Source: a virus. From it: a stretch of DNA of 38,767 nucleotides. The stretch lies in the IMG/VR virus record IMGVR_UViG_3300037493_002362, positions 1 through 38,767 of that record, one strand, 5' to 3'. The notes beneath the pieces are model-generated. The model was not told the DNA's origin and made no database searches. It saw only the letters and a list, made by a program, of their open reading frames with translations. A program made the translations under genes and the position numbers. Of this stretch, positions 1 to 38,767 are shown piece after piece (within the stretch, counting starts at the first letter, position 1; the number at the start of each line of letters is the position of its first letter).

Positions 1-127
1 CAACCTCTGACATAGACGTGCCGGATGCGGTCGCTTCTGCGCTGAAGTCGAATCTGCTGACTATCGAAGCCGCAAAGAACGACCTTACGCTCAAAAAGCA
101 CTTCACCGCACAGGCGTTAAACACAGT
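1..127. repeat. Terminal overlap, left copy
   Basis: These 127 bases are identical to 38641-38767. The repeat lies inside one reading frame that continues across the join, which fits a circular or circularly permuted genome better than a natural terminal repeat. A length of 127 is also a common largest k-mer in short-read assemblers, so an assembly overlap is the likeliest origin (inference). Confidence 0.95.
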
Positions 128-809
128 TGATGTAGGGCTGCAAAGTAAACTCGAAGAACTAGGCTACTTCAAGCCCGATGAAATAGATGCTTTCACATCG
201 GAGAAGTCAACGTACAAGCGCATATCTATGGCGTTAGACGCTCTGAACGCCAAGCACAAAGAAGCACTCAAAGCCAAGCACGGTGGTGACCCTGATGCGG
301 CTAAAGTCCTGAAGGACGAAATAAATACATTGAATAGCCAACTATTGGCGATGAAAGACACCCATTCTAACGAAATGCGTGTCAAGGCATCAGAAATGGA
401 GAAGTCTATCATGGACTACGCTATCAATGCTGAACTGATTGGTAAGACCTACGCGAACAGCACACTCGACAAGAGTATTAACGCAATGGTAGCCCGTCAG
501 ATCATCGAACAGCGACTGGCATCTGACGGTGCTTCAATTGTTCGGAAAGATGGTTCGCTTTCATTGGTTCGCAGGGACAGCCCTGAACTGGACTTCATGA
601 AGGAGAACAAAAAAATAGGTTTCGGTGATTACTTAGACACGGTTCTGAGTGAGAGCAAAATGTTACAGGTTAACGACCCGAAGAAGCCAACTGGCGATCC
701 TTTGGGTAACAGAAAGTTCACACCCGATAACGCTCCGAAAGACGTAATACCACAGGCGGTTGCTGATGACTATCAACGGCAGATCGATGCGTATGCGGCT
801 CAGGTTTAA
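3..809 (+). CDS. Putative scaffolding protein, 3' part (start is at 38559)
   Basis: This is the main part of a 296-aa protein whose ATG is at 38559; the frame runs unbroken through the 127-bp overlap. The chain is charged and mostly helical. A central segment of roughly residues 90-160 is rich in K, E, L and M and looks like a coiled coil, and the C-terminus is polar. It lies 43 bases before the major capsid gene, the usual place for a phage scaffolding protein, which templates procapsid assembly and then leaves. No separate head protease gene is visible nearby. The function is inferred from position, length and composition; a capsid-associated accessory protein is the alternative. Confidence 0.6.
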   Translation, partial: TSDIDVPDAVASALKSNLLTIEAAKNDLTLKKHFTAQALNTVDVGLQSKLEELGYFKPDEIDAFTSEKSTYKRISMALDALNAKHKEALKAKHGGDPDAAKVLKDEINTLNSQLLAMKDTHSNEMRVKASEMEKSIMDYAINAELIGKTYANSTLDKSINAMVARQIIEQRLASDGASIVRKDGSLSLVRRDSPELDFMKENKKIGFGDYLDTVLSESKMLQVNDPKKPTGDPLGNRKFTPDNAPKDVIPQAVADDYQRQIDAYAAQV

Positions 810-819
810 GTTTGGTGGC

Positions 820-852
820 ACACACAAACTCACACTCTAAATAAAAGAAATC
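820..852 (+). promoter_or_regulatory. Capsid gene leader shared with the tail tube gene
   Basis: The bases before the capsid ATG contain ACACACAAACTC (820-831) and AGAAATC directly before the ATG. Both blocks recur before the tail tube gene at 4317-4342. There is no Shine-Dalgarno sequence. The two most abundant virion proteins share this leader, so it is probably a translation-enhancing or mRNA-stabilising element (inference). Confidence 0.5.
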
Positions 853-1995
853 ATGTTAGGATTCGCACCTGCTCTTCTAGTGCATTTGAAAACACTCATG
901 GAGCAAAATTACCCAGGAACTAAGATTGTTCCATCAGGTTTCACAAAGCTATTGATCGAGAACAATCCGTCACTTCGCGTGTCGGGAATCAATGGTCAAA
1001 CAATTGACGGCTTGAAGCGTTCGACCGTTTCAGGACACATTCGTGATGTACGAATTAAGTCGCTACCGCGTATCACTCCGGACCAAGTGGCAGATGACGA
1101 CAACTGCGATATCGAGGTCGGATTCCAATATTCGGAAACTGAACTTAGCACACCGCTGTTCTCAAAGTTGGGATTCCCGTTGGAATGGAACTTCGTGGAA
1201 TTGTATCAGGAAGAGGCAAGTAAATTGGTTCAGACTGGCAATCCAAACGTAACGATACTGAACGAAATGCTTGAACAAATCATGCATTGCGCTTCAGGTT
1301 TGGTGGCCAACATGGACAAAAAGCTACTCACATCTATTGCGTTCGGGGTCAATCAAACAACAGGTCTAAACACGGCTAAGACGATCAACATCAACAAAGA
1401 TGGTAGCGTACTTGACCTGTCTGCAGGAGTTACTGAAATTCTGTCGGATGCTGCTGAAAATGAATTCATAGGTGACCTGTTAGTGGTCGGCTCAGGTCTA
1501 TTCAACAAGTTCAACATCGCCAAGAATGCTATCGGCATAAATGGAGCCGGACTGAACCAAGGTGTGCAGGAGGGCTACAAGTGGTATTTCGATGTGAACA
1601 CAGGGGCGATCCTTGGAGCAAATCAGGTCGCGGCATTCGCCAAGGGTGCTGTCGGTTTAGTCGATATTGACAAGTATATCGCATGGAAAACGGGACGGCA
1701 TGGAACATCGCACTTCGCGCAGATCATGTTGCCTATTGAGAGCGGTGTAGGTGCACCAGTAATGATGAACTTCAACCTGCAGATCAAAGAAGTGGACTGC
1801 CCAACAGAGGGCTTCGATGGGTATGAGACACGCACAATGGGTCGCGGCTATCAGGTATTCCTGTCGAAGAACTTCGGCTTATGGCAATCGCCAACAAGCG
1901 CATACCAAGCTACTGACCGATTGGTCGGCAACAACGGGTCGCTACGCTACGAGATTGCTAATGACTGCGCTCCGTGCGAACCTGCAGCAGTATAG
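853..1995 (+). CDS. Major capsid protein
   Basis: This 380-aa protein follows the putative scaffolding gene and precedes the neck genes, which is the position of the shell protein. Its length suits an HK97-fold capsid protein. The sequence is mixed alpha/beta without signal or membrane segments. It opens with a helix-rich arm, has a long central domain containing many Gly-Asn turns, and ends in a short Cys-containing tail (DCAPCEP). A strong terminator follows directly at 2017-2046, as expected for a heavily expressed gene. I assign it by synteny and character rather than by a diagnostic motif, so the fold is inference. Confidence 0.75.
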   Translation: MLGFAPALLVHLKTLMEQNYPGTKIVPSGFTKLLIENNPSLRVSGINGQTIDGLKRSTVSGHIRDVRIKSLPRITPDQVADDDNCDIEVGFQYSETELSTPLFSKLGFPLEWNFVELYQEEASKLVQTGNPNVTILNEMLEQIMHCASGLVANMDKKLLTSIAFGVNQTTGLNTAKTININKDGSVLDLSAGVTEILSDAAENEFIGDLLVVGSGLFNKFNIAKNAIGINGAGLNQGVQEGYKWYFDVNTGAILGANQVAAFAKGAVGLVDIDKYIAWKTGRHGTSHFAQIMLPIESGVGAPVMMNFNLQIKEVDCPTEGFDGYETRTMGRGYQVFLSKNFGLWQSPTSAYQATDRLVGNNGSLRYEIANDCAPCEPAAV

Positions 1996-2016
1996 TATAA
2001 GCGTACATTTGGAATT

Positions 2017-2046
2017 AAAGGGGTGGGCATAACCCACCCCTTTTTA
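2017..2046 (+). terminator. Rho-independent terminator after the capsid gene
   Basis: AAAGGGGTGGG (2017-2027) pairs with CCCACCCCTTT (2033-2043) across a five-base CATAA loop, and the T run continues to 2045. This 11-bp GC-rich stem with a T tract is the clearest terminator in the window. It would separate the capsid message from the neck and tail message that starts at 2063. Confidence 0.9.
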
Positions 2047-2062
2047 TTAACTATCATTGCTC

Positions 2063-3100
2063 ATGGAATGTCTGAAAAATTACATAGGAATATACGGATG
2101 CTCTGAGGTAGAGCCGGAAAGCGGACTGTTCATTAATCAGCTACCTTCAGTTAGCTTGGCGACAATGGACGGGTTAGCGAACTCGGAACAACTGACATAC
2201 CTGAAGGTGTGGGATGATGTACAGGTACGTGCTTTACGCAGGTTCAAAACAATGGTAACCGCTTATTTCAAGAGCAAATACCGTCTGCTCCAATTGGTGG
2301 ATCGACTGAAGTTCGGTGTAAGAACGACCGCTTCTGATCTAGGCACTCTTAGCTTTCGTGGTGTCGCGGTGGAACTCAATCCTGCGTACTCGGACAAGCA
2401 GGTTAGTTCGCTCCTGACAGTCGCATTCGACAAAATAGAATTCTTCTCCACCGTTACGGCTACCCTTCGCTTCGTGATTGTTGATTTAGACAAGATAGGT
2501 AGTGATACTCTGCTATGGGAAAAGAACATAGCGGTCACCGCTAATGAATGGAACACGGTATTACATCATTGGTCTGCTCCTGCTCTTGATGTGCCTAATC
2601 GATTGGGGCTGTCAGTAGAATGGACTTTTCTGACCGATCCAACAGTAAAGACCACTATTCCTGATGGGTCAGGGTCGGACGGTTGCGGTTGCGGTTGCGG
2701 CTGTATTTCGCTTTCAGGGTGCTGTTCAGCCGACATAAAGGGCTTCGTATTCGACACGGGTACGGCTACCTATACGAGCACACCCGACAACGCGCATGGC
2801 TTCAGGGGCTACGCTTCGCTGAAATGTGGCTATGAAAGTTTGGTCTGCGTAAACAAAGACCTATTCGCCAATGCTATATGGTATCTGATGGGTCAGGAAC
2901 TGATGGTCGAACGTATGCATTCGTCACGCATCAACAACTACACGACCCTAGATAGGACTAAGGCTGCTGAACTGCATGACCTATTTGGCGATCAAGCGAA
3001 AACGGAACTAACATTAGCCGTAGATGGCATTGACCTTCAGGATGGCGATTGCTGCTTAGAATGTGATCCGATCGTAGCACAAAGAACACTATTGCCATGA
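2063..3100 (+). CDS. Neck/adaptor-region protein with a Gly-Cys repeat
   Basis: This 345-aa protein starts at the ATG at 2063; a TTG six bases earlier is possible but has no advantage. The N-terminus (YIGIYGCS, then GLFINQLP) and the following pattern resemble proteins that follow the capsid gene in Bacteroidota phages. These are usually unannotated and are thought to act at the head-tail neck. Around residues 205-220 there is an alternating Gly-Cys run encoded by three tandem GGTTGC hexamers (2681-2698), followed by two more Cys. More Cys pairs lie near the C-terminus. Disulphide bonding or metal binding is possible but unproven. It overlaps the next gene by four bases (ATGA). Confidence 0.55.
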   Translation: MECLKNYIGIYGCSEVEPESGLFINQLPSVSLATMDGLANSEQLTYLKVWDDVQVRALRRFKTMVTAYFKSKYRLLQLVDRLKFGVRTTASDLGTLSFRGVAVELNPAYSDKQVSSLLTVAFDKIEFFSTVTATLRFVIVDLDKIGSDTLLWEKNIAVTANEWNTVLHHWSAPALDVPNRLGLSVEWTFLTDPTVKTTIPDGSGSDGCGCGCGCISLSGCCSADIKGFVFDTGTATYTSTPDNAHGFRGYASLKCGYESLVCVNKDLFANAIWYLMGQELMVERMHSSRINNYTTLDRTKAAELHDLFGDQAKTELTLAVDGIDLQDGDCCLECDPIVAQRTLLP

Positions 3101-3714
3101 TCAAAATTAATGTAGCAAACTTCGTGAAGGAACTCGATAAGGTGCTATCAATCACCGATCGGTTCGCTCCAACCGCTCCGGAAGGTTCACGCATAGTTCG
3201 TATTGCTGCTCAAACGGTGCTAGGCGAAATGCACTCTAGGATAGTTCTGCGCGGTGAAGCAACCGTAGGTCAGATTGGAACATACTCTAGTAAACCTGCT
3301 TACTTCAGCACTCGCAATGTCGGGGATGCCGCTCGGATCGGGCGACCGTTAGGGAAGCCAAACGAGAAGGGTACTAGCTACTCTAAGTTTAAAACAGGCA
3401 AACGCGCAGGGCAGGATCACGCTAGTCGATGGTTCGGTGGTGGTTATGCCGAGTTCAAAAACAAGTTAGGAAAGTCTGAAGCAGGGTATGGGAAGGTGAA
3501 TCTTAGCTTAACCGGAACGATGATGAACGGGCTTCAGGTGCTTCCGACAACGCAGGGATGGGGTCTAGGATGGGCTAATAAAAGCTACACAGACAGGGCA
3601 AAGCACTTTGAAAAGGAAGTCTATAAGAAGCGTATATTCGGGGCTTCACTAGCCGAACGTGTGGAGATGCGCAAAGCACTTAAATTCGAAATGAGCCGTG
3701 CCGTATCTAGCTAA
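3097..3714 (+). CDS. HK97 gp10-like neck / tail completion protein
   Basis: This 205-aa basic protein lies in the neck region between the capsid and tail tube genes. Its C-terminus contains a stretch reading FGASLAERVEMRKAL, reminiscent of the closing helix of neck proteins of the HK97 gp10 type in related phages. The middle is rich in Gly, Lys and Ser and looks flexible. It overlaps its neighbours on both sides (ATGA with the upstream gene, 17 bases with the downstream gene), so the neck genes are translationally coupled. A role in joining the head connector to the tail is inferred from position. Confidence 0.5.
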   Translation: MIKINVANFVKELDKVLSITDRFAPTAPEGSRIVRIAAQTVLGEMHSRIVLRGEATVGQIGTYSSKPAYFSTRNVGDAARIGRPLGKPNEKGTSYSKFKTGKRAGQDHASRWFGGGYAEFKNKLGKSEAGYGKVNLSLTGTMMNGLQVLPTTQGWGLGWANKSYTDRAKHFEKEVYKKRIFGASLAERVEMRKALKFEMSRAVSS

Positions 3715-4303
3715 ACAGATTGAGATCATTAACGAAGCGTTGAAAACACGGCTTCTAACGTCACCACGCTTCGCTCATGCGCGATTGTGCGGATTGGCAA
3801 CGGAAGTGGCAGAGCAGGTATCTGAGGGAGTAGAGAGGCGATTCCCTGTCACGTTCGATAATGCAGAAACTGATCCCGTCAGTTTAGTCATCGATGACCG
3901 TTATTCTCTGACCGTGTATCACAAGCAGGGGCTAAGTAATTTCGGGGTGTCCTCGCGTCATTCAGGCTACGGTGGAATCAACAACACCGAAAGCGAAGTG
4001 CAAGAAATGTCAATGGTGGTTTACGCGAAAAGGAAGAGAATAAAACTTCTAGCAGATGATATTGCAAGTTTGATTAATTTAGCCATGCCAACGCAGGTGC
4101 TGAAAAGTACGCTGCTCGGAACAAAACTCGATGCCATGCGTGTATTTGTCGTTAGCAAAGACATGGATAGCGCGGCTGTATTTGGGGGTGAATATGTGAA
4201 TGTAGATCGGTTCATAGGGGCTGACGACATCATGTTCAAGATCAACTACAGAATCGAAACGCAATACCGAAAGGATTGCTTTGACCTTTGCGACTGTCCT
4301 TGA
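3698..4303 (+). CDS. Putative tail terminator / tail completion protein
   Basis: The 201-aa product begins at a GTG inside the end of the preceding gene, a 17-base overlap that favours coupled translation. It sits directly upstream of the tail tube gene, where siphoviruses usually carry the tail terminator, the ring protein that caps the finished tube. A central beta-strand-rich part is followed by a helix (LLADDIASLINLAM) and a C-terminal strand region ending in a Cys-rich tail (DLCDCP). I recognise no defining motif; the assignment is by synteny. Confidence 0.45.
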   Translation: MPYLAKQIEIINEALKTRLLTSPRFAHARLCGLATEVAEQVSEGVERRFPVTFDNAETDPVSLVIDDRYSLTVYHKQGLSNFGVSSRHSGYGGINNTESEVQEMSMVVYAKRKRIKLLADDIASLINLAMPTQVLKSTLLGTKLDAMRVFVVSKDMDSAAVFGGEYVNVDRFIGADDIMFKINYRIETQYRKDCFDLCDCP

Positions 4304-4316
4304 CGGTAATACAAAA

Positions 4317-4342
4317 ACACACAAACTCTAATTTTAGAAATC
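4317..4342 (+). promoter_or_regulatory. Tail tube gene leader, similar to the capsid leader
   Basis: ACACACAAACTC (4317-4328) and AGAAATC immediately before the ATG at 4343 match the capsid leader at 820-852; the spacing between blocks is seven bases shorter here. A TAATTTTA close to a Bacteroidota -7 box lies between them, so a promoter role cannot be excluded. Confidence 0.5.
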
Positions 4343-4894
4343 ATGGCAGGTGGATATTATCCCGATACATGTGACTCGGCAATTCCTAGTCACAACTGCG
4401 ATCCCTGTGCGGATCGCGAACATGGAAGAATACAGGCGGTTGCTTACGTTAAGGACAGTTACACGTTCTTGGATCCGGAAAGCGCAACCGAATGGGAACT
4501 GGCAATTCAGAATGGTGATGTAATTCTGATTCCTGCCGTTCACGGTTCTCTTCCCGAACCATCAGAAAAGCTAGGCACAGGCTACGGCAAGGCGACTGAA
4601 ACGCTGCTCGGCTTCGAGTACGCATTGCAGTACTTCGACCCGAACTACGCTGAAAATTGCGACTTCTACAACGCTTTGAAGCGTAGTCAGGGCTACAAGC
4701 TGATGTACAAGACTGAAACGCTTGGACACCTGACCGATGTGACCGTTACGGTTATCCCGAAACAACCAGTTGAAGATGATCTGAACGCAGAGGTAGTATG
4801 GGTCGTTACCGTGAAGTGGAAGGACAGCGACCACCCATGCCCATTCGTATTTCCGGAATCTGTTCTGGAATGCTACATACAGGGGGGGGTGTAG
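4343..4894 (+). CDS. Major tail tube protein
   Basis: This 183-aa protein lies in the tail tube position, after the neck genes, and has the length and beta-rich character of siphovirus tube proteins. The N-terminus is Cys-rich (CDPCAD), the middle contains aromatic strands, and the C-terminus ends just after a run of eight G. Zero-frame translation ends after Gln-Gly-Gly-Val. A -1 slip on the G run would instead add about 206 residues from the next frame (see 4870-5508), as lambda-like tails do with Ig-like domains. The leader resembles that of the capsid gene, consistent with high expression. Confidence 0.65.
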   Translation: MAGGYYPDTCDSAIPSHNCDPCADREHGRIQAVAYVKDSYTFLDPESATEWELAIQNGDVILIPAVHGSLPEPSEKLGTGYGKATETLLGFEYALQYFDPNYAENCDFYNALKRSQGYKLMYKTETLGHLTDVTVTVIPKQPVEDDLNAEVVWVVTVKWKDSDHPCPFVFPESVLECYIQGGV

Positions 4895-5508
4895 GTAACT
4901 GCTTATGTGCATACGTAGTTGCCACACGTGGATTCAATATAACACAGGACGCGATATCTAGCAACATTACTATTGACACGAATGTTATTGCCTCGTCAGC
5001 CGTGCTGACGGGCAATATCACTTCGGTCGAGTACTCGATCACTAGGTATCAGGGCGGACTGCAAGTTGGCTTGGATTCGGGCACACTTTTGATGGGTAAT
5101 TCGGCAACGGTCAATTATCCGTTTGGGGATCAGACATTCCTGCTCGTGTATCGCGTGTTCACAGATGATGGAGCGGTATTCAGTAGTTCCACAATTGAGG
5201 TGTCATCAATAGGCGGTGGGTTAGCAGGTGGTATTACACAAAAGGCGCAAGTATTCACGGTTGACGGCTGCTCCCTGATTACTGCTAAAACAAAGTGGTC
5301 TAGCAGATACAATCCGTTGGACACCGCTGCGTATTATGCTATGGTCGGAACTCTATTAGAGGAAGGGGCTCAATACAATGGTGACATACCTGCTGATGGT
5401 GGTCTAGCGTTCCTAGTTACATTTGACAAGTCGTTCTATCCGGATCTTCCACTCGAAATACCGAACATGGTCGGATGGAGTATGAATGGTGTAATGTGCA
5501 ACGCATGA
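4870..5508 (+). CDS. Ig-like tail tube extension (frameshift product) or separate virion protein
   Basis: This frame is -1 relative to the tail tube gene and is open from upstream of the G8 run to 5508. The nearest ATG is 4870, inside the tube gene and without a useful leader, so production as a 388-aa fusion (182 tube residues plus 206) seems more likely than independent initiation. The first ~100 residues are strand-rich with Thr, Ser and Val alternation, like a bacterial Ig/PKD-type beta sandwich. The C-terminal ~90 residues (from about VFTVDGC) form a second small domain. Such decorations project from the tail surface and may bind host surface glycans. The fold is inferred by eye. Confidence 0.6.
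   Translation: MLHTGGGVGNCLCAYVVATRGFNITQDAISSNITIDTNVIASSAVLTGNITSVEYSITRYQGGLQVGLDSGTLLMGNSATVNYPFGDQTFLLVYRVFTDDGAVFSSSTIEVSSIGGGLAGGITQKAQVFTVDGCSLITAKTKWSSRYNPLDTAAYYAMVGTLLEEGAQYNGDIPADGGLAFLVTFDKSFYPDLPLEIPNMVGWSMNGVMCNA
4882..4889 (+). other. G8 slippery run, candidate -1 frameshift site
   Basis: Eight consecutive G lie six codons or fewer from the stop of the tail tube gene. In the zero frame they read CAG GGG GGG GTG TAG, so 4882-4888 fits the X XXY YYZ slippery pattern with all positions G. A -1 shift places the ribosome in the open frame that runs to 5508. A sequencing miscount in the homopolymer is the main alternative. Confidence 0.6.
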
Positions 5509-5741
5509 ACATGAATAACGCTGAAGCTAGAATAGTGCTTACCTGTTTACTAGGCGTGGTGACCTGCACACTTCTAGTGCTTATTTTTACGGTCGAACTA
5601 CCGACTAATAACAAAGACATGGCATATCTTGTAACGGGCAATTTCATGGGTGCTTTCTTTCTAAGCGTAACATATTGGTTCGGTACAACAAAAGGTTCTG
5701 CGGACAAGCAGGATGAACTTAATAGACGAAACAAGCCATGA
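5505..5741 (+). CDS. Two-TM holin-like membrane protein
   Basis: The start at 5505 overlaps the previous stop (ATGA) and gives 78 aa. Two hydrophobic segments, about residues 9-32 and 41-60, are followed by a short charged tail containing KGSADKQDEL, a pattern seen in small phage membrane proteins next to endolysins. It opens the lysis cassette, four bases overlapping the next gene. Holin function, forming the lesion in the inner membrane, is inferred from topology, size and location. Confidence 0.55.
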   Translation: MNMNNAEARIVLTCLLGVVTCTLLVLIFTVELPTNNKDMAYLVTGNFMGAFFLSVTYWFGTTKGSADKQDELNRRNKP

Positions 5742-6073
5742 CCCTAGCCGAAGTGAGTGAACAGCCGGAAGCTAAGTCGTTCTATGATGGGGCGCGTATT
5801 TTAGTTCCTGCATTCATCACGATAATCATAACGGCTGTCGGGTGGTGGCTAACAGCAAATGAGGCTGCAGAATCAAAGGGTAGGCTAGAGCAACGGATAG
5901 TTCAGGCTGAAGCTACCATAGTGGAAGTTAGGTTAGCGGCTAAAGCAACGGACAGCGAAATGATTTCGATGAAAGTAAACATGGCAGGGCTGAAGGTGGA
6001 CGTTAGCAACATCAAAGAAGATACGGAAGAAACGCTCATGCTCGTTCGAAATTGGACTGAAAAACACCACTGA
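5738..6073 (+). CDS. Single-TM coiled-coil membrane protein of the lysis cassette
   Basis: This 111-aa protein has one membrane segment around residues 21-40 (ILVPAFITIIITAVGWWL) and then a long helical stretch, roughly 42-105, with heptad-like spacing of V, L and I that suggests a coiled coil. It sits between the two-TM protein and the endolysin. It could be a holin partner, an antiholin or a lysis-timing factor; nothing in the sequence decides among these. Confidence 0.5.
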   Translation: MTLAEVSEQPEAKSFYDGARILVPAFITIIITAVGWWLTANEAAESKGRLEQRIVQAEATIVEVRLAAKATDSEMISMKVNMAGLKVDVSNIKEDTEETLMLVRNWTEKHH

Positions 6074-6078
6074 AAAAC

Positions 6079-6480
6079 ATGAGCGATCTAGCGTATAATT
6101 GGAGCGTAAACTACCCTGACTTCAGCGAATCTGAATTTCGCTGTCGGCACTCAGGGAAGATTGGAATGAAGCACGATTTCATGCTTAAACTTCAAACGCT
6201 TCGCGACCGCTACGCGAAGCCGATGCGCATCACGTCAGGCTACCGTGACAAGACCCACCCGTTAGAGGTAAGCAAGGTAAAGGTAGGGGCGCACCCTAGT
6301 GGCATGGCGGTGGATATTGCGGTAGAACTTACCGAATGTCACACGGTATTGGCTTTGGCAATGTCCATGGGATTTACGGGGATTGGGCTTCAGCAGAAGG
6401 GTGATGGTAGGTTCATTCACCTAGACACAATACCTTCCGGAACGATCGGCTTCATCAGACCTACCGTATGGACGTACTGA
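6079..6480 (+). CDS. Endolysin, M15 family D-Ala-D-Ala peptidase
   Basis: The 133-aa protein carries the M15 peptidase signature: SGYR at 53-56, HPSGMAVD with zinc ligands His72 and Asp79, and the third ligand His114 in RFIHLD. This domain cleaves peptide crosslinks of peptidoglycan. There is no signal peptide, so release must depend on the upstream holin candidates. Length fits single-domain M15 phage endolysins. Its C-terminal codons overlap the next gene by 13 bases. Confidence 0.9.
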   Translation: MSDLAYNWSVNYPDFSESEFRCRHSGKIGMKHDFMLKLQTLRDRYAKPMRITSGYRDKTHPLEVSKVKVGAHPSGMAVDIAVELTECHTVLALAMSMGFTGIGLQQKGDGRFIHLDTIPSGTIGFIRPTVWTY

Positions 6481-6869
6481 CGGTCGATGCTCCACGCGGT
6501 CGCAGTCGGCTATTTGTCGGGCTGCTCGTGACCCTGCTAATGTTCCTGCTCCTGCTCCTGACATGCTCAACATACTTAGCGGTCGTAAACGTGCAAAAGA
6601 ACCGCTCTAGCAGCGCAGCTGCACGTCAGCGCAATGTGGAACTAGAGGGGCAGAAAAAGGACTACCTTCATAGGATCCTGACGCTAGAAGCCGAAGTGAG
6701 TGAAGAGCGCAGACAGAACAGCGATCGCGACAAACTAATTGTAACCGCGCTCATGCGAATAGATAATCGTATACGCGAACTAACCCGAGTCGATGAAACA
6801 ATTACTCAGCTTGATTCTACTGAACTTACTGACCTGCTCAATAGCATTGCCGCAACACGCGGTCTATGA
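6468..6869 (+). CDS. Inner-membrane spanin-like protein
   Basis: This 133-aa protein has a very hydrophobic single membrane anchor at about residues 15-41 and a long helical periplasmic part rich in E, R and L, the layout of an i-spanin (Rz-like). It starts within the endolysin gene and its end overlaps the next lysis gene by 77 bases in another frame, as in Rz/Rz1 pairs. Spanins join inner and outer membranes at the end of lysis, which also implies a Gram-negative host. Assignment by topology and context. Confidence 0.55.
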   Translation: MDVLTVDAPRGRSRLFVGLLVTLLMFLLLLLTCSTYLAVVNVQKNRSSSAAARQRNVELEGQKKDYLHRILTLEAEVSEERRQNSDRDKLIVTALMRIDNRIRELTRVDETITQLDSTELTDLLNSIAATRGL

Positions 6870-7212
6870 TGGTGGTCGGTACTGCATGTCTAAGGGCTTG
6901 ACAGAATTCCTAGTGGCACAGCATTTAAAGAACGGAATTATTGAGGCTAATGTCATCGACCTTCAATCGGTCAATTCCAACCTGACGGGCAAGGTAGAAA
7001 GTCTAGAGGTGCAGGTCAGTAAACTCACTTCGGCAAATTCGCTGCGAGATTCGGTTATAGCGGTGGTGGAAGAGCAAGGGGCTATTTCAAAGAAAGAACT
7101 TAGGCGGCTGCGCTCAAAAGCAGCCGGAGCGTGGTTCAAGAACAATTGGGAAAAGGTGCTAATAGGCGGTAGCGCATTCGGGCTAGGCTACGGCTTCGCG
7201 CAAATCAGGTAA
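6793..7212 (+). CDS. Outer-membrane or unimolecular spanin candidate
   Basis: The 139-aa product begins with a signal-like segment (MKQLLSLILLNLLTC). Its Cys15 is preceded by Leu-Leu-Thr, an imperfect lipobox; SPase I cleavage after SIA is the alternative. A helical, coiled-coil-like middle (about 50-110) leads to a C-terminal membrane segment (VLIGGSAFGLGYGFA). A lipid-anchored N-terminus plus a C-terminal TM is the plan of unimolecular spanins such as T1 gp11. The gene starts inside the previous spanin-like gene, so either the two cooperate or one is redundant. Confidence 0.5.
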   Translation: MKQLLSLILLNLLTCSIALPQHAVYDGGRYCMSKGLTEFLVAQHLKNGIIEANVIDLQSVNSNLTGKVESLEVQVSKLTSANSLRDSVIAVVEEQGAISKKELRRLRSKAAGAWFKNNWEKVLIGGSAFGLGYGFAQIR

Positions 7213-7411
7213 CAATTTTCAGGTGGTGGTGGTGTCGGGGGTCTGCTCCTGACTGAAAAGGTATGTCCATTAAATTCCTACTAAGAAGCAATCTTTTTCC
7301 AAAAACTTTTGCCAAAAGTTTGTTGGTTCTGTTTTAATTGCTTTGGTTTGTCGGGTCGTTCGGCAACGAAGCCCTTCGACTTTACTACAAACACCTACAA
7401 ACACCTACAAA
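7213..7411 (+). promoter_or_regulatory. Intergenic region between lysis and early genes
   Basis: About 200 bases without a gene separate the lysis cassette from the early genes. The region holds a palindrome at 7303-7321, a T-rich stretch, and TTGCTTTG at 7338-7345, one base off the Bacteroidota -7 box TAnnTTTG. No TTG lies at the expected upstream distance. CAAACACCTA occurs twice in tandem just before the ATG at 7412. It is the best location for an early promoter, but the element itself is not certain. Confidence 0.4.
7299..7326. repeat. AT-rich palindrome, possible terminator or operator
   Basis: AAACTTTT (7303-7310) and AAAAGTTT (7314-7321) form perfect arms around GCC. CCAA and TTGG extend the symmetry with one unpaired base. 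A moderately T-rich stretch follows. It could end the lysis message or bind a dimeric regulator of the early genes. Confidence 0.5.
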
Positions 7412-7651
7412 ATGAGAACGCAAAACACAAACAAACTGACTACGAATCAACTACGAATCATAGCCATGCTCGAAGCAGGTCGCACCATTGGTAACTACCC
7501 AACGGGCGAAAATAACATAGAGTGGATGTACCGTTGGGATCACTCTATGGAAACCGTGCCGTGCAAGACCGTCTGGAGTCTGCGAGATAAGGGCTACACC
7601 GTTCCTGCAGAAACTCGCAGCGAAATAGTAAGCGCACGAAGAAGCTATTAA
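7412..7651 (+). CDS. Hypothetical early protein, 79 aa
   Basis: I chose the ATG at 7412, which follows an A/C-rich leader; the frame is open further upstream without a good start. The protein begins MRTQNTNKLT. It has a helix (TTNQLRIIAMLEAG) followed by a loop and a second part (VWSLRDKGYTV) that resembles the recognition end of a small winged-helix fold, so DNA binding is conceivable. It is the first gene of the early region. Function unknown. Confidence 0.6.
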   Translation: MRTQNTNKLTTNQLRIIAMLEAGRTIGNYPTGENNIEWMYRWDHSMETVPCKTVWSLRDKGYTVPAETRSEIVSARRSY

Positions 7652-7684
7652 CTATAAATCAACAATCGAAAACAACTACAAAAC

Positions 7685-7894
7685 ATGAGAACAATTGCAA
7701 AAAGTGCCAAAATTGCCAAGGGAAGCCGCGTATGGGATGACCTGAATTTCGATGTGACAACGGGTGTAGTTATCTATGCCAACGGGCGCATAGCAAACGC
7801 TCCTGCAGCACGTGTCCTGTTCGATGACGGAACGTCTGCTCTTGTGGCTATTTCAGCCCTATCAATAATCACTAACCTTCTAAACGTAGCCTAA
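7685..7894 (+). CDS. Hypothetical early protein, 69 aa
   Basis: A 69-residue protein with a basic N-terminus (RTIAKSAKIAKGSRVWD) and a strand-rich remainder (GVVIYANG, ARVLFDDG), perhaps a small beta barrel. Its stop overlaps the ATG of the next gene by one base. The AAGTGCCA octamer found near several early gene starts lies 17 bases into this gene (7702-7709). Function unknown. Confidence 0.6.
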   Translation: MRTIAKSAKIAKGSRVWDDLNFDVTTGVVIYANGRIANAPAARVLFDDGTSALVAISALSIITNLLNVA

Positions 7895-8307
7895 TGCAAC
7901 TAGCAATCCGAAGAAAAAGCGACAACAAACTTGTAGCCACCCGTATCTATGACGACTATCGGGAATATGAATCGATTTGTGCTGTCGATCTGTACCCAAT
8001 CTACCCACCGGAACTCCACGTCTATGAACTGACGAACGAGCCAACCGCTGCTCCTGCGCAGCCGACCTTACACGCGGTTTCCTTTGCAATGACAAATCTG
8101 ATGTACTTCATGTACAACTACCCGAGCGGTTGGATTGATGCAGTATGGGCTGATGGTAATTCGGCTCACATGCATGACAAGTTTGGCAGCTACTATTCCG
8201 CATTAGGACCAGTATTAGGATTCTGCTCGTTCTACATGGAACTATCCTCGGACAATAAAGACCTGCTCAATAAGTGGATCGCTAAGAATTACGACTTTCA
8301 AAAATAA
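7894..8307 (+). CDS. Hypothetical early protein, 137 aa
   Basis: The start codon shares a base with the upstream stop (TAATG), indicating coupled translation. The N-terminal ~50 residues look like a small alpha/beta unit, a Pro/Ala-rich linker (AAPAQP) follows, and the C-terminal part is aromatic-rich (LMYFMYNYP). No family recognised. Confidence 0.6.
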   Translation: MQLAIRRKSDNKLVATRIYDDYREYESICAVDLYPIYPPELHVYELTNEPTAAPAQPTLHAVSFAMTNLMYFMYNYPSGWIDAVWADGNSAHMHDKFGSYYSALGPVLGFCSFYMELSSDNKDLLNKWIAKNYDFQK

Positions 8308-8327
8308 CCCTCTAAAACTACCTAACA

Positions 8328-8597
8328 ATGGAATCGAAATTCAATCAAATAATAGAAGCCGCGAAGAGCGGTGAAATGACCCTTCCTTCCGTGTCGATGA
8401 ACGGTGTGCAAGTGGACTACCTAGAGTATCAACTAATCGTGCATTCCTTTAACCTGAAGTTGATGGCTGCAGGGCTGAAGGTACGAGGGGTTACATTCAC
8501 CCAAATCAAGAAGTTCTACGGACTTCGCGCTCGTTCTGCAGCCGATGCCGTTCCGGAACTCGAATCAGTTAAATCAACCTACAAAAACAACAAATAA
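8328..8597 (+). CDS. Hypothetical early protein, 89 aa
   Basis: A small soluble protein with a helical layout. The segment FTQIKKFYGLRARSAADAV could be a helix-turn-helix-like pair, but the signal is weak. It lies in a run of small genes separated by 20-35 bases. Function unknown. Confidence 0.55.
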   Translation: MESKFNQIIEAAKSGEMTLPSVSMNGVQVDYLEYQLIVHSFNLKLMAAGLKVRGVTFTQIKKFYGLRARSAADAVPELESVKSTYKNNK

Positions 8598-8615
8598 CAC
8601 CTAAACACAAGTGCC

Positions 8616-9227
8616 ATGAGAACAATAACAGAAAGTATCGAAAATGAACGTGGATGCGGCTTCCGTAAGGGCGGTTGTATCTATCTTGTAAACTCGGGAA
8701 AAGGTCGCTCATGCGGTCGCTTCCCGATGGAATTAACAGTATGTCCATGCTGCTCTGAGGGAGTGAAGGTGGCTAGGGGATGGACATGGGTTCAAATGTC
8801 GCTATTCGACAATGCTGAATGCGATGGCAACAACAATTGCTCCACCTGTCCTATGGCAGTAATAGACCCGAACACCCGTATAGGTATGTTATGGGTGGGT
8901 GAGAAGTTTTATGCTACTCCTGAAGCGTTCATGAGGGAAGCAGGGGCTATGGGGATCAGCCGTAGAATATCGCAAGTGCCGAAGGACTTCGTAGTGGGTG
9001 AAACTTGGATAGCGTTAGCGCACCGTAAGGGAATGTCAAAGGGTATCGTTGATGGTGTCGCTACGTTCGCTCCTGCAGTCTTTCAGATGTTTCAACCTGA
9101 CCGTATTGAATACGTGGTGAAGGGTGACGAATCTGAAGAAGAATTAGACCGATTGGAAGCTAGAGGACTTTCATTGGTTCGGGTAATTCCTGCTCCTTCG
9201 CAGCCGGAACTTGACCTTTTAGACTAA
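8616..9227 (+). CDS. Conserved phage zinc-ribbon protein
   Basis: The 203-aa product has a Cys-rich N-terminal half: GCGFRKGG, then CG, CPCC and a later cluster (C near residues 70-80, CSTCP). These could bind one or two zinc ions. The pattern of an N-terminal GCGFRK-type start, a CP-C-C pair and a later VGETWIALAHRK segment is one I recognise from unannotated proteins of many unrelated phages. Its role is unknown. AAGTGCCA (8609-8616) abuts the start codon. Confidence 0.6.
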   Translation: MRTITESIENERGCGFRKGGCIYLVNSGKGRSCGRFPMELTVCPCCSEGVKVARGWTWVQMSLFDNAECDGNNNCSTCPMAVIDPNTRIGMLWVGEKFYATPEAFMREAGAMGISRRISQVPKDFVVGETWIALAHRKGMSKGIVDGVATFAPAVFQMFQPDRIEYVVKGDESEEELDRLEARGLSLVRVIPAPSQPELDLLD

Positions 9228-9232
9228 TAGCC

Positions 9233-9697
9233 ATGATTGAATATAAAGCGTACCTAAGAGAAGTTCGACTGGTAGCCGAGCCGACTTCTATTCCTAAGGC
9301 TAAGATCATGCGCAGCAGCGAATGTGACGAGTACATTAGAAGGGTCTATTCAGACGACATGGGGCTATTCGAATCAGTTTACCTTCTGCTCCTGAACAGA
9401 GGCAATGTCACTATCGGCTTCGTGAAGGTGTCGCAGGGTGGAATAACCTCTTCGGTGGTCGATGTTCGACTGATCGCTAAGTATGCGATTAGCGCACTAG
9501 CTACAAGCGTGGTTCTGTTCCACAATCACCCTAGCGGCAATCTGCAGCCCTCGAAGGATGACGACCGAATGACCGAAGCGGTCAGGAAGGGATTGGCATT
9601 GCTCGACATAAAACTGCTCGACCACCTAATACTTACCGAAGATGGTTATTGGTCTTATGGCGATAATGGACGTTTAGAGACGTGTGGATCGCTTTAA
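9233..9697 (+). CDS. RadC-like JAB domain protein
   Basis: This 154-aa protein is a stand-alone RadC/JAB domain. It carries the metal-binding HNHPSG motif at 97-102, followed by PSKDD with the third ligand Asp at 109 or 110. JAB folds elsewhere are zinc proteases or deubiquitinases; the biochemical role of RadC-like proteins on mobile elements is unsettled, and links to anti-restriction loci are common. It follows the zinc-ribbon gene by five bases. Confidence 0.85.
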   Translation: MIEYKAYLREVRLVAEPTSIPKAKIMRSSECDEYIRRVYSDDMGLFESVYLLLLNRGNVTIGFVKVSQGGITSSVVDVRLIAKYAISALATSVVLFHNHPSGNLQPSKDDDRMTEAVRKGLALLDIKLLDHLILTEDGYWSYGDNGRLETCGSL

Positions 9698-9790
9698 TGT
9701 ATCGGAACACACCAATGTCTAACAACAAGCAAGAAGTGCCAAGAGAAGGCACGGGAGGCATTAACTTAACAAACAATTAAAACTACTCAA

Positions 9791-10174
9791 ATGAACAAGG
9801 AAAACTTACAACGAATGGCAGACCATATCAGAACGATCCCGCAGGAGATGTTCGGTATGGGGGATTTCCGAACAGGGGATAGACGAACTGCAGAATGCGA
9901 TTCGGTCGGGTGCGTACTCGGCCATTGCACGGTGCTTGAAACGGGAGAACTCCCGAGATTCACAACGGGGTCAATAGACTTCACCACTTGGGAAGAGTAC
10001 TTTACGGGAACATCCGATGAAGAGTGGGTATGGTGTTTTTCTGATGATTGGTCAGAGACGGACAATACTCCCGAAGGTGCTGCGCTGCGCATTGAATGGC
10101 TAATTAAGCACGGACTACCCATAGACTGGGAAGGGCAGATGACGGGACACGTTGAACTTTGCTACACGGCATAA
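9791..10174 (+). CDS. Hypothetical protein, 127 aa
   Basis: An acidic, Trp-rich protein starting MNKENLQRMADHI after a 93-base gap. That gap contains a small hairpin (GTGCC 9736-9740 with GGCAC 9748-9752) and an A-rich leader. The CDSVGCVLGHC segment resembles a motif common in small unannotated phage and plasmid proteins. Function unknown. Confidence 0.6.
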   Translation: MNKENLQRMADHIRTIPQEMFGMGDFRTGDRRTAECDSVGCVLGHCTVLETGELPRFTTGSIDFTTWEEYFTGTSDEEWVWCFSDDWSETDNTPEGAALRIEWLIKHGLPIDWEGQMTGHVELCYTA

Positions 10175-10211
10175 ATTGTTCGTAACTCTAATTTTACCAT
10201 AAATCATTGCC

Positions 10212-10219
10212 TAAATTTG
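10212..10219 (+). promoter_or_regulatory. Bacteroidota-type -7 box upstream of the HTH gene
   Basis: TAAATTTG matches TAnnTTTG exactly and lies 22 bases before the ATG of the HTH gene. The expected upstream TTG is not present at the usual distance; a T run at 10192-10195 is the nearest substitute. A short leader would result. Confidence 0.55.
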
Positions 10220-10241
10220 TGGCAAACTAATCTTAAAAAAC

Positions 10242-10445
10242 ATGACAGAACCTGAAAAATGCAATCAACTAAGACTAGCCCTTCCGAGCGGTGGAATAAC
10301 CCGAATTTGTGAGGCTACTGGCTATTCCTACGAAGTTGTGTACAGAACCTTGAACGGGAATGTACGCAAGTGGGATGCCCGTCACGATGCGATCGTGAAA
10401 GAGGGTCGTAGGCTGCTCCGGAAGAACGGGGTGAAGCTAATCTAA
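10242..10445 (+). CDS. Small helix-turn-helix DNA-binding protein
   Basis: The 67-aa basic protein has a Cro/lambda-repressor-like helix-turn-helix at about residues 18-42 (GITRICEATGYSYEVVYRTL), with a charged C-terminal helix. It has its own promoter candidate (10212) and is closed off by a hairpin (10450-10475), so it forms a single-gene unit. It is a plausible regulator of early gene expression; a repressor role is inferred. Confidence 0.7.
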   Translation: MTEPEKCNQLRLALPSGGITRICEATGYSYEVVYRTLNGNVRKWDARHDAIVKEGRRLLRKNGVKLI

Positions 10446-10449
10446 ATGC

Positions 10450-10475
10450 GAAGCCCACCGATGGTGGTGGGCTTC
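10450..10475 (+). terminator. Hairpin after the HTH gene
   Basis: GAAGCCCACC (10450-10459) pairs perfectly with GGTGGGCTTC (10466-10475) over a six-base loop. The stem is stable, but no T tract follows, so it may be a weak terminator, an attenuator or an mRNA-protecting hairpin. Confidence 0.6.
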
Positions 10476-10552
10476 TGCTGAACAACAAAACAAGACCGCG
10501 ACAAGTGCCAACCGCGAGGTCTAATGCAAAGGTACAACAACAAAACAAACAA

Positions 10553-10870
10553 ATGGAAACTCACTTATTCGAACTTATTGATGTGCTGAATGCACACGCT
10601 GACATGCCTGAATCTGCGCTGATGGCAGAGGAAATTCAACAAGCGTACTGGTCAATGTCAATCTTTAATTCTTCTGTACGGTATGAAAATACAGCAGGTG
10701 AAATGGTAATTCGATACTCTGTATCGTTAGACGACCTTAATCTAATCGGGGCGGCTCTTGGAAGGAAGATTCACGAGCCGTGCCACGCGCTACCCTACTC
10801 ATGGCTAAGGGTGCGATTCGTGTCGCTCCCGTTATTAGCCGTGGACTTCCAAACAACACAATCAATCTAA
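10553..10870 (+). CDS. Hypothetical protein, 105 aa
   Basis: I chose the ATG at 10553, after an A/C-rich leader, over an in-frame start at 10505. The N-terminal part is acidic and helical, the C-terminal ~30 residues are hydrophobic and basic. It precedes recT by 26 bases containing two copies of AAAACAATCAATCT-like sequence. Function unknown. Confidence 0.5.
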   Translation: METHLFELIDVLNAHADMPESALMAEEIQQAYWSMSIFNSSVRYENTAGEMVIRYSVSLDDLNLIGAALGRKIHEPCHALPYSWLRVRFVSLPLLAVDFQTTQSI

Positions 10871-10896
10871 AAACAATCAATCTAAAAACAACAATC

Positions 10897-11802
10897 ATGA
10901 GTGAAGAAACAACACAATCTAAGGAAATAACCACCATTGCGCTCTTCCAACGGGATAGTGTACAGAAACGGTTCGAAAAGATGCTAGGCGACAACGCTGC
11001 GGCATTCATTAGTTCGGTGCTGCAGGTGGTGAACGACAACAACCTTCTGTCAAAGGCAAAGCCGATGACGGTGCTGAACGCGGCTGCAACTGCAGCAAGT
11101 ATGAACCTACCCATTAATCAGAATTTGGGTTACGCTTGGATCGTTCCGTACAAGGACGAAGCGCAGTTTCAGATGGGATGGAAGGGCTACGTGCAACTCG
11201 CACTCAGAACTAATCAATACAGGCGGCTTAATTGTGTCGCGGTGTATCGCAATCAGTTCACTTCCTTCAATGCTATGACCGAAGATCTGACTGCTGATTT
11301 CAATAAGGTGGGTGACGGTGATGTGATTGGTTACGTGGCATACTTCCGAATGAACAACGGCTTCGAAAAGACTTCGTATTGGTCTAAGGATGAGGTAATT
11401 GCTCACGCAAAGAAGTACTCTAAGGCATACTCTACAAGATACAGCCCATGGTCGGATCCAGATCAGTTCGATGCGATGGCTAAAAAGACGGTGCTAAAGA
11501 ACCTGCTATCGAAGTGGGGAATGCTGTCTATCGAAATGCACACGGCTGTATTGGCGGATCAGGCGGTGGTATCTGACGATGGTCGCTACCGTTATGTTGA
11601 CAACACTATTGATGTGGAAGCCGTATCGGAAGCGGAAGAAACAGCTAGAATTATCCACTTCATTTCAGGCTGCGTATCAATGGACGAACTTGACCGAATA
11701 CAAGCACAGGTTCCGGATGCTAACCATGAAGTAGTCGAAGCTATGAACTCAAAGGCGACTGAACTCCGTTCTGCTCCTGCTCCTAATACTTCAGCGAAAT
11801 GA
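10897..11802 (+). CDS. recT: RecT-family single-strand annealing protein
   Basis: The ATG at 10897 gives 301 aa, typical of RecT. Features of the family are visible: an early helical part, AAATAASMNLPINQNLGYAW, the QFQMGWKGYVQLA core, and the later YSPWSDPDQFDAMAKKT segment before a variable acidic tail. RecT anneals complementary single strands during recombination. The adjacent exonuclease gene overlaps by four bases, the usual RecE/RecT-type pairing. Confidence 0.93.
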   Translation: MSEETTQSKEITTIALFQRDSVQKRFEKMLGDNAAAFISSVLQVVNDNNLLSKAKPMTVLNAAATAASMNLPINQNLGYAWIVPYKDEAQFQMGWKGYVQLALRTNQYRRLNCVAVYRNQFTSFNAMTEDLTADFNKVGDGDVIGYVAYFRMNNGFEKTSYWSKDEVIAHAKKYSKAYSTRYSPWSDPDQFDAMAKKTVLKNLLSKWGMLSIEMHTAVLADQAVVSDDGRYRYVDNTIDVEAVSEAEETARIIHFISGCVSMDELDRIQAQVPDANHEVVEAMNSKATELRSAPAPNTSAK

Positions 11803-12647
11803 AAGGGCGAACTAGAACATACGACTTTACGAATTTCACCTTCCGTTGCTCGGAACTAGGCACACTCATGACGGGCGCGAAGCCGCGATTGACCGTTAAT
11901 CAGGAAGCCGAACTGGAACGGCTCTACGGTATGAATAAAGAGGGCAAAATAACCGATAAGCAGGTCATCACACTAGGTGACCTGCTCGACAAAAAGATGA
12001 CTCCACCGAAGTTGTCTGCTACGACAATCACTAGGCTGAATTCTATTCACAAAGAGGCTGTATTTGGGAAGGTGGCCAACCTAGATAACAAGTTCTTGCA
12101 AAAGGGGCTGTTAGCGGAAGAATCGTCAATCAGTCTTTATTCGCGGTTGAGCAAAGCCCTCTTTCTTAAGAACAAGGAACGAAGAACGAACGAATACATA
12201 ACGGGTGAGCCTGACAACGCTGATGGGATTATTCGTGACGTAAAAACTTCGTGGTCAATGGACACCTTCCCGATGGCAGACGATACATGCCCTTCGTCTG
12301 ATTATTGGTGGCAACTTCAGGGCTACATGGAACTTTGGGATATGAACAAGGCTGAACTGATTTATTGCTTGGTCAATACTCCCGAAATTCTGATTGATGA
12401 TGAAAAGCGTAGGCAATCTTGGAAGCTAGGTTACATTGACCTTCCGGAAGATGTATCGGAAGCAATCGAAAATAACATGACCTTCGATGATGTACCTGAG
12501 GGGCTGCGCTGTCGGGTATTTATCATCGACCGTGACCGTGATGCTATTAAGATGCTCTACGATCACCTTGACCGTTGCAGGGAGTATCTGAACGAGCGGA
12601 CTAAGGCTATTGCCGCACTACTTCCAGAACTAACACCTGCGACATGA
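11799..12647 (+). CDS. PD-(D/E)XK exonuclease, partner of RecT
   Basis: The 282-aa product shows the YqaJ/RecE-type nuclease core. An acidic helix (GLLAEES, about 103-109) precedes Asp139 in GEPD, then IRDVKT with Asp147 and Lys149, then the YWWQLQGY motif at 169-176. These match the order E, D, DxK, QxxxY of phage recombination nucleases. It would resect double-stranded ends to supply single strands for RecT. Start overlaps the recT stop (ATGA). Confidence 0.88.
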   Translation: MKGRTRTYDFTNFTFRCSELGTLMTGAKPRLTVNQEAELERLYGMNKEGKITDKQVITLGDLLDKKMTPPKLSATTITRLNSIHKEAVFGKVANLDNKFLQKGLLAEESSISLYSRLSKALFLKNKERRTNEYITGEPDNADGIIRDVKTSWSMDTFPMADDTCPSSDYWWQLQGYMELWDMNKAELIYCLVNTPEILIDDEKRRQSWKLGYIDLPEDVSEAIENNMTFDDVPEGLRCRVFIIDRDRDAIKMLYDHLDRCREYLNERTKAIAALLPELTPAT

Positions 12648-13126
12648 AGGTAGAGCTAAGAGAATACAAACTACCTGTCGTTCCGATTCCTGCACCGCGC
12701 ATGACGCGGCAGGATCGGTTCGCAAAACGACCTGTCGTAGAGCGTTACAAGGCGTTCCGTACTGAACTACTGATGCGGTCGCGGCTGCAGGGGCTTACCG
12801 ACCTACCTGCATCTGTCGGCTTCATATTCTACATTCCGATGCCTGTATCATGGTCGCAACGTAAACGGGCTGAAATGGAAGGGACAATGCATCAGCAGAC
12901 TCCTGACCTTGACAATCTCATCAAAGCGGTGTTGGATTGCTTCACCTATGGCAGACACGTTAGCGATAGCTATGTAGGGACGTTCCTGTTCGCTCAAAAG
13001 GTATGGGCTACTGAAGGTTCTATTACAATCTACGAAGTTCCAAGAGAGGAAGGAAGAGCGTGTCGGGCGGTTAAGACGGTCGTTGAGTGGGTGAATGCAT
13101 TAATCAACCATAAACCGAAGCAATGA
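12644..13126 (+). CDS. RusA-like Holliday junction resolvase
   Basis: The 160-aa protein has an N-terminal PAPRMTRQDR segment and the acidic motif PDLDNLIKAVLD at 87-98 (Asp88, Asp90, Asp98 and Lys94), which is the RusA catalytic pattern. RusA cuts four-way junctions that arise in recombination or packaging. It overlaps both neighbours by four bases, linking it to the RecT/exonuclease operon. Confidence 0.9.
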   Translation: MKVELREYKLPVVPIPAPRMTRQDRFAKRPVVERYKAFRTELLMRSRLQGLTDLPASVGFIFYIPMPVSWSQRKRAEMEGTMHQQTPDLDNLIKAVLDCFTYGRHVSDSYVGTFLFAQKVWATEGSITIYEVPREEGRACRAVKTVVEWVNALINHKPKQ

Positions 13127-13875
13127 ACTCGACAGGAAGCAAGATGAACAGATTCTACTTTCAGCACGATTGCGGTGCTATGGACGATGACCGAATACTC
13201 GACCTTCGCGCTGACCACGGTTGGTGCGGATACGGGTTATTTTGGGCTATACTGGAACTACTCCACCGTAATGACGGCTTAATGGTGTTCGATGTAAAGC
13301 GTATCGGCTTCGCGTTGGGAGCGGAACAGTCGGTGGTGCACAAGATCCTGACGGGCTACGGGCTATTCGAATTCACGGATGATAATTTGCACTTTTGGTC
13401 TGCTCGGCTTCTGAGCCAAATTAAGCACCGTTCTAAACTTATGGAACTTAGGCAGGAAGCAGGTCGCAAGGGTGGTAAAGCAAGAGCCAAGCAAGACGGT
13501 TCGGTTGCTGAAGCAAACGACAAGCAATTGCTAGGCAAATCACAACCAAAGGAAAGTAAAGGAAAGGAAAGTAAAGGAAAGGAAAGTGCAGTAGCGGTCG
13601 CTATCGCTCCTGCGCTCACTTCGATTCCTGAAATGGAAGATGTAATAAGATCCTTCGCTTCGTCTGCAACTTCGCGTGGCATTGATCCTGCGCAGGTAAA
13701 GATCGTGACACACGCCAAAAATTTCCTTGATCACTATGGGTCGCAAGGGTGGCGAAAAGGAAACGGTATGCCCATAACAGATTGGCGACTGCTCGTATCG
13801 CGATGGCTAACAACCGAACTAGGAAAAAGAGACCCGCAAAATTCACCTAAACCAACAAGAACATGGGGACAATGA
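13123..13875 (+). CDS. DUF4373 (Lin1244/Lin1753) replication-initiation-like protein
   Basis: This 250-aa protein has the N-terminal winged-helix domain known from Lin1244/Lin1753 proteins: FYFQHDCGAMDDDRIL, followed by GYGLFWAILELL and GLFEF. These proteins occur in phage replication modules and are related to DnaD/initiator proteins. A charged linker follows (RKGGKARAK), then a repeat encoding KESKGKES from tandem GGAAAGTAAA units (13552-13588), and a C-terminal helical domain. It probably helps start replication with host enzymes, since no phage polymerase or helicase is seen. Confidence 0.7.
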   Translation: MNSTGSKMNRFYFQHDCGAMDDDRILDLRADHGWCGYGLFWAILELLHRNDGLMVFDVKRIGFALGAEQSVVHKILTGYGLFEFTDDNLHFWSARLLSQIKHRSKLMELRQEAGRKGGKARAKQDGSVAEANDKQLLGKSQPKESKGKESKGKESAVAVAIAPALTSIPEMEDVIRSFASSATSRGIDPAQVKIVTHAKNFLDHYGSQGWRKGNGMPITDWRLLVSRWLTTELGKRDPQNSPKPTRTWGQ

Positions 13876-14522
13876 ACATTCAACGGATGCATGAGCGCGG
13901 TCTGCTCCTGCTCCCGAACAGGCAACAAAATGAACTGATTGAACTACTGGAAACTATTGATGCGCTCCCGACCTACTTAGGGGCTTCGGAATTCGGGGCT
14001 GACGAGCAACCCATCATTGCGATTGCTAACTTCATCATAAAGTACTACCCTTCATTCGGGAAGAAAGAACTGATTGAGGCTGTCGAAATGTCGGCTGCAG
14101 GGCTTCTGACCGATGGCAATAAGGTCGTTAGGGTGACCACCTTCGGAAAGCCGCTGAACATAGATATGCTTGGCGTGGTGCTGTCGGCTTATCGAGATCA
14201 ACAGAAAGCAAAGCCACAGCGGTTCGGGAATAGAATCGGTGCTGCTCCTGTTGAACGACCGACTGCTGAGTGGCACTATGACCGCATGATGGCTGAAGTG
14301 AAAGCAACCGGAACTCTACCGACATTCCATGCGTTCACAATCATTCACAAGCACATGGTAGAAGCAGGGCTAATACCCGACCTACCTGCTCCTGCTCCTG
14401 TCGTTAAGCGTAGAATGTCCTTCGCTGCAAGTAAACTTAGCACCCTGTCGGATGCGCTCAGAAACGACCGACACAGGTGCGCAATACAAGAATATTTAAC
14501 CACAAAAAAACTACTGAAATGA
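13863..14522 (+). CDS. Hypothetical replication-module protein, 219 aa
   Basis: The gene overlaps the end of the DUF4373 gene by 13 bases, so the two are probably made together. The protein is helical throughout, with an APAP-type linker near residue 180 and a basic C-terminus. Helicase loaders often follow such initiators, but I see no AAA+ or other defining motif, so the function stays open. Confidence 0.55.
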   Translation: MGTMNIQRMHERGLLLLPNRQQNELIELLETIDALPTYLGASEFGADEQPIIAIANFIIKYYPSFGKKELIEAVEMSAAGLLTDGNKVVRVTTFGKPLNIDMLGVVLSAYRDQQKAKPQRFGNRIGAAPVERPTAEWHYDRMMAEVKATGTLPTFHAFTIIHKHMVEAGLIPDLPAPAPVVKRRMSFAASKLSTLSDALRNDRHRCAIQEYLTTKKLLK

Positions 14523-14848
14523 GCACATTTAAAGAAATGACTGGCGCATCGATACAAGAGGCATTCGAACGGTATCACAGAACTAATCCGAATGTCTATG
14601 CGAAGATTAAGAAGATGGCACTAGAGGCTATCTACAAGGGTAAAAAGCGAATATCCTTCAAGTTGATCATCGAGGTAATTCGTTGGGAAGTGTTTATGGA
14701 CACTACCGATCAGCTAACGATATTCGTTGAGGGCGAAAAACGTATGTTCAAGATAAACAATGCCTATGAAAGCCGCTACGCTAGGCTGTTCTTGGACGAA
14801 TACCCACACTATGCGGATCGGGTGGAAACTAGAAGGCTAAGAGCGTAA
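14519..14848 (+). CDS. Conserved phage protein, 109 aa
   Basis: The ATG at 14519 overlaps the previous stop (ATGA). The C-terminal part FKINNAYESRYARLFLDEYP followed by a basic end is a pattern I have seen in short unannotated proteins of many tailed phages, usually in early or replication regions. Function unknown; the fold looks all-helical. Confidence 0.6.
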   Translation: MSTFKEMTGASIQEAFERYHRTNPNVYAKIKKMALEAIYKGKKRISFKLIIEVIRWEVFMDTTDQLTIFVEGEKRMFKINNAYESRYARLFLDEYPHYADRVETRRLRA

Positions 14849-14885
14849 TAAACAGGAAACAACAACAAAACTCAAAAACAAGAAA

Positions 14886-15167
14886 ATGTCATACCTATCA
14901 AAAAGTGCCACAGAAGAAATTAACGCATTGCTGCTCGTCTGCGAACAGCAGCACTCTGAAAGATCCCGATTGGACGAACTGATGTTGGACTCCTGCGCTG
15001 ATGCAGAGCGGTTTCTGAAGGTCTGCTCCATGCGCAGGGAACTGAACATACGATTCATGGCTAACAAATTCAAGTTGCACAACATGGTAACGAATCAGCC
15101 GAGAAACGGACGAGAAGAGCGTATCTACATTGCGGCTACACTAAGTCCACACTTTAAGCAGAAGTGA
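14886..15167 (+). CDS. Hypothetical protein, 93 aa
   Basis: A helical, charged protein with Cys at several positions (VCEQQH, DSCADAE, KVCSM), starting after an A/C-rich leader. AAGTGCCA (14903-14910) lies 18 bases into the gene. Stop and next start share a base (TGATG). Function unknown. Confidence 0.55.
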   Translation: MSYLSKSATEEINALLLVCEQQHSERSRLDELMLDSCADAERFLKVCSMRRELNIRFMANKFKLHNMVTNQPRNGREERIYIAATLSPHFKQK

Positions 15168-15517
15168 TGGGAGAGCTAACGAGAGGCAGCGAGGGGGAGT
15201 CTGAACGCCTAAAGCACAAGTGCATGGACGGAACAATGAACATTTGGAACGGCTTCGAACTTCGCAATGCACTACCTGATGGTACGTTCCCTAGCGACTC
15301 TAAGTCACCAACAGTAAGAGATGCTACCTGCATTCCCATAGCGTATCGTCTGCTCCGAAATTATCGGGATGGTGTCCTGCAACAATATCTACGGATGAAC
15401 GAAATTCAATCCGAACAGGCTCTGACCCAAAACACGGACTACATAATAGAACTCGATGCGGTGCGGACTAAGCTGAGGCACTTGGACGAAGAACTGGAAT
15501 ACCTGATGATGCTCTGA
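15167..15517 (+). CDS. Hypothetical protein, 116 aa
   Basis: The start is the ATG in TGATG at 15167. The C-terminal half (about 70-116) is a helix with leucine spacing that suggests a coiled coil. It is the last gene before a 62-base AT-rich gap and the AT-rich GP88-like fragment, so it marks the left edge of that inserted segment. Function unknown. Confidence 0.55.
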   Translation: MGELTRGSEGESERLKHKCMDGTMNIWNGFELRNALPDGTFPSDSKSPTVRDATCIPIAYRLLRNYRDGVLQQYLRMNEIQSEQALTQNTDYIIELDAVRTKLRHLDEELEYLMML

Positions 15518-15579
15518 CGGTTCGGGGCTATATTTAGTAGTGAACTTAAATTGAAAACGAATTAAAAACTTTTATTAAA

Positions 15580-16026
15580 ATGAGCGAAGGAAAATTTATT
15601 AAAAAGAAAACATACTACACTGGTGTAGTGTATGAATGGAACTTACCGACTGGTAGTAGTTGCCCGTTTGCCTTAGAATGCAAAGTAACAGTTGATAGAA
15701 TATCGGGTAAGTTCGATGTTGAAAAAGGTGCGTATAGGTGCTACGCTGCAAGTGCTGAAAGATTCCCTGCTGTTAGGGAGCATAGGTGGAAAAATTTTGA
15801 CTTGGTTAAAAATAGTGGAATACCTACAATACCAAAAGATTGCAATGCAATAAGAATACACATGAGCGGTGATTTCTTTAACCAAAAATACTTTGATATG
15901 TGGGTGCAACTTGCAAAAGATAATCCCAATATTGAGATGTGGGCTTATACAAAGTCATTGCAATATTGGGTAAACAGAACCCAATCAACCCTCGAACGAT
16001 CGTTCCTGAAAAGTTGGCACAGCTGA
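15580..16026 (+). CDS. GP88-like protein, C-terminally truncated
   Basis: The 148-aa product resembles the GP88 family of phage proteins. It has the N-terminal LPTGSSCPFALEC motif, then YRCYAAS, a conserved RW-N, the IRIHMSGDFF segment and WAYTKSLQYWVN. Full members of the family are, as I recall, considerably longer. Here similarity ends at WVNR, about 15975, and the remaining 16 residues read a shifted ParB coding region. Codons are much more AT-rich than in the flanking genes. The biochemical function of the family is not established; conserved Cys suggest a metal or Fe-S site. It may be a remnant or a shortened active form. Confidence 0.65.
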   Translation: MSEGKFIKKKTYYTGVVYEWNLPTGSSCPFALECKVTVDRISGKFDVEKGAYRCYAASAERFPAVREHRWKNFDLVKNSGIPTIPKDCNAIRIHMSGDFFNQKYFDMWVQLAKDNPNIEMWAYTKSLQYWVNRTQSTLERSFLKSWHS

Positions 16027-16535
16027 AACAAAGTCTGACAGACTTCCCACAAATGCTCCTGCTCCGACCTATCGTAGTAGATGAAAATAATGTTCTATTG
16101 GGAGGCAATATGCGGCTTCGCGCTCTTAGAGAACTAGGCATCAAAGAGGTGTTAGTTCACGTGGTGTCCGGATGGACCGAAGAGCAGAAGAAGGAATTCA
16201 TTGTTAAAGACAATCTCAACTACGGTGACTGGAACTATTCGGTACTTGATTCATGGGATCAGGATAAGCTAGGCGCATGGGGTCTGACGACATGGTCGCT
16301 GAATCAGGAACAGAAAGAGATTCCCGAACCGTACACCAAACAGCAGCCGACAGGCGGTGATGCTCCTGCGCACGTTCCACACGTTCCGTCATTGAAGCTA
16401 CTGATCGACTTCAATATCAATGATTACCCTGAAGCTAGGCGACTGGTAGATACGTTGGTGGTAAGGGGCTTCGACTTCGAACAATTTCTACATGCGGCTC
16501 TGACCGAATCACTTAAAGCTACCGATGGCAATTAA
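15939..16535 (+). CDS. ParB-like nuclease-fold protein 1
   Basis: Reading from a GTG at 15939 gives 198 aa. The core is typical of the ParB/sulfiredoxin-like fold: NPRTI, LKQSLTDFPQML, RPIVVD, GGNMRLRALRELG, and FIVKDNLNYGDWN. The first ~12 residues lie in sequence that is also the end of the GP88-like gene, so the native N-terminus may have been replaced by recombination. A C-terminal domain of ~70 residues follows. ParB-like proteins are frequently linked to phage DNA-modification enzymes (Iyer and colleagues, 2013), where they may direct or sense modification. Confidence 0.75.
   Translation: MGLYKVIAILGKQNPINPRTIVPEKLAQLKQSLTDFPQMLLLRPIVVDENNVLLGGNMRLRALRELGIKEVLVHVVSGWTEEQKKEFIVKDNLNYGDWNYSVLDSWDQDKLGAWGLTTWSLNQEQKEIPEPYTKQQPTGGDAPAHVPHVPSLKLLIDFNINDYPEARRLVDTLVVRGFDFEQFLHAALTESLKATDGN
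15965..15985. repeat. Hairpin at the GP88/ParB junction
   Basis: ATTGGGT (15965-15971) and ACCCAAT (15979-15985) are perfect inverted repeats around seven bases. They lie exactly where GP88 similarity stops and ParB similarity starts, which marks a probable recombination or deletion breakpoint. Confidence 0.6.
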
Positions 16536-17094
16536 GCAGTACCCTATAGCGCACCTGAAGCCACACGCGGACAACCCAAGGGTAATTGACGATCACCGCA
16601 TGGCTACCCTAAAGCGGTCTATCGAAGACTTCCCTGAAATGTTGAAGATTCGACCTGTCGTTATTGATGAGGACAACACTATCCTAGCAGGAAATATGCG
16701 CTATCGGGCTTGTATGGAACTAGGCCATGAACAAGTATGGTGCGATCGGGTACGCGGTCTAACGGCTGAAGAAAAGCGTGAATTTGTAGTTAAGGACAAT
16801 GTAACCTATGGGCAATGGGATGATGAGGTGATCGAGCAGCACTTCAAAACAGACATGATGGAGCGGTGGACTGGCGATGCTACTATTGACTATGGCTTCC
16901 TAGACGAATTCATATCGATGGACGATGAACTAGCAGACAGGGCTAACGATGTTGTTCGCTCCATTGCGTTCCACCTACCCAATCTGTTCTACGAAGTTAA
17001 AGACATGGACGGTGCGCTTCGCGGTAATGGCGTTGACGTTGGTTCGGTGGTGGTGACCGCACTTAGATTAGCCGTAGCAGATGGTAAAGGTTGA
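16525..17094 (+). CDS. ParB-like nuclease-fold protein 2
   Basis: The 189-aa protein repeats the ParB-like core of its neighbour: DNPRVI, LKRSIEDFPEML, RPVVIDED, GNMRYRACMELG and FVVKDNVTYGQWD. The two are clearly related but diverged, and the C-terminal parts differ, so this is an old tandem duplication or two recruited paralogues. It overlaps the upstream gene by 11 bases and the downstream dioxygenase by 14, placing it in one translation unit with the modification enzymes. Confidence 0.85.
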   Translation: MAIKQYPIAHLKPHADNPRVIDDHRMATLKRSIEDFPEMLKIRPVVIDEDNTILAGNMRYRACMELGHEQVWCDRVRGLTAEEKREFVVKDNVTYGQWDDEVIEQHFKTDMMERWTGDATIDYGFLDEFISMDDELADRANDVVRSIAFHLPNLFYEVKDMDGALRGNGVDVGSVVVTALRLAVADGKG

Positions 17095-17863
17095 ACTATC
17101 AAGCGTTCCACATGACGTGAAGGTCGGGGACATCTGCTCTGACATAGAAGCTAACGTACTGGTAGATTCACTGTTCATGGAAGATGGGCGACCTATCGGC
17201 TTCTACCTGTCAAACATAGCTGCTCATTCGCATGAACTTTGGCGGCTTATTGAGGTGGCAAATGCCGAATTCAATTCCAAGCGTGTACCTAAGTCGGAAA
17301 TGCGTAGATCGAGCGGACTAGCCGACCCGTCAATGGAAGTGAAGCAATACTCTACCATCATCGGATCCGTTCCCTCGAAGCCCAACATGAGAAGGAACAG
17401 CCACAGGGTGTCGTCAGTTCATGGTGTACCGACCGCGCAGACCTTCATAAAGTCAATGCTACATGCTGCGCTCGAATCTGAACGGCTTATTGAAAAGTAT
17501 CTTCCACTTACCTACGCGGCTCAACGTGACTTGTTTGACAGGGAGATTCCGGAACATTGGCGATTCGGGAACCTGTTCACTTCATCAATATCCAACTTCA
17601 ATATAGCTGCTCCGTTCCACACCGATCGTGCGAATCTGCGCGATTGCGTTAATGTCATCATAGTCAAGAAACGATGGGCGAACGGTGGAAACACGACCGT
17701 ACCTGACTACGCTGCGACAATGAACTCCTGCGATAACTCGATGCTCGTTTACCCTGCATGGAAGTCTATTCACGGGGTCACACCGATTCACCTACTCAGG
17801 CGCGATGGCTACCGCAATTCCTTCGTGTTTTATCCGCTCAAAGCGTTCCGTAAGGATGCCTGA
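17081..17863 (+). CDS. TET/JBP-like Fe(II)/2-oxoglutarate DNA dioxygenase
   Basis: The 260-aa protein carries the iron-binding triad of this superfamily: His180 and Asp182 in PFHTD, and His231 in SIHGV, followed by Arg245 that would hold 2-oxoglutarate. The surrounding LFTSSISNFNIAAPFHTD, GG-TTVPDY and YPAWKSIHGVTPI segments match the TET/JBP family found in phages beside ParB-like genes. Family members oxidise the 5-methyl group of thymine or 5-methylcytosine in DNA. With no cytosine methylase or hydroxymethyl-dUMP synthase in sight, thymine is the favoured substrate (inference). Overlaps neighbours by 14 and 8 bases. Confidence 0.8.
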   Translation: MVKVELSSVPHDVKVGDICSDIEANVLVDSLFMEDGRPIGFYLSNIAAHSHELWRLIEVANAEFNSKRVPKSEMRRSSGLADPSMEVKQYSTIIGSVPSKPNMRRNSHRVSSVHGVPTAQTFIKSMLHAALESERLIEKYLPLTYAAQRDLFDREIPEHWRFGNLFTSSISNFNIAAPFHTDRANLRDCVNVIIVKKRWANGGNTTVPDYAATMNSCDNSMLVYPAWKSIHGVTPIHLLRRDGYRNSFVFYPLKAFRKDA

Positions 17864-18848
17864 AACGATCTTCGAGAATGTCGGCTTCGACCGGAGCGTG
17901 GTAAAATGGGAAGAACACCTGTATGACCTTACTCCTGTTGAGAAGCACGGGGCGGTATGGTTCAAACGGGAAGATAAATTCGCTCCACTAGGCTATGGGT
18001 CAATCAATGGAAGTAAACTAAGGCAATGTATTTGGCTGATTCGCGGCTTCGTTACCGAAAAACAAGCCAAGGGTATTGTATCAGGGTCGGTAGTCGGATC
18101 GCCACAGCACCCGATGATAGCGGCTATCTGTAAGCATTATGGCATCGGGTGTCTTATTGCCACACCTGCAGCCCGAATAGAAGATCATGAGTACCTGACT
18201 ATGGCTCGTGATTGGGGGGCTAAGTTTTACCGAACAAAGATAGGCTACGCGAAAGCCCTTCAAGCAACAGCCCTAAAGCTATCAAAGCGGCTATCTAGGC
18301 ATGAACTACTAGAAACTAACATCACGGTCGATGAACGACTGAACAGCGCACATAGGATAGCGGCATTCCATGAAGTGGGGTCGTATCAGGTGACTAACCT
18401 ACCGGAGCATATCGAAACGATAATCATACCTGCAGGGTCGTGTAATTCGGTGGTGTCGGTGCTGACTGGTATCATCAGGTTTAAGCCCAAGAACCTGAAA
18501 CGTGTCATAATGATGGGCATTGGAAATTACGGCTCAAAGAAGCCGCAGCACGTGCAACAACGGCTCAAAATTGTCGGCTCAATTATGGGCTTCGAACCCG
18601 ATGAATTTTTCAGTTACGCATGGTCGGCAGAACGTAATTCTCTGTCCATCGACATCATGCATCACGACCTTAACGGGTCGGGCTTCTGCTCGTATGCAGA
18701 CCTGATGCCGTTTCAAGAAAATGGAATTTCGTTCCACCCAAGATATGAAGGAAAAGTAATGAATTACATGCACGATAACCCTGACTTATTTGGCACTTTT
18801 CAGGACGATAAAACGCTATTTTGGATCATCGGAAGTGGTGTTTCTTGA
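17856..18848 (+). CDS. Fold-type II PLP-dependent enzyme
   Basis: I prefer the ATG at 17856 (330 aa, eight-base overlap) to an earlier one at 17805. FKREDKFAPLG and NGSKLRQ with Lys54 as the Schiff-base residue place it in the tryptophan-synthase-beta superfamily, near ACC deaminase and D-cysteine desulfhydrase. The phosphate loop reads IPAGSCNSV, where relatives often have GSGGT-like sequence. Related PLP enzymes are predicted in phage thymine-hypermodification operons to act on an amino-acid moiety attached to the base. The exact reaction is unknown. Fifteen bases after its stop a duplicated non-coding element begins. Confidence 0.8.
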   Translation: MPETIFENVGFDRSVVKWEEHLYDLTPVEKHGAVWFKREDKFAPLGYGSINGSKLRQCIWLIRGFVTEKQAKGIVSGSVVGSPQHPMIAAICKHYGIGCLIATPAARIEDHEYLTMARDWGAKFYRTKIGYAKALQATALKLSKRLSRHELLETNITVDERLNSAHRIAAFHEVGSYQVTNLPEHIETIIIPAGSCNSVVSVLTGIIRFKPKNLKRVIMMGIGNYGSKKPQHVQQRLKIVGSIMGFEPDEFFSYAWSAERNSLSIDIMHHDLNGSGFCSYADLMPFQENGISFHPRYEGKVMNYMHDNPDLFGTFQDDKTLFWIIGSGVS

Positions 18849-18862
18849 AAAACATGAAATGC

Positions 18863-18942
18863 ACGAGAACCCACTTTTGCGGCATTCTGAGCAACTATCT
18901 ATGTTGGAAGCTATGCCGTGTTAAGAAAGAAAAGATATTAGA
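18863..18942 (+). repeat. Duplicated non-coding element, copy A
   Basis: Two blocks are shared with 37944-38023: ACGAGAACCCACTTTT (16 bases, 18863-18878) and a 25-base purine-rich block starting GTGTTAAGAAAG (18918-18942). The blocks start 55 bases apart in both copies, with a partly conserved 39-base spacer. TAGATTTG, a -7-like box, overlaps the end of this copy (18939-18946) but is absent in the other. Function unknown: promoter, RNA element, origin or packaging signal are possible. Confidence 0.85.
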
Positions 18943-18994
18943 TTTGACTACGAAAAGTCACTGAAATTGACCAAAAGTTAAAAGCAAAAATTTC

Positions 18995-20098
18995 ATGCAA
19001 AAAGGTCGTTATTGCCACCTGAACGGGATAGAAGAAGTGACTGAATTACAGGCAGGAATGGACTTCCGATTGCCACAATATCGAAGGGAAGTTTTCATGC
19101 GGTTTTATGAATTTCACCTTCGGTATAAGGCACACGCAGGGGCTGTTTATTACGCAATTCCATTCATAATATCGCGGTATAATCTTGACATGGAGCAGCG
19201 TTTATGGTTCGCTTTCATCAATGGATGCACACAGAACATCATCACCACAAACATCATTTTTCAACGATTTCCTGACCTGCTCCTGCTCGATATTCAAGAA
19301 CTGGAACGGTACTTTCAAAGCCACTATTCGCAATTCGGATGGGACACAGACCGTAGGTATCACAAGTCGAATTTCATTGATTGTGTGCGGTCGTATCGGG
19401 CTTCGCTCGGTGGCGGCTCACAGGTAGATGTGATGGATCGGCTCACGGTGACTGGCGATCCGTTTCAGACCTTCCGGAACTATTGGGAGCATACCCGTAC
19501 TAAATTGCTGTCGTTCGGCAGACTATCCACCTTCAGCTATCTTGAATACCTGCGATTGGTCGGGGTGCAATTAGATTGCCCTGAACTATTCATTGACGAC
19601 CTGAGCGGAAGCAGGTCACATAGGAACGGGGTGTGCAAGGTGCTTGGTAGGGATGATATTGATTGGTGGAAACAACCCGAGCACCCGTATGACAAAGAGG
19701 GCATCGCGTGGTTGACCGATGAGGCGGCTCTGCTCCTGTCGGAAGCCAAGGCGCGAATAGATCACCCTGACGTTAGCTACTTCACGCTCGAAACAACTCT
19801 ATGCTGCTACAAGTCGTGGCATCGACCGAACAGAAGATACCCGAACGTGTATAACGATATGTTCTTCGAACGGATAATCTACGCGATGCAGAAGTGGCAA
19901 ACACGTGAAGTGGGTGAAATATGGTGGGAATGCAGAAGATTGTCGCTACCCAAACATCTGCTACTCGAAGCCAATAGGAATGACAAAGGGCTGCACCCGA
20001 TCAAACAGAACCACTATCGGCTTACCGGAGAAGTAATAATGATGGATCGTGAATACCCTTGCTTTAAAAACAGATACAATGACCGACACTCCAAGTAA
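18995..20098 (+). CDS. 5-hmU DNA kinase-type helical domain protein (aGPT-Pplase2-like)
   Basis: The 367-aa protein is mainly helical. Its N-terminal half (YRREVFMRFYEFHLRYKAHAG, then FINGCTQN and a following FP) resembles the helical domain that accompanies the P-loop kinase in phage 5-hydroxymethyluracil DNA kinases, originally predicted as a glutamyl/putrescinyl-thymine pyrophosphorylase clade. Later conserved-looking points are ETTLCCYKSWHR and RRYPNVYNDM. The kinase P-loop itself is encoded by the next gene, overlapping by 20 bases. Together they may form the enzyme that activates oxidised thymine for further modification. Recognition is by pattern only. Confidence 0.65.
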   Translation: MQKGRYCHLNGIEEVTELQAGMDFRLPQYRREVFMRFYEFHLRYKAHAGAVYYAIPFIISRYNLDMEQRLWFAFINGCTQNIITTNIIFQRFPDLLLLDIQELERYFQSHYSQFGWDTDRRYHKSNFIDCVRSYRASLGGGSQVDVMDRLTVTGDPFQTFRNYWEHTRTKLLSFGRLSTFSYLEYLRLVGVQLDCPELFIDDLSGSRSHRNGVCKVLGRDDIDWWKQPEHPYDKEGIAWLTDEAALLLSEAKARIDHPDVSYFTLETTLCCYKSWHRPNRRYPNVYNDMFFERIIYAMQKWQTREVGEIWWECRRLSLPKHLLLEANRNDKGLHPIKQNHYRLTGEVIMMDREYPCFKNRYNDRHSK

Positions 20099-20561
20099 CA
20101 TACTCCTGATTGGAAATTGTGGCGTGGGTAAGACATGGGTGATGCTCCAACTCATATCCCGTTTACGCATGAGCAAACAGGTCAAGTACAATAGGCTATG
20201 GTGGCTAACAAACGGTCGGGTCAACATGATTGGCAAGTATGACAGAACCGCGTGGCAAGGGTCGGATAAATTGTCCATGGCTGTGATGTTAGACGTACCT
20301 GCGTACCTAGACTCGTTTAGCGACAAGTACACCGTATGGGAAGGTGATCGATTCACTAACAGCAAGTTCATTGCAAAAGCAAAGCCCTTCATCATTCGAA
20401 TTGAAGGGTCGGGTGAAACGGGAAGATACCTTCGCGGCTCTGAACAGTCAGAACGCCACCTTAAAGCAATCGCAACAAGGGTGTCTAACATTCCTGCTAA
20501 CATGACCGTTGAAAGTAGTAAGGCGGCTCTTGATTACATTTGCTCACTATACGACTTCTAA
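20079..20561 (+). CDS. P-loop 5-hmU DNA kinase-like protein
   Basis: I chose the ATG at 20079 (160 aa); a GTG at 20049 is less likely. A Walker A motif, GNCGVGKT, lies at 12-19; KYDRTAWQGSDKLSMAVM follows at about 53-70 and WEGDRFTN at 87-94, which is the signature of the kinase domain that phosphorylates 5-hydroxymethyluracil in phage DNA. A basic helix, SERHLKAIATRVSNI, closes the domain. The gene ends two bases before the terminase small subunit, tying modification to the packaging operon. Confidence 0.75.
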   Translation: MTDTPSNILLIGNCGVGKTWVMLQLISRLRMSKQVKYNRLWWLTNGRVNMIGKYDRTAWQGSDKLSMAVMLDVPAYLDSFSDKYTVWEGDRFTNSKFIAKAKPFIIRIEGSGETGRYLRGSEQSERHLKAIATRVSNIPANMTVESSKAALDYICSLYDF

Positions 20562-20562
20562 G

Positions 20563-20895
20563 ATGGAACAGAACAGAACCGAACATACTAAAAAGGCAAT
20601 GGTAGCCGCTTTGACTAAGACTTTAGGGGTGGTTACTCCTGCTCTGAAGATGGCTGACGTTGGCAGAACAACCTTCTATCAATGGTTGAAAGACGACCCT
20701 GAATTCGCGCAAGAGGTGGACGATCTTGATGATGTGTCGCTCGACTTCGCTGTCCATGCCCTGCATAAGAAGATTAAGAACGGGAATATTGCTGCGATTA
20801 TCTTCTACCTCAAAACGCAGGGCAAACATAGGGGCTTTGTCGAGCGTACCGAAACGGTGTTCACAGACATTAATGTGGAAATGACCGATGATTAA
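20563..20895 (+). CDS. terS: Terminase small subunit
   Basis: From the ATG at 20563 the protein is 110 aa. An N-terminal helix-turn-helix (LGVVTPALKMADVGRTTFYQWLKDD) is followed by a helical region and AIIFYLKTQGKHRGFVER, a common TerS pattern. It recognises the packaging start on phage DNA and loads the large subunit. It overlaps terL by eight bases. Confidence 0.85.
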   Translation: MEQNRTEHTKKAMVAALTKTLGVVTPALKMADVGRTTFYQWLKDDPEFAQEVDDLDDVSLDFAVHALHKKIKNGNIAAIIFYLKTQGKHRGFVERTETVFTDINVEMTDD

Positions 20896-22252
20896 ACGGT
20901 CACGAGCGCAAACGGGTGTGCAGGTTCGAATTCCGATGGGTGTCTTTCTACCTGTCTATCGACACTTGGTAAACTCCACCGCTGACATAGATTTCCTTTG
21001 GGGCGGTCGTGATAGTGGCAAGAGCACGTTCGTTGCGGAAGTGCTGCTGATTGAATGTATGACCCTACCGTATTTCCGCTGCATTCTAATCAAAAAGACC
21101 CATGAGAGCATAAAGGACGCGCAGTGGCAAACGCTAAAGGACATAGCCGAACGGTGGGGTGTGGCTCACCTGTTTAGCTTTAGCAAAAGCCCTCTTGAAA
21201 TTCGCTGTCGAAACGGGAACAAGTTCATATCAAGAGGGTGTGACAAGCCGGAAAAGATTAAGTCTATCAATAACCCATCGCACGTGTGGTATGAAGAGGG
21301 CAATCAGTTGTCTGCTGACGACATGATCGTGATAAGTACGACCCTGCGCTCGAATCAGGGCAAGGTGAAACAGTACTTTAGCTTTAACCCTGAAGCCGAT
21401 GGCGACTACACGAAACATTGGCTATGGCTATACTTCAAGGATCATATTCCAACAGGTGTCTATTCTTTTGAAAATGTTCTGCGAGTACCTGATGGCAAGG
21501 GTGGAACGCTGAACATAAGCTACACTTCCACGCACTCGACCTACCACAACAATCCCTACTGCACGAATGAGCGGAAAGCGGTGTTAGAGAACCTAAGGAC
21601 AATTGACGAATACTACTATGAGGTATTCACGCTCGGACGGTGGGGAAACAGGTCGAACGAAAGACCGTTCGTATTCGCATACGAGCCTAGCAAACACAAT
21701 GGTACTCCTGCGCTCAATAATGAAGAGGTACTGTACCTGTCGTTCGACTTTAACCGCAACCCGATTTGCTGTTCTGTTATTCAGCACTATGACGGGGCGG
21801 TGTATGTCCTGCGCACGATCAAAATAGCCAACAGTTCAATCTACGAACTATGTGACCGCATAAAGACGCTCTACCCAAGGTCGCTGTTCATGGTGACTGG
21901 CGATGCAACAGGTCGGGCTTCGTCTGCATTGGTGCAGGATAACATGAACTACTACAAGGTGATAATGCAGTCGCTCGGACTAGGAATGATGCAGCTACGT
22001 GTACCTAAGGCGAACCCACGCATGAAGGACAATAGGCTAATAGTCAATGCTGTATTGGCTAACTACCCTGTCACGGTGCATGAGGTCGATGCGCATGAAC
22101 TTTTGGCGGACTTCAAGCAGGTTCGGTGCAATCCTGATGGCACTATTGAAAAAGGCAACCGTGATGACCCTGCCCAACAAGCCGATGCGCTCGACACATT
22201 CCGTTATTGGTGCAACGCAATTATGCTACCCTACATTAATTTAGCAACTTAG
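20888..22252 (+). CDS. terL: Terminase large subunit
   Basis: The 454-aa protein has Walker A GGRDSGKST at 39-47, Walker B HVWYEEGNQ around 132-140 and the coupling FSFNPE around 164-168. The C-terminal nuclease domain shows Asp286 in LSFDFNRNP, Asp338 in VTGDATG and a final acidic cluster (DPAQQADALD). It pumps DNA into the prohead and cuts it. Length is near the family norm. It follows the modification island, while the portal gene is 13 kb downstream. Confidence 0.95.
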   Translation: MIKRSRAQTGVQVRIPMGVFLPVYRHLVNSTADIDFLWGGRDSGKSTFVAEVLLIECMTLPYFRCILIKKTHESIKDAQWQTLKDIAERWGVAHLFSFSKSPLEIRCRNGNKFISRGCDKPEKIKSINNPSHVWYEEGNQLSADDMIVISTTLRSNQGKVKQYFSFNPEADGDYTKHWLWLYFKDHIPTGVYSFENVLRVPDGKGGTLNISYTSTHSTYHNNPYCTNERKAVLENLRTIDEYYYEVFTLGRWGNRSNERPFVFAYEPSKHNGTPALNNEEVLYLSFDFNRNPICCSVIQHYDGAVYVLRTIKIANSSIYELCDRIKTLYPRSLFMVTGDATGRASSALVQDNMNYYKVIMQSLGLGMMQLRVPKANPRMKDNRLIVNAVLANYPVTVHEVDAHELLADFKQVRCNPDGTIEKGNRDDPAQQADALDTFRYWCNAIMLPYINLAT

Positions 22253-22256
22253 CCGA

Positions 22257-22678
<422 letters not shown>

Positions 22679-22682
<4 letters not shown>

Positions 22683-22936
22683 CTATTCTCGAATCTCTGC
22701 AGTTGACCGAAGATCAGCACACGAACATGGTGCTTGACGAAGGGAAAATATACGCAAATGCGATGGGTATTCCTGCTGACTATTCATTTTGGAATGAATG
22801 GTGGCGACAATGGAAGTTAGCGGACGAGGCTGAATTATGCATACGTGTAGAAAATGGGCTTCCACGCGGTGGTCTGCAAGGGTATTTAATAGTGCAACGC
22901 AAGATGATGTATGCGTTGCTAAATTGTGGTCTATGA
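22679..22936 (+). CDS. Hypothetical protein, 85 aa
   Basis: A Trp-rich small protein (FWNEWWRQWKLA) whose start overlaps the previous stop by four bases and whose end overlaps the next start in the same way. No family recognised. Confidence 0.5.
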
Positions 22937-23154
22937 CAAAGGACGAACGTCAAGATGAGGTATTCGGAGCGGTTCGTATCGCGTTCGAAAAGAAACACTC
23001 ACCCGATAATCAGCGGCTACGAAAGGATCTGAAGCAGCTACTGGCCATGCGCGAAGAACAAATCAAGCTGCGCTATTTGGGTCGGGTGCTGACTACCTTG
23101 AACCTGAATGATGAACAGGTCGCTGCGATTAAAGCAATACGCGATGGCGACTGA
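22933..23154 (+). CDS. Hypothetical protein, 73 aa
   Basis: The ATG at 22933 overlaps the upstream stop (ATGA) and is preferred to an earlier in-frame start. The product is an all-helical, highly charged protein (KKHSPDNQRLRKDLKQLLAM) with coiled-coil character. Function unknown. Confidence 0.5.
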   Translation: MTKDERQDEVFGAVRIAFEKKHSPDNQRLRKDLKQLLAMREEQIKLRYLGRVLTTLNLNDEQVAAIKAIRDGD

Positions 23155-23419
23155 AGCAAGGCTCGAACTCAATAGTGAGGCTGACTACCCTGAGCGAACG
23201 CTATGTCAGGTGAACCGCGAAATGTACAGGCTATTGAAAACTAAAGGCATCACCGATGAGGATCCTGCTATCAGGTTACTCTACGAAGCGTATGACATGG
23301 GAAAGAAGTTGAACAACAAACTGCGACAATACAAGTACAACTATGACGATGGGTGGTGGTCTGAAAATAAACTATCGGGCGGCAACCTATGGGATGATGA
23401 CGAAATAACACCCGTATGA
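23144..23419 (+). CDS. Hypothetical protein, 91 aa
   Basis: The start at 23144 overlaps the upstream gene by 11 bases. The C-terminal part is acidic and aromatic (YNYDDGWWSE, LWDDDE). Its stop overlaps the methyltransferase start. Function unknown. Confidence 0.5.
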   Translation: MATEARLELNSEADYPERTLCQVNREMYRLLKTKGITDEDPAIRLLYEAYDMGKKLNNKLRQYKYNYDDGWWSENKLSGGNLWDDDEITPV

Positions 23420-24057
23420 AAGTAACCTATATCGATGTTGGGCTTCATCGCTCTGCTCCGGAAGTAAGTATGTTCATTCAGGTGTGCGAACGGCTCGGAC
23501 TAGATTATCACGTCTATGGCATTGAAGCCGACCCGTTGTATGCTCCTGATCTTGTGGCACTATTTGCCGACAACCCTAAGGTCGAAATATTCTCGTTCGC
23601 TGTCGCTGCTGAAGATGGTACGTGTCGGCTGTACAGGTCTGCATTCCTAAACGGGGAAGGGTCGTCAATCTACGCCACAAAGAACAACGTAGATCCATCA
23701 GATTCCGTGGAAGTTCTGTCGCGGAAACTATCGGGCTTTATGAAGGGAATTGACCTGCATGACGCAGTTGTCCTGAAGTGGAATATCGAAGGGGCTGAGT
23801 ACCCAATGATGAACGACCTAATTGAGTCGGGGCTTTACCGCAATATTGACCTTTGGTGCGGAGCAGGTTCCGATATGTACAAGGTGGCGGAGTTAGCCGA
23901 ACTAGAGTATAGCTACCACTTGGCGATGCTGCAGCACGGTATAGGGCAATTCAAGTTCCACGATCACTACGACCCATGGCTAAAGAAGCGGATGATTGAT
24001 GAAATGGAATTCAGGCTGACCGCACTTCGCGATGCCTACTACCTACGCCATGCGTAG
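23416..24057 (+). CDS. FkbM-family methyltransferase
   Basis: The 213-aa protein has the Rossmann-type layout of FkbM methyltransferases, with IEADP at 36-40 for SAM binding and KWNIEGAE at 121-128 as the family's motif near the active site. FkbM enzymes O-methylate sugars and other small groups. It runs head-on into a glycosyltransferase gene on the other strand with a 19-base overlap. The two plus a third gene may form a glycan-modifying cassette acting on virion proteins, DNA or host surface (inference). Confidence 0.8.
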   Translation: MKVTYIDVGLHRSAPEVSMFIQVCERLGLDYHVYGIEADPLYAPDLVALFADNPKVEIFSFAVAAEDGTCRLYRSAFLNGEGSSIYATKNNVDPSDSVEVLSRKLSGFMKGIDLHDAVVLKWNIEGAEYPMMNDLIESGLYRNIDLWCGAGSDMYKVAELAELEYSYHLAMLQHGIGQFKFHDHYDPWLKKRMIDEMEFRLTALRDAYYLRHA

Positions 24058-24665
24058 AAGATCCCTGTAAGATTCCTGAACACTGCTCCGTTCGCATACA
24101 TTCTACGCCACAGGTCTATGTCCTGTTTCCTGCGCAGGGTCGGATTGTACCCACCTACCGCTAACACAGCAGACTTCCGATAAACAACCGTTCCGTGATT
24201 GACAAGCCAATCTGCATTGGAACTGGAAGAAGTCCGCGGAACAGGTGCTTCAGGATGATCGGTAATGAATAGGGGCTGACGTCTGATGTCGTTCGACTGG
24301 AATGCGAATAGGTTAGTGCCAAGTACATCACAATCCGGATTGTCCTGTAAGTACGCGAACTGATGCATTAACCGTTGGGGTGAACACACATCATCACTAT
24401 CCATGCGTACAATGAACTCCGTATCGCACAGGTCGATGGCATGGTTCAATACTGATGCAAGACCTGCGTTCGGGCTGAGTCGTATTACTTCCATGCGACT
24501 AGACAGATACTCTATTGCATCGATGGTGTCCTGATCCGTGGAACAGTCGTCAATCAGGATGAATCTGAACGGCTCGTCAATGTCCTGATTGACTATTGAA
24601 CTTACGGCTTCTAATAGGTGGTCGGGTCGGGTATTGTAAACAGGAATGACTACGGTGAAGTTCAA
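24039..24665 (-). CDS. Family 2 glycosyltransferase
   Basis: The 208-aa protein is a GT-A fold transferase. VVIPVYN is at the N-terminus, IDD at 38-40 lies in the nucleotide-sugar site, and MDSDD at 88-92 is the metal-binding DxD-like motif. A later region (GGYNPTLRRKQDIDLWRRM) holds the acceptor-side acid motif. No membrane segment. Encoded on the minus strand together with the methyltransferase at 24662. The substrate is unknown. Confidence 0.88.
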   Translation of the reverse strand: MNFTVVIPVYNTRPDHLLEAVSSIVNQDIDEPFRFILIDDCSTDQDTIDAIEYLSSRMEVIRLSPNAGLASVLNHAIDLCDTEFIVRMDSDDVCSPQRLMHQFAYLQDNPDCDVLGTNLFAFQSNDIRRQPLFITDHPEAPVPRTSSSSNADWLVNHGTVVYRKSAVLAVGGYNPTLRRKQDIDLWRRMYANGAVFRNLTGIFYAWRR

Positions 24666-25114
24666 GCCCTTCTACCGTAGGTCACAAATATATTTCCGTG
24701 CTGAAATGTATGCGCTCCGTTGGCAAACTTACCTGACAATGCTAGGCAGCATGAATCGTATGAGGTCTGACCCTCGGTAATGACGATAAGGTGCTTACCG
24801 CTTGGAATAATGTCAATCGCTGAACTCGATCGGCAAATAACTATGTCTGATTTCAGTTTCATGATGGTCGTATCGTCTGCGCTCTTGGCGTGGAATCTCG
24901 AACTCATGCCCGTGATTCGCTTGGCTAGGGCTATTTTGACCGGATCGGCATCAACACCCTGATAGCGTGGAAAGCCCTCGGATTTCAGGTGCGCTCCGAA
25001 CTCACCCGAGCCACAGCCTATTTCTAAAATACCCTCCTTTGAAGGGTCTATTTTGGCTTCAAGATAACTGATGATCGCGGATATTACGCCTAGCTTAACG
25101 AGTGACTGGTACAT
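24662..25114 (-). CDS. Class I SAM-dependent methyltransferase
   Basis: The 150-aa protein has the SAM-binding motif ILEIGCGSGEFG at 29-40 and VDAD at the end of the second strand. It is shorter than many family members and the C-terminal half is reduced. It overlaps the glycosyltransferase start by four bases, and both are read from a promoter at 25138-25145 that lies back to back with the late promoter at 25131-25163. Confidence 0.75.
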   Translation of the reverse strand: MYQSLVKLGVISAIISYLEAKIDPSKEGILEIGCGSGEFGAHLKSEGFPRYQGVDADPVKIALAKRITGMSSRFHAKSADDTTIMKLKSDIVICRSSSAIDIIPSGKHLIVITEGQTSYDSCCLALSGKFANGAHTFQHGNIFVTYGRRA

Positions 25115-25130
25115 GGTTTTTACGGTTTAG

Positions 25131-25163
25131 TTTGAGCCAAAGGTAAAATAATTGATACATTTG
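25131..25163 (+). promoter_or_regulatory. Bacteroidota-type promoter of the tail region
   Basis: TTTG (25131-25134), a 21-base spacer and TACATTTG (25156-25163) match the TTTG/TAnnTTTG consensus of Bacteroidota housekeeping promoters. The ATG follows at 25168, so transcription would begin at or within a few bases of the start codon and the message would be leaderless or nearly so. Confidence 0.75.
25138..25145 (-). promoter_or_regulatory. Minus-strand -7 box for the methyltransferase/glycosyltransferase pair
   Basis: On the minus strand TACCTTTG matches TAnnTTTG and lies 23 bases upstream of the ATG at 25114. Its expected -33 region would overlap the plus-strand start at 25168, and no clear TTG is present there. 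The box lies inside the spacer of the plus-strand promoter, so the two polymerases should exclude each other. Confidence 0.55.
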
Positions 25164-25167
25164 AACC

Positions 25168-25548
25168 ATGGCTGAACTAAGTTGTCCTATATGCTATCCG
25201 TTGGTGCTGAACGCTTGTGACGAAACATTGGTCATTCCAATAGGCGTTGAACCTTCTGGCGGCACGGTTTACTATCGCATCACCGACAAGTTCGGTAACA
25301 CGTACACAGGGTCTGGATCGTTGGATGGTGACCTAAACCTGCAACTACCCTTATCTGACTTTCCTGCAGGTCTATTCGGACCCTATTCAGGAGCGTTCAA
25401 ATTTGAGGTGCTGTCGTTCGGTGACGCTCCTGCACACCCTGTCTGCTCCGTTGGTGAAGTGACTATCTGCGAACAGCCGTACAGCTGCATTACAATCACG
25501 TTCGTAGGCAATACAGAGATTGCTCCTGCACCTAGCCCGTATTACTGA
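25168..25548 (+). CDS. Hypothetical beta-rich protein, 126 aa
   Basis: First gene of the tail region. The protein is strand-rich with a Cys-containing start (LSCPICYP) and resembles small beta-sandwich domains found in virion proteins. The phrase GDLNLQLPLSDFPAGLFGPYSG is Gly/Pro-rich, and the end is Pro-rich. No signal peptide. Function unknown; a virion decoration or tail accessory role is possible. Confidence 0.55.
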   Translation: MAELSCPICYPLVLNACDETLVIPIGVEPSGGTVYYRITDKFGNTYTGSGSLDGDLNLQLPLSDFPAGLFGPYSGAFKFEVLSFGDAPAHPVCSVGEVTICEQPYSCITITFVGNTEIAPAPSPYY

Positions 25549-25934
25549 TGGTCGTTCACTTAGACTTTATACTAGTGGCTTCGCTAGTGTGCTTGGCGGT
25601 TCACGCTGCATTTACGTTCGATGGGATGATCCTAACGAAAGTAGGGCTATTCTTGGATGAGCGGCTTCCGATGTGGATGAGAAAGCCGCTGTACGCGTGT
25701 CTTAGCTGCATGGGTGTTACCTACGGTCTAGGTCTAACACTTGGTCTATCTTGCATCACGAAAGTCCAAGAGAGGGCATCTGAGGACGTTGTATTTATGG
25801 TCGCGGTGCATTTACTGGCAATTGTAGGGCTAAATACCCTATTTGCAATCCTGCTCCGTGTCGCTGATGCGGCAGATGACATAGCGGATGCTCTTACTGA
25901 CGTAGCCGATAGCGAACTGGATGGCGACCTATAA
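25548..25934 (+). CDS. Membrane protein, three TM segments
   Basis: Hydrophobic segments lie at about 5-25, 46-68 and 83-104, with a short loop reading WMRKPLYACLSCMG, a pattern I recognise from small unannotated membrane proteins of Bacteroidota phages. An acidic helical tail follows. Start and upstream stop share a base (TGATG). Role unknown; superinfection exclusion or lysis are untested options. Confidence 0.6.
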   Translation: MVVHLDFILVASLVCLAVHAAFTFDGMILTKVGLFLDERLPMWMRKPLYACLSCMGVTYGLGLTLGLSCITKVQERASEDVVFMVAVHLLAIVGLNTLFAILLRVADAADDIADALTDVADSELDGDL

Positions 25935-26148
25935 TTACCATGAACTGCTTATCGGTAGAGGATGGTTTAGATCCGGACGGTGCAATACGTGCGGTGGTCG
26001 GCTTATCTATAACTATCGGAAAGGAACTCTACCTGATGCGCTGCTGAAGATCAACGCGAAAGCCGGAACATTCAGGTACTCTGAAAACGGGCTGCTTATC
26101 GCGACAGGTCAGGTAAATACCATTACTTATCAACACTTCGCGCAATGA
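25921..26148 (+). CDS. Small protein with a CxxC motif, 75 aa
   Basis: Contains CNTCGG, followed by strands and a GKxxY-like ending typical of small zinc or beta-hairpin proteins. Overlaps the membrane protein gene by 14 bases. Function unknown. Confidence 0.5.
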   Translation: MATYNYHELLIGRGWFRSGRCNTCGGRLIYNYRKGTLPDALLKINAKAGTFRYSENGLLIATGQVNTITYQHFAQ

Positions 26149-26180
26149 GCGGCTTCTGCTCCTGCGCTAAATAACACCTA

Positions 26181-26801
26181 ATGAACTGGATAAAGAAGAA
26201 GTTCTACTGGATGCTAGGCGAACGTAATGCATTCCCTCGAACTAAGCACATCATAAAATACGCGTTCACTTCAGGCGGCATTCGGTACTATCAATTCGAT
26301 GATGCGTTCAATATACCGTGGCAACGTGGCATTGAGGCTACACACGTGTATGAAGAACTGCAGATGCGCTGCGATCGTGACTACCTGTTAGAGCACACGA
26401 AATTGGTCGATGCGATCCTGACCGGAAATAGAATAACGATGGTGGAATGGCAGCGGCTAAAGGCGGCTAATGACCAAATGCGGCAACGGTTGGATTGGGT
26501 GGTGCTTCCTGACCTCGCATACAAGTTAGCCTCTGTCGTGTATTTCGATGCATCGGAGAACCCTGACACATACGAAATGGGCTATGCTCGTAAAAAGATC
26601 GCACTATGGAAAGCTAACGAAGATGTGGATGCTTTTTTTTTGCGACAGCCACTAAGGGAATTGATGCCGTTCTTAAGCGGCTTCGAGGGCAGTTTCAAGG
26701 TCTATTCGGCTCTAGTGGAAAAGGTAAACAAACATCACTTGAACAACCTCTTCACGCAATTTTCGGGGGTGGAAGGATCCAAAGCTACCGAAACACAATA
26801 G
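26181..26801 (+). CDS. Tail assembly chaperone (gpG-like)
   Basis: The 206-aa protein lies directly before the tape measure gene, where siphoviruses encode the chaperone that coats the tape measure. Its C-terminal part (LRELMPFLSG, YSALVEKVNKHHLNNLF) fits families I recall from Bacteroidota phages. A -1 reading frame stays open from 26618 to 26950 and would give a longer gpGT-type form (see 26639-26950). Confidence 0.65.
   Translation: MNWIKKKFYWMLGERNAFPRTKHIIKYAFTSGGIRYYQFDDAFNIPWQRGIEATHVYEELQMRCDRDYLLEHTKLVDAILTGNRITMVEWQRLKAANDQMRQRLDWVVLPDLAYKLASVVYFDASENPDTYEMGYARKKIALWKANEDVDAFFLRQPLRELMPFLSGFEGSFKVYSALVEKVNKHHLNNLFTQFSGVEGSKATETQ
26633..26641 (+). other. T9 run, candidate -1 frameshift site
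   Basis: Nine T read GCT TTT TTT TTG in the zero frame, and 26633-26639 fits the X XXY YYZ slippery pattern. A five-G run at 26765-26769, much closer to the gpG stop, is the other candidate. The frame 0 sequence between them still looks like real protein, so the later site cannot be dismissed. Confidence 0.45.
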
Positions 26802-26950
26802 ACCTACTTTGCGAGGGTGATGAAAGACAGTTACATTTGCTAGACGATTGGACAATATTTGACTACTATTTCCACCTGAACGAAATGGTAGTAAGACCAC
26901 CTGATAAACGTAAAGCAATGCAACGTGTCAGATCAAAGAGTAGTAATTGA
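26639..26950 (+). CDS. gpT-like extension of the tail chaperone, -1 frame
   Basis: This frame has no own start and runs open from 26618 to the TGA at 26948-26950, crossing the gpG stop at 26801. Downstream of the stop it encodes a protein-like stretch (YRNTIDLLCEGDERQLHLLD, then WTIFDYYFHLNEM) ending in a basic tail, which fits the T part of gpGT proteins. It overlaps the tape measure start by 26 bases. The shift point within 26618-26801 is not settled. Confidence 0.65.
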   Translation, partial: FATATKGIDAVLKRLRGQFQGLFGSSGKGKQTSLEQPLHAIFGGGRIQSYRNTIDLLCEGDERQLHLLDDWTIFDYYFHLNEMVVRPPDKRKAMQRVRSKSSN

Positions 26951-29900
26951 ATTTATAGGTGACCCTCGCGGACTGAAGCCAGTCGCAGATGCAATGAAAG
27001 CCCTTGGAACTCTGTCGAAGGAACAGGCGGCTGAATTCGAAAAGAGCAATGAAGCGTTTAGGCGGTTGGAGGCTGAAAGTCGCAAGGCGGCTGCAGGGGT
27101 CGGGGCTGTCGCGGAAAAGTCTAAGCAGATCCCGAAGGAACTTGACAATGCAGGAAAGTCGATGGGTAATGCTGTCCAAGGGGCGGATAAACTAGGCGAA
27201 TCATTCAAACGCATGGGCGGTGCGCTCTTAGCCGCATTCGGGGTCACGTCAGGCATACTCATGTTTGCCAACCTCGTTAAGAGTATGGTCGATGTCAATA
27301 AGGACTTCGAATTTCAGATGGCGAAGGTTAAGGCGGTGACCGCTGCAACTGACGAGGAATTTCAACGACTATCGGAGAACGCTCGAAAGCTAGGCGCGAC
27401 AACCAAGTTCACAGCTACTGAAGTGGGTCAGCTATCGGAAGAGTACGCTAAACTTGGCTTCACTACGGACGAAATAATAGACGCGTCTGAAGCTACGCTC
27501 CTGTTAGCCGAAGCAACCGGAACTGATCTAGCCAACGCGGCTTCGGTAGCAGGTTCGGTGGTTCGGGCTTATGGTCTTGACGCAGATCAAACAGCAAGAG
27601 TGACGGACGTTATGGCTAAGTCGTTCGCAATAGCTGCTCTTGACATTGGTGACTTTTCTGAGGCGATGAAGTATGTAGGACCAATCGCAAAGGCGGCTAA
27701 CATCGATGTGGAAACAACTACGGCTCTATTGGCAAAACTATCGGATAGTGGTCTACGCGGCTCTATTGCAGGAACAGGGCTAAAGAACCTACTAAGCAAA
27801 TTATCGGACGGTAGTTCGGAACTATCGAAAGAGATCGGCTTCACCGTGAAGAACTCTGACGATCTGTTCAAGGCGTTCACCAAACTGAAAGACGGGAATG
27901 TCGATCTTACTAAAGCAACTGAACTAACCGATGAGCGAAGCAAAGCCGCGTTCCTGACGTTAATTCAAGGAGCGGATGACCTGCGCGGTCTGACGGATGA
28001 ACTGTACAACGCAGAGGGGGCTACGCTGAAGATGGCTGAAGCAATGCGTGATACGCTCACAGGTGACCTAGACGCGTTATCTTCGGCATGGGAAGCGTTC
28101 CAACTGCAACTAGGAAACACTTCAGGGCTGCGAACCGCGACACAATGGTTGACCGCTTACCTGCAACTGACGATGGAGATCCTGAAAACGCAGGAACAGG
28201 TACTCGAAAGCACGATTTCAATGAACGTGGATGCAGGGGCGAAGTCAGCGAAAGATTTTAGCGAGTCCATCGCCAAGGTACGTGCGGATATGGAACTACT
28301 AGAAGAGGCAGGGAAAGCCGTTCCGAATTCGGGGCTGCTTATGGCGATTAGTGCTACCGAAAAGAAGATAGCCGAGGTCACGGTTCAGTATGAAAAGTTC
28401 CAATCGGTGGTGGTTGCGCAGAATGAAAAGATGGCGAAGAGCGGATTAGCTATGCTAACTCAAAGCCAAATAGACGAACTTCCAAAAGGGCTTAGAAAGG
28501 CTGCACAGGCAGCAAAAGATTCGTTCGACCAAAGTCGAATATTCGCGGCAAAGTACGGGGCTGAACTATCAGGGCTTCGTGACGTTCTGACGAAACTAAA
28601 GACCGAAAGCGAAGGAATAGGCGGTGGTGATGAAACAGCTAAAGCGGTTCGTTCCCTTGATACATTGGAAGCGGCATTAAAGACCACAAAAGAAGCGTTC
28701 CAAGAGGCAGAGATCGGATCTAGGGGCTTCATAAAGGCTGAAAAGGAAATGCGTGACAAGGCAAAGGAAATATCCGAAGTTCTGTCGCAATTTTTAGTCA
28801 AAGGGTCGCTACCTGAAATGGCATATCAAGTGAAGCTACTCCGTGATGAACAAGACCGCTTGGCTGACTCCGATGCTTGGCAGGTAGTTGAGGGTAAAAT
28901 AATCGCGCTCAACAAGCAGATAGCCGCATTCAAGGACATGACGAAAGCCGGAACGCTTGGCGCACTGGAAAAGGCGTTAGCCGACCTGAAAGCCAAAGAA
29001 AGCGAATTAGCTACTCCTGAAGCGTGGAAGGTATGGCAGTCGGAAGTTAGGGTACTTGAACTTCAGATAAAAGGTCTGCGCGGTGAACTTGGTAAGATGG
29101 CGAATGATTTCGTGGCTGAACGCACCGGAACCGATTTCACTAAGTCGATTAGGGCAGAAGAGGCGGCATACAATGAAGTGTTCGAAGCGATCAACGCTAT
29201 AAAAACAACTTCCGTGGAAGAAGAAGCCGAGCGGAACGATTTAGCTGAACAAGCCCGTTTAGCCCACCAAAAAGCGATGCTAGACATAACGGCTCAGTAT
29301 CTTGGCAAAGAGGTGGTGGCCACTAAAGCGGCTGAAAAGGAAAAGAAGGGAGCCCGTGATCAGGCTATTCAAGAGTACATACAGGTGTCCGGAGCGGCTA
29401 TTCAGGGAATATTTGATATGCAGTCGCGATTCTTTCAATACGAACTCGATGCCCTTGACCGTCAATTAGCGGCAGGTCAGGTTAGTCGGGAAACATACGA
29501 TACTAAGCGGAGCAATATTCTACGCAAACAGGCTGAAAGTGAAAAACAGGCTGCGCTCTTCAAAGCCATAGTAAACGTAGCTGCAGCAGTTGCGACTGCT
29601 CTGACCGCAGGACCAGTAGCAGGACAGATCTTGGCAGGTATTACGGCTACACTTGGCTCGATAGAAATAGCCACCATTTTATCACAGCCTATTCCGCAAT
29701 TTGCGGTCGGTACAAAGTCTGCTCCTGCTGGGTTCAAATGGGTAGGGGAACGAGGGGCAGAACTTGTGTATGACGGTGGTGGCTACCCGATTATCACGAA
29801 CAAAGAAAGTCAGGTAATAAGCAATGACCCGTACTCACCTGCAGCCGCGACAATACGGGCGAAGTATGACATTCCGAAGCTAGACGTTGGACTGTTCCAA

Positions 29901-30134
29901 CCGTCAATATCTATGGCATTATCGAATAGCGCAAAGGAAGCGGCTATGTCGAGCGCGTCACGAGGTAAGGATGGAATAGACTATGACCGATTGGTCGCGG
30001 CTATGGTGACTTCGAATTCGTATGACGACCGCGAATTAGTACGCGAGGTGAAAGAACACAAGCGTATTGATAGGGAAGGCTACCAAATGCTAACAAACGC
30101 CATGAGGCGGCAGCGCAGGGGTGGATATGCTTAA
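26925..30134 (+). CDS. Tape measure protein
   Basis: The 1069-aa protein starts at a GTG. It contains a TP901/PhageMin_Tail-type domain from about 110 to 330 (ATTKFTATEVGQLSEEYAKLGF, GSVVRAYGLDADQ, AALLAKLSDSGLRGS-like), long helical repeats, and a hydrophobic segment around 880-925. Length sets the tail length; by the usual ratio for siphoviruses it implies a tail of about 160 nm (inference). C-terminal residues include the FAVGTKSAPAGFKWVGERG region typical of these proteins. Confidence 0.93.
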   Translation: MSDQRVVIEFIGDPRGLKPVADAMKALGTLSKEQAAEFEKSNEAFRRLEAESRKAAAGVGAVAEKSKQIPKELDNAGKSMGNAVQGADKLGESFKRMGGALLAAFGVTSGILMFANLVKSMVDVNKDFEFQMAKVKAVTAATDEEFQRLSENARKLGATTKFTATEVGQLSEEYAKLGFTTDEIIDASEATLLLAEATGTDLANAASVAGSVVRAYGLDADQTARVTDVMAKSFAIAALDIGDFSEAMKYVGPIAKAANIDVETTTALLAKLSDSGLRGSIAGTGLKNLLSKLSDGSSELSKEIGFTVKNSDDLFKAFTKLKDGNVDLTKATELTDERSKAAFLTLIQGADDLRGLTDELYNAEGATLKMAEAMRDTLTGDLDALSSAWEAFQLQLGNTSGLRTATQWLTAYLQLTMEILKTQEQVLESTISMNVDAGAKSAKDFSESIAKVRADMELLEEAGKAVPNSGLLMAISATEKKIAEVTVQYEKFQSVVVAQNEKMAKSGLAMLTQSQIDELPKGLRKAAQAAKDSFDQSRIFAAKYGAELSGLRDVLTKLKTESEGIGGGDETAKAVRSLDTLEAALKTTKEAFQEAEIGSRGFIKAEKEMRDKAKEISEVLSQFLVKGSLPEMAYQVKLLRDEQDRLADSDAWQVVEGKIIALNKQIAAFKDMTKAGTLGALEKALADLKAKESELATPEAWKVWQSEVRVLELQIKGLRGELGKMANDFVAERTGTDFTKSIRAEEAAYNEVFEAINAIKTTSVEEEAERNDLAEQARLAHQKAMLDITAQYLGKEVVATKAAEKEKKGARDQAIQEYIQVSGAAIQGIFDMQSRFFQYELDALDRQLAAGQVSRETYDTKRSNILRKQAESEKQAALFKAIVNVAAAVATALTAGPVAGQILAGITATLGSIEIATILSQPIPQFAVGTKSAPAGFKWVGERGAELVYDGGGYPIITNKESQVISNDPYSPAAATIRAKYDIPKLDVGLFQPSISMALSNSAKEAAMSSASRGKDGIDYDRLVAAMVTSNSYDDRELVREVKEHKRIDREGYQMLTNAMRRQRRGGYA

Positions 30135-32100
30135 TACTTACATCAACAATATCCTCGTTCCGGAACCGAAAGGGTTTAAAGACCTGACGGAACGCTTGGC
30201 GTACTCCACCGAACTTAGCGGATATGTTCGTGATGTGATGGGCAGCGTTGCTTTCGTTGGATCGGGCTATAATCTTCTGCGAGGTTACTTGGAAAGCGAC
30301 CTATGCACGGACATAGTATTCCACGCCACAAAGGATAACTCCCTTCTGTTCAGCGCAAAGATATTCCTGACTGATGTGGACTGGCTTATACATGAACGGG
30401 AAGCGACCTGCGAACTCACATACGATGGGTGGATGAGCAAGATTGACCACAACAAGAAGATCAAGTGTCAGTTGAACGTAGGGCGGTCGAAAAATGACGT
30501 TGCAATATTCACCAATCCAATAACCAACTTTCGTATTCCCGATGTTGACAACCTGTTCGTAAACGACAACACAGGGAAGCGTGGCGTTTACGTTTACGAT
30601 GCTTTCAAGACCCTAGTGCAGTTTATGACTGACGGTGAAGTAGATTTCAGGTCTGACTTTCTTGACTATTCCGTTCCTGCTCCTGCTCCGGAAAGTTTAT
30701 GCGCAATAATGACAGGTAAGGCACTTCGCGAAAACGCATTCACAACATTCCCTACGATTTCCTTTATGGAACTCTATGACGACATAAATGCCCTGTTCAA
30801 TCTAGCGTTTACCTATGGAGAAGATGCAAGTGGAAAGTACATTAGAATTGAACGAAAATCGTACTTCAAAGGGCAGAACGTATCAGCGCACCTGTCGGAC
30901 GTTAGAGGCGTGGTTCAGTCGCTGCAAGAACTATCATTTCCTGCTAAGGTAATATTCGGGTCTGCAGATCAGGCTGACGTGGATGCGTACTTAGAAGAAC
31001 TTCGGTTTCTGTCTGTACTTGAAGAGGAATATCATTTGGGTGGGCAATGCAACCTAGACACTACGTTAGACCTACGGCTGACAACCCTGATTTCGGATCC
31101 AAACATCATACAGGACGTAGTGCCAACCGGAACGCACACCGAACGCGACTACGACAAAGAAGTGTTTATAGTGGCGATGGATCCTGCTGACATTAACAGA
31201 GCGTTTATGTCTGAAACTCCTGCGGCAACGGGTCTTTACTACCTTAATTCGCTGCTTACGAATGAAAAGGTCGCTCTAAGATGGTTCGACCAAGTTCCAA
31301 TATCTATCTACGCGTTCTTAGGCGCAGGTGGGAACGGGTGCTACATAGGTCAGACAACGCCAAGCCAACTAGGAACAGAGGTCGCTCCGTTGCTCCTGTC
31401 GCGTGTGTTTAGACCACAACAGGAAGTCGGGTCGGGCTTCAATAACGTGAACGGAAACTATGTTCAGGGTATTGATTCATTCCCGAATAGCGGATGGAAC
31501 GTGTCGGGGCTTTATCCGTTAGGACTAATGTCACCGTTGTATGGTGGCTACTATTACGCTCCGTTCTCACTTGTGTATAACTTTCAGGCTGAAATATACT
31601 TTCTACAAGGGTCGTGGACGCGGATATACGCAATGGTAATCAATCCTGTCGGCAACGTAGTTGAACAATCTATTCTACTGGCTTCGCAACTATCATTTGT
31701 CGATCCTCCCGAGGTAGTAGTAGGAACGGGAATTCTGAACCCGTTCGACAACATACATCACGTGGTGCTGTCTGGTTCGGTTTACATGCAGCAGGGGTGG
31801 TACATAGGGATCGGAATTGACAGCCCTATCGCAGACGTTATTCTAAGCCCTTCCACCTTCGAGGTGTTTGATCCTTTGGGCGGTAGGTGGGCTTCGTTCT
31901 ACGAAGAAGATAATTTTCTGATGGAAAACAGGTTCAAATACCCGATCGCACAAGACAAATGGGATGCGATAAAGCGTAACCCGAATGACGTGATTACTTT
32001 TGACAACAATGACGGCACGGTTCGGTCTGCATGGCTAAGCGAAATAACACGGAACGTGATAACGGGTGAAGCGGAAGTAAAAATTAACGGGAAGATCTGA
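30121..32100 (+). CDS. Baseplate / distal tail protein
   Basis: This 659-aa protein follows the tape measure and overlaps it by 14 bases; the start is the GTG at 30121 or the ATG at 30127. The first part reads like a tail-hub domain in other Bacteroidota phages (STELSGYVRDVMGSV, then DWLIHEREATCELTYDG). A central APAP linker and a beta-rich C-terminal half follow. A place in the tail tip complex is inferred from position and length. Confidence 0.6.
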   Translation: MDMLNTYINNILVPEPKGFKDLTERLAYSTELSGYVRDVMGSVAFVGSGYNLLRGYLESDLCTDIVFHATKDNSLLFSAKIFLTDVDWLIHEREATCELTYDGWMSKIDHNKKIKCQLNVGRSKNDVAIFTNPITNFRIPDVDNLFVNDNTGKRGVYVYDAFKTLVQFMTDGEVDFRSDFLDYSVPAPAPESLCAIMTGKALRENAFTTFPTISFMELYDDINALFNLAFTYGEDASGKYIRIERKSYFKGQNVSAHLSDVRGVVQSLQELSFPAKVIFGSADQADVDAYLEELRFLSVLEEEYHLGGQCNLDTTLDLRLTTLISDPNIIQDVVPTGTHTERDYDKEVFIVAMDPADINRAFMSETPAATGLYYLNSLLTNEKVALRWFDQVPISIYAFLGAGGNGCYIGQTTPSQLGTEVAPLLLSRVFRPQQEVGSGFNNVNGNYVQGIDSFPNSGWNVSGLYPLGLMSPLYGGYYYAPFSLVYNFQAEIYFLQGSWTRIYAMVINPVGNVVEQSILLASQLSFVDPPEVVVGTGILNPFDNIHHVVLSGSVYMQQGWYIGIGIDSPIADVILSPSTFEVFDPLGGRWASFYEEDNFLMENRFKYPIAQDKWDAIKRNPNDVITFDNNDGTVRSAWLSEITRNVITGEAEVKINGKI

Positions 32101-33716
32101 TGGCACGAATAATAGATGTTCACCCTGTACGCTTCAATCACGAAACGCATTGTAGCATACTAGACCCAAGGTACGCGCAGATCGTGCAATGCGGTGACGT
32201 TACGCAGTTTCAGATGCTTCTCGATATTTGCCTGTCTGAACGTAACCTTCTGCTCAACGGTGACTTTATTGACCCGACTTCTGCTCCGTGGACATTGACG
32301 GGGTTATGGTCTTATTCTGCTCCTGCCGGAACTCTGACAAAGTTGGTCGGGGCTTGGTCAACAGGCTATCAAATATCACCCGTTGCTAACGGTACGCTCG
32401 TTCGAATAACCGTTGATGTTGAGGTCTATGAACAGGCGGTACTCCTGCAATTTGGAACGCAATTAGAGGTAGTGAATCAAACGGGTGTTTACACATTTTG
32501 GGCGGTCGCTGATTCACTGCTATCTGTCGGCTTCGTTGGCAATTCCGATAGTAGCTTCAAGCTGAAAGAACTGACAATGACCGCAATCAACACGAACTTC
32601 GTGGTTGAGGTTATAGACGTAGATGATGTAGTCGTTTTTACCTTCAATTCCGTTGACGACCCAGCGTACTTCAACTTTCAGGGCGGCTTCATGACCTGCT
32701 CCTATGATTGGTTAGATGGCGATGGCGAGTGCCTACCCGATGGCTGCTATCGTCTACGCGTGTCGGATCCCTGCGATTGCGGCAACGGTGGTTTCGTTGC
32801 TGAAGATTTCGTTACGATCCGGAACCAATGGCAGTACAACGGCTCTTCATGGCTAGTAGCCGCAGGAGTAGCTAATTTCAATGGTGCGGTATCGGGCGAC
32901 TATTGCTTCGTGGATCATGTGGTCTGCGATGGCGAAGATTATGAGGTTACCTACACCCTAGCAAATATGGTCGGCAACACCTTTCGCATCACGCTAGGGG
33001 TCGGATCGGGAGCAACGCAAACTGCTGACGGAACGTACACAGAAACGATCACCGCAAATGGGGTCGGGCTGTCGTTATTCCGCATGATCGGAACAAATAC
33101 GGGCGGTGCTTCGGCATTCCAAGTGACTGACCTTACAATCAGGCGCGTAGAACGCTCTTTCAATTTTCTAAGCAATACGTTCAGTCTAATGCAAGATACG
33201 GGCTGCACGTTAGTTGTATCGGCATGTGACGATGAAGATAATCTGCAGGGCGGCTTCAACGGTACGGGCTTTACGCCACAGGTAAGATTAGCGGTGGTCT
33301 ATGGTCAGGGCTTCTACAAGTCTGAAAGCAAGGAATATGAATTCAACTCCGGAAGGAAGGATGTGTATTATTTTAGAAGCCGCAAAATATTGGAACTTTC
33401 GTTCGGATGCCCTTCGTACATTCACGACTTTATGGCCACCCTTCGCGGATATTCGCACGTGTTTCTTGATGGTGCTGAAATGTTCATTGAAAGCGAAGAG
33501 TACCCTAGACCGAAGTACATTGAGCGGTGGGACTGGGCTGAAGCGGTGTTGGACGTATCGAAGAAGATAGAACTGACTGAAAAGGTGGTGCGGAATACGA
33601 TTGTTAAGACCTGTTCTGCTGATGGTGGCGATGTGCCGATTGCGGCTGACGGTGGTGCGAATGATAATGCAGTAATAACCACCACAGAGGGTGAAATACT
33701 AAGTACTGACGGGTAA
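32100..33716 (+). CDS. Tail protein with two carbohydrate-binding-like modules
   Basis: The 538-aa protein carries two similar beta-sandwich modules, about 49-162 (NLLLNGDF, GLWSYS) and 242-351 (NQWQYNGSSW, TLTIRRVE-like end). They resemble CBM4/9-type lectin domains. A Cys-rich segment lies between them (CYRLRVSDPCDCGNGG). The C-terminal region is mixed alpha/beta and may anchor to the baseplate. Such modules suggest binding of host surface glycans, making it a receptor-binding candidate. Confidence 0.6.
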   Translation: MARIIDVHPVRFNHETHCSILDPRYAQIVQCGDVTQFQMLLDICLSERNLLLNGDFIDPTSAPWTLTGLWSYSAPAGTLTKLVGAWSTGYQISPVANGTLVRITVDVEVYEQAVLLQFGTQLEVVNQTGVYTFWAVADSLLSVGFVGNSDSSFKLKELTMTAINTNFVVEVIDVDDVVVFTFNSVDDPAYFNFQGGFMTCSYDWLDGDGECLPDGCYRLRVSDPCDCGNGGFVAEDFVTIRNQWQYNGSSWLVAAGVANFNGAVSGDYCFVDHVVCDGEDYEVTYTLANMVGNTFRITLGVGSGATQTADGTYTETITANGVGLSLFRMIGTNTGGASAFQVTDLTIRRVERSFNFLSNTFSLMQDTGCTLVVSACDDEDNLQGGFNGTGFTPQVRLAVVYGQGFYKSESKEYEFNSGRKDVYYFRSRKILELSFGCPSYIHDFMATLRGYSHVFLDGAEMFIESEEYPRPKYIERWDWAEAVLDVSKKIELTEKVVRNTIVKTCSADGGDVPIAADGGANDNAVITTTEGEILSTDG

Positions 33717-33731
33717 ATAAAACTTGAACTA

Positions 33732-34268
33732 ATGAGTGACGAAACTGTAAGAATATCTGAATTACCGATTGCTTCTGACTTGGAGATTACTCCCAACATT
33801 TGGGCGATCCTGAATACGGAACTGAACCAAACCAAACGAACGCAATTCTCTAATCTCATTCGGCTGCTATTTGGTGATGTAAAGATGGTTAAGGTGACCG
33901 TTCTACCTGCGCAGACATTGGTAATGCATAGCGCACCGACCGACATTATTCCTGCATGTGGAGTCGGGAAAGCGATAGAGGTTATTCGGGCTAGTTATCG
34001 ATGCAGATTCAATACAACGGCATTCGCTACGAATATGGATATTGAATTAAGAACGAAGAGCGCGACAAAGGGTCAACTACGGCTTCAGTCGGGGCTTGAC
34101 TGCTCCGTGGACACCCACCGCACATTGAACTTTCAAACGGTCGCTTCAGGAACAGATACCCAACTAATAGAGAATATGCCCGTGCAACTCTACGAACATG
34201 CAGGCGACCCGACCGCAGGTGATTCGGAATATGACTACTATGTTCTGTATCGCGAAATAACCCTGTAA
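33732..34268 (+). CDS. Small tail-tip / fibre-type protein
   Basis: The 178-aa protein begins with a VRISELPIAS segment, a start common among tail fibre and tail-spike N-termini, followed by a strand-rich part. It is short for a full fibre and may be an attachment module or a minor tip protein. Function inferred from context. Confidence 0.5.
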   Translation: MSDETVRISELPIASDLEITPNIWAILNTELNQTKRTQFSNLIRLLFGDVKMVKVTVLPAQTLVMHSAPTDIIPACGVGKAIEVIRASYRCRFNTTAFATNMDIELRTKSATKGQLRLQSGLDCSVDTHRTLNFQTVASGTDTQLIENMPVQLYEHAGDPTAGDSEYDYYVLYREITL

Positions 34269-34270
34269 AC

Positions 34271-35170
34271 ATGGCTAACAACAGAGGCATATTACTTATT
34301 GCGCTCGGAAACGCATACTACGGTCGCTTGGCGGCTAACTTGGCGGCTTCGCTCCGTGTAACTTCACCCGACCTACCTATTCACTTGGTATGGGGACAAG
34401 ATGCCCTGAGTAGGCTAACGAAAGAAGAACTAGCACTATTTCATTCCACCCAAGAATGCCCAAAAGAATACTGCACGGTGAAGCGGAACGGGGTTGAAAA
34501 GACAGTTTACATAAAGCCCAAAGTTCATGCCTACGATCTGTCACCCTTTGATGAAACAATTCTGCTCGATGTAGATACGGTTGCCTGTCCCAAGTTGACG
34601 TATCAATCACTGTTCGATGATTTAGCTGCGCTGAACTTGGACTTCACTATGGAATGTAGAACTAGGATGAATCTAAGGGAAGTCACCGATGACACATACT
34701 ACTTGTGGGGCAATCCGAAAGAACTGATGGCAGCGCACGGTCTGACAGAAGGATGGCTGTATGGTCTGCACTCTGAATTTATCTACTGGAAGCGTGGTGC
34801 GGTCGCGGCTAAATTGTTTAAAGAAGCCGTAAAAGCGTTCAATAATCCGAAGGTTAAGACTACGGTTTTCAATGGCGATATTCCCGATGAAATAGCATTC
34901 GCGGTTGCAATGATTAAATGCAGCGTGTACCCTCATCAGGTTCCATACAAACCCATATATTGGTTTCTTACGGACAACAAAAGTGGATCTTCACTAAGGT
35001 ATGTCCACGAGAAGCACTACGGATATTCGGTCGGTGGAAATGCTACTCCGGAAGGTGTAGTTAGGAATTACAATCGCATGGCTTCTGCGTATTATGGCAG
35101 ACTAGGGATGCGACACCCTTACCGACTGCAACAGAAACGGGTGGTAATACCCTTACGCAAAGTGATGTAA
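34271..35170 (+). CDS. GT-A glycosyltransferase, structural region
   Basis: The 299-aa protein has a GT8-like layout. There is a Rossmann-type start (ILLIALGNAYYGRLAANLAASL) and the metal-binding DVD at 100-102 in ILLDVDT, with later NGDIPDE. It sits between the tail-tip gene and the portal gene. Glycosylation of a virion protein, or of modified DNA, is possible; the acceptor is unknown. Confidence 0.7.
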   Translation: MANNRGILLIALGNAYYGRLAANLAASLRVTSPDLPIHLVWGQDALSRLTKEELALFHSTQECPKEYCTVKRNGVEKTVYIKPKVHAYDLSPFDETILLDVDTVACPKLTYQSLFDDLAALNLDFTMECRTRMNLREVTDDTYYLWGNPKELMAAHGLTEGWLYGLHSEFIYWKRGAVAAKLFKEAVKAFNNPKVKTTVFNGDIPDEIAFAVAMIKCSVYPHQVPYKPIYWFLTDNKSGSSLRYVHEKHYGYSVGGNATPEGVVRNYNRMASAYYGRLGMRHPYRLQQKRVVIPLRKVM

Positions 35171-35172
35171 TT

Positions 35173-36927
35173 ATGATAGAACTAACTCCCACAATCCTGC
35201 TCCCGTATTTCACAGGACAAGCAAAACATTCGGCTTACGCTGAAACGGTAAATCGGTACAACGCTCTGAAGGTTCATGCCAATGGTGAGTACCCTGCGGC
35301 ACTCATAGATGATCGCAGACCCAATGAACCTGAAGAAGTTAAAAAGTATCGTAAGTCAATCTACGAGCCGATCACGCAAGATGTGATACTTCGCGTTATG
35401 GCTTCGCTGTCCAAGATCCGTAGAAGTTCGGATTGGAATGTGCAGTATAATCTAGGCAACTACCCTTCTCGAATAGCTGAAGAAGAACGGCTCGACTGGT
35501 ACACAGAAAAGAACTACCCAATTACGGGCGCATACGAAAATTGGCTATTTACGATCGCTCTGAAGAACTATCTGCTCGACGCTAATGCAGTTGTCCTAAT
35601 CGCTCCGATAATGGCAGAGACGGCAGATAATGAGTATCTGCGGCCATTTGCAACCGTTTACAATTCGCCAAGGGTTATAGAATTTATCCCTGACGAACTA
35701 CTGATCGTAAGTTTAGAGCCTGATACTTCTGTCGGGCAAAAGAAGGCACAGGCGCAGCGATTCTTGGCGGTGAACAAGCAATCGATGCAACGGTACATTC
35801 AGAAAGATGATGGCTACGTAATGGAATGGGAGTACGTGCATAACCTAGGGGTGCTACCTGCGTTCAAAATTGGTGGACAGTACTTTTCCTCCGTTGGTCG
35901 CAACCTGCTCTATGACAGCAGAATTGCACCGATGGTTCCACGATTGAATGACGCGGCACGAGAGTACTCCGATCTTCAGGCAGAAGTGGTGCTGCATATC
36001 CATTCAGAAACATGGTCGTGGGCTTCTACTAAATGTCCTAGGTGTCAAGACGGTTCGGGTATTCCAAGGGGCTTTGTGAATGACGACAAGACAAAGAAGC
36101 GGCTTGTATGCCCTACCTGCAACGGGAATCAGTTGATTTCATCAAGCCCTTATTCGACCCTTACGGTGCGACCTTCTAATGAGAACATGGGAGAACAGGC
36201 TGCTCCGATCCCACCGAAAGGGTACATCACGAAGCCGATCGATATTGTAAAGATTCAGGATGAGCGCGTGGACAAACATCTGTTCAGGGCTTTAGCCGCA
36301 ATCAATATGCAATTCCTAGACCAAACACCGCTGAACATATCGGGTGTAGGTAAAGAAGTTGATCGCGATGAACTGAACAACTTCGTGTACTCCGTAGCCG
36401 AGGACTTAGTACGGATCGCAGACAATTCATATTCCCTATTCGCGGACTATCGGTACGCTCTGCTCGTTCCGGAACGCAATGATCGGGCTGCTCTGATCCC
36501 TGAAATTAAAGTACCGGAAAAGTATGACCTACTATCGTCTAACTACTTGACCGAAGAGATCAAATCGGTAAGGGATGCTCAAATTAGTTCGGTGGTGGCG
36601 GCTGCGCTCGAAGTTGAATTCGCATCGAAGAAGTTCTACACCAACCCGATCATACGCGAAACGGTGAAAGCGGTACTCCTGCTCGACCCATTGGCAGGTG
36701 TAGATGAAGATGATAAATCGCTTCGCTTCAGTACGGGTGGGGTGACCCGATTGGACTACGTTATGTCATCGAACATAAACCAGTTGGTGCAGGATGCGGT
36801 GTATAATGATCCTGACTTCATTACTCTAGGTCGCTTAGAGCAGCTAAAAATAATACGAGCATTGGCTGAACAAAAGGTAAAGGAAATTGATAAGTTGAAG
36901 GTTCGAATAGAGCCATTACCTGAGTGA
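35173..36927 (+). CDS. Portal protein with a zinc-ribbon-like insertion
   Basis: The 584-aa protein has portal-type composition and is followed at once by the MuF-type protein. Residues 288-316 contain two CxxC pairs (CPRC at 288-291, CPTC at 313-316) separated by a 21-residue loop with DGSG, like a DnaJ-type zinc hairpin. The C-terminal part is helical. It forms the dodecameric ring through which DNA enters the head. Unusually, it is 13 kb from terL, after the tail genes. Confidence 0.85.
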   Translation: MIELTPTILLPYFTGQAKHSAYAETVNRYNALKVHANGEYPAALIDDRRPNEPEEVKKYRKSIYEPITQDVILRVMASLSKIRRSSDWNVQYNLGNYPSRIAEEERLDWYTEKNYPITGAYENWLFTIALKNYLLDANAVVLIAPIMAETADNEYLRPFATVYNSPRVIEFIPDELLIVSLEPDTSVGQKKAQAQRFLAVNKQSMQRYIQKDDGYVMEWEYVHNLGVLPAFKIGGQYFSSVGRNLLYDSRIAPMVPRLNDAAREYSDLQAEVVLHIHSETWSWASTKCPRCQDGSGIPRGFVNDDKTKKRLVCPTCNGNQLISSSPYSTLTVRPSNENMGEQAAPIPPKGYITKPIDIVKIQDERVDKHLFRALAAINMQFLDQTPLNISGVGKEVDRDELNNFVYSVAEDLVRIADNSYSLFADYRYALLVPERNDRAALIPEIKVPEKYDLLSSNYLTEEIKSVRDAQISSVVAAALEVEFASKKFYTNPIIRETVKAVLLLDPLAGVDEDDKSLRFSTGGVTRLDYVMSSNINQLVQDAVYNDPDFITLGRLEQLKIIRALAEQKVKEIDKLKVRIEPLPE

Positions 36928-37880
36928 TGTCTAGCGTTAACCACTTAGATGAATTGATCCGTGTTATTGATGATGCTGTTCGCGGTATTAATGAAGCACT
37001 ACCTTCATTCGAAGCGCAAATAGTCAGGGAACTCGAACTCCTGCTCCGTGAACTTGACTTAGGGGCTGACGGTTCGGTAAAGCCGACCGCGAAGAACCTA
37101 CGCGTGGTGGGTGCGATGAAAGCGAAAATGGAACGTATCATCATGTCAGGTGAATACACGGCTTCGGTGGATAGCTTTCTTGATTCCTATGCCGACATAA
37201 GCCAACTTCAGGCGAAGTACTTCCAAACGCTAGAAGCTGCGTGGAAGCCCACACCGCTACTGAAGGAACTTCAAACACAGTCATTAGATGCAGCGACACA
37301 GGCACTTCTGCGCGGTGGAATATCCGTAAACGTGGTTGACCCTGTAATGGGAATTCTGCGAACAAACGTCACAACAGGTGTTCAATATACTGAACTGATT
37401 GAGCAGCTAAGAACGTACATTCAGGGCAATGCCGAATCAGTAGGGCATTTGGAACGCTACGTTAAGCAGATCACCACCGATAGTCTGAACCAGTACGCGG
37501 CTCAATACAATGAACTCGTATCTTCTGACCTTGACCTGCATTGGTTCAGATACAGGGGTCATCGAACACTCACAAGCAGATCGTTCTGCATTGCCATGGT
37601 CAACAAACAATGGTATCATCGAAAGGAATTGTACGACCTGATACATGGTGACTTCGAGCAATTTCGGGCGGTCAAAGGGAAGATCTATCAAGTAACCGGA
37701 CTGCCCGATGGCATGGTGTCGGGGACTAATCCGGAAAACTTTTTCGTGTATCGTGGTGGGTATAACTGCCCTCATCAACCCATTGGCATATCCGAAATTA
37801 ATGTTCCGAAAAATGAGCGGATCAGGGTGTACAAAAAGTATGGAATACCATACGACAAGAACGGTATCGCCACCAAATAA
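36927..37880 (+). CDS. MuF-type head morphogenesis protein
   Basis: From the ATG in TGATG at 36927 the protein is 317 aa. The C-terminal motif FVYRGGYNCPHQPIG and the preceding helical domain (ALLRGG, TTDSLNQYAAQYNEL) fit minor head proteins of the SPP1 gp7/Mu F type, injected or attached near the portal. It ends the rightward structural genes before the minus-strand unit. An assignment by motif and by the portal neighbour. Confidence 0.8.
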   Translation: MSSVNHLDELIRVIDDAVRGINEALPSFEAQIVRELELLLRELDLGADGSVKPTAKNLRVVGAMKAKMERIIMSGEYTASVDSFLDSYADISQLQAKYFQTLEAAWKPTPLLKELQTQSLDAATQALLRGGISVNVVDPVMGILRTNVTTGVQYTELIEQLRTYIQGNAESVGHLERYVKQITTDSLNQYAAQYNELVSSDLDLHWFRYRGHRTLTSRSFCIAMVNKQWYHRKELYDLIHGDFEQFRAVKGKIYQVTGLPDGMVSGTNPENFFVYRGGYNCPHQPIGISEINVPKNERIRVYKKYGIPYDKNGIATK

Positions 37881-37943
37881 TCGGTGAAATTTACGCCACT
37901 TTTTACCCAAAAAAAGCAACCTTTTTGGAAATTGCCAAAACGG

Positions 37944-38023
37944 ACGAGAACCCACTTTTAAAGCACTCTGAAGGACTTTCCACCTATTTCTACATTGGGT
38001 GTTAAGAAAGAAAAGATATTAGA
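37944..38023 (+). repeat. Duplicated non-coding element, copy B
   Basis: The second copy of the element at 18863-18942. The same 16-base block is at 37944-37959 and the same 25-base block at 37999-38023, again 55 bases start to start. The spacer shares GCA-TCTGA and CT-TC positions. It lies 64 bases past the MuF gene in an intergenic region of 213 bases, together with a minus-strand terminator that begins inside its end. Confidence 0.85.
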
Positions 38024-38045
38024 AAACCCTATGGGAGTGAGGGTT
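38021..38045 (-). terminator. Terminator for the minus-strand unit
   Basis: Read on the minus strand, AACCCT and AGGGTT (38045-38040 and 38030-38025) form a six-bp stem over a nine-base loop, followed by TTCT. It is 49 bases past the last minus-strand stop. The stem is short, so this is moderate evidence. Confidence 0.45.
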
Positions 38046-38093
38046 GTAGAAGGGGTCAAAAACTTGGCGCGATGCTTGTAATGGTCGCAAAAT

Positions 38094-38294
38094 TCAGGCA
38101 AATTTTCGGGTTATTTTCTGCGCGGAGATCAGCAATTTTGTCATCTGCCATTCGGCATGTAGTTGTTGAAATTCGGTGTCAGAATAGCCCGATGCACAGC
38201 ATGAAATTTGCAGCCAACACAGACCTATTTCCATGTCAGAACGGCAATTGATAATTGCGTTTAGGGCGGTGTGGAATGGTAGAAAAGTGTCCAT
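38094..38294 (-). CDS. Hypothetical protein, 66 aa, minus strand
   Basis: I place the start at the ATG at 38294, one base after the upstream RHH gene stop; the frame is open further upstream only because it shadows that gene. The product starts MDTFLPFHTALNAI and has a Cys-rich middle (GLCWLQISCCASG) and a basic helical end. Two-gene layout with an RHH protein recalls antitoxin-toxin or repressor-effector pairs, but no toxin family is recognised. Confidence 0.55.
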   Translation of the reverse strand: MDTFLPFHTALNAIINCRSDMEIGLCWLQISCCASGYSDTEFQQLHAEWQMTKLLISAQKITRKFA

Positions 38295-38295
38295 T

Positions 38296-38451
38296 TCATT
38301 TGGGGCTTCGTCTGATAAGATTGTAAATTGCTTGAGGGTTGGAAGCCGCTTTACCTGTCTTAATTTCCACACGTGACTTCTCCATAACGATGCGCTCATG
38401 CACATCATCAGGAACGTCACGCAGCAATATGGTTACCGTATCTTTAGCCAT
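38296..38451 (-). CDS. Ribbon-helix-helix-like regulator, 51 aa
   Basis: This short minus-strand gene encodes MAKDTVTILLRDVPDDVHER, a strand followed by a helix, as in Arc/ParD-type ribbon-helix-helix proteins (the TVTILLRDVP strand binds DNA as a dimer; DDVHERI begins the first helix). The remaining 30 residues are helical and basic. It has its own -7 box and is divergent from the scaffolding gene, 107 bases away. Regulation of the structural operon or of its own is likely (inference). Confidence 0.7.
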   Translation of the reverse strand: MAKDTVTILLRDVPDDVHERIVMEKSRVEIKTGKAASNPQAIYNLIRRSPK

Positions 38452-38473
38452 TGGTCGGTGTTAACATGGTTAG

Positions 38474-38481
38474 CAAAGATA
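38474..38481 (-). promoter_or_regulatory. Minus-strand -7 box for the RHH gene
   Basis: TATCTTTG on the minus strand matches TAnnTTTG exactly and is 22 bases upstream of the RHH start. The -33 element is not obvious. It is paired with a plus-strand box at 38526. Confidence 0.55.
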
Positions 38482-38525
38482 ACACAAATTGCACCTGCTC
38501 CTGCAGAAAGTCGGAACAGTAGGCA

Positions 38526-38533
38526 TACTTTTG
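38526..38533 (+). promoter_or_regulatory. -7 box for the scaffolding/capsid operon
   Basis: TACTTTTG fits TAnnTTTG and lies 25 bases before the scaffolding ATG. No TTG is at the expected distance. With the box at 38474 it makes a divergent regulatory region of about 107 bases. Confidence 0.5.
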
Positions 38534-38558
38534 GAAGCGTAAACAACTGTTTAAATAC

Positions 38559-38767
38559 ATGGCCAATCTAGGTAAACTGATTATCGCACTTCTCCAATCG
38601 GCAGGAATTGATCCTGAAACAGACGGGTTAGCACCGCTGACAACCTCTGACATAGACGTGCCGGATGCGGTCGCTTCTGCGCTGAAGTCGAATCTGCTGA
38701 CTATCGAAGCCGCAAAGAACGACCTTACGCTCAAAAAGCACTTCACCGCACAGGCGTTAAACACAGT
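38559..38767 (+). CDS. Putative scaffolding protein, 5' part (continues at 3-809)
   Basis: The ATG at 38559 opens MANLGKLIIALLQSAGIDPE and continues in frame through the terminal overlap to the stop at 809 of the opposite end, giving 296 aa when the circle is closed. See 3-809 for the rest. Confidence 0.75.
   Translation, partial: MANLGKLIIALLQSAGIDPETDGLAPLTTSDIDVPDAVASALKSNLLTIEAAKNDLTLKKHFTAQALNT
38641..38767. repeat. Terminal overlap, right copy
   Basis: Identical to bases 1-127. See the left copy for the interpretation as a circular-assembly overlap. Confidence 0.95.

Follow-up and report, generated by a model that had tools for sequence, protein, structure and literature searches.

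A candidate operon for post-replicative thymine hypermodification next to the terminase genes of a phage

Can a phage decorate the thymines of its DNA if it does not make hydroxymethyl-dUMP? This question is raised by a gene island (positions 15939-20561) in the IMG/VR virus record IMGVR_UViG_3300037493_002362, of which positions 1 to 38,767 (38,767 nucleotides, hereafter the window) were analyzed. The six genes of this island code for two ParB-like proteins, a dioxygenase of the TET/JBP family, a PLP enzyme of fold type II, an amino acid:DNA transferase (ADDT) and a P-loop kinase (Table 1). With a probability of roughly 75%, we consider it to be a post-replicative thymine hypermodification operon; most likely it oxidizes thymine in finished DNA, adds a small amino-acid-derived group and shields the DNA from bacterial defenses. 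Its enzymes are of known types, but they would be fed by a first step other than that demonstrated experimentally in phages that modify thymine. Systems of TET, ADDT and kinase were reportedly predicted earlier, by Iyer in 2013. In 2025, a TET-ADDT-kinase thymidine hypermodification was predicted for Rhodococcus phage Tonitrus (PMC11955845). As far as we checked, three points are new: a TET-fed island that includes a ViI-type PLP enzyme, the dichotomy of two routes and the evidence for swappable cassettes.

Table 1. Genes of the island and of its surroundings in the window.
Feature	Coordinates	Strand	Evidence
ParB-like protein 1, ParB/Srx CTPase-type N-terminal domain, GTG start	15939..16535	+	phrog_620, E 1.9e-20; PF02195, E 0.0013 (below cut-off)
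ParB-like protein 2	16525..17094	+	phrog_620, E 2.2e-23; PF02195, E 0.00037 (below cut-off)
TET/JBP-family Fe(II)/2-oxoglutarate dioxygenase	17081..17863	+	PF12851, E 5.8e-6; phrog_6059, E 1.7e-44
Fold-type II PLP enzyme, ViI orf226 homologue	17856..18848	+	phrog_3650, E 6e-78; PF00291, E 1e-6 (below cut-off)
ADDT, PF18724, alpha-glutamyl/putrescinyl thymine pyrophosphorylase clade 2	18995..20098	+	PF18724, E 2.5e-19; phrog_3271, E 8e-77
P-loop kinase, PF18751/5-hmdU DNA kinase kind	20049..20561	+	hhalign to actinophage PF18751 kinases
Small terminase-like HTH protein (context)	20563..20895	+	phrog_309 and phrog_24579, terminase small subunit, E 2e-6
Terminase large subunit (context; conserved TET-island neighbor)	20888..22252	+	PF04466, E 2.7e-34
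FkbM-type SAM methyltransferase, 3' of TerL	23416..24057	+	PF05050, E 6.1e-6 (over cut-off)

All six reading frames listed in the initial annotation are open and lie on the plus strand. They had been described as mostly overlapping genes of one direction, which was confirmed: the overlaps comprise a few bases, with the exception of a gap of 146 bases between the PLP and ADDT genes. For the kinase, the ATG at 20079 is a likelier start than position 20049. The genes for TerS and TerL follow directly 3' of the kinase gene, showing that the island does adjoin the terminase. A TerS-like protein is also encoded 3' of TET in 21 related loci, and of the 112 TET loci that lack a C5 methyltransferase, 82 have TerL no more than 6 kb downstream of TET, compared with 0 of the 17 loci with one. 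Dozens of diverged viral contigs, as well as named actinophages, show the island arrangement again; it is thus not a product of chance. The FkbM-type methyltransferase of the window is a possible but unproven late modifier; among the 80 closest TET loci, 21 have such a gene adjoining TET, but located between ParB and TET.

Both ParB-like proteins, proposed before as such, match phrog_620, with PF02195 matches under the Pfam cut-off. They share 46% identity, and the N-terminus of ParB1 is chimeric, being a fusion with a truncated GP88 gene. The identification of a TET/JBP-like dioxygenase was borne out by PF12851 (26.1 bits, Pfam cut-off 34.9), phrog_6059, the catalytic residues and the modeled fold. 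H180, D182, H231 and R245 all stand where they had been placed; across 89 non-redundant phage TETs the first three are invariant, and R245 is kept in all but one. An AlphaFold2 model, for which only sequences from the window and from viral contigs were used, reached a pLDDT of 92, and its top 26 PDB matches are all TET/CcTet/CMD1/NgTET1. PDB sequence searches with the TET profile gave no match, and neither did those with a profile of the TETs linked to C5 methyltransferases. The nearest named TET is the homologue from cyanophage MED4-184 with 47% identity. The name of phrog_6059, queuine tRNA-ribosyltransferase, was rejected because the protein matches PF12851 and has a TET fold. A 7-deazaguanine (Dpd/queuine) DNA modification was likewise rejected: no Tgt/DpdA-like transglycosylase was found, and the phrog_6059 match is the TET/JBP protein. 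Two misleading database names, those of phrog_6059 and phrog_800, are put right by this analysis.

The PLP protein aligns with ViI orf226 and phiA8-29. Lys54, the predicted aldimine lysine, does not vary among 28 aligned sequences, and the AlphaFold2 model (pLDDT 94.6) matches D-cysteine desulfhydrase and ACC deaminase, which have fold type II. The phrog_3650 match, the invariant lysine and the modeled fold therefore agree with the earlier view of a fold-type II enzyme acting through Lys54. The protein that had been noted merely for its helical domain is present, but its identity had to be corrected, since the PF18724 profile (70.4 bits, cut-off 26.2) shows it to be an ADDT. It is 41% identical to Bane2 gp3 and 29% identical to ViI orf247; a PDB sequence search with the ADDT profile gave no match.

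The last gene of the island had been assigned to the pattern of 5-hmU DNA kinases. The kinase assignment holds on the grounds of BLAST and profile-profile comparison, and the branch is probably PF18751 rather than PF18748. Comparison by hhalign with actinophage-island kinases of PF18751 yielded a probability of 99.1 (E 2e-18, 153 columns), and comparison with the ViI/M6 5-HMUDK a weaker one of 92 (E 6e-7); the ViI and M6 kinases match PF18748 and are only distant homologues. A tblastn search related the protein to the Melnitz kinase (E 1e-5), and the motifs GxxGxGK(S/T), GSDKL and EGDRF are conserved. The protein exceeds no Pfam kinase cut-off, hmmscan reports neither PF18751 nor PF18748 for it, and a PDB sequence search with the kinase profile returned generic P-loop matches only.

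The best-supported reading of this gene set is that thymine would be oxidized, phosphorylated, furnished with an amino-acid-derived group and remodeled by the PLP enzyme, in this order, because the same ADDT/PLP module is present in precursor-fed phages such as ViI. This module also supports the interpretation of the initial annotation, which had inferred oxidation, phosphorylation and the addition or remodeling of a group. The TET, predicted from its context to be a thymine (5-methyl) hydroxylase on DNA, would convert thymine in phage DNA to 5-hydroxymethyl-dU. The kinase is predicted to phosphorylate the hydroxymethyl hydroxyl in DNA, which would generate a leaving group. The ADDT would then replace the phosphate by an amino acid, predicted to be serine, and the PLP enzyme is predicted to act on this adduct, probably by decarboxylation, giving what would be a 5-NeOmdU-like aminoalkyl thymine. 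Loading of the enzymes onto phage DNA, or their spreading along it, is probably the task of the ParB-like proteins; the adjoining terminase would then package the modified DNA, which is presumably protected from restriction. The DNA of phage ViI carries 5-(2-aminoethoxy)methyl-dU, and 5-NeOmdU takes the place of about 40% of its T (PMC11721090).

To compare the routes to decorated thymine, we used 46 non-redundant viral ADDT clusters. PLP genes were collected via the ADDT loci because the PLP peptide patterns were too specific for a direct scan; a scan of the collection with the window PLP protein alone gave no matches. The TAGT profile was built from the full cluster, and TS homologues on metagenomic contigs were assumed to make hydroxymethyl-dUMP. 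TET is present in 29 of the 46 clusters; 28 of these 29 contain a PF18751-like kinase, 20 contain ParB, and none contains TS or a PF18748 kinase. TS is found in nine clusters, all with a PF18748 kinase and none with TET, a PF18751-like kinase or ParB. This dichotomy is significant (Fisher p 2e-5), the 46 clusters not being fully independent. In searches of whole records, none of 30 records with TET and ADDT had a TS homologue, and none of 16 with both TS and ADDT had a TET. The window itself has no match to PF00303 (TS), in agreement with the earlier statement that a hydroxymethyl-dUMP synthase is not visible; since the window is classed as linear, a missing gene could sit outside it.

The ADDT and PLP trees interleave both routes, and at least three route changes are forced by well-supported branches. 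Thus, one decorating module appears to have been fed repeatedly by either front end, TET or hydroxymethyl-dUMP synthase, and the two seem to be interchangeable. There is also evidence that the partner of TET is a swappable cassette, consisting of ADDT/PLP/kinase, a glycosyltransferase, an FkbM methyltransferase or a sulfotransferase. We lean towards a joint reading with two interchangeable front ends, one supplying the hydroxymethyl-dU nucleotide (TS and PF18748 kinase) and one oxidizing thymine in DNA (ParB, TET and PF18751-type kinase, beside the terminase). The 5hmU of the TET route would be a hub for swapped amino acid/PLP, glycosyl, FkbM methyl and sulfo cassettes, and no modified nucleotide pool would be needed for the island to produce 5-NeOmdU or a base close to it.

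Alternatively, the TET might act on 5-methylcytosine, and kinase, ADDT and PLP enzyme might decorate 5-hydroxymethylcytosine, as in the phage cytosine TET pathway. Phage TETs oxidize 5-methylcytosine; this activity was reportedly described by Burke et al. in 2021 and is, to our knowledge, the only phage TET activity published. In Methylophilales phage Melnitz, a C5 methyltransferase, a TET and a related P-loop kinase are clustered. Melnitz-type loci share with the window the TET family and, in many cases, a related P-loop kinase nearby; they differ in that the C5 methyltransferase lies beside TET, ADDT is absent and the locus is not at the terminase. The window has no match to PF00145 (C5 methyltransferase), and just one of the 30 whole records with TET and ADDT contains this enzyme. 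TETs linked to a C5 methyltransferase form a clade of their own with one exception (two label changes in the tree), and ADDT occurs in none of their loci. Furthermore, the characterized ADDT systems, those of ViI and M6, use 5hmdU as substrate (PMC6449724). The position that contacts the base in TET2 and NgTet1 (His1904 and His297; PMC4224472), aligned by spacing, is Asp in 12 of 13 phage TETs linked to a C5 methyltransferase, Leu in the lineage of the window and Arg in another ADDT-linked lineage, which is suggestive only. Cytosine as target therefore fits worse than thymine, and we regard this alternative as unlikely.

A pathway in which thymine is oxidized and phosphorylated, with PLP enzyme or ADDT decayed or serving another substrate, would end at 5hmU or phosphorylated 5hmU. 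Some relatives, such as Terij, have TET and kinase without ADDT, and the window ParB1 is a fusion remnant; however, the family-invariant residues of ADDT, PLP enzyme and TET are intact and the reading frames are full length, which makes such an endpoint quite improbable. That the island modifies host DNA instead, or marks only a handful of sites for regulatory purposes, with ParB-like proteins that could confine the enzymes to them, is very improbable given the terminase linkage and the kinship to genome-wide phage DNA modification modules.

The proposed thymine pathway can be placed among known systems. With the ViI/M6-type systems the window shares the ADDT and the ViI-type PLP enzyme (phrog_3650); a TS-family hydroxymethyl-dUMP synthase and a PF18748 kinase were not found in the window. 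In Salmonella phage ViI (Vi01), orf247 and orf226 are homologous to the window ADDT and PLP proteins, but a TS-family enzyme makes 5hmU as a nucleotide, the kinase is of the PF18748 type, TET is absent and the genes are scattered. Glutamicibacter phage Montesquieu, a named precursor-fed example, has ADDT, PLP and a PF18751-like kinase within one operon; unlike the window, it has a thymidylate synthase/pyrimidine hydroxymethylase and aGPT-Pplase1 (by annotation) and no TET.

As in Tonitrus and Bane2, ParB-like and TET/JBP genes lie upstream of the terminase in the window, with an ADDT over the PF18724 cut-off beside TET. Tonitrus encodes ParB, a TET-like protein, ADDT (aGPT-Pplase2) and a PF18751 kinase in this order upstream of the terminase (PMC11955845), and its record is, like the window, without a TS homologue. 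The gene set described for it has no PLP enzyme, its ADDT is nearer to M6 gp51 (BLASTP), and its TET shares just 26% identity with that of the window; the Tonitrus system is likewise a prediction. Mycobacterium Coopervirus Bane2 carries contiguous genes for ParB-like protein, TET, ADDT (41% identity), PF18751 kinase and terminase (gp1-gp5) and no PLP gene. The gene order upstream of the terminase is the same in Bane2, Tonitrus and Gordonia phage LittleMunchkin. Cyanophages MED4-184 and MED4-117 have the closest named TET in a ParB-...-TET-TerS-TerL locus, with an FkbM methyltransferase in place of PLP, ADDT and kinase.

If the proposed pathway is true, hypermodified thymine requires neither replacement of the nucleotide pool nor an adapted polymerase. 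Modification could then follow replication even in a phage with a small genome, perhaps just before packaging and only at sites marked by ParB. Such phages would be a source of DNA-level thymine hydroxylases, which parallel the opening step of base J synthesis, and of enzymes that add amines to thymines in DNA. The prediction is directly testable because near-identical islands occur in phages cultured on laboratory hosts, for example the Mycobacterium smegmatis phage Bane2.

Several of these genes carry other names in the databases: the Bane2 products are annotated as hypothetical, with its kinase as 'small terminase', and the TET of MED4-184 and MED4-117 as queuine tRNA-ribosyltransferase. 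A scan of genome contigs matched only four MAG contigs, which belong to unrelated phyla.

All six open reading frames described in the initial annotation were found on the + strand of the 38,767-base virus record. Pfam and PHROG scans bore out the assignment of two ParB-like proteins, a TET/JBP dioxygenase and a fold-type II PLP enzyme; the gene of the supposed helical-domain protein is present as well, and the scans identify its product as an amino acid:DNA transferase (ADDT, PF18724). The P-loop kinase has no family match above the cut-off; BLAST and profile-profile comparison link it to the kinases of other islands. The catalytic residues named for the two enzymes are conserved: H180, D182 and H231 are invariant across 89 non-redundant phage TETs, R245 is kept in all but one of these, and Lys54 of the PLP enzyme is retained in 28/28 aligned sequences. 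The first 26 PDB matches of the AlphaFold2 TET model (pLDDT 92.1) are TET2, CcTet, CMD1 and NgTET1, with FTO and AlkB ranking behind; the PLP enzyme model (pLDDT 94.6) resembles D-cysteine desulfhydrase and ACC deaminase. In ADDT, 42 positions are invariant when it is aligned with its counterparts from phages Bane2, Montesquieu, phiA8-29 and ViI. The sole break in the overlapping operon, 146 bases between the PLP and ADDT genes, holds a small cysteine-containing ORF (MKCTRTHFCGILSNYLCWKLC...).

Coordinates of features in the window and in the viral loci compared with it
Sequence	Feature	Start	End	Strand
Window	GP88-family gene (PF17338), C-terminus truncated	15580	16026	
Window	ParB1, first ~11 codons	15939	15976	+
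Window	PLP-ADDT gap	18849	18994	
Window	P-loop kinase	20049	20561	+
Window	TerS, after the island	20563		
Window	TerL, following TerS	20888		
L002 (MED4-184)	FkbM-TET locus	15790	19577	
L013 (Methylophilales phage Melnitz-3)	C5-cytosine methyltransferase, TET, 427-aa protein, PF18751-like kinase, consecutive	4010	8090	
L110	Amidotransferase locus	1486	3591	
L163	ParB, TAGT-like glycosyltransferase, sulfotransferase (PF03567, E 5e-15), TET, all overlapping	974	3693	
L245 (Arthrobacter phage Prairie)	One operon: ParB, oxidoreductase (TET match), glycosyltransferase, 'glucosaminyl deacetylase'	4499	7999	

In the proposed scheme TET would convert T to 5hmU, the kinase would phosphorylate it, ADDT would carry out the amino acid substitution and the PLP enzyme would then remodel the product; we give the scheme as a whole a probability of 0.75. 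The gene order upstream of the terminase is the same in Bane2, LittleMunchkin and Tonitrus. The TET-ADDT-kinase idea is not new and is already in the literature as a prediction, reportedly originating with Iyer et al. in 2013. ViI orf226 is a homologue of the PLP enzyme, whereas M6 gp52 is placed in a different PHROG. Serine addition and decarboxylation are steps assigned to the ViI enzymes. Because of the homology to orf226 and because ViI DNA contains 5-(2-aminoethoxy)methyl-dU (5-NeOmdU; PMC11721090), a 5-NeOmdU-like product is predicted by analogy; 5-NeOmdU itself is a tentative, rather doubtful candidate for the exact product.

An ADDT profile scan of viral contigs yielded 80 loci, which were annotated with purpose-built HMMs and grouped by ADDT identity (80%) into 46 clusters. 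These split cleanly: 29 contain TET, nine a thymidylate-synthase homologue (TS) and eight neither, one of the latter having TET elsewhere in its record. A PF18751-like kinase is present in 28/29 TET clusters and ParB in 20/29, and in these loci the HMMs detected TS or a PF18748 kinase in 0/29. All nine TS clusters carry the PF18748 kinase, and TET, PF18751-like kinase and ParB were each detected in 0/9 (Fisher p 2e-5 for the split, among clusters related to one another). Whole-record searches, which lift the limit set by locus flanks, found PF00303 in 0/30 TET+ADDT records and PF12851 in 0/16 records with TS plus ADDT. At least three route switches are needed on well-supported branches of the ADDT and PLP trees, which, like the TET tree, are quick builds with long branches flagged. 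On the simplest reading, both routes feed one shared module with 5-hydroxymethyl-dU in DNA; this favours thymine as the substrate of TET. From its linkage to the TET route we conjecture that ParB is a loader or spreader; a survey of the ParB fold reports phage members joined to predicted DNA methyltransferases (PMC12704722), which would fit a targeting role of this kind.

Cytosine would be the alternative substrate, and relatives of the Melnitz TET do have a C5-methyltransferase in 66/71 loci; ADDT is present in 0/71. C5 methyltransferase occurs in 1/30 TET+ADDT records and was not found in the window, which may be incomplete. On the TET tree the methyltransferase label requires two changes, with one branch uniting all such rows plus L223, a row that starts at a contig end and in which no C5 methyltransferase was found. 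Placed by spacing from the 2-oxoglutarate arginine (assuming its residue number in TET2) and not by superposition, the position aligned with TET2 His1904 and NgTet1 His297 is Asp in 12/13 methyltransferase-linked TETs, Leu in the window lineage and Arg in a third, ADDT-linked lineage. Both histidines contact the base (PMC4224472). Asp could accept from cytosine N4 and Arg could donate to thymine O4, a suggestive pattern at the sequence level. The gene row of L013, seen again in many of the 71 loci, suggests 5-hydroxymethylcytosine that is phosphorylated or modified further.

Among the 80 loci nearest to the window TET the usual arrangement is ParB-[X]-TET-TerS-TerL, where X is a TAGT-type glycosyltransferase (PF20691) in 34, an FkbM methyltransferase in 21, a sulfotransferase adjoining a glycosyltransferase in four and a GATase/ADDT/kinase set in others. 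Well-supported branches of the TET tree force at least eight changes of the ADDT label; decorating cassettes have therefore been exchanged time and again around a single oxidase. Downstream of TET, TerL lies ≤6 kb away in 82/112 TET loci without C5 methyltransferase vs 0/17 with one, both possibly undercounts since the TerL profile was seeded from the window's phage group. The L163 arrangement, also seen in L154, L156 and L173, suggests a phage DNA base bearing a sulfated sugar. In MED4-184 and 21 viral contigs the gene immediately before TET at the terminase locus encodes an FkbM methyltransferase, and an O-methylated 5-hydroxymethyl base is possible there, as is an amino-sugar on DNA for the Prairie operon. 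A class II glutamine amidotransferase, assigned to PF13522 in L110 and L138, occurs together with a divergent ADDT and a kinase next to TET in L110, L133, L138, L139 and L157, where no PLP enzyme was found; these loci perhaps make an amide or amine derived from glutamine.

Profile-profile comparison pairs the kinase clade of the window with the PF18751 kinases of actinophages (probability 99.1, E 2e-18) and, weakly, with the 5-hmdU kinases of ViI and M6 (E 6e-7); an IGKYD...G-D-x-L stretch is common to the window and ViI kinases. The family phrog_800, named 'terminase small subunit', includes Bane2 gp4 and the known 5-hmdU DNA kinases of ViI and M6, and its label is therefore misleading. Likewise, phrog_6059 is named 'queuine tRNA-ribosyltransferase' although it matches TET/JBP proteins. 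The two names have passed into annotations, e.g., of Bane2 gp4 and MED4-184.

At the upstream end of the island the truncated GP88 gene is joined to ParB1 at about position 15976, and the first ParB1 codons are GP88 sequence read out of frame. GC content near this junction is 37% vs 48% across the window. The junction is either a natural deletion or recombination junction or an assembly chimera. The relatives L167, L169, L171 and L172 have a full-length GP88 downstream of TET.

Follow-up and report, generated by a model that had tools for sequence, protein, structure and literature searches.

The window, i.e., the whole 38,767-nucleotide stretch of DNA analyzed here, is a single IMG/VR contig (38767 bp) in which a predicted base-modification locus lies immediately 5' of the terminase genes. 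The features of interest are:

1..127, no strand: direct terminal repeat, an exact copy of 38641-38767
15939..16535, plus strand: second ParB_N-domain protein (domain and PHROG match)
16525..17094, plus strand: ParB_N-domain protein directly 5' of the TET gene (domain and PHROG match)
17081..17863, plus strand: 2OG/Fe(II) oxygenase of the TET/JBP fold, predicted to hydroxylate T in DNA to 5hmU (fold, residues, PHROG)
17856..18848, plus strand, start at 17805 also possible: PLP fold-type II enzyme, homologue of ViI orf226 (PALP, 1e-6)
18995..20098, plus strand: PF18724 amino acid:DNA transferase (ADDT), related to ViI orf247 (Pfam, 2.5e-19)
20049..20561, plus strand: P-loop kinase, predicted 5-hmdU DNA kinase (family profile; Walker A GNCGVGKTW)
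20509..20895, plus strand: terminase small subunit-like protein, directly 3' of the kinase (homologues similarly placed in many TET loci)
20888..22252, plus strand: terminase large subunit

The first 127 bases of the contig repeat its last 127 exactly, and the scaffold-protein gene becomes a single ORF once the contig ends are joined; thus, the contig is circular-complete, with a genome of 38,640 bp (38.6 kb). Its recognized replication genes encode RecT, an exonuclease-like protein, RusA, and an initiator-like protein, and no DNA polymerase or nucleotide-metabolism gene was recognized in the 38.6-kb genome. A Shine-Dalgarno motif was found upstream of none of 35 genes (12% by chance), which fits the Bacteroidota phage proposed in the preliminary description and makes that host plausible, though short of proven.

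That description also placed a 5-hmU kinase-like protein beside the oxygenase. A P-loop kinase is indeed present, but the neighborhood comprises three genes, encoding the PLP enzyme, ADDT, and the kinase. The PLP enzyme matches phrog_3650 (6e-78) and ViI orf226 (phmmer, 1.8e-64), shares 38% identity over 98% with homologues in 157-kb Vibrio phages, and has a predicted PLP lysine, K54, within an NGSKLR motif; it is predicted to decarboxylate the amino acid once attached. Within our set of TET loci, it was seen solely in the window. ADDT is similarly related to ViI orf247 (phmmer, 4.2e-26; profile A3, 6e-58). The P-loop protein carries, in addition to its Walker A motif, the motifs GSDKLSMAV and EGDRF, and a profile of its family reaches M6 gp54 (3e-9), ViI orf67 (1e-8), and ViI orf243 (2e-5). 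None of the curated kinase models matches it directly, but Ploopntkinase3 and HMUDK_HMUD1 are matched by its relatives, and it is predicted to be a 5-hmdU DNA kinase. IMG/VR scans made with the PLP enzyme alone or the kinase alone returned no relatives, which reflects the narrowness of the back-translated patterns. Several members of the kinase family are labeled as terminase small subunits, namely Zemanar gp4, LilMcDreamy gp5, Acadian gp5, M6 gp54, and ViI Vi01_061c (records L084, L098, L102, L107, and L108).

The ParB_N protein encoded at 16525-17094 is a possible DNA-targeting partner of TET; of 101 TET loci surveyed, 84 have a ParB_N gene nearby. At the other end, the position of the locus 5' of the terminase genes, as in actinophages, would fit modification before packaging. 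A GP88-family protein at 15580-16026 has 148 residues and may be shortened, since its homologues in TET-linked phages, 65–71% identical, have 184–205. Farther downstream, the two SAM enzymes were found as previously described, an FkbM protein at 23416-24057 and a small class I enzyme at 24662-25114. The stretch 24039-25114, adjoining FkbM, holds a glycosyltransferase 2 and the class I methylase on the minus strand among plus-strand genes and, together with FkbM, looks like a glycan island outside the TET operon.

An ORF encoding 260 residues coincides exactly with the TET/JBP-like oxygenase assigned to 17081-17863, and its fold and catalytic residues agree with that identity. The protein matches PHROG 6059 strongly (1.7e-44) and Pfam Tet_JBP weakly (E 5.8e-6, 26.1 bits, below the 34.9-bit gathering cut-off); some relatives score above the cut-off, suggesting that the Tet_JBP model under-scores this branch. 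Relatives are encoded on 175 IMG/VR stretches, of which 80, with 49–63% identity, were retained. In the PDB, a sequence search with the window's TET alone found nothing relevant, and a profile of the family reached TET2 at E 0.05 only. An AlphaFold2 model based on an alignment of 52 relatives (pLDDT 93.5) resembles four solved TET structures above all others, with TET2 as the best match (VIA Z of 18.5 for TET2, 17.7 for NgTet1, 17.1 for CcTet, and 16.8 for CMD1), whereas non-TET folds score lower (FTO, Z 14; AlkB, near 13). All 52 relatives conserve the iron ligands H180, D182, and H231 and the 2OG-binding R245. Taken with these residues, the modeled fold confirms membership in the TET/JBP dioxygenase superfamily. 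The epithet 'JBP-like' holds for the reaction proposed from genomic context, but not for the architecture: all 260 residues align to the oxygenase fold, leaving a bare oxygenase domain with no J-DNA-binding domain. Two database labels were set aside as annotation errors: 'queuine tRNA-ribosyltransferase' (PHROG 6059, NC_020847, NC_020857), borne by proteins that are TETs, and the MED4-184 'DNA methylase' beside TET, which is a ParB_N protein.

Structure prediction had been suggested as a check of the active site; it recovered the TET fold, but the active-site residues do not discriminate T from 5mC. The predicted base pocket is formed by N185, Y251, and L253, which a profile alignment equates with TET2 Asn1387, Tyr1902, and His1904. 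In solved 5mC TETs, cytosine N4 is contacted by Asn1387, Asp234, or Asp350, and N3 or O2 by TET2 His1904, NgTet1 His297, CMD1 Arg418, or CcTet Arg393. The window's enzyme shares with TET2, NgTet1, CcTet, and CMD1 the stacking aromatic Y251 as well as the fold and Fe/2OG residues, but is only 9–15% identical to them, and its Leu253, invariant in 52 relatives, replaces the His/Arg base contact and departs from all four. The Asp/Asn contact to N4 has its counterpart in N185, a residue also compatible with T. We dropped the Asp-to-Asn change at this position as a sign of thymine and regard N185 as neutral, because TET2 uses Asn1387 on 5mC and ADDT-linked TETs vary there. For instance, the distant ADDT-linked TETs of L087-L094 have Asp and Arg at two pocket positions, the pair that CMD1 uses for 5mC. 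The pocket thus does not decide between T and 5mC.

Genomic context is an independent line of evidence. The earlier observation that the phage has no cytosine methyltransferase was borne out: a PF00145 profile search of the genome gave zero matches, Pfam scans of ~30 ORFs (including a minority of the tail genes) found no cytosine-C5 methylase, and a six-frame scan of the complete genome found no C5-methylase motifs. The ORF and motif scans are needed to back the profile result, since hmmscan detects in L010 a small C5-methylase that the PF00145 genome search overlooked. A thymidylate-synthase (TS) homologue (PF00303) was likewise not found in the complete genome.

We then compared the source of the hydroxymethyl group across phages with ADDT. 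Thirty whole records were searched for four families and ADDT was found in 21; four further ADDT records overlooked by that search (L092-L094 and Montesquieu) bring the total to 25, a small set, partly chosen by TET and including near-duplicates, in which Tet_JBP is present in 21 and Thymidylat_synt in four (L095, Montesquieu, M6, and ViI), with none having both and none having neither. The records reached via ADDT alone (L084 and L086-L096; n = 12) divide into ten with TET and two with TS. At the position marking uracil-type enzymes, i.e., those acting on dUMP rather than dCMP, each of the four TS proteins has Asn (PMC8670742). Of the 30 records, just one has a PF00145 match, ~65 kb from its TET. 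In L096/L110, the TET domain lies in frame with ADDT on one contig; the first 80 residues of the ADDT part are 66% identical to the window's ADDT, and the frame is lost only at an N run. The strict alternation of TET and TS, together with this fusion, suggests that TET supplies the hydroxymethyl group in ADDT systems, replacing dUMP hydroxymethylase.

Thymine in DNA is therefore the best-supported substrate of the window's TET, and very probably the right one: the kinase, ADDT, and PLP enzyme belong to the 5-hmdU pathway, no C5-methylase was recognized in the complete genome, and TET takes the place of a dUMP hydroxymethylase. The preference for thymine over 5-methylcytosine voiced in the preliminary description is thereby strengthened. 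Action on finished DNA fits better than action on the nucleotide pool, since no polymerase or nucleotide-metabolism gene was recognized. In the reaction order that we infer, the oxygenase would, after replication, flip thymine out of the phage DNA and hydroxylate its 5-methyl group, with Fe(II) and 2-oxoglutarate, to give 5-hydroxymethyl-uracil; the P-loop kinase would phosphorylate the new hydroxymethyl group; ADDT would exchange the phosphate for a free amino acid; and this amino acid would be trimmed by the PLP enzyme, of the ViI orf226 type, decarboxylation to a small amine being the simplest possibility. Our first guess at the product is the ViI-like 5-(2-aminoethoxy)methyl-dU, and the modified DNA would withstand host nucleases.

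The characterized TETs are 5mC enzymes, and the window's TET could likewise act on 5mC made by a host methylase, with the kinase, ADDT, and PLP enzyme then building a hypermodified cytosine. The equivalence of N185 to TET2 Asn1387 would agree with this, as would the PF00145 C5-methylases in a few relatives' records (3 of 46, with L009/L010 added by other searches). However, the genome is complete with no methylase found, the adjoining genes come from a pathway known on 5hmdU, the alternate TS enzymes are of the dUMP type, and TET2 His1904 corresponds to an invariant Leu in the window family; we consider a cytosine product unlikely. Hydroxylation of free dTMP or dTTP, with 5hmdU incorporated at replication, finds a parallel in the TS-type route, which works on nucleotides. 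It is nonetheless highly improbable, given that the TETs with the closest solved folds act on DNA, that polymerase and nucleotide enzymes were not recognized in the genome, and that the product would not be kept apart from host DNA. Oxidation of another base, such as N6-methyladenine, has a precedent in CcTet, which is active on both 5mC and 6mA, but in CcTet the residue corresponding to N185 is Gly, and a side chain at this site blocks 6mA; moreover, a motif scan of the window genome found no adenine methylase motif and the downstream enzymes suit 5hmU, so that we give this reading hardly any weight.

The proposed pathway resembles several known systems while differing from each. The Salmonella phage ViI and the Pseudomonas phage M6 have homologues of the window's kinase, ADDT, and PLP enzyme, but make 5hmdU as a nucleotide, using a dUMP hydroxymethylase (a TS homologue) and their own DNA polymerase, whereas the window has TET and neither of these was found. 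Nor were the radical SAM protein and HMUDK_hel, the helical protein of TS-type systems, found in the window. The individual enzymes of the M6/ViI route are reportedly the subject of work by Lee et al. in 2018 and 2022. In this route, a 5hmdU DNA kinase acts on 5hmdU and group transfer follows, after replication and via the phosphorylated intermediate (PMC6449724). The actinophages Tonitrus (Rhodococcus), Zemanar (Mycobacterium), and LittleMunchkin (Gordonia) share the gene order ParB, TET, ADDT, kinase, terminase, but their TETs are distant (~27–32% identity to the window's), no PLP enzyme was recognized in them by homology, and their hosts are actinobacterial. The Tonitrus TET, aGPT-PPlase2, and kinase have been annotated as thymidine hypermodification genes (PMC11955845). 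The kinetoplastid thymidine hydroxylases JBP1 and JBP2 belong to the same superfamily and carry out the reaction proposed here (T to 5hmU in DNA); unlike them, the window's TET has no J-DNA-binding domain, and its product would proceed to amino-acid transfer rather than glucosylation. Finally, in the phage systems combining TET, a C5-methylase, and a TET-associated glycosyltransferase (TAGT), TETs ~50–63% identical to the window's adjoin TAGT. The window has no TAGT and no C5-methylase was found in it, and most TAGT relatives are also without a linked C5-methylase.

The wider family exchanges its partners freely. In the 101 loci, TET lies near TAGT in 35, FkbM in 23, and ADDT with or without the kinase in 17 (a slightly low count that omits, e.g., Zemanar's), and the kinase occurs without ADDT or a glycosyltransferase in ten. 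A tree of 58 close TETs implies at least 15 changes of partner label, against a least possible number of three; for instance, L049 (ADDT/kinase) is sister to L050 (FkbM) with support of 100/99. Searches with PF00145 found no methylase in two Prochlorococcus phage records or in four or more additional IMG/VR genomes shown by end repeats to be complete. A subfamily whose TETs work with ADDT in some phages and with glycosyltransferases in others probably has a common substrate. The partner swaps between close TETs and the complete relatives without PF00145 invite a broader reading, which we hold tentatively and rate somewhat below even: the whole window-like subfamily would hydroxylate thymine, and the many TAGT and FkbM phages that have no linked C5-methylase would make base-J-like or O-methylated 5-hydroxymethyl-uracil in their DNA.

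Phage operons combining TET with a transferase have already been described or predicted; what is new in the window is the ViI-type PLP branch and a genome without a recognized polymerase. A thymine-specific phage TET, if real, would be the bacterial equivalent of the reaction that JBP performs in kinetoplastids. Its existence would imply a second entry into 5-hmdU hypermodification, requiring neither nucleotide-pool takeover nor a phage polymerase and hence open to small phages, and the enzyme could serve as a reagent for introducing 5hmU into DNA. The substrate question of a large, partner-swapping TET family would become directly testable, and, should thymine be the substrate of the subfamily, base-J-like DNA would be widespread in phages.

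Several related loci hint at further diversity. In L041, L047, L049, L065, and L018, ADDT, TET, and the kinase are accompanied, instead of by the PLP enzyme, by class-II glutamine-amidotransferase-like and GNAT-like proteins, judged by eye to form a different tailoring branch. Directly 5' of ADDT in L087:3260-4042, L088:7219-7998, and L089:7189-7974 lies a SAM-methylase-like protein that has a GGVG/AGIG stretch resembling motif I but no clear Pfam match. A glycosyltransferase and a sulfotransferase lie 5' of TET in L062, L064, L071, and L081 (L064:6698-9885), with an adenylylsulfate kinase and a nucleotidyltransferase also 3' of TET in L064; a sulfated sugar on a DNA base is possible at these four loci. 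In the Arthrobacter phage Prairie (L101:4728-6999), TET is followed by genes annotated as a glycosyltransferase and a glucosaminyl deacetylase, which suggests an amino sugar on the base.

Follow-up and report, generated by a model that had tools for sequence, protein, structure and literature searches.

A two-block intergenic element duplicated in a circular phage genome, a candidate promoter or leader unit

The window is the whole of a complete circular virus record (IMGVR_UViG_3300037493_002362; 38,767 nucleotides, of which the first 127 recur as the last 127, a terminal overlap that leaves a circle of 38,640 bp). It contains two copies of an 80-base element, both on the plus strand and both wholly intergenic, in which two identical blocks flank a spacer of constant length:

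18863..18878, plus strand: copy 1, block 1 (ACGAGAACCCACTTTT); exact match to 37944-37959
18879..18917, plus strand: copy 1, spacer of 39 bases, with a GCGGCAT/ATGCCGT stem just 5' of block 2
18918..18942, plus strand: copy 1, block 2 (GTGTTAAGAAAGAAAAGATATTAGA); exact match to 37999-38023
37944..37959, plus strand: copy 2, block 1 (ACGAGAACCCACTTTT); exact match to copy 1
37960..37998, plus strand: copy 2, spacer of 39 bases
37999..38023, plus strand: copy 2, block 2 (GTGTTAAGAAAGAAAAGATATTAGA); exact match to copy 1

A preliminary description of this DNA had reported the 16- and 25-base identities at 18863/18918 and 37944/37999, with an offset of 55 bases in both copies, and this is exact. 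The spacing is kept although the spacer has diverged, with 17 of its 39 positions in agreement (44%) and no insertion or deletion, and over the full 80 bases the copies agree at 58 positions where the maximum in three codon-shuffled genomes was 41-44. Chance would be expected to supply 6e-7 exact repeats of 25 bases and 0.15 of 16 bases, figures in which the shared offset is not yet counted. A weaker similarity between the copies reaches about 20 bases further upstream (from 18841). At up to 4 mismatches for block 1 or 8 for block 2 the genome holds no third copy, save one 8-mismatch match at 15595, and the element is the sole such pair in it. What had been said of its placement stands in part. 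The two gaps were described as the only intergenic regions of this kind; they are indeed the longest two, but gaps of at least 100 bp also lie at 7213-7342, 26802-26924 and 38451-38558. Similarly, the copies do lie nearly opposite on the circle, 19,081 bp apart one way and 19,559 bp the other, an arrangement found at about 1% under random placement and one that has no other support.

Copy 1 is situated inside a DNA-modification cassette, upstream of the genes for packaging:

17805-18848: PALP-like gene, ending 15 bases before copy 1
18849..18994, plus strand: intergenic region with copy 1, between the PALP-like gene and the amino acid:DNA transferase gene
18995..20098, plus strand: amino acid:DNA transferase (ADDT; Pfam PF18724, E=2.5e-19), the first gene past copy 1
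20509-20895: terminase small subunit, at distances of 1.6 kb (copy 1) and 17 kb (copy 2)

From the end of copy 1 to the start of ADDT there are 52 bases, and the terminase small and large subunit genes come after ADDT. Relatives that bear ADDT have no such gap 5' of it. The cassette itself (15939-20098) encodes two ParB-like proteins, a Tet/JBP-like dioxygenase, the PALP-like enzyme and the amino acid:DNA transferase, and suggests that the window phage has hypermodified bases.

Copy 2 lies within the head gene region, where it is convergent with a small minus-strand operon:

35173: portal-like gene
36924..37880, plus strand: MuF-type minor head protein gene, named from gene order; the last gene before copy 2, which starts 64 bases on
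37881..38093, plus strand: intergenic region with copy 2, 3' of the MuF-type gene
38094..38294, minus strand: 66-aa open reading frame, its 3' end facing copy 2
38296..38451, minus strand: 51-aa ribbon-helix-helix-like protein, so described from its translation and from a low-confidence structure model with two helices; −7 box TATCTTTG at 38481
38526..38533, plus strand: predicted −7 box of the host type (TACTTTTG), 5' of the scaffold-like gene
38559-809 (circular): scaffold-like gene
853-1995: capsid-like gene

The names portal-like, MuF-like, scaffold-like and capsid-like are based on synteny and not on a family match. In all head-module relatives the MuF-type gene is syntenic, after the portal-like gene and before the scaffold-like and capsid-like genes. 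Past copy 2, the two minus-strand genes stand in place of a small plus-strand gene of the relatives, and the next plus-strand gene is 535 bases away and has its own predicted −7 box.

Genes of the window are without Shine-Dalgarno sites and have an A-rich stretch upstream, as is described for genes of Bacteroidota (PMC6847099), and we infer that the virus is probably a phage of Bacteroidota bacteria. The −7 box of the primary sigma factor of these bacteria is TAHHTTTG (PMC6847099), given as TAnnTTTG in PMC9723704. Seven of the 18 TAHHTTTG sites in the window are intergenic, the gaps making up 3.5% of the circle (p=1.6e-6), and because the boxes are enriched in gaps the phage seems to rely on promoters of the host type at several positions:

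2004, 10212, 25156, 26832 and 38526: intergenic −7 boxes (TAHHTTTG match)
25145 and 38481, minus strand: intergenic −7 boxes (TAHHTTTG match)

Shortly past the box at 2004, and 3' of the capsid-like gene, a clear intrinsic-terminator-like stem (GGGGTGGG/CCCACCCC and a T run) occupies 2017-2047. A minus-strand pair of glycosyltransferase-like and methyltransferase-like genes (24039-25114) is inserted in the late block, and the adjoining gap has −7 boxes on both strands. Separately, a motif CTGCTCCTGCTCC recurs on the coding strand (2572, 6544, 11769, 13900, 14385, 22584-22620, 26154, 30675), several times near gene 3' ends with Ala-Pro-rich tails.

No TAHHTTTG box is present in either gap that holds the element. 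Copy 1 ends with TAGATTTG, whose G stands at a place where the known consensus all but rules out that base. Copy 2 is without TAGATTTG and has TAGAAAAC; nor does either gap contain a TTG...TAnnTTTG pair, with a −33 TTTG/TTG 17-24 bases upstream. The Bacteroidota primary-sigma promoter (TTTG / TAHHTTTG; PMC6847099, PMC9723704) is found at the same site in five relatives and also in other gaps of the window, but neither copy of the element has its −7 consensus. The block sequences resemble no known promoter, and PHROGs and Pfam scans of the proteins, many of which have no family, recognised no phage RNA polymerase or sigma factor. Candidate regulators encoded by the phage are the 51-aa protein (38296-38451) and an HTH protein (10242-10445).

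Searches of phage records, plasmids, IMG/VR and GTDB genomes did not find the element sequence; they gave only short, weak hits and, in coding sequence with no relation to it, four pattern matches. Terminase and ADDT queries returned distant relatives only and capsid and tail queries none, and it was the portal query that led to closer relatives, including G013 (capsid 67% and portal 57% identical) and L057 (capsid 63%), with capsid identities of 62-67% for the nearest; none of the closer relatives carries the element. Five of them (G007, G008, G010, G011 and G012) have a coding-strand TAHHTTTG box in the short gap 3' of the MuF gene, against a chance expectation of 0.02-0.06 per gap, the five amounting to about three independent observations as G010-G012 are mutually related. 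Because of these boxes the post-MuF site is, judged from sequence, a promoter position in the phage group of the window. Another relative, G017, has a 44-base gap at this site with neither a TAHHTTTG box nor a duplicate.

The closest relative, G013, has at this site a duplicated 99-bp unit of its own, the two copies being 8.8 kb apart:

IMGVR_UViG_3300006734_000039, 8462-8560: unit copy in the post-MuF gap
IMGVR_UViG_3300006734_000039, 17241-17339: unit copy at another block boundary, 3' of a homologue of window 6793-7212

Aligned without gaps, these match at 95 of 104 bases, with most of the differences in AT-rich sequence that separates two conserved blocks. Each starts a few to about 25 bases past a stop codon, runs with transcription, and comprises a GTCGGC/GCCGAC stem and then an A-rich stretch. 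The likeness to the window element is one of design: both occur as two wholly intergenic copies that point the same way, both keep two blocks conserved on either side of a divergent, fixed-length spacer, both have one copy post-MuF, and neither has a canonical −7 box (TAHHTTTG). In contrast, there is no sequence similarity, the G013 unit runs up to the next gene's start codon, and its second copy is at a different boundary. Conservation in relatives, to which the preliminary description had looked, accordingly fails at the level of sequence and holds for position and architecture. G013 also has a repeated hairpin GCCGGTCATCACGCCG past two neighbouring small genes (8921 and 9187; L065/L067), and two other relatives have in their early regions promoter-like intergenic sequence (TATATTTG) that is present twice, some 3-4 kb apart (L048/L049, G011 29694 and 32808; L046, G010 5206 and 8888).

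With roughly even odds (a probability of about 0.5), the element would be a lineage-specific duplicated promoter/leader unit, read rightward along the plus strand. It is read so because the site of copy 2 is the promoter position of the family and because G013 has there its own duplicated unit of like architecture. A phage-specific promoter is also the best supported of the options raised at the outset, by way of synteny (the box in five relatives and the independent duplicated unit in the closest one). Its recognition as a promoter/leader unit is by analogy with G013, since the element sequence occurs in no relative. Observed are the repeat with its position and orientation, two copies that have no ordinary −7 box, and at the copy 2 site of relatives the box or a duplicated unit. 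We infer that transcription would start at the element, a phage-made or alternative factor recognising block 1 together with some of the spacer and the start lying at or near block 2. This second block would be either the place of initiation or an A-rich 5' leader of the RNA. Copy 1 would then start the block that opens with the ADDT and terminase genes, and copy 2, at the promoter position of the family, would precede the scaffold/capsid block. The main difficulty for a promoter is that copy 2 faces two minus-strand genes, and so either its transcript would cross these into the capsid block, or its target may have been lost when they replaced the small plus-strand gene.

The element could instead act as RNA within a passing transcript, as a hairpin-flanked signal that sits where one gene block gives way to another and serves antitermination, processing or stability, and this seems unlikely. 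The copy 1 stem does abut block 2, and within the 80-base copies CUUUY can pair with GAAAG in both, as in about 2.5% of spacer shuffles for each. However, whole-element folding energies are those of shuffles, the opposite strand folds equally unremarkably, and Rfam gives no family at either gathering or loose thresholds. The regulatory RNA suggested earlier is weakly indicated: copy 1 has a good hairpin 5' of block 2, whereas copy 2 pairs no more with its natural flanks than with random ones. The put sites of HK022 come in two copies. Like the element these are short, near the starts of gene blocks and oriented with transcription, but they work via a defined RNA structure (PMC9378689), and copy 2 shows none. 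Two further readings were dropped: a boxA-like signal on the minus strand, there being no minus-strand gene near copy 1, and an intrinsic terminator, a scan of both regions finding none at the element. Coding origins have also to be weighed, in that the element may be the diverged remnant of a duplicated coding 3' end, or a tiny gene, with the frame FLE....ENPLL(K/R)HSE.LS......C and then a common stop. Among the six frames the best one scores above column shuffles (p 0.005-0.03), several differences are synonymous and the stop codon (TGT TAA) is common to both copies. Yet in copy 1 the frame has the codon usage of non-coding sequence, with copy 2 intermediate, start codons are not kept between copies, the most conserved 18 bases lie 3' of the stop, and the frame has no homologue in phage records or Pfam, all of which makes this quite unlikely. 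A dioxygenase remnant, thought of from a motif likeness in L004, was dropped as the matching copy 1 residues are not kept in copy 2.

Both copies sit where the window phage differs from its relatives, before ADDT and beside the minus-strand pair that replaces the small plus-strand gene, and so the element might be a linker or scar that module exchange left behind, a short piece of DNA duplicated together with incoming gene cassettes and now without function. That is rather improbable, because blocks of 16 and 25 bases that stay perfectly identical around a spacer only 44% identical yet constant in length argue for selection and not decay. A protein-binding DNA site other than a promoter (an operator or stoperator, a paired origin, a partition or a packaging site) is also rather improbable, although an asymmetric element in two like-oriented copies almost opposite on the circle would suit it, as would the two ParB-like proteins and the ribbon-helix-helix-like protein encoded in the window. 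The ParB-like genes stand among DNA-modification genes. The origin pair of the preliminary description finds no turn of GC skew at either copy (the skew is positive and the cumulative skew rises throughout), and iteron-like repeats lie in the replication-initiator gene instead; these AAAGGAAAGT repeats, at 13548-13592 inside the initiator-like gene, mark a candidate origin. Nor is there support for the packaging signal proposed there, the terminase small and large genes being not adjacent to the element but 1.6 kb downstream of copy 1 and far from copy 2. Stoperators of cluster A mycobacteriophages (PMC6550527, PMC9283540) are likewise asymmetric non-coding repeats between genes, but the element has only two copies, a two-block design and no identified repressor.

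Overall a duplicated phage-specific expression element is of a known kind, and it is the sequence of the element that is new. It is possible but doubtful, as a pattern based on two genomes, that this group of Bacteroidota phages repeatedly swaps the host promoter at a fixed site for a private two-block element, with two copies per genome, a sequence unrelated from lineage to lineage and a phage-encoded factor to read it. If true, it would mean fast-evolving private promoters for the head, packaging and DNA-modification gene blocks. Few studies have dealt with transcription control in Bacteroidota phages, and a short element that two gene blocks have in common, and for which a relative has a counterpart at the same site, opens a direct route to the timing of their genes and to the factor that reads the signal.
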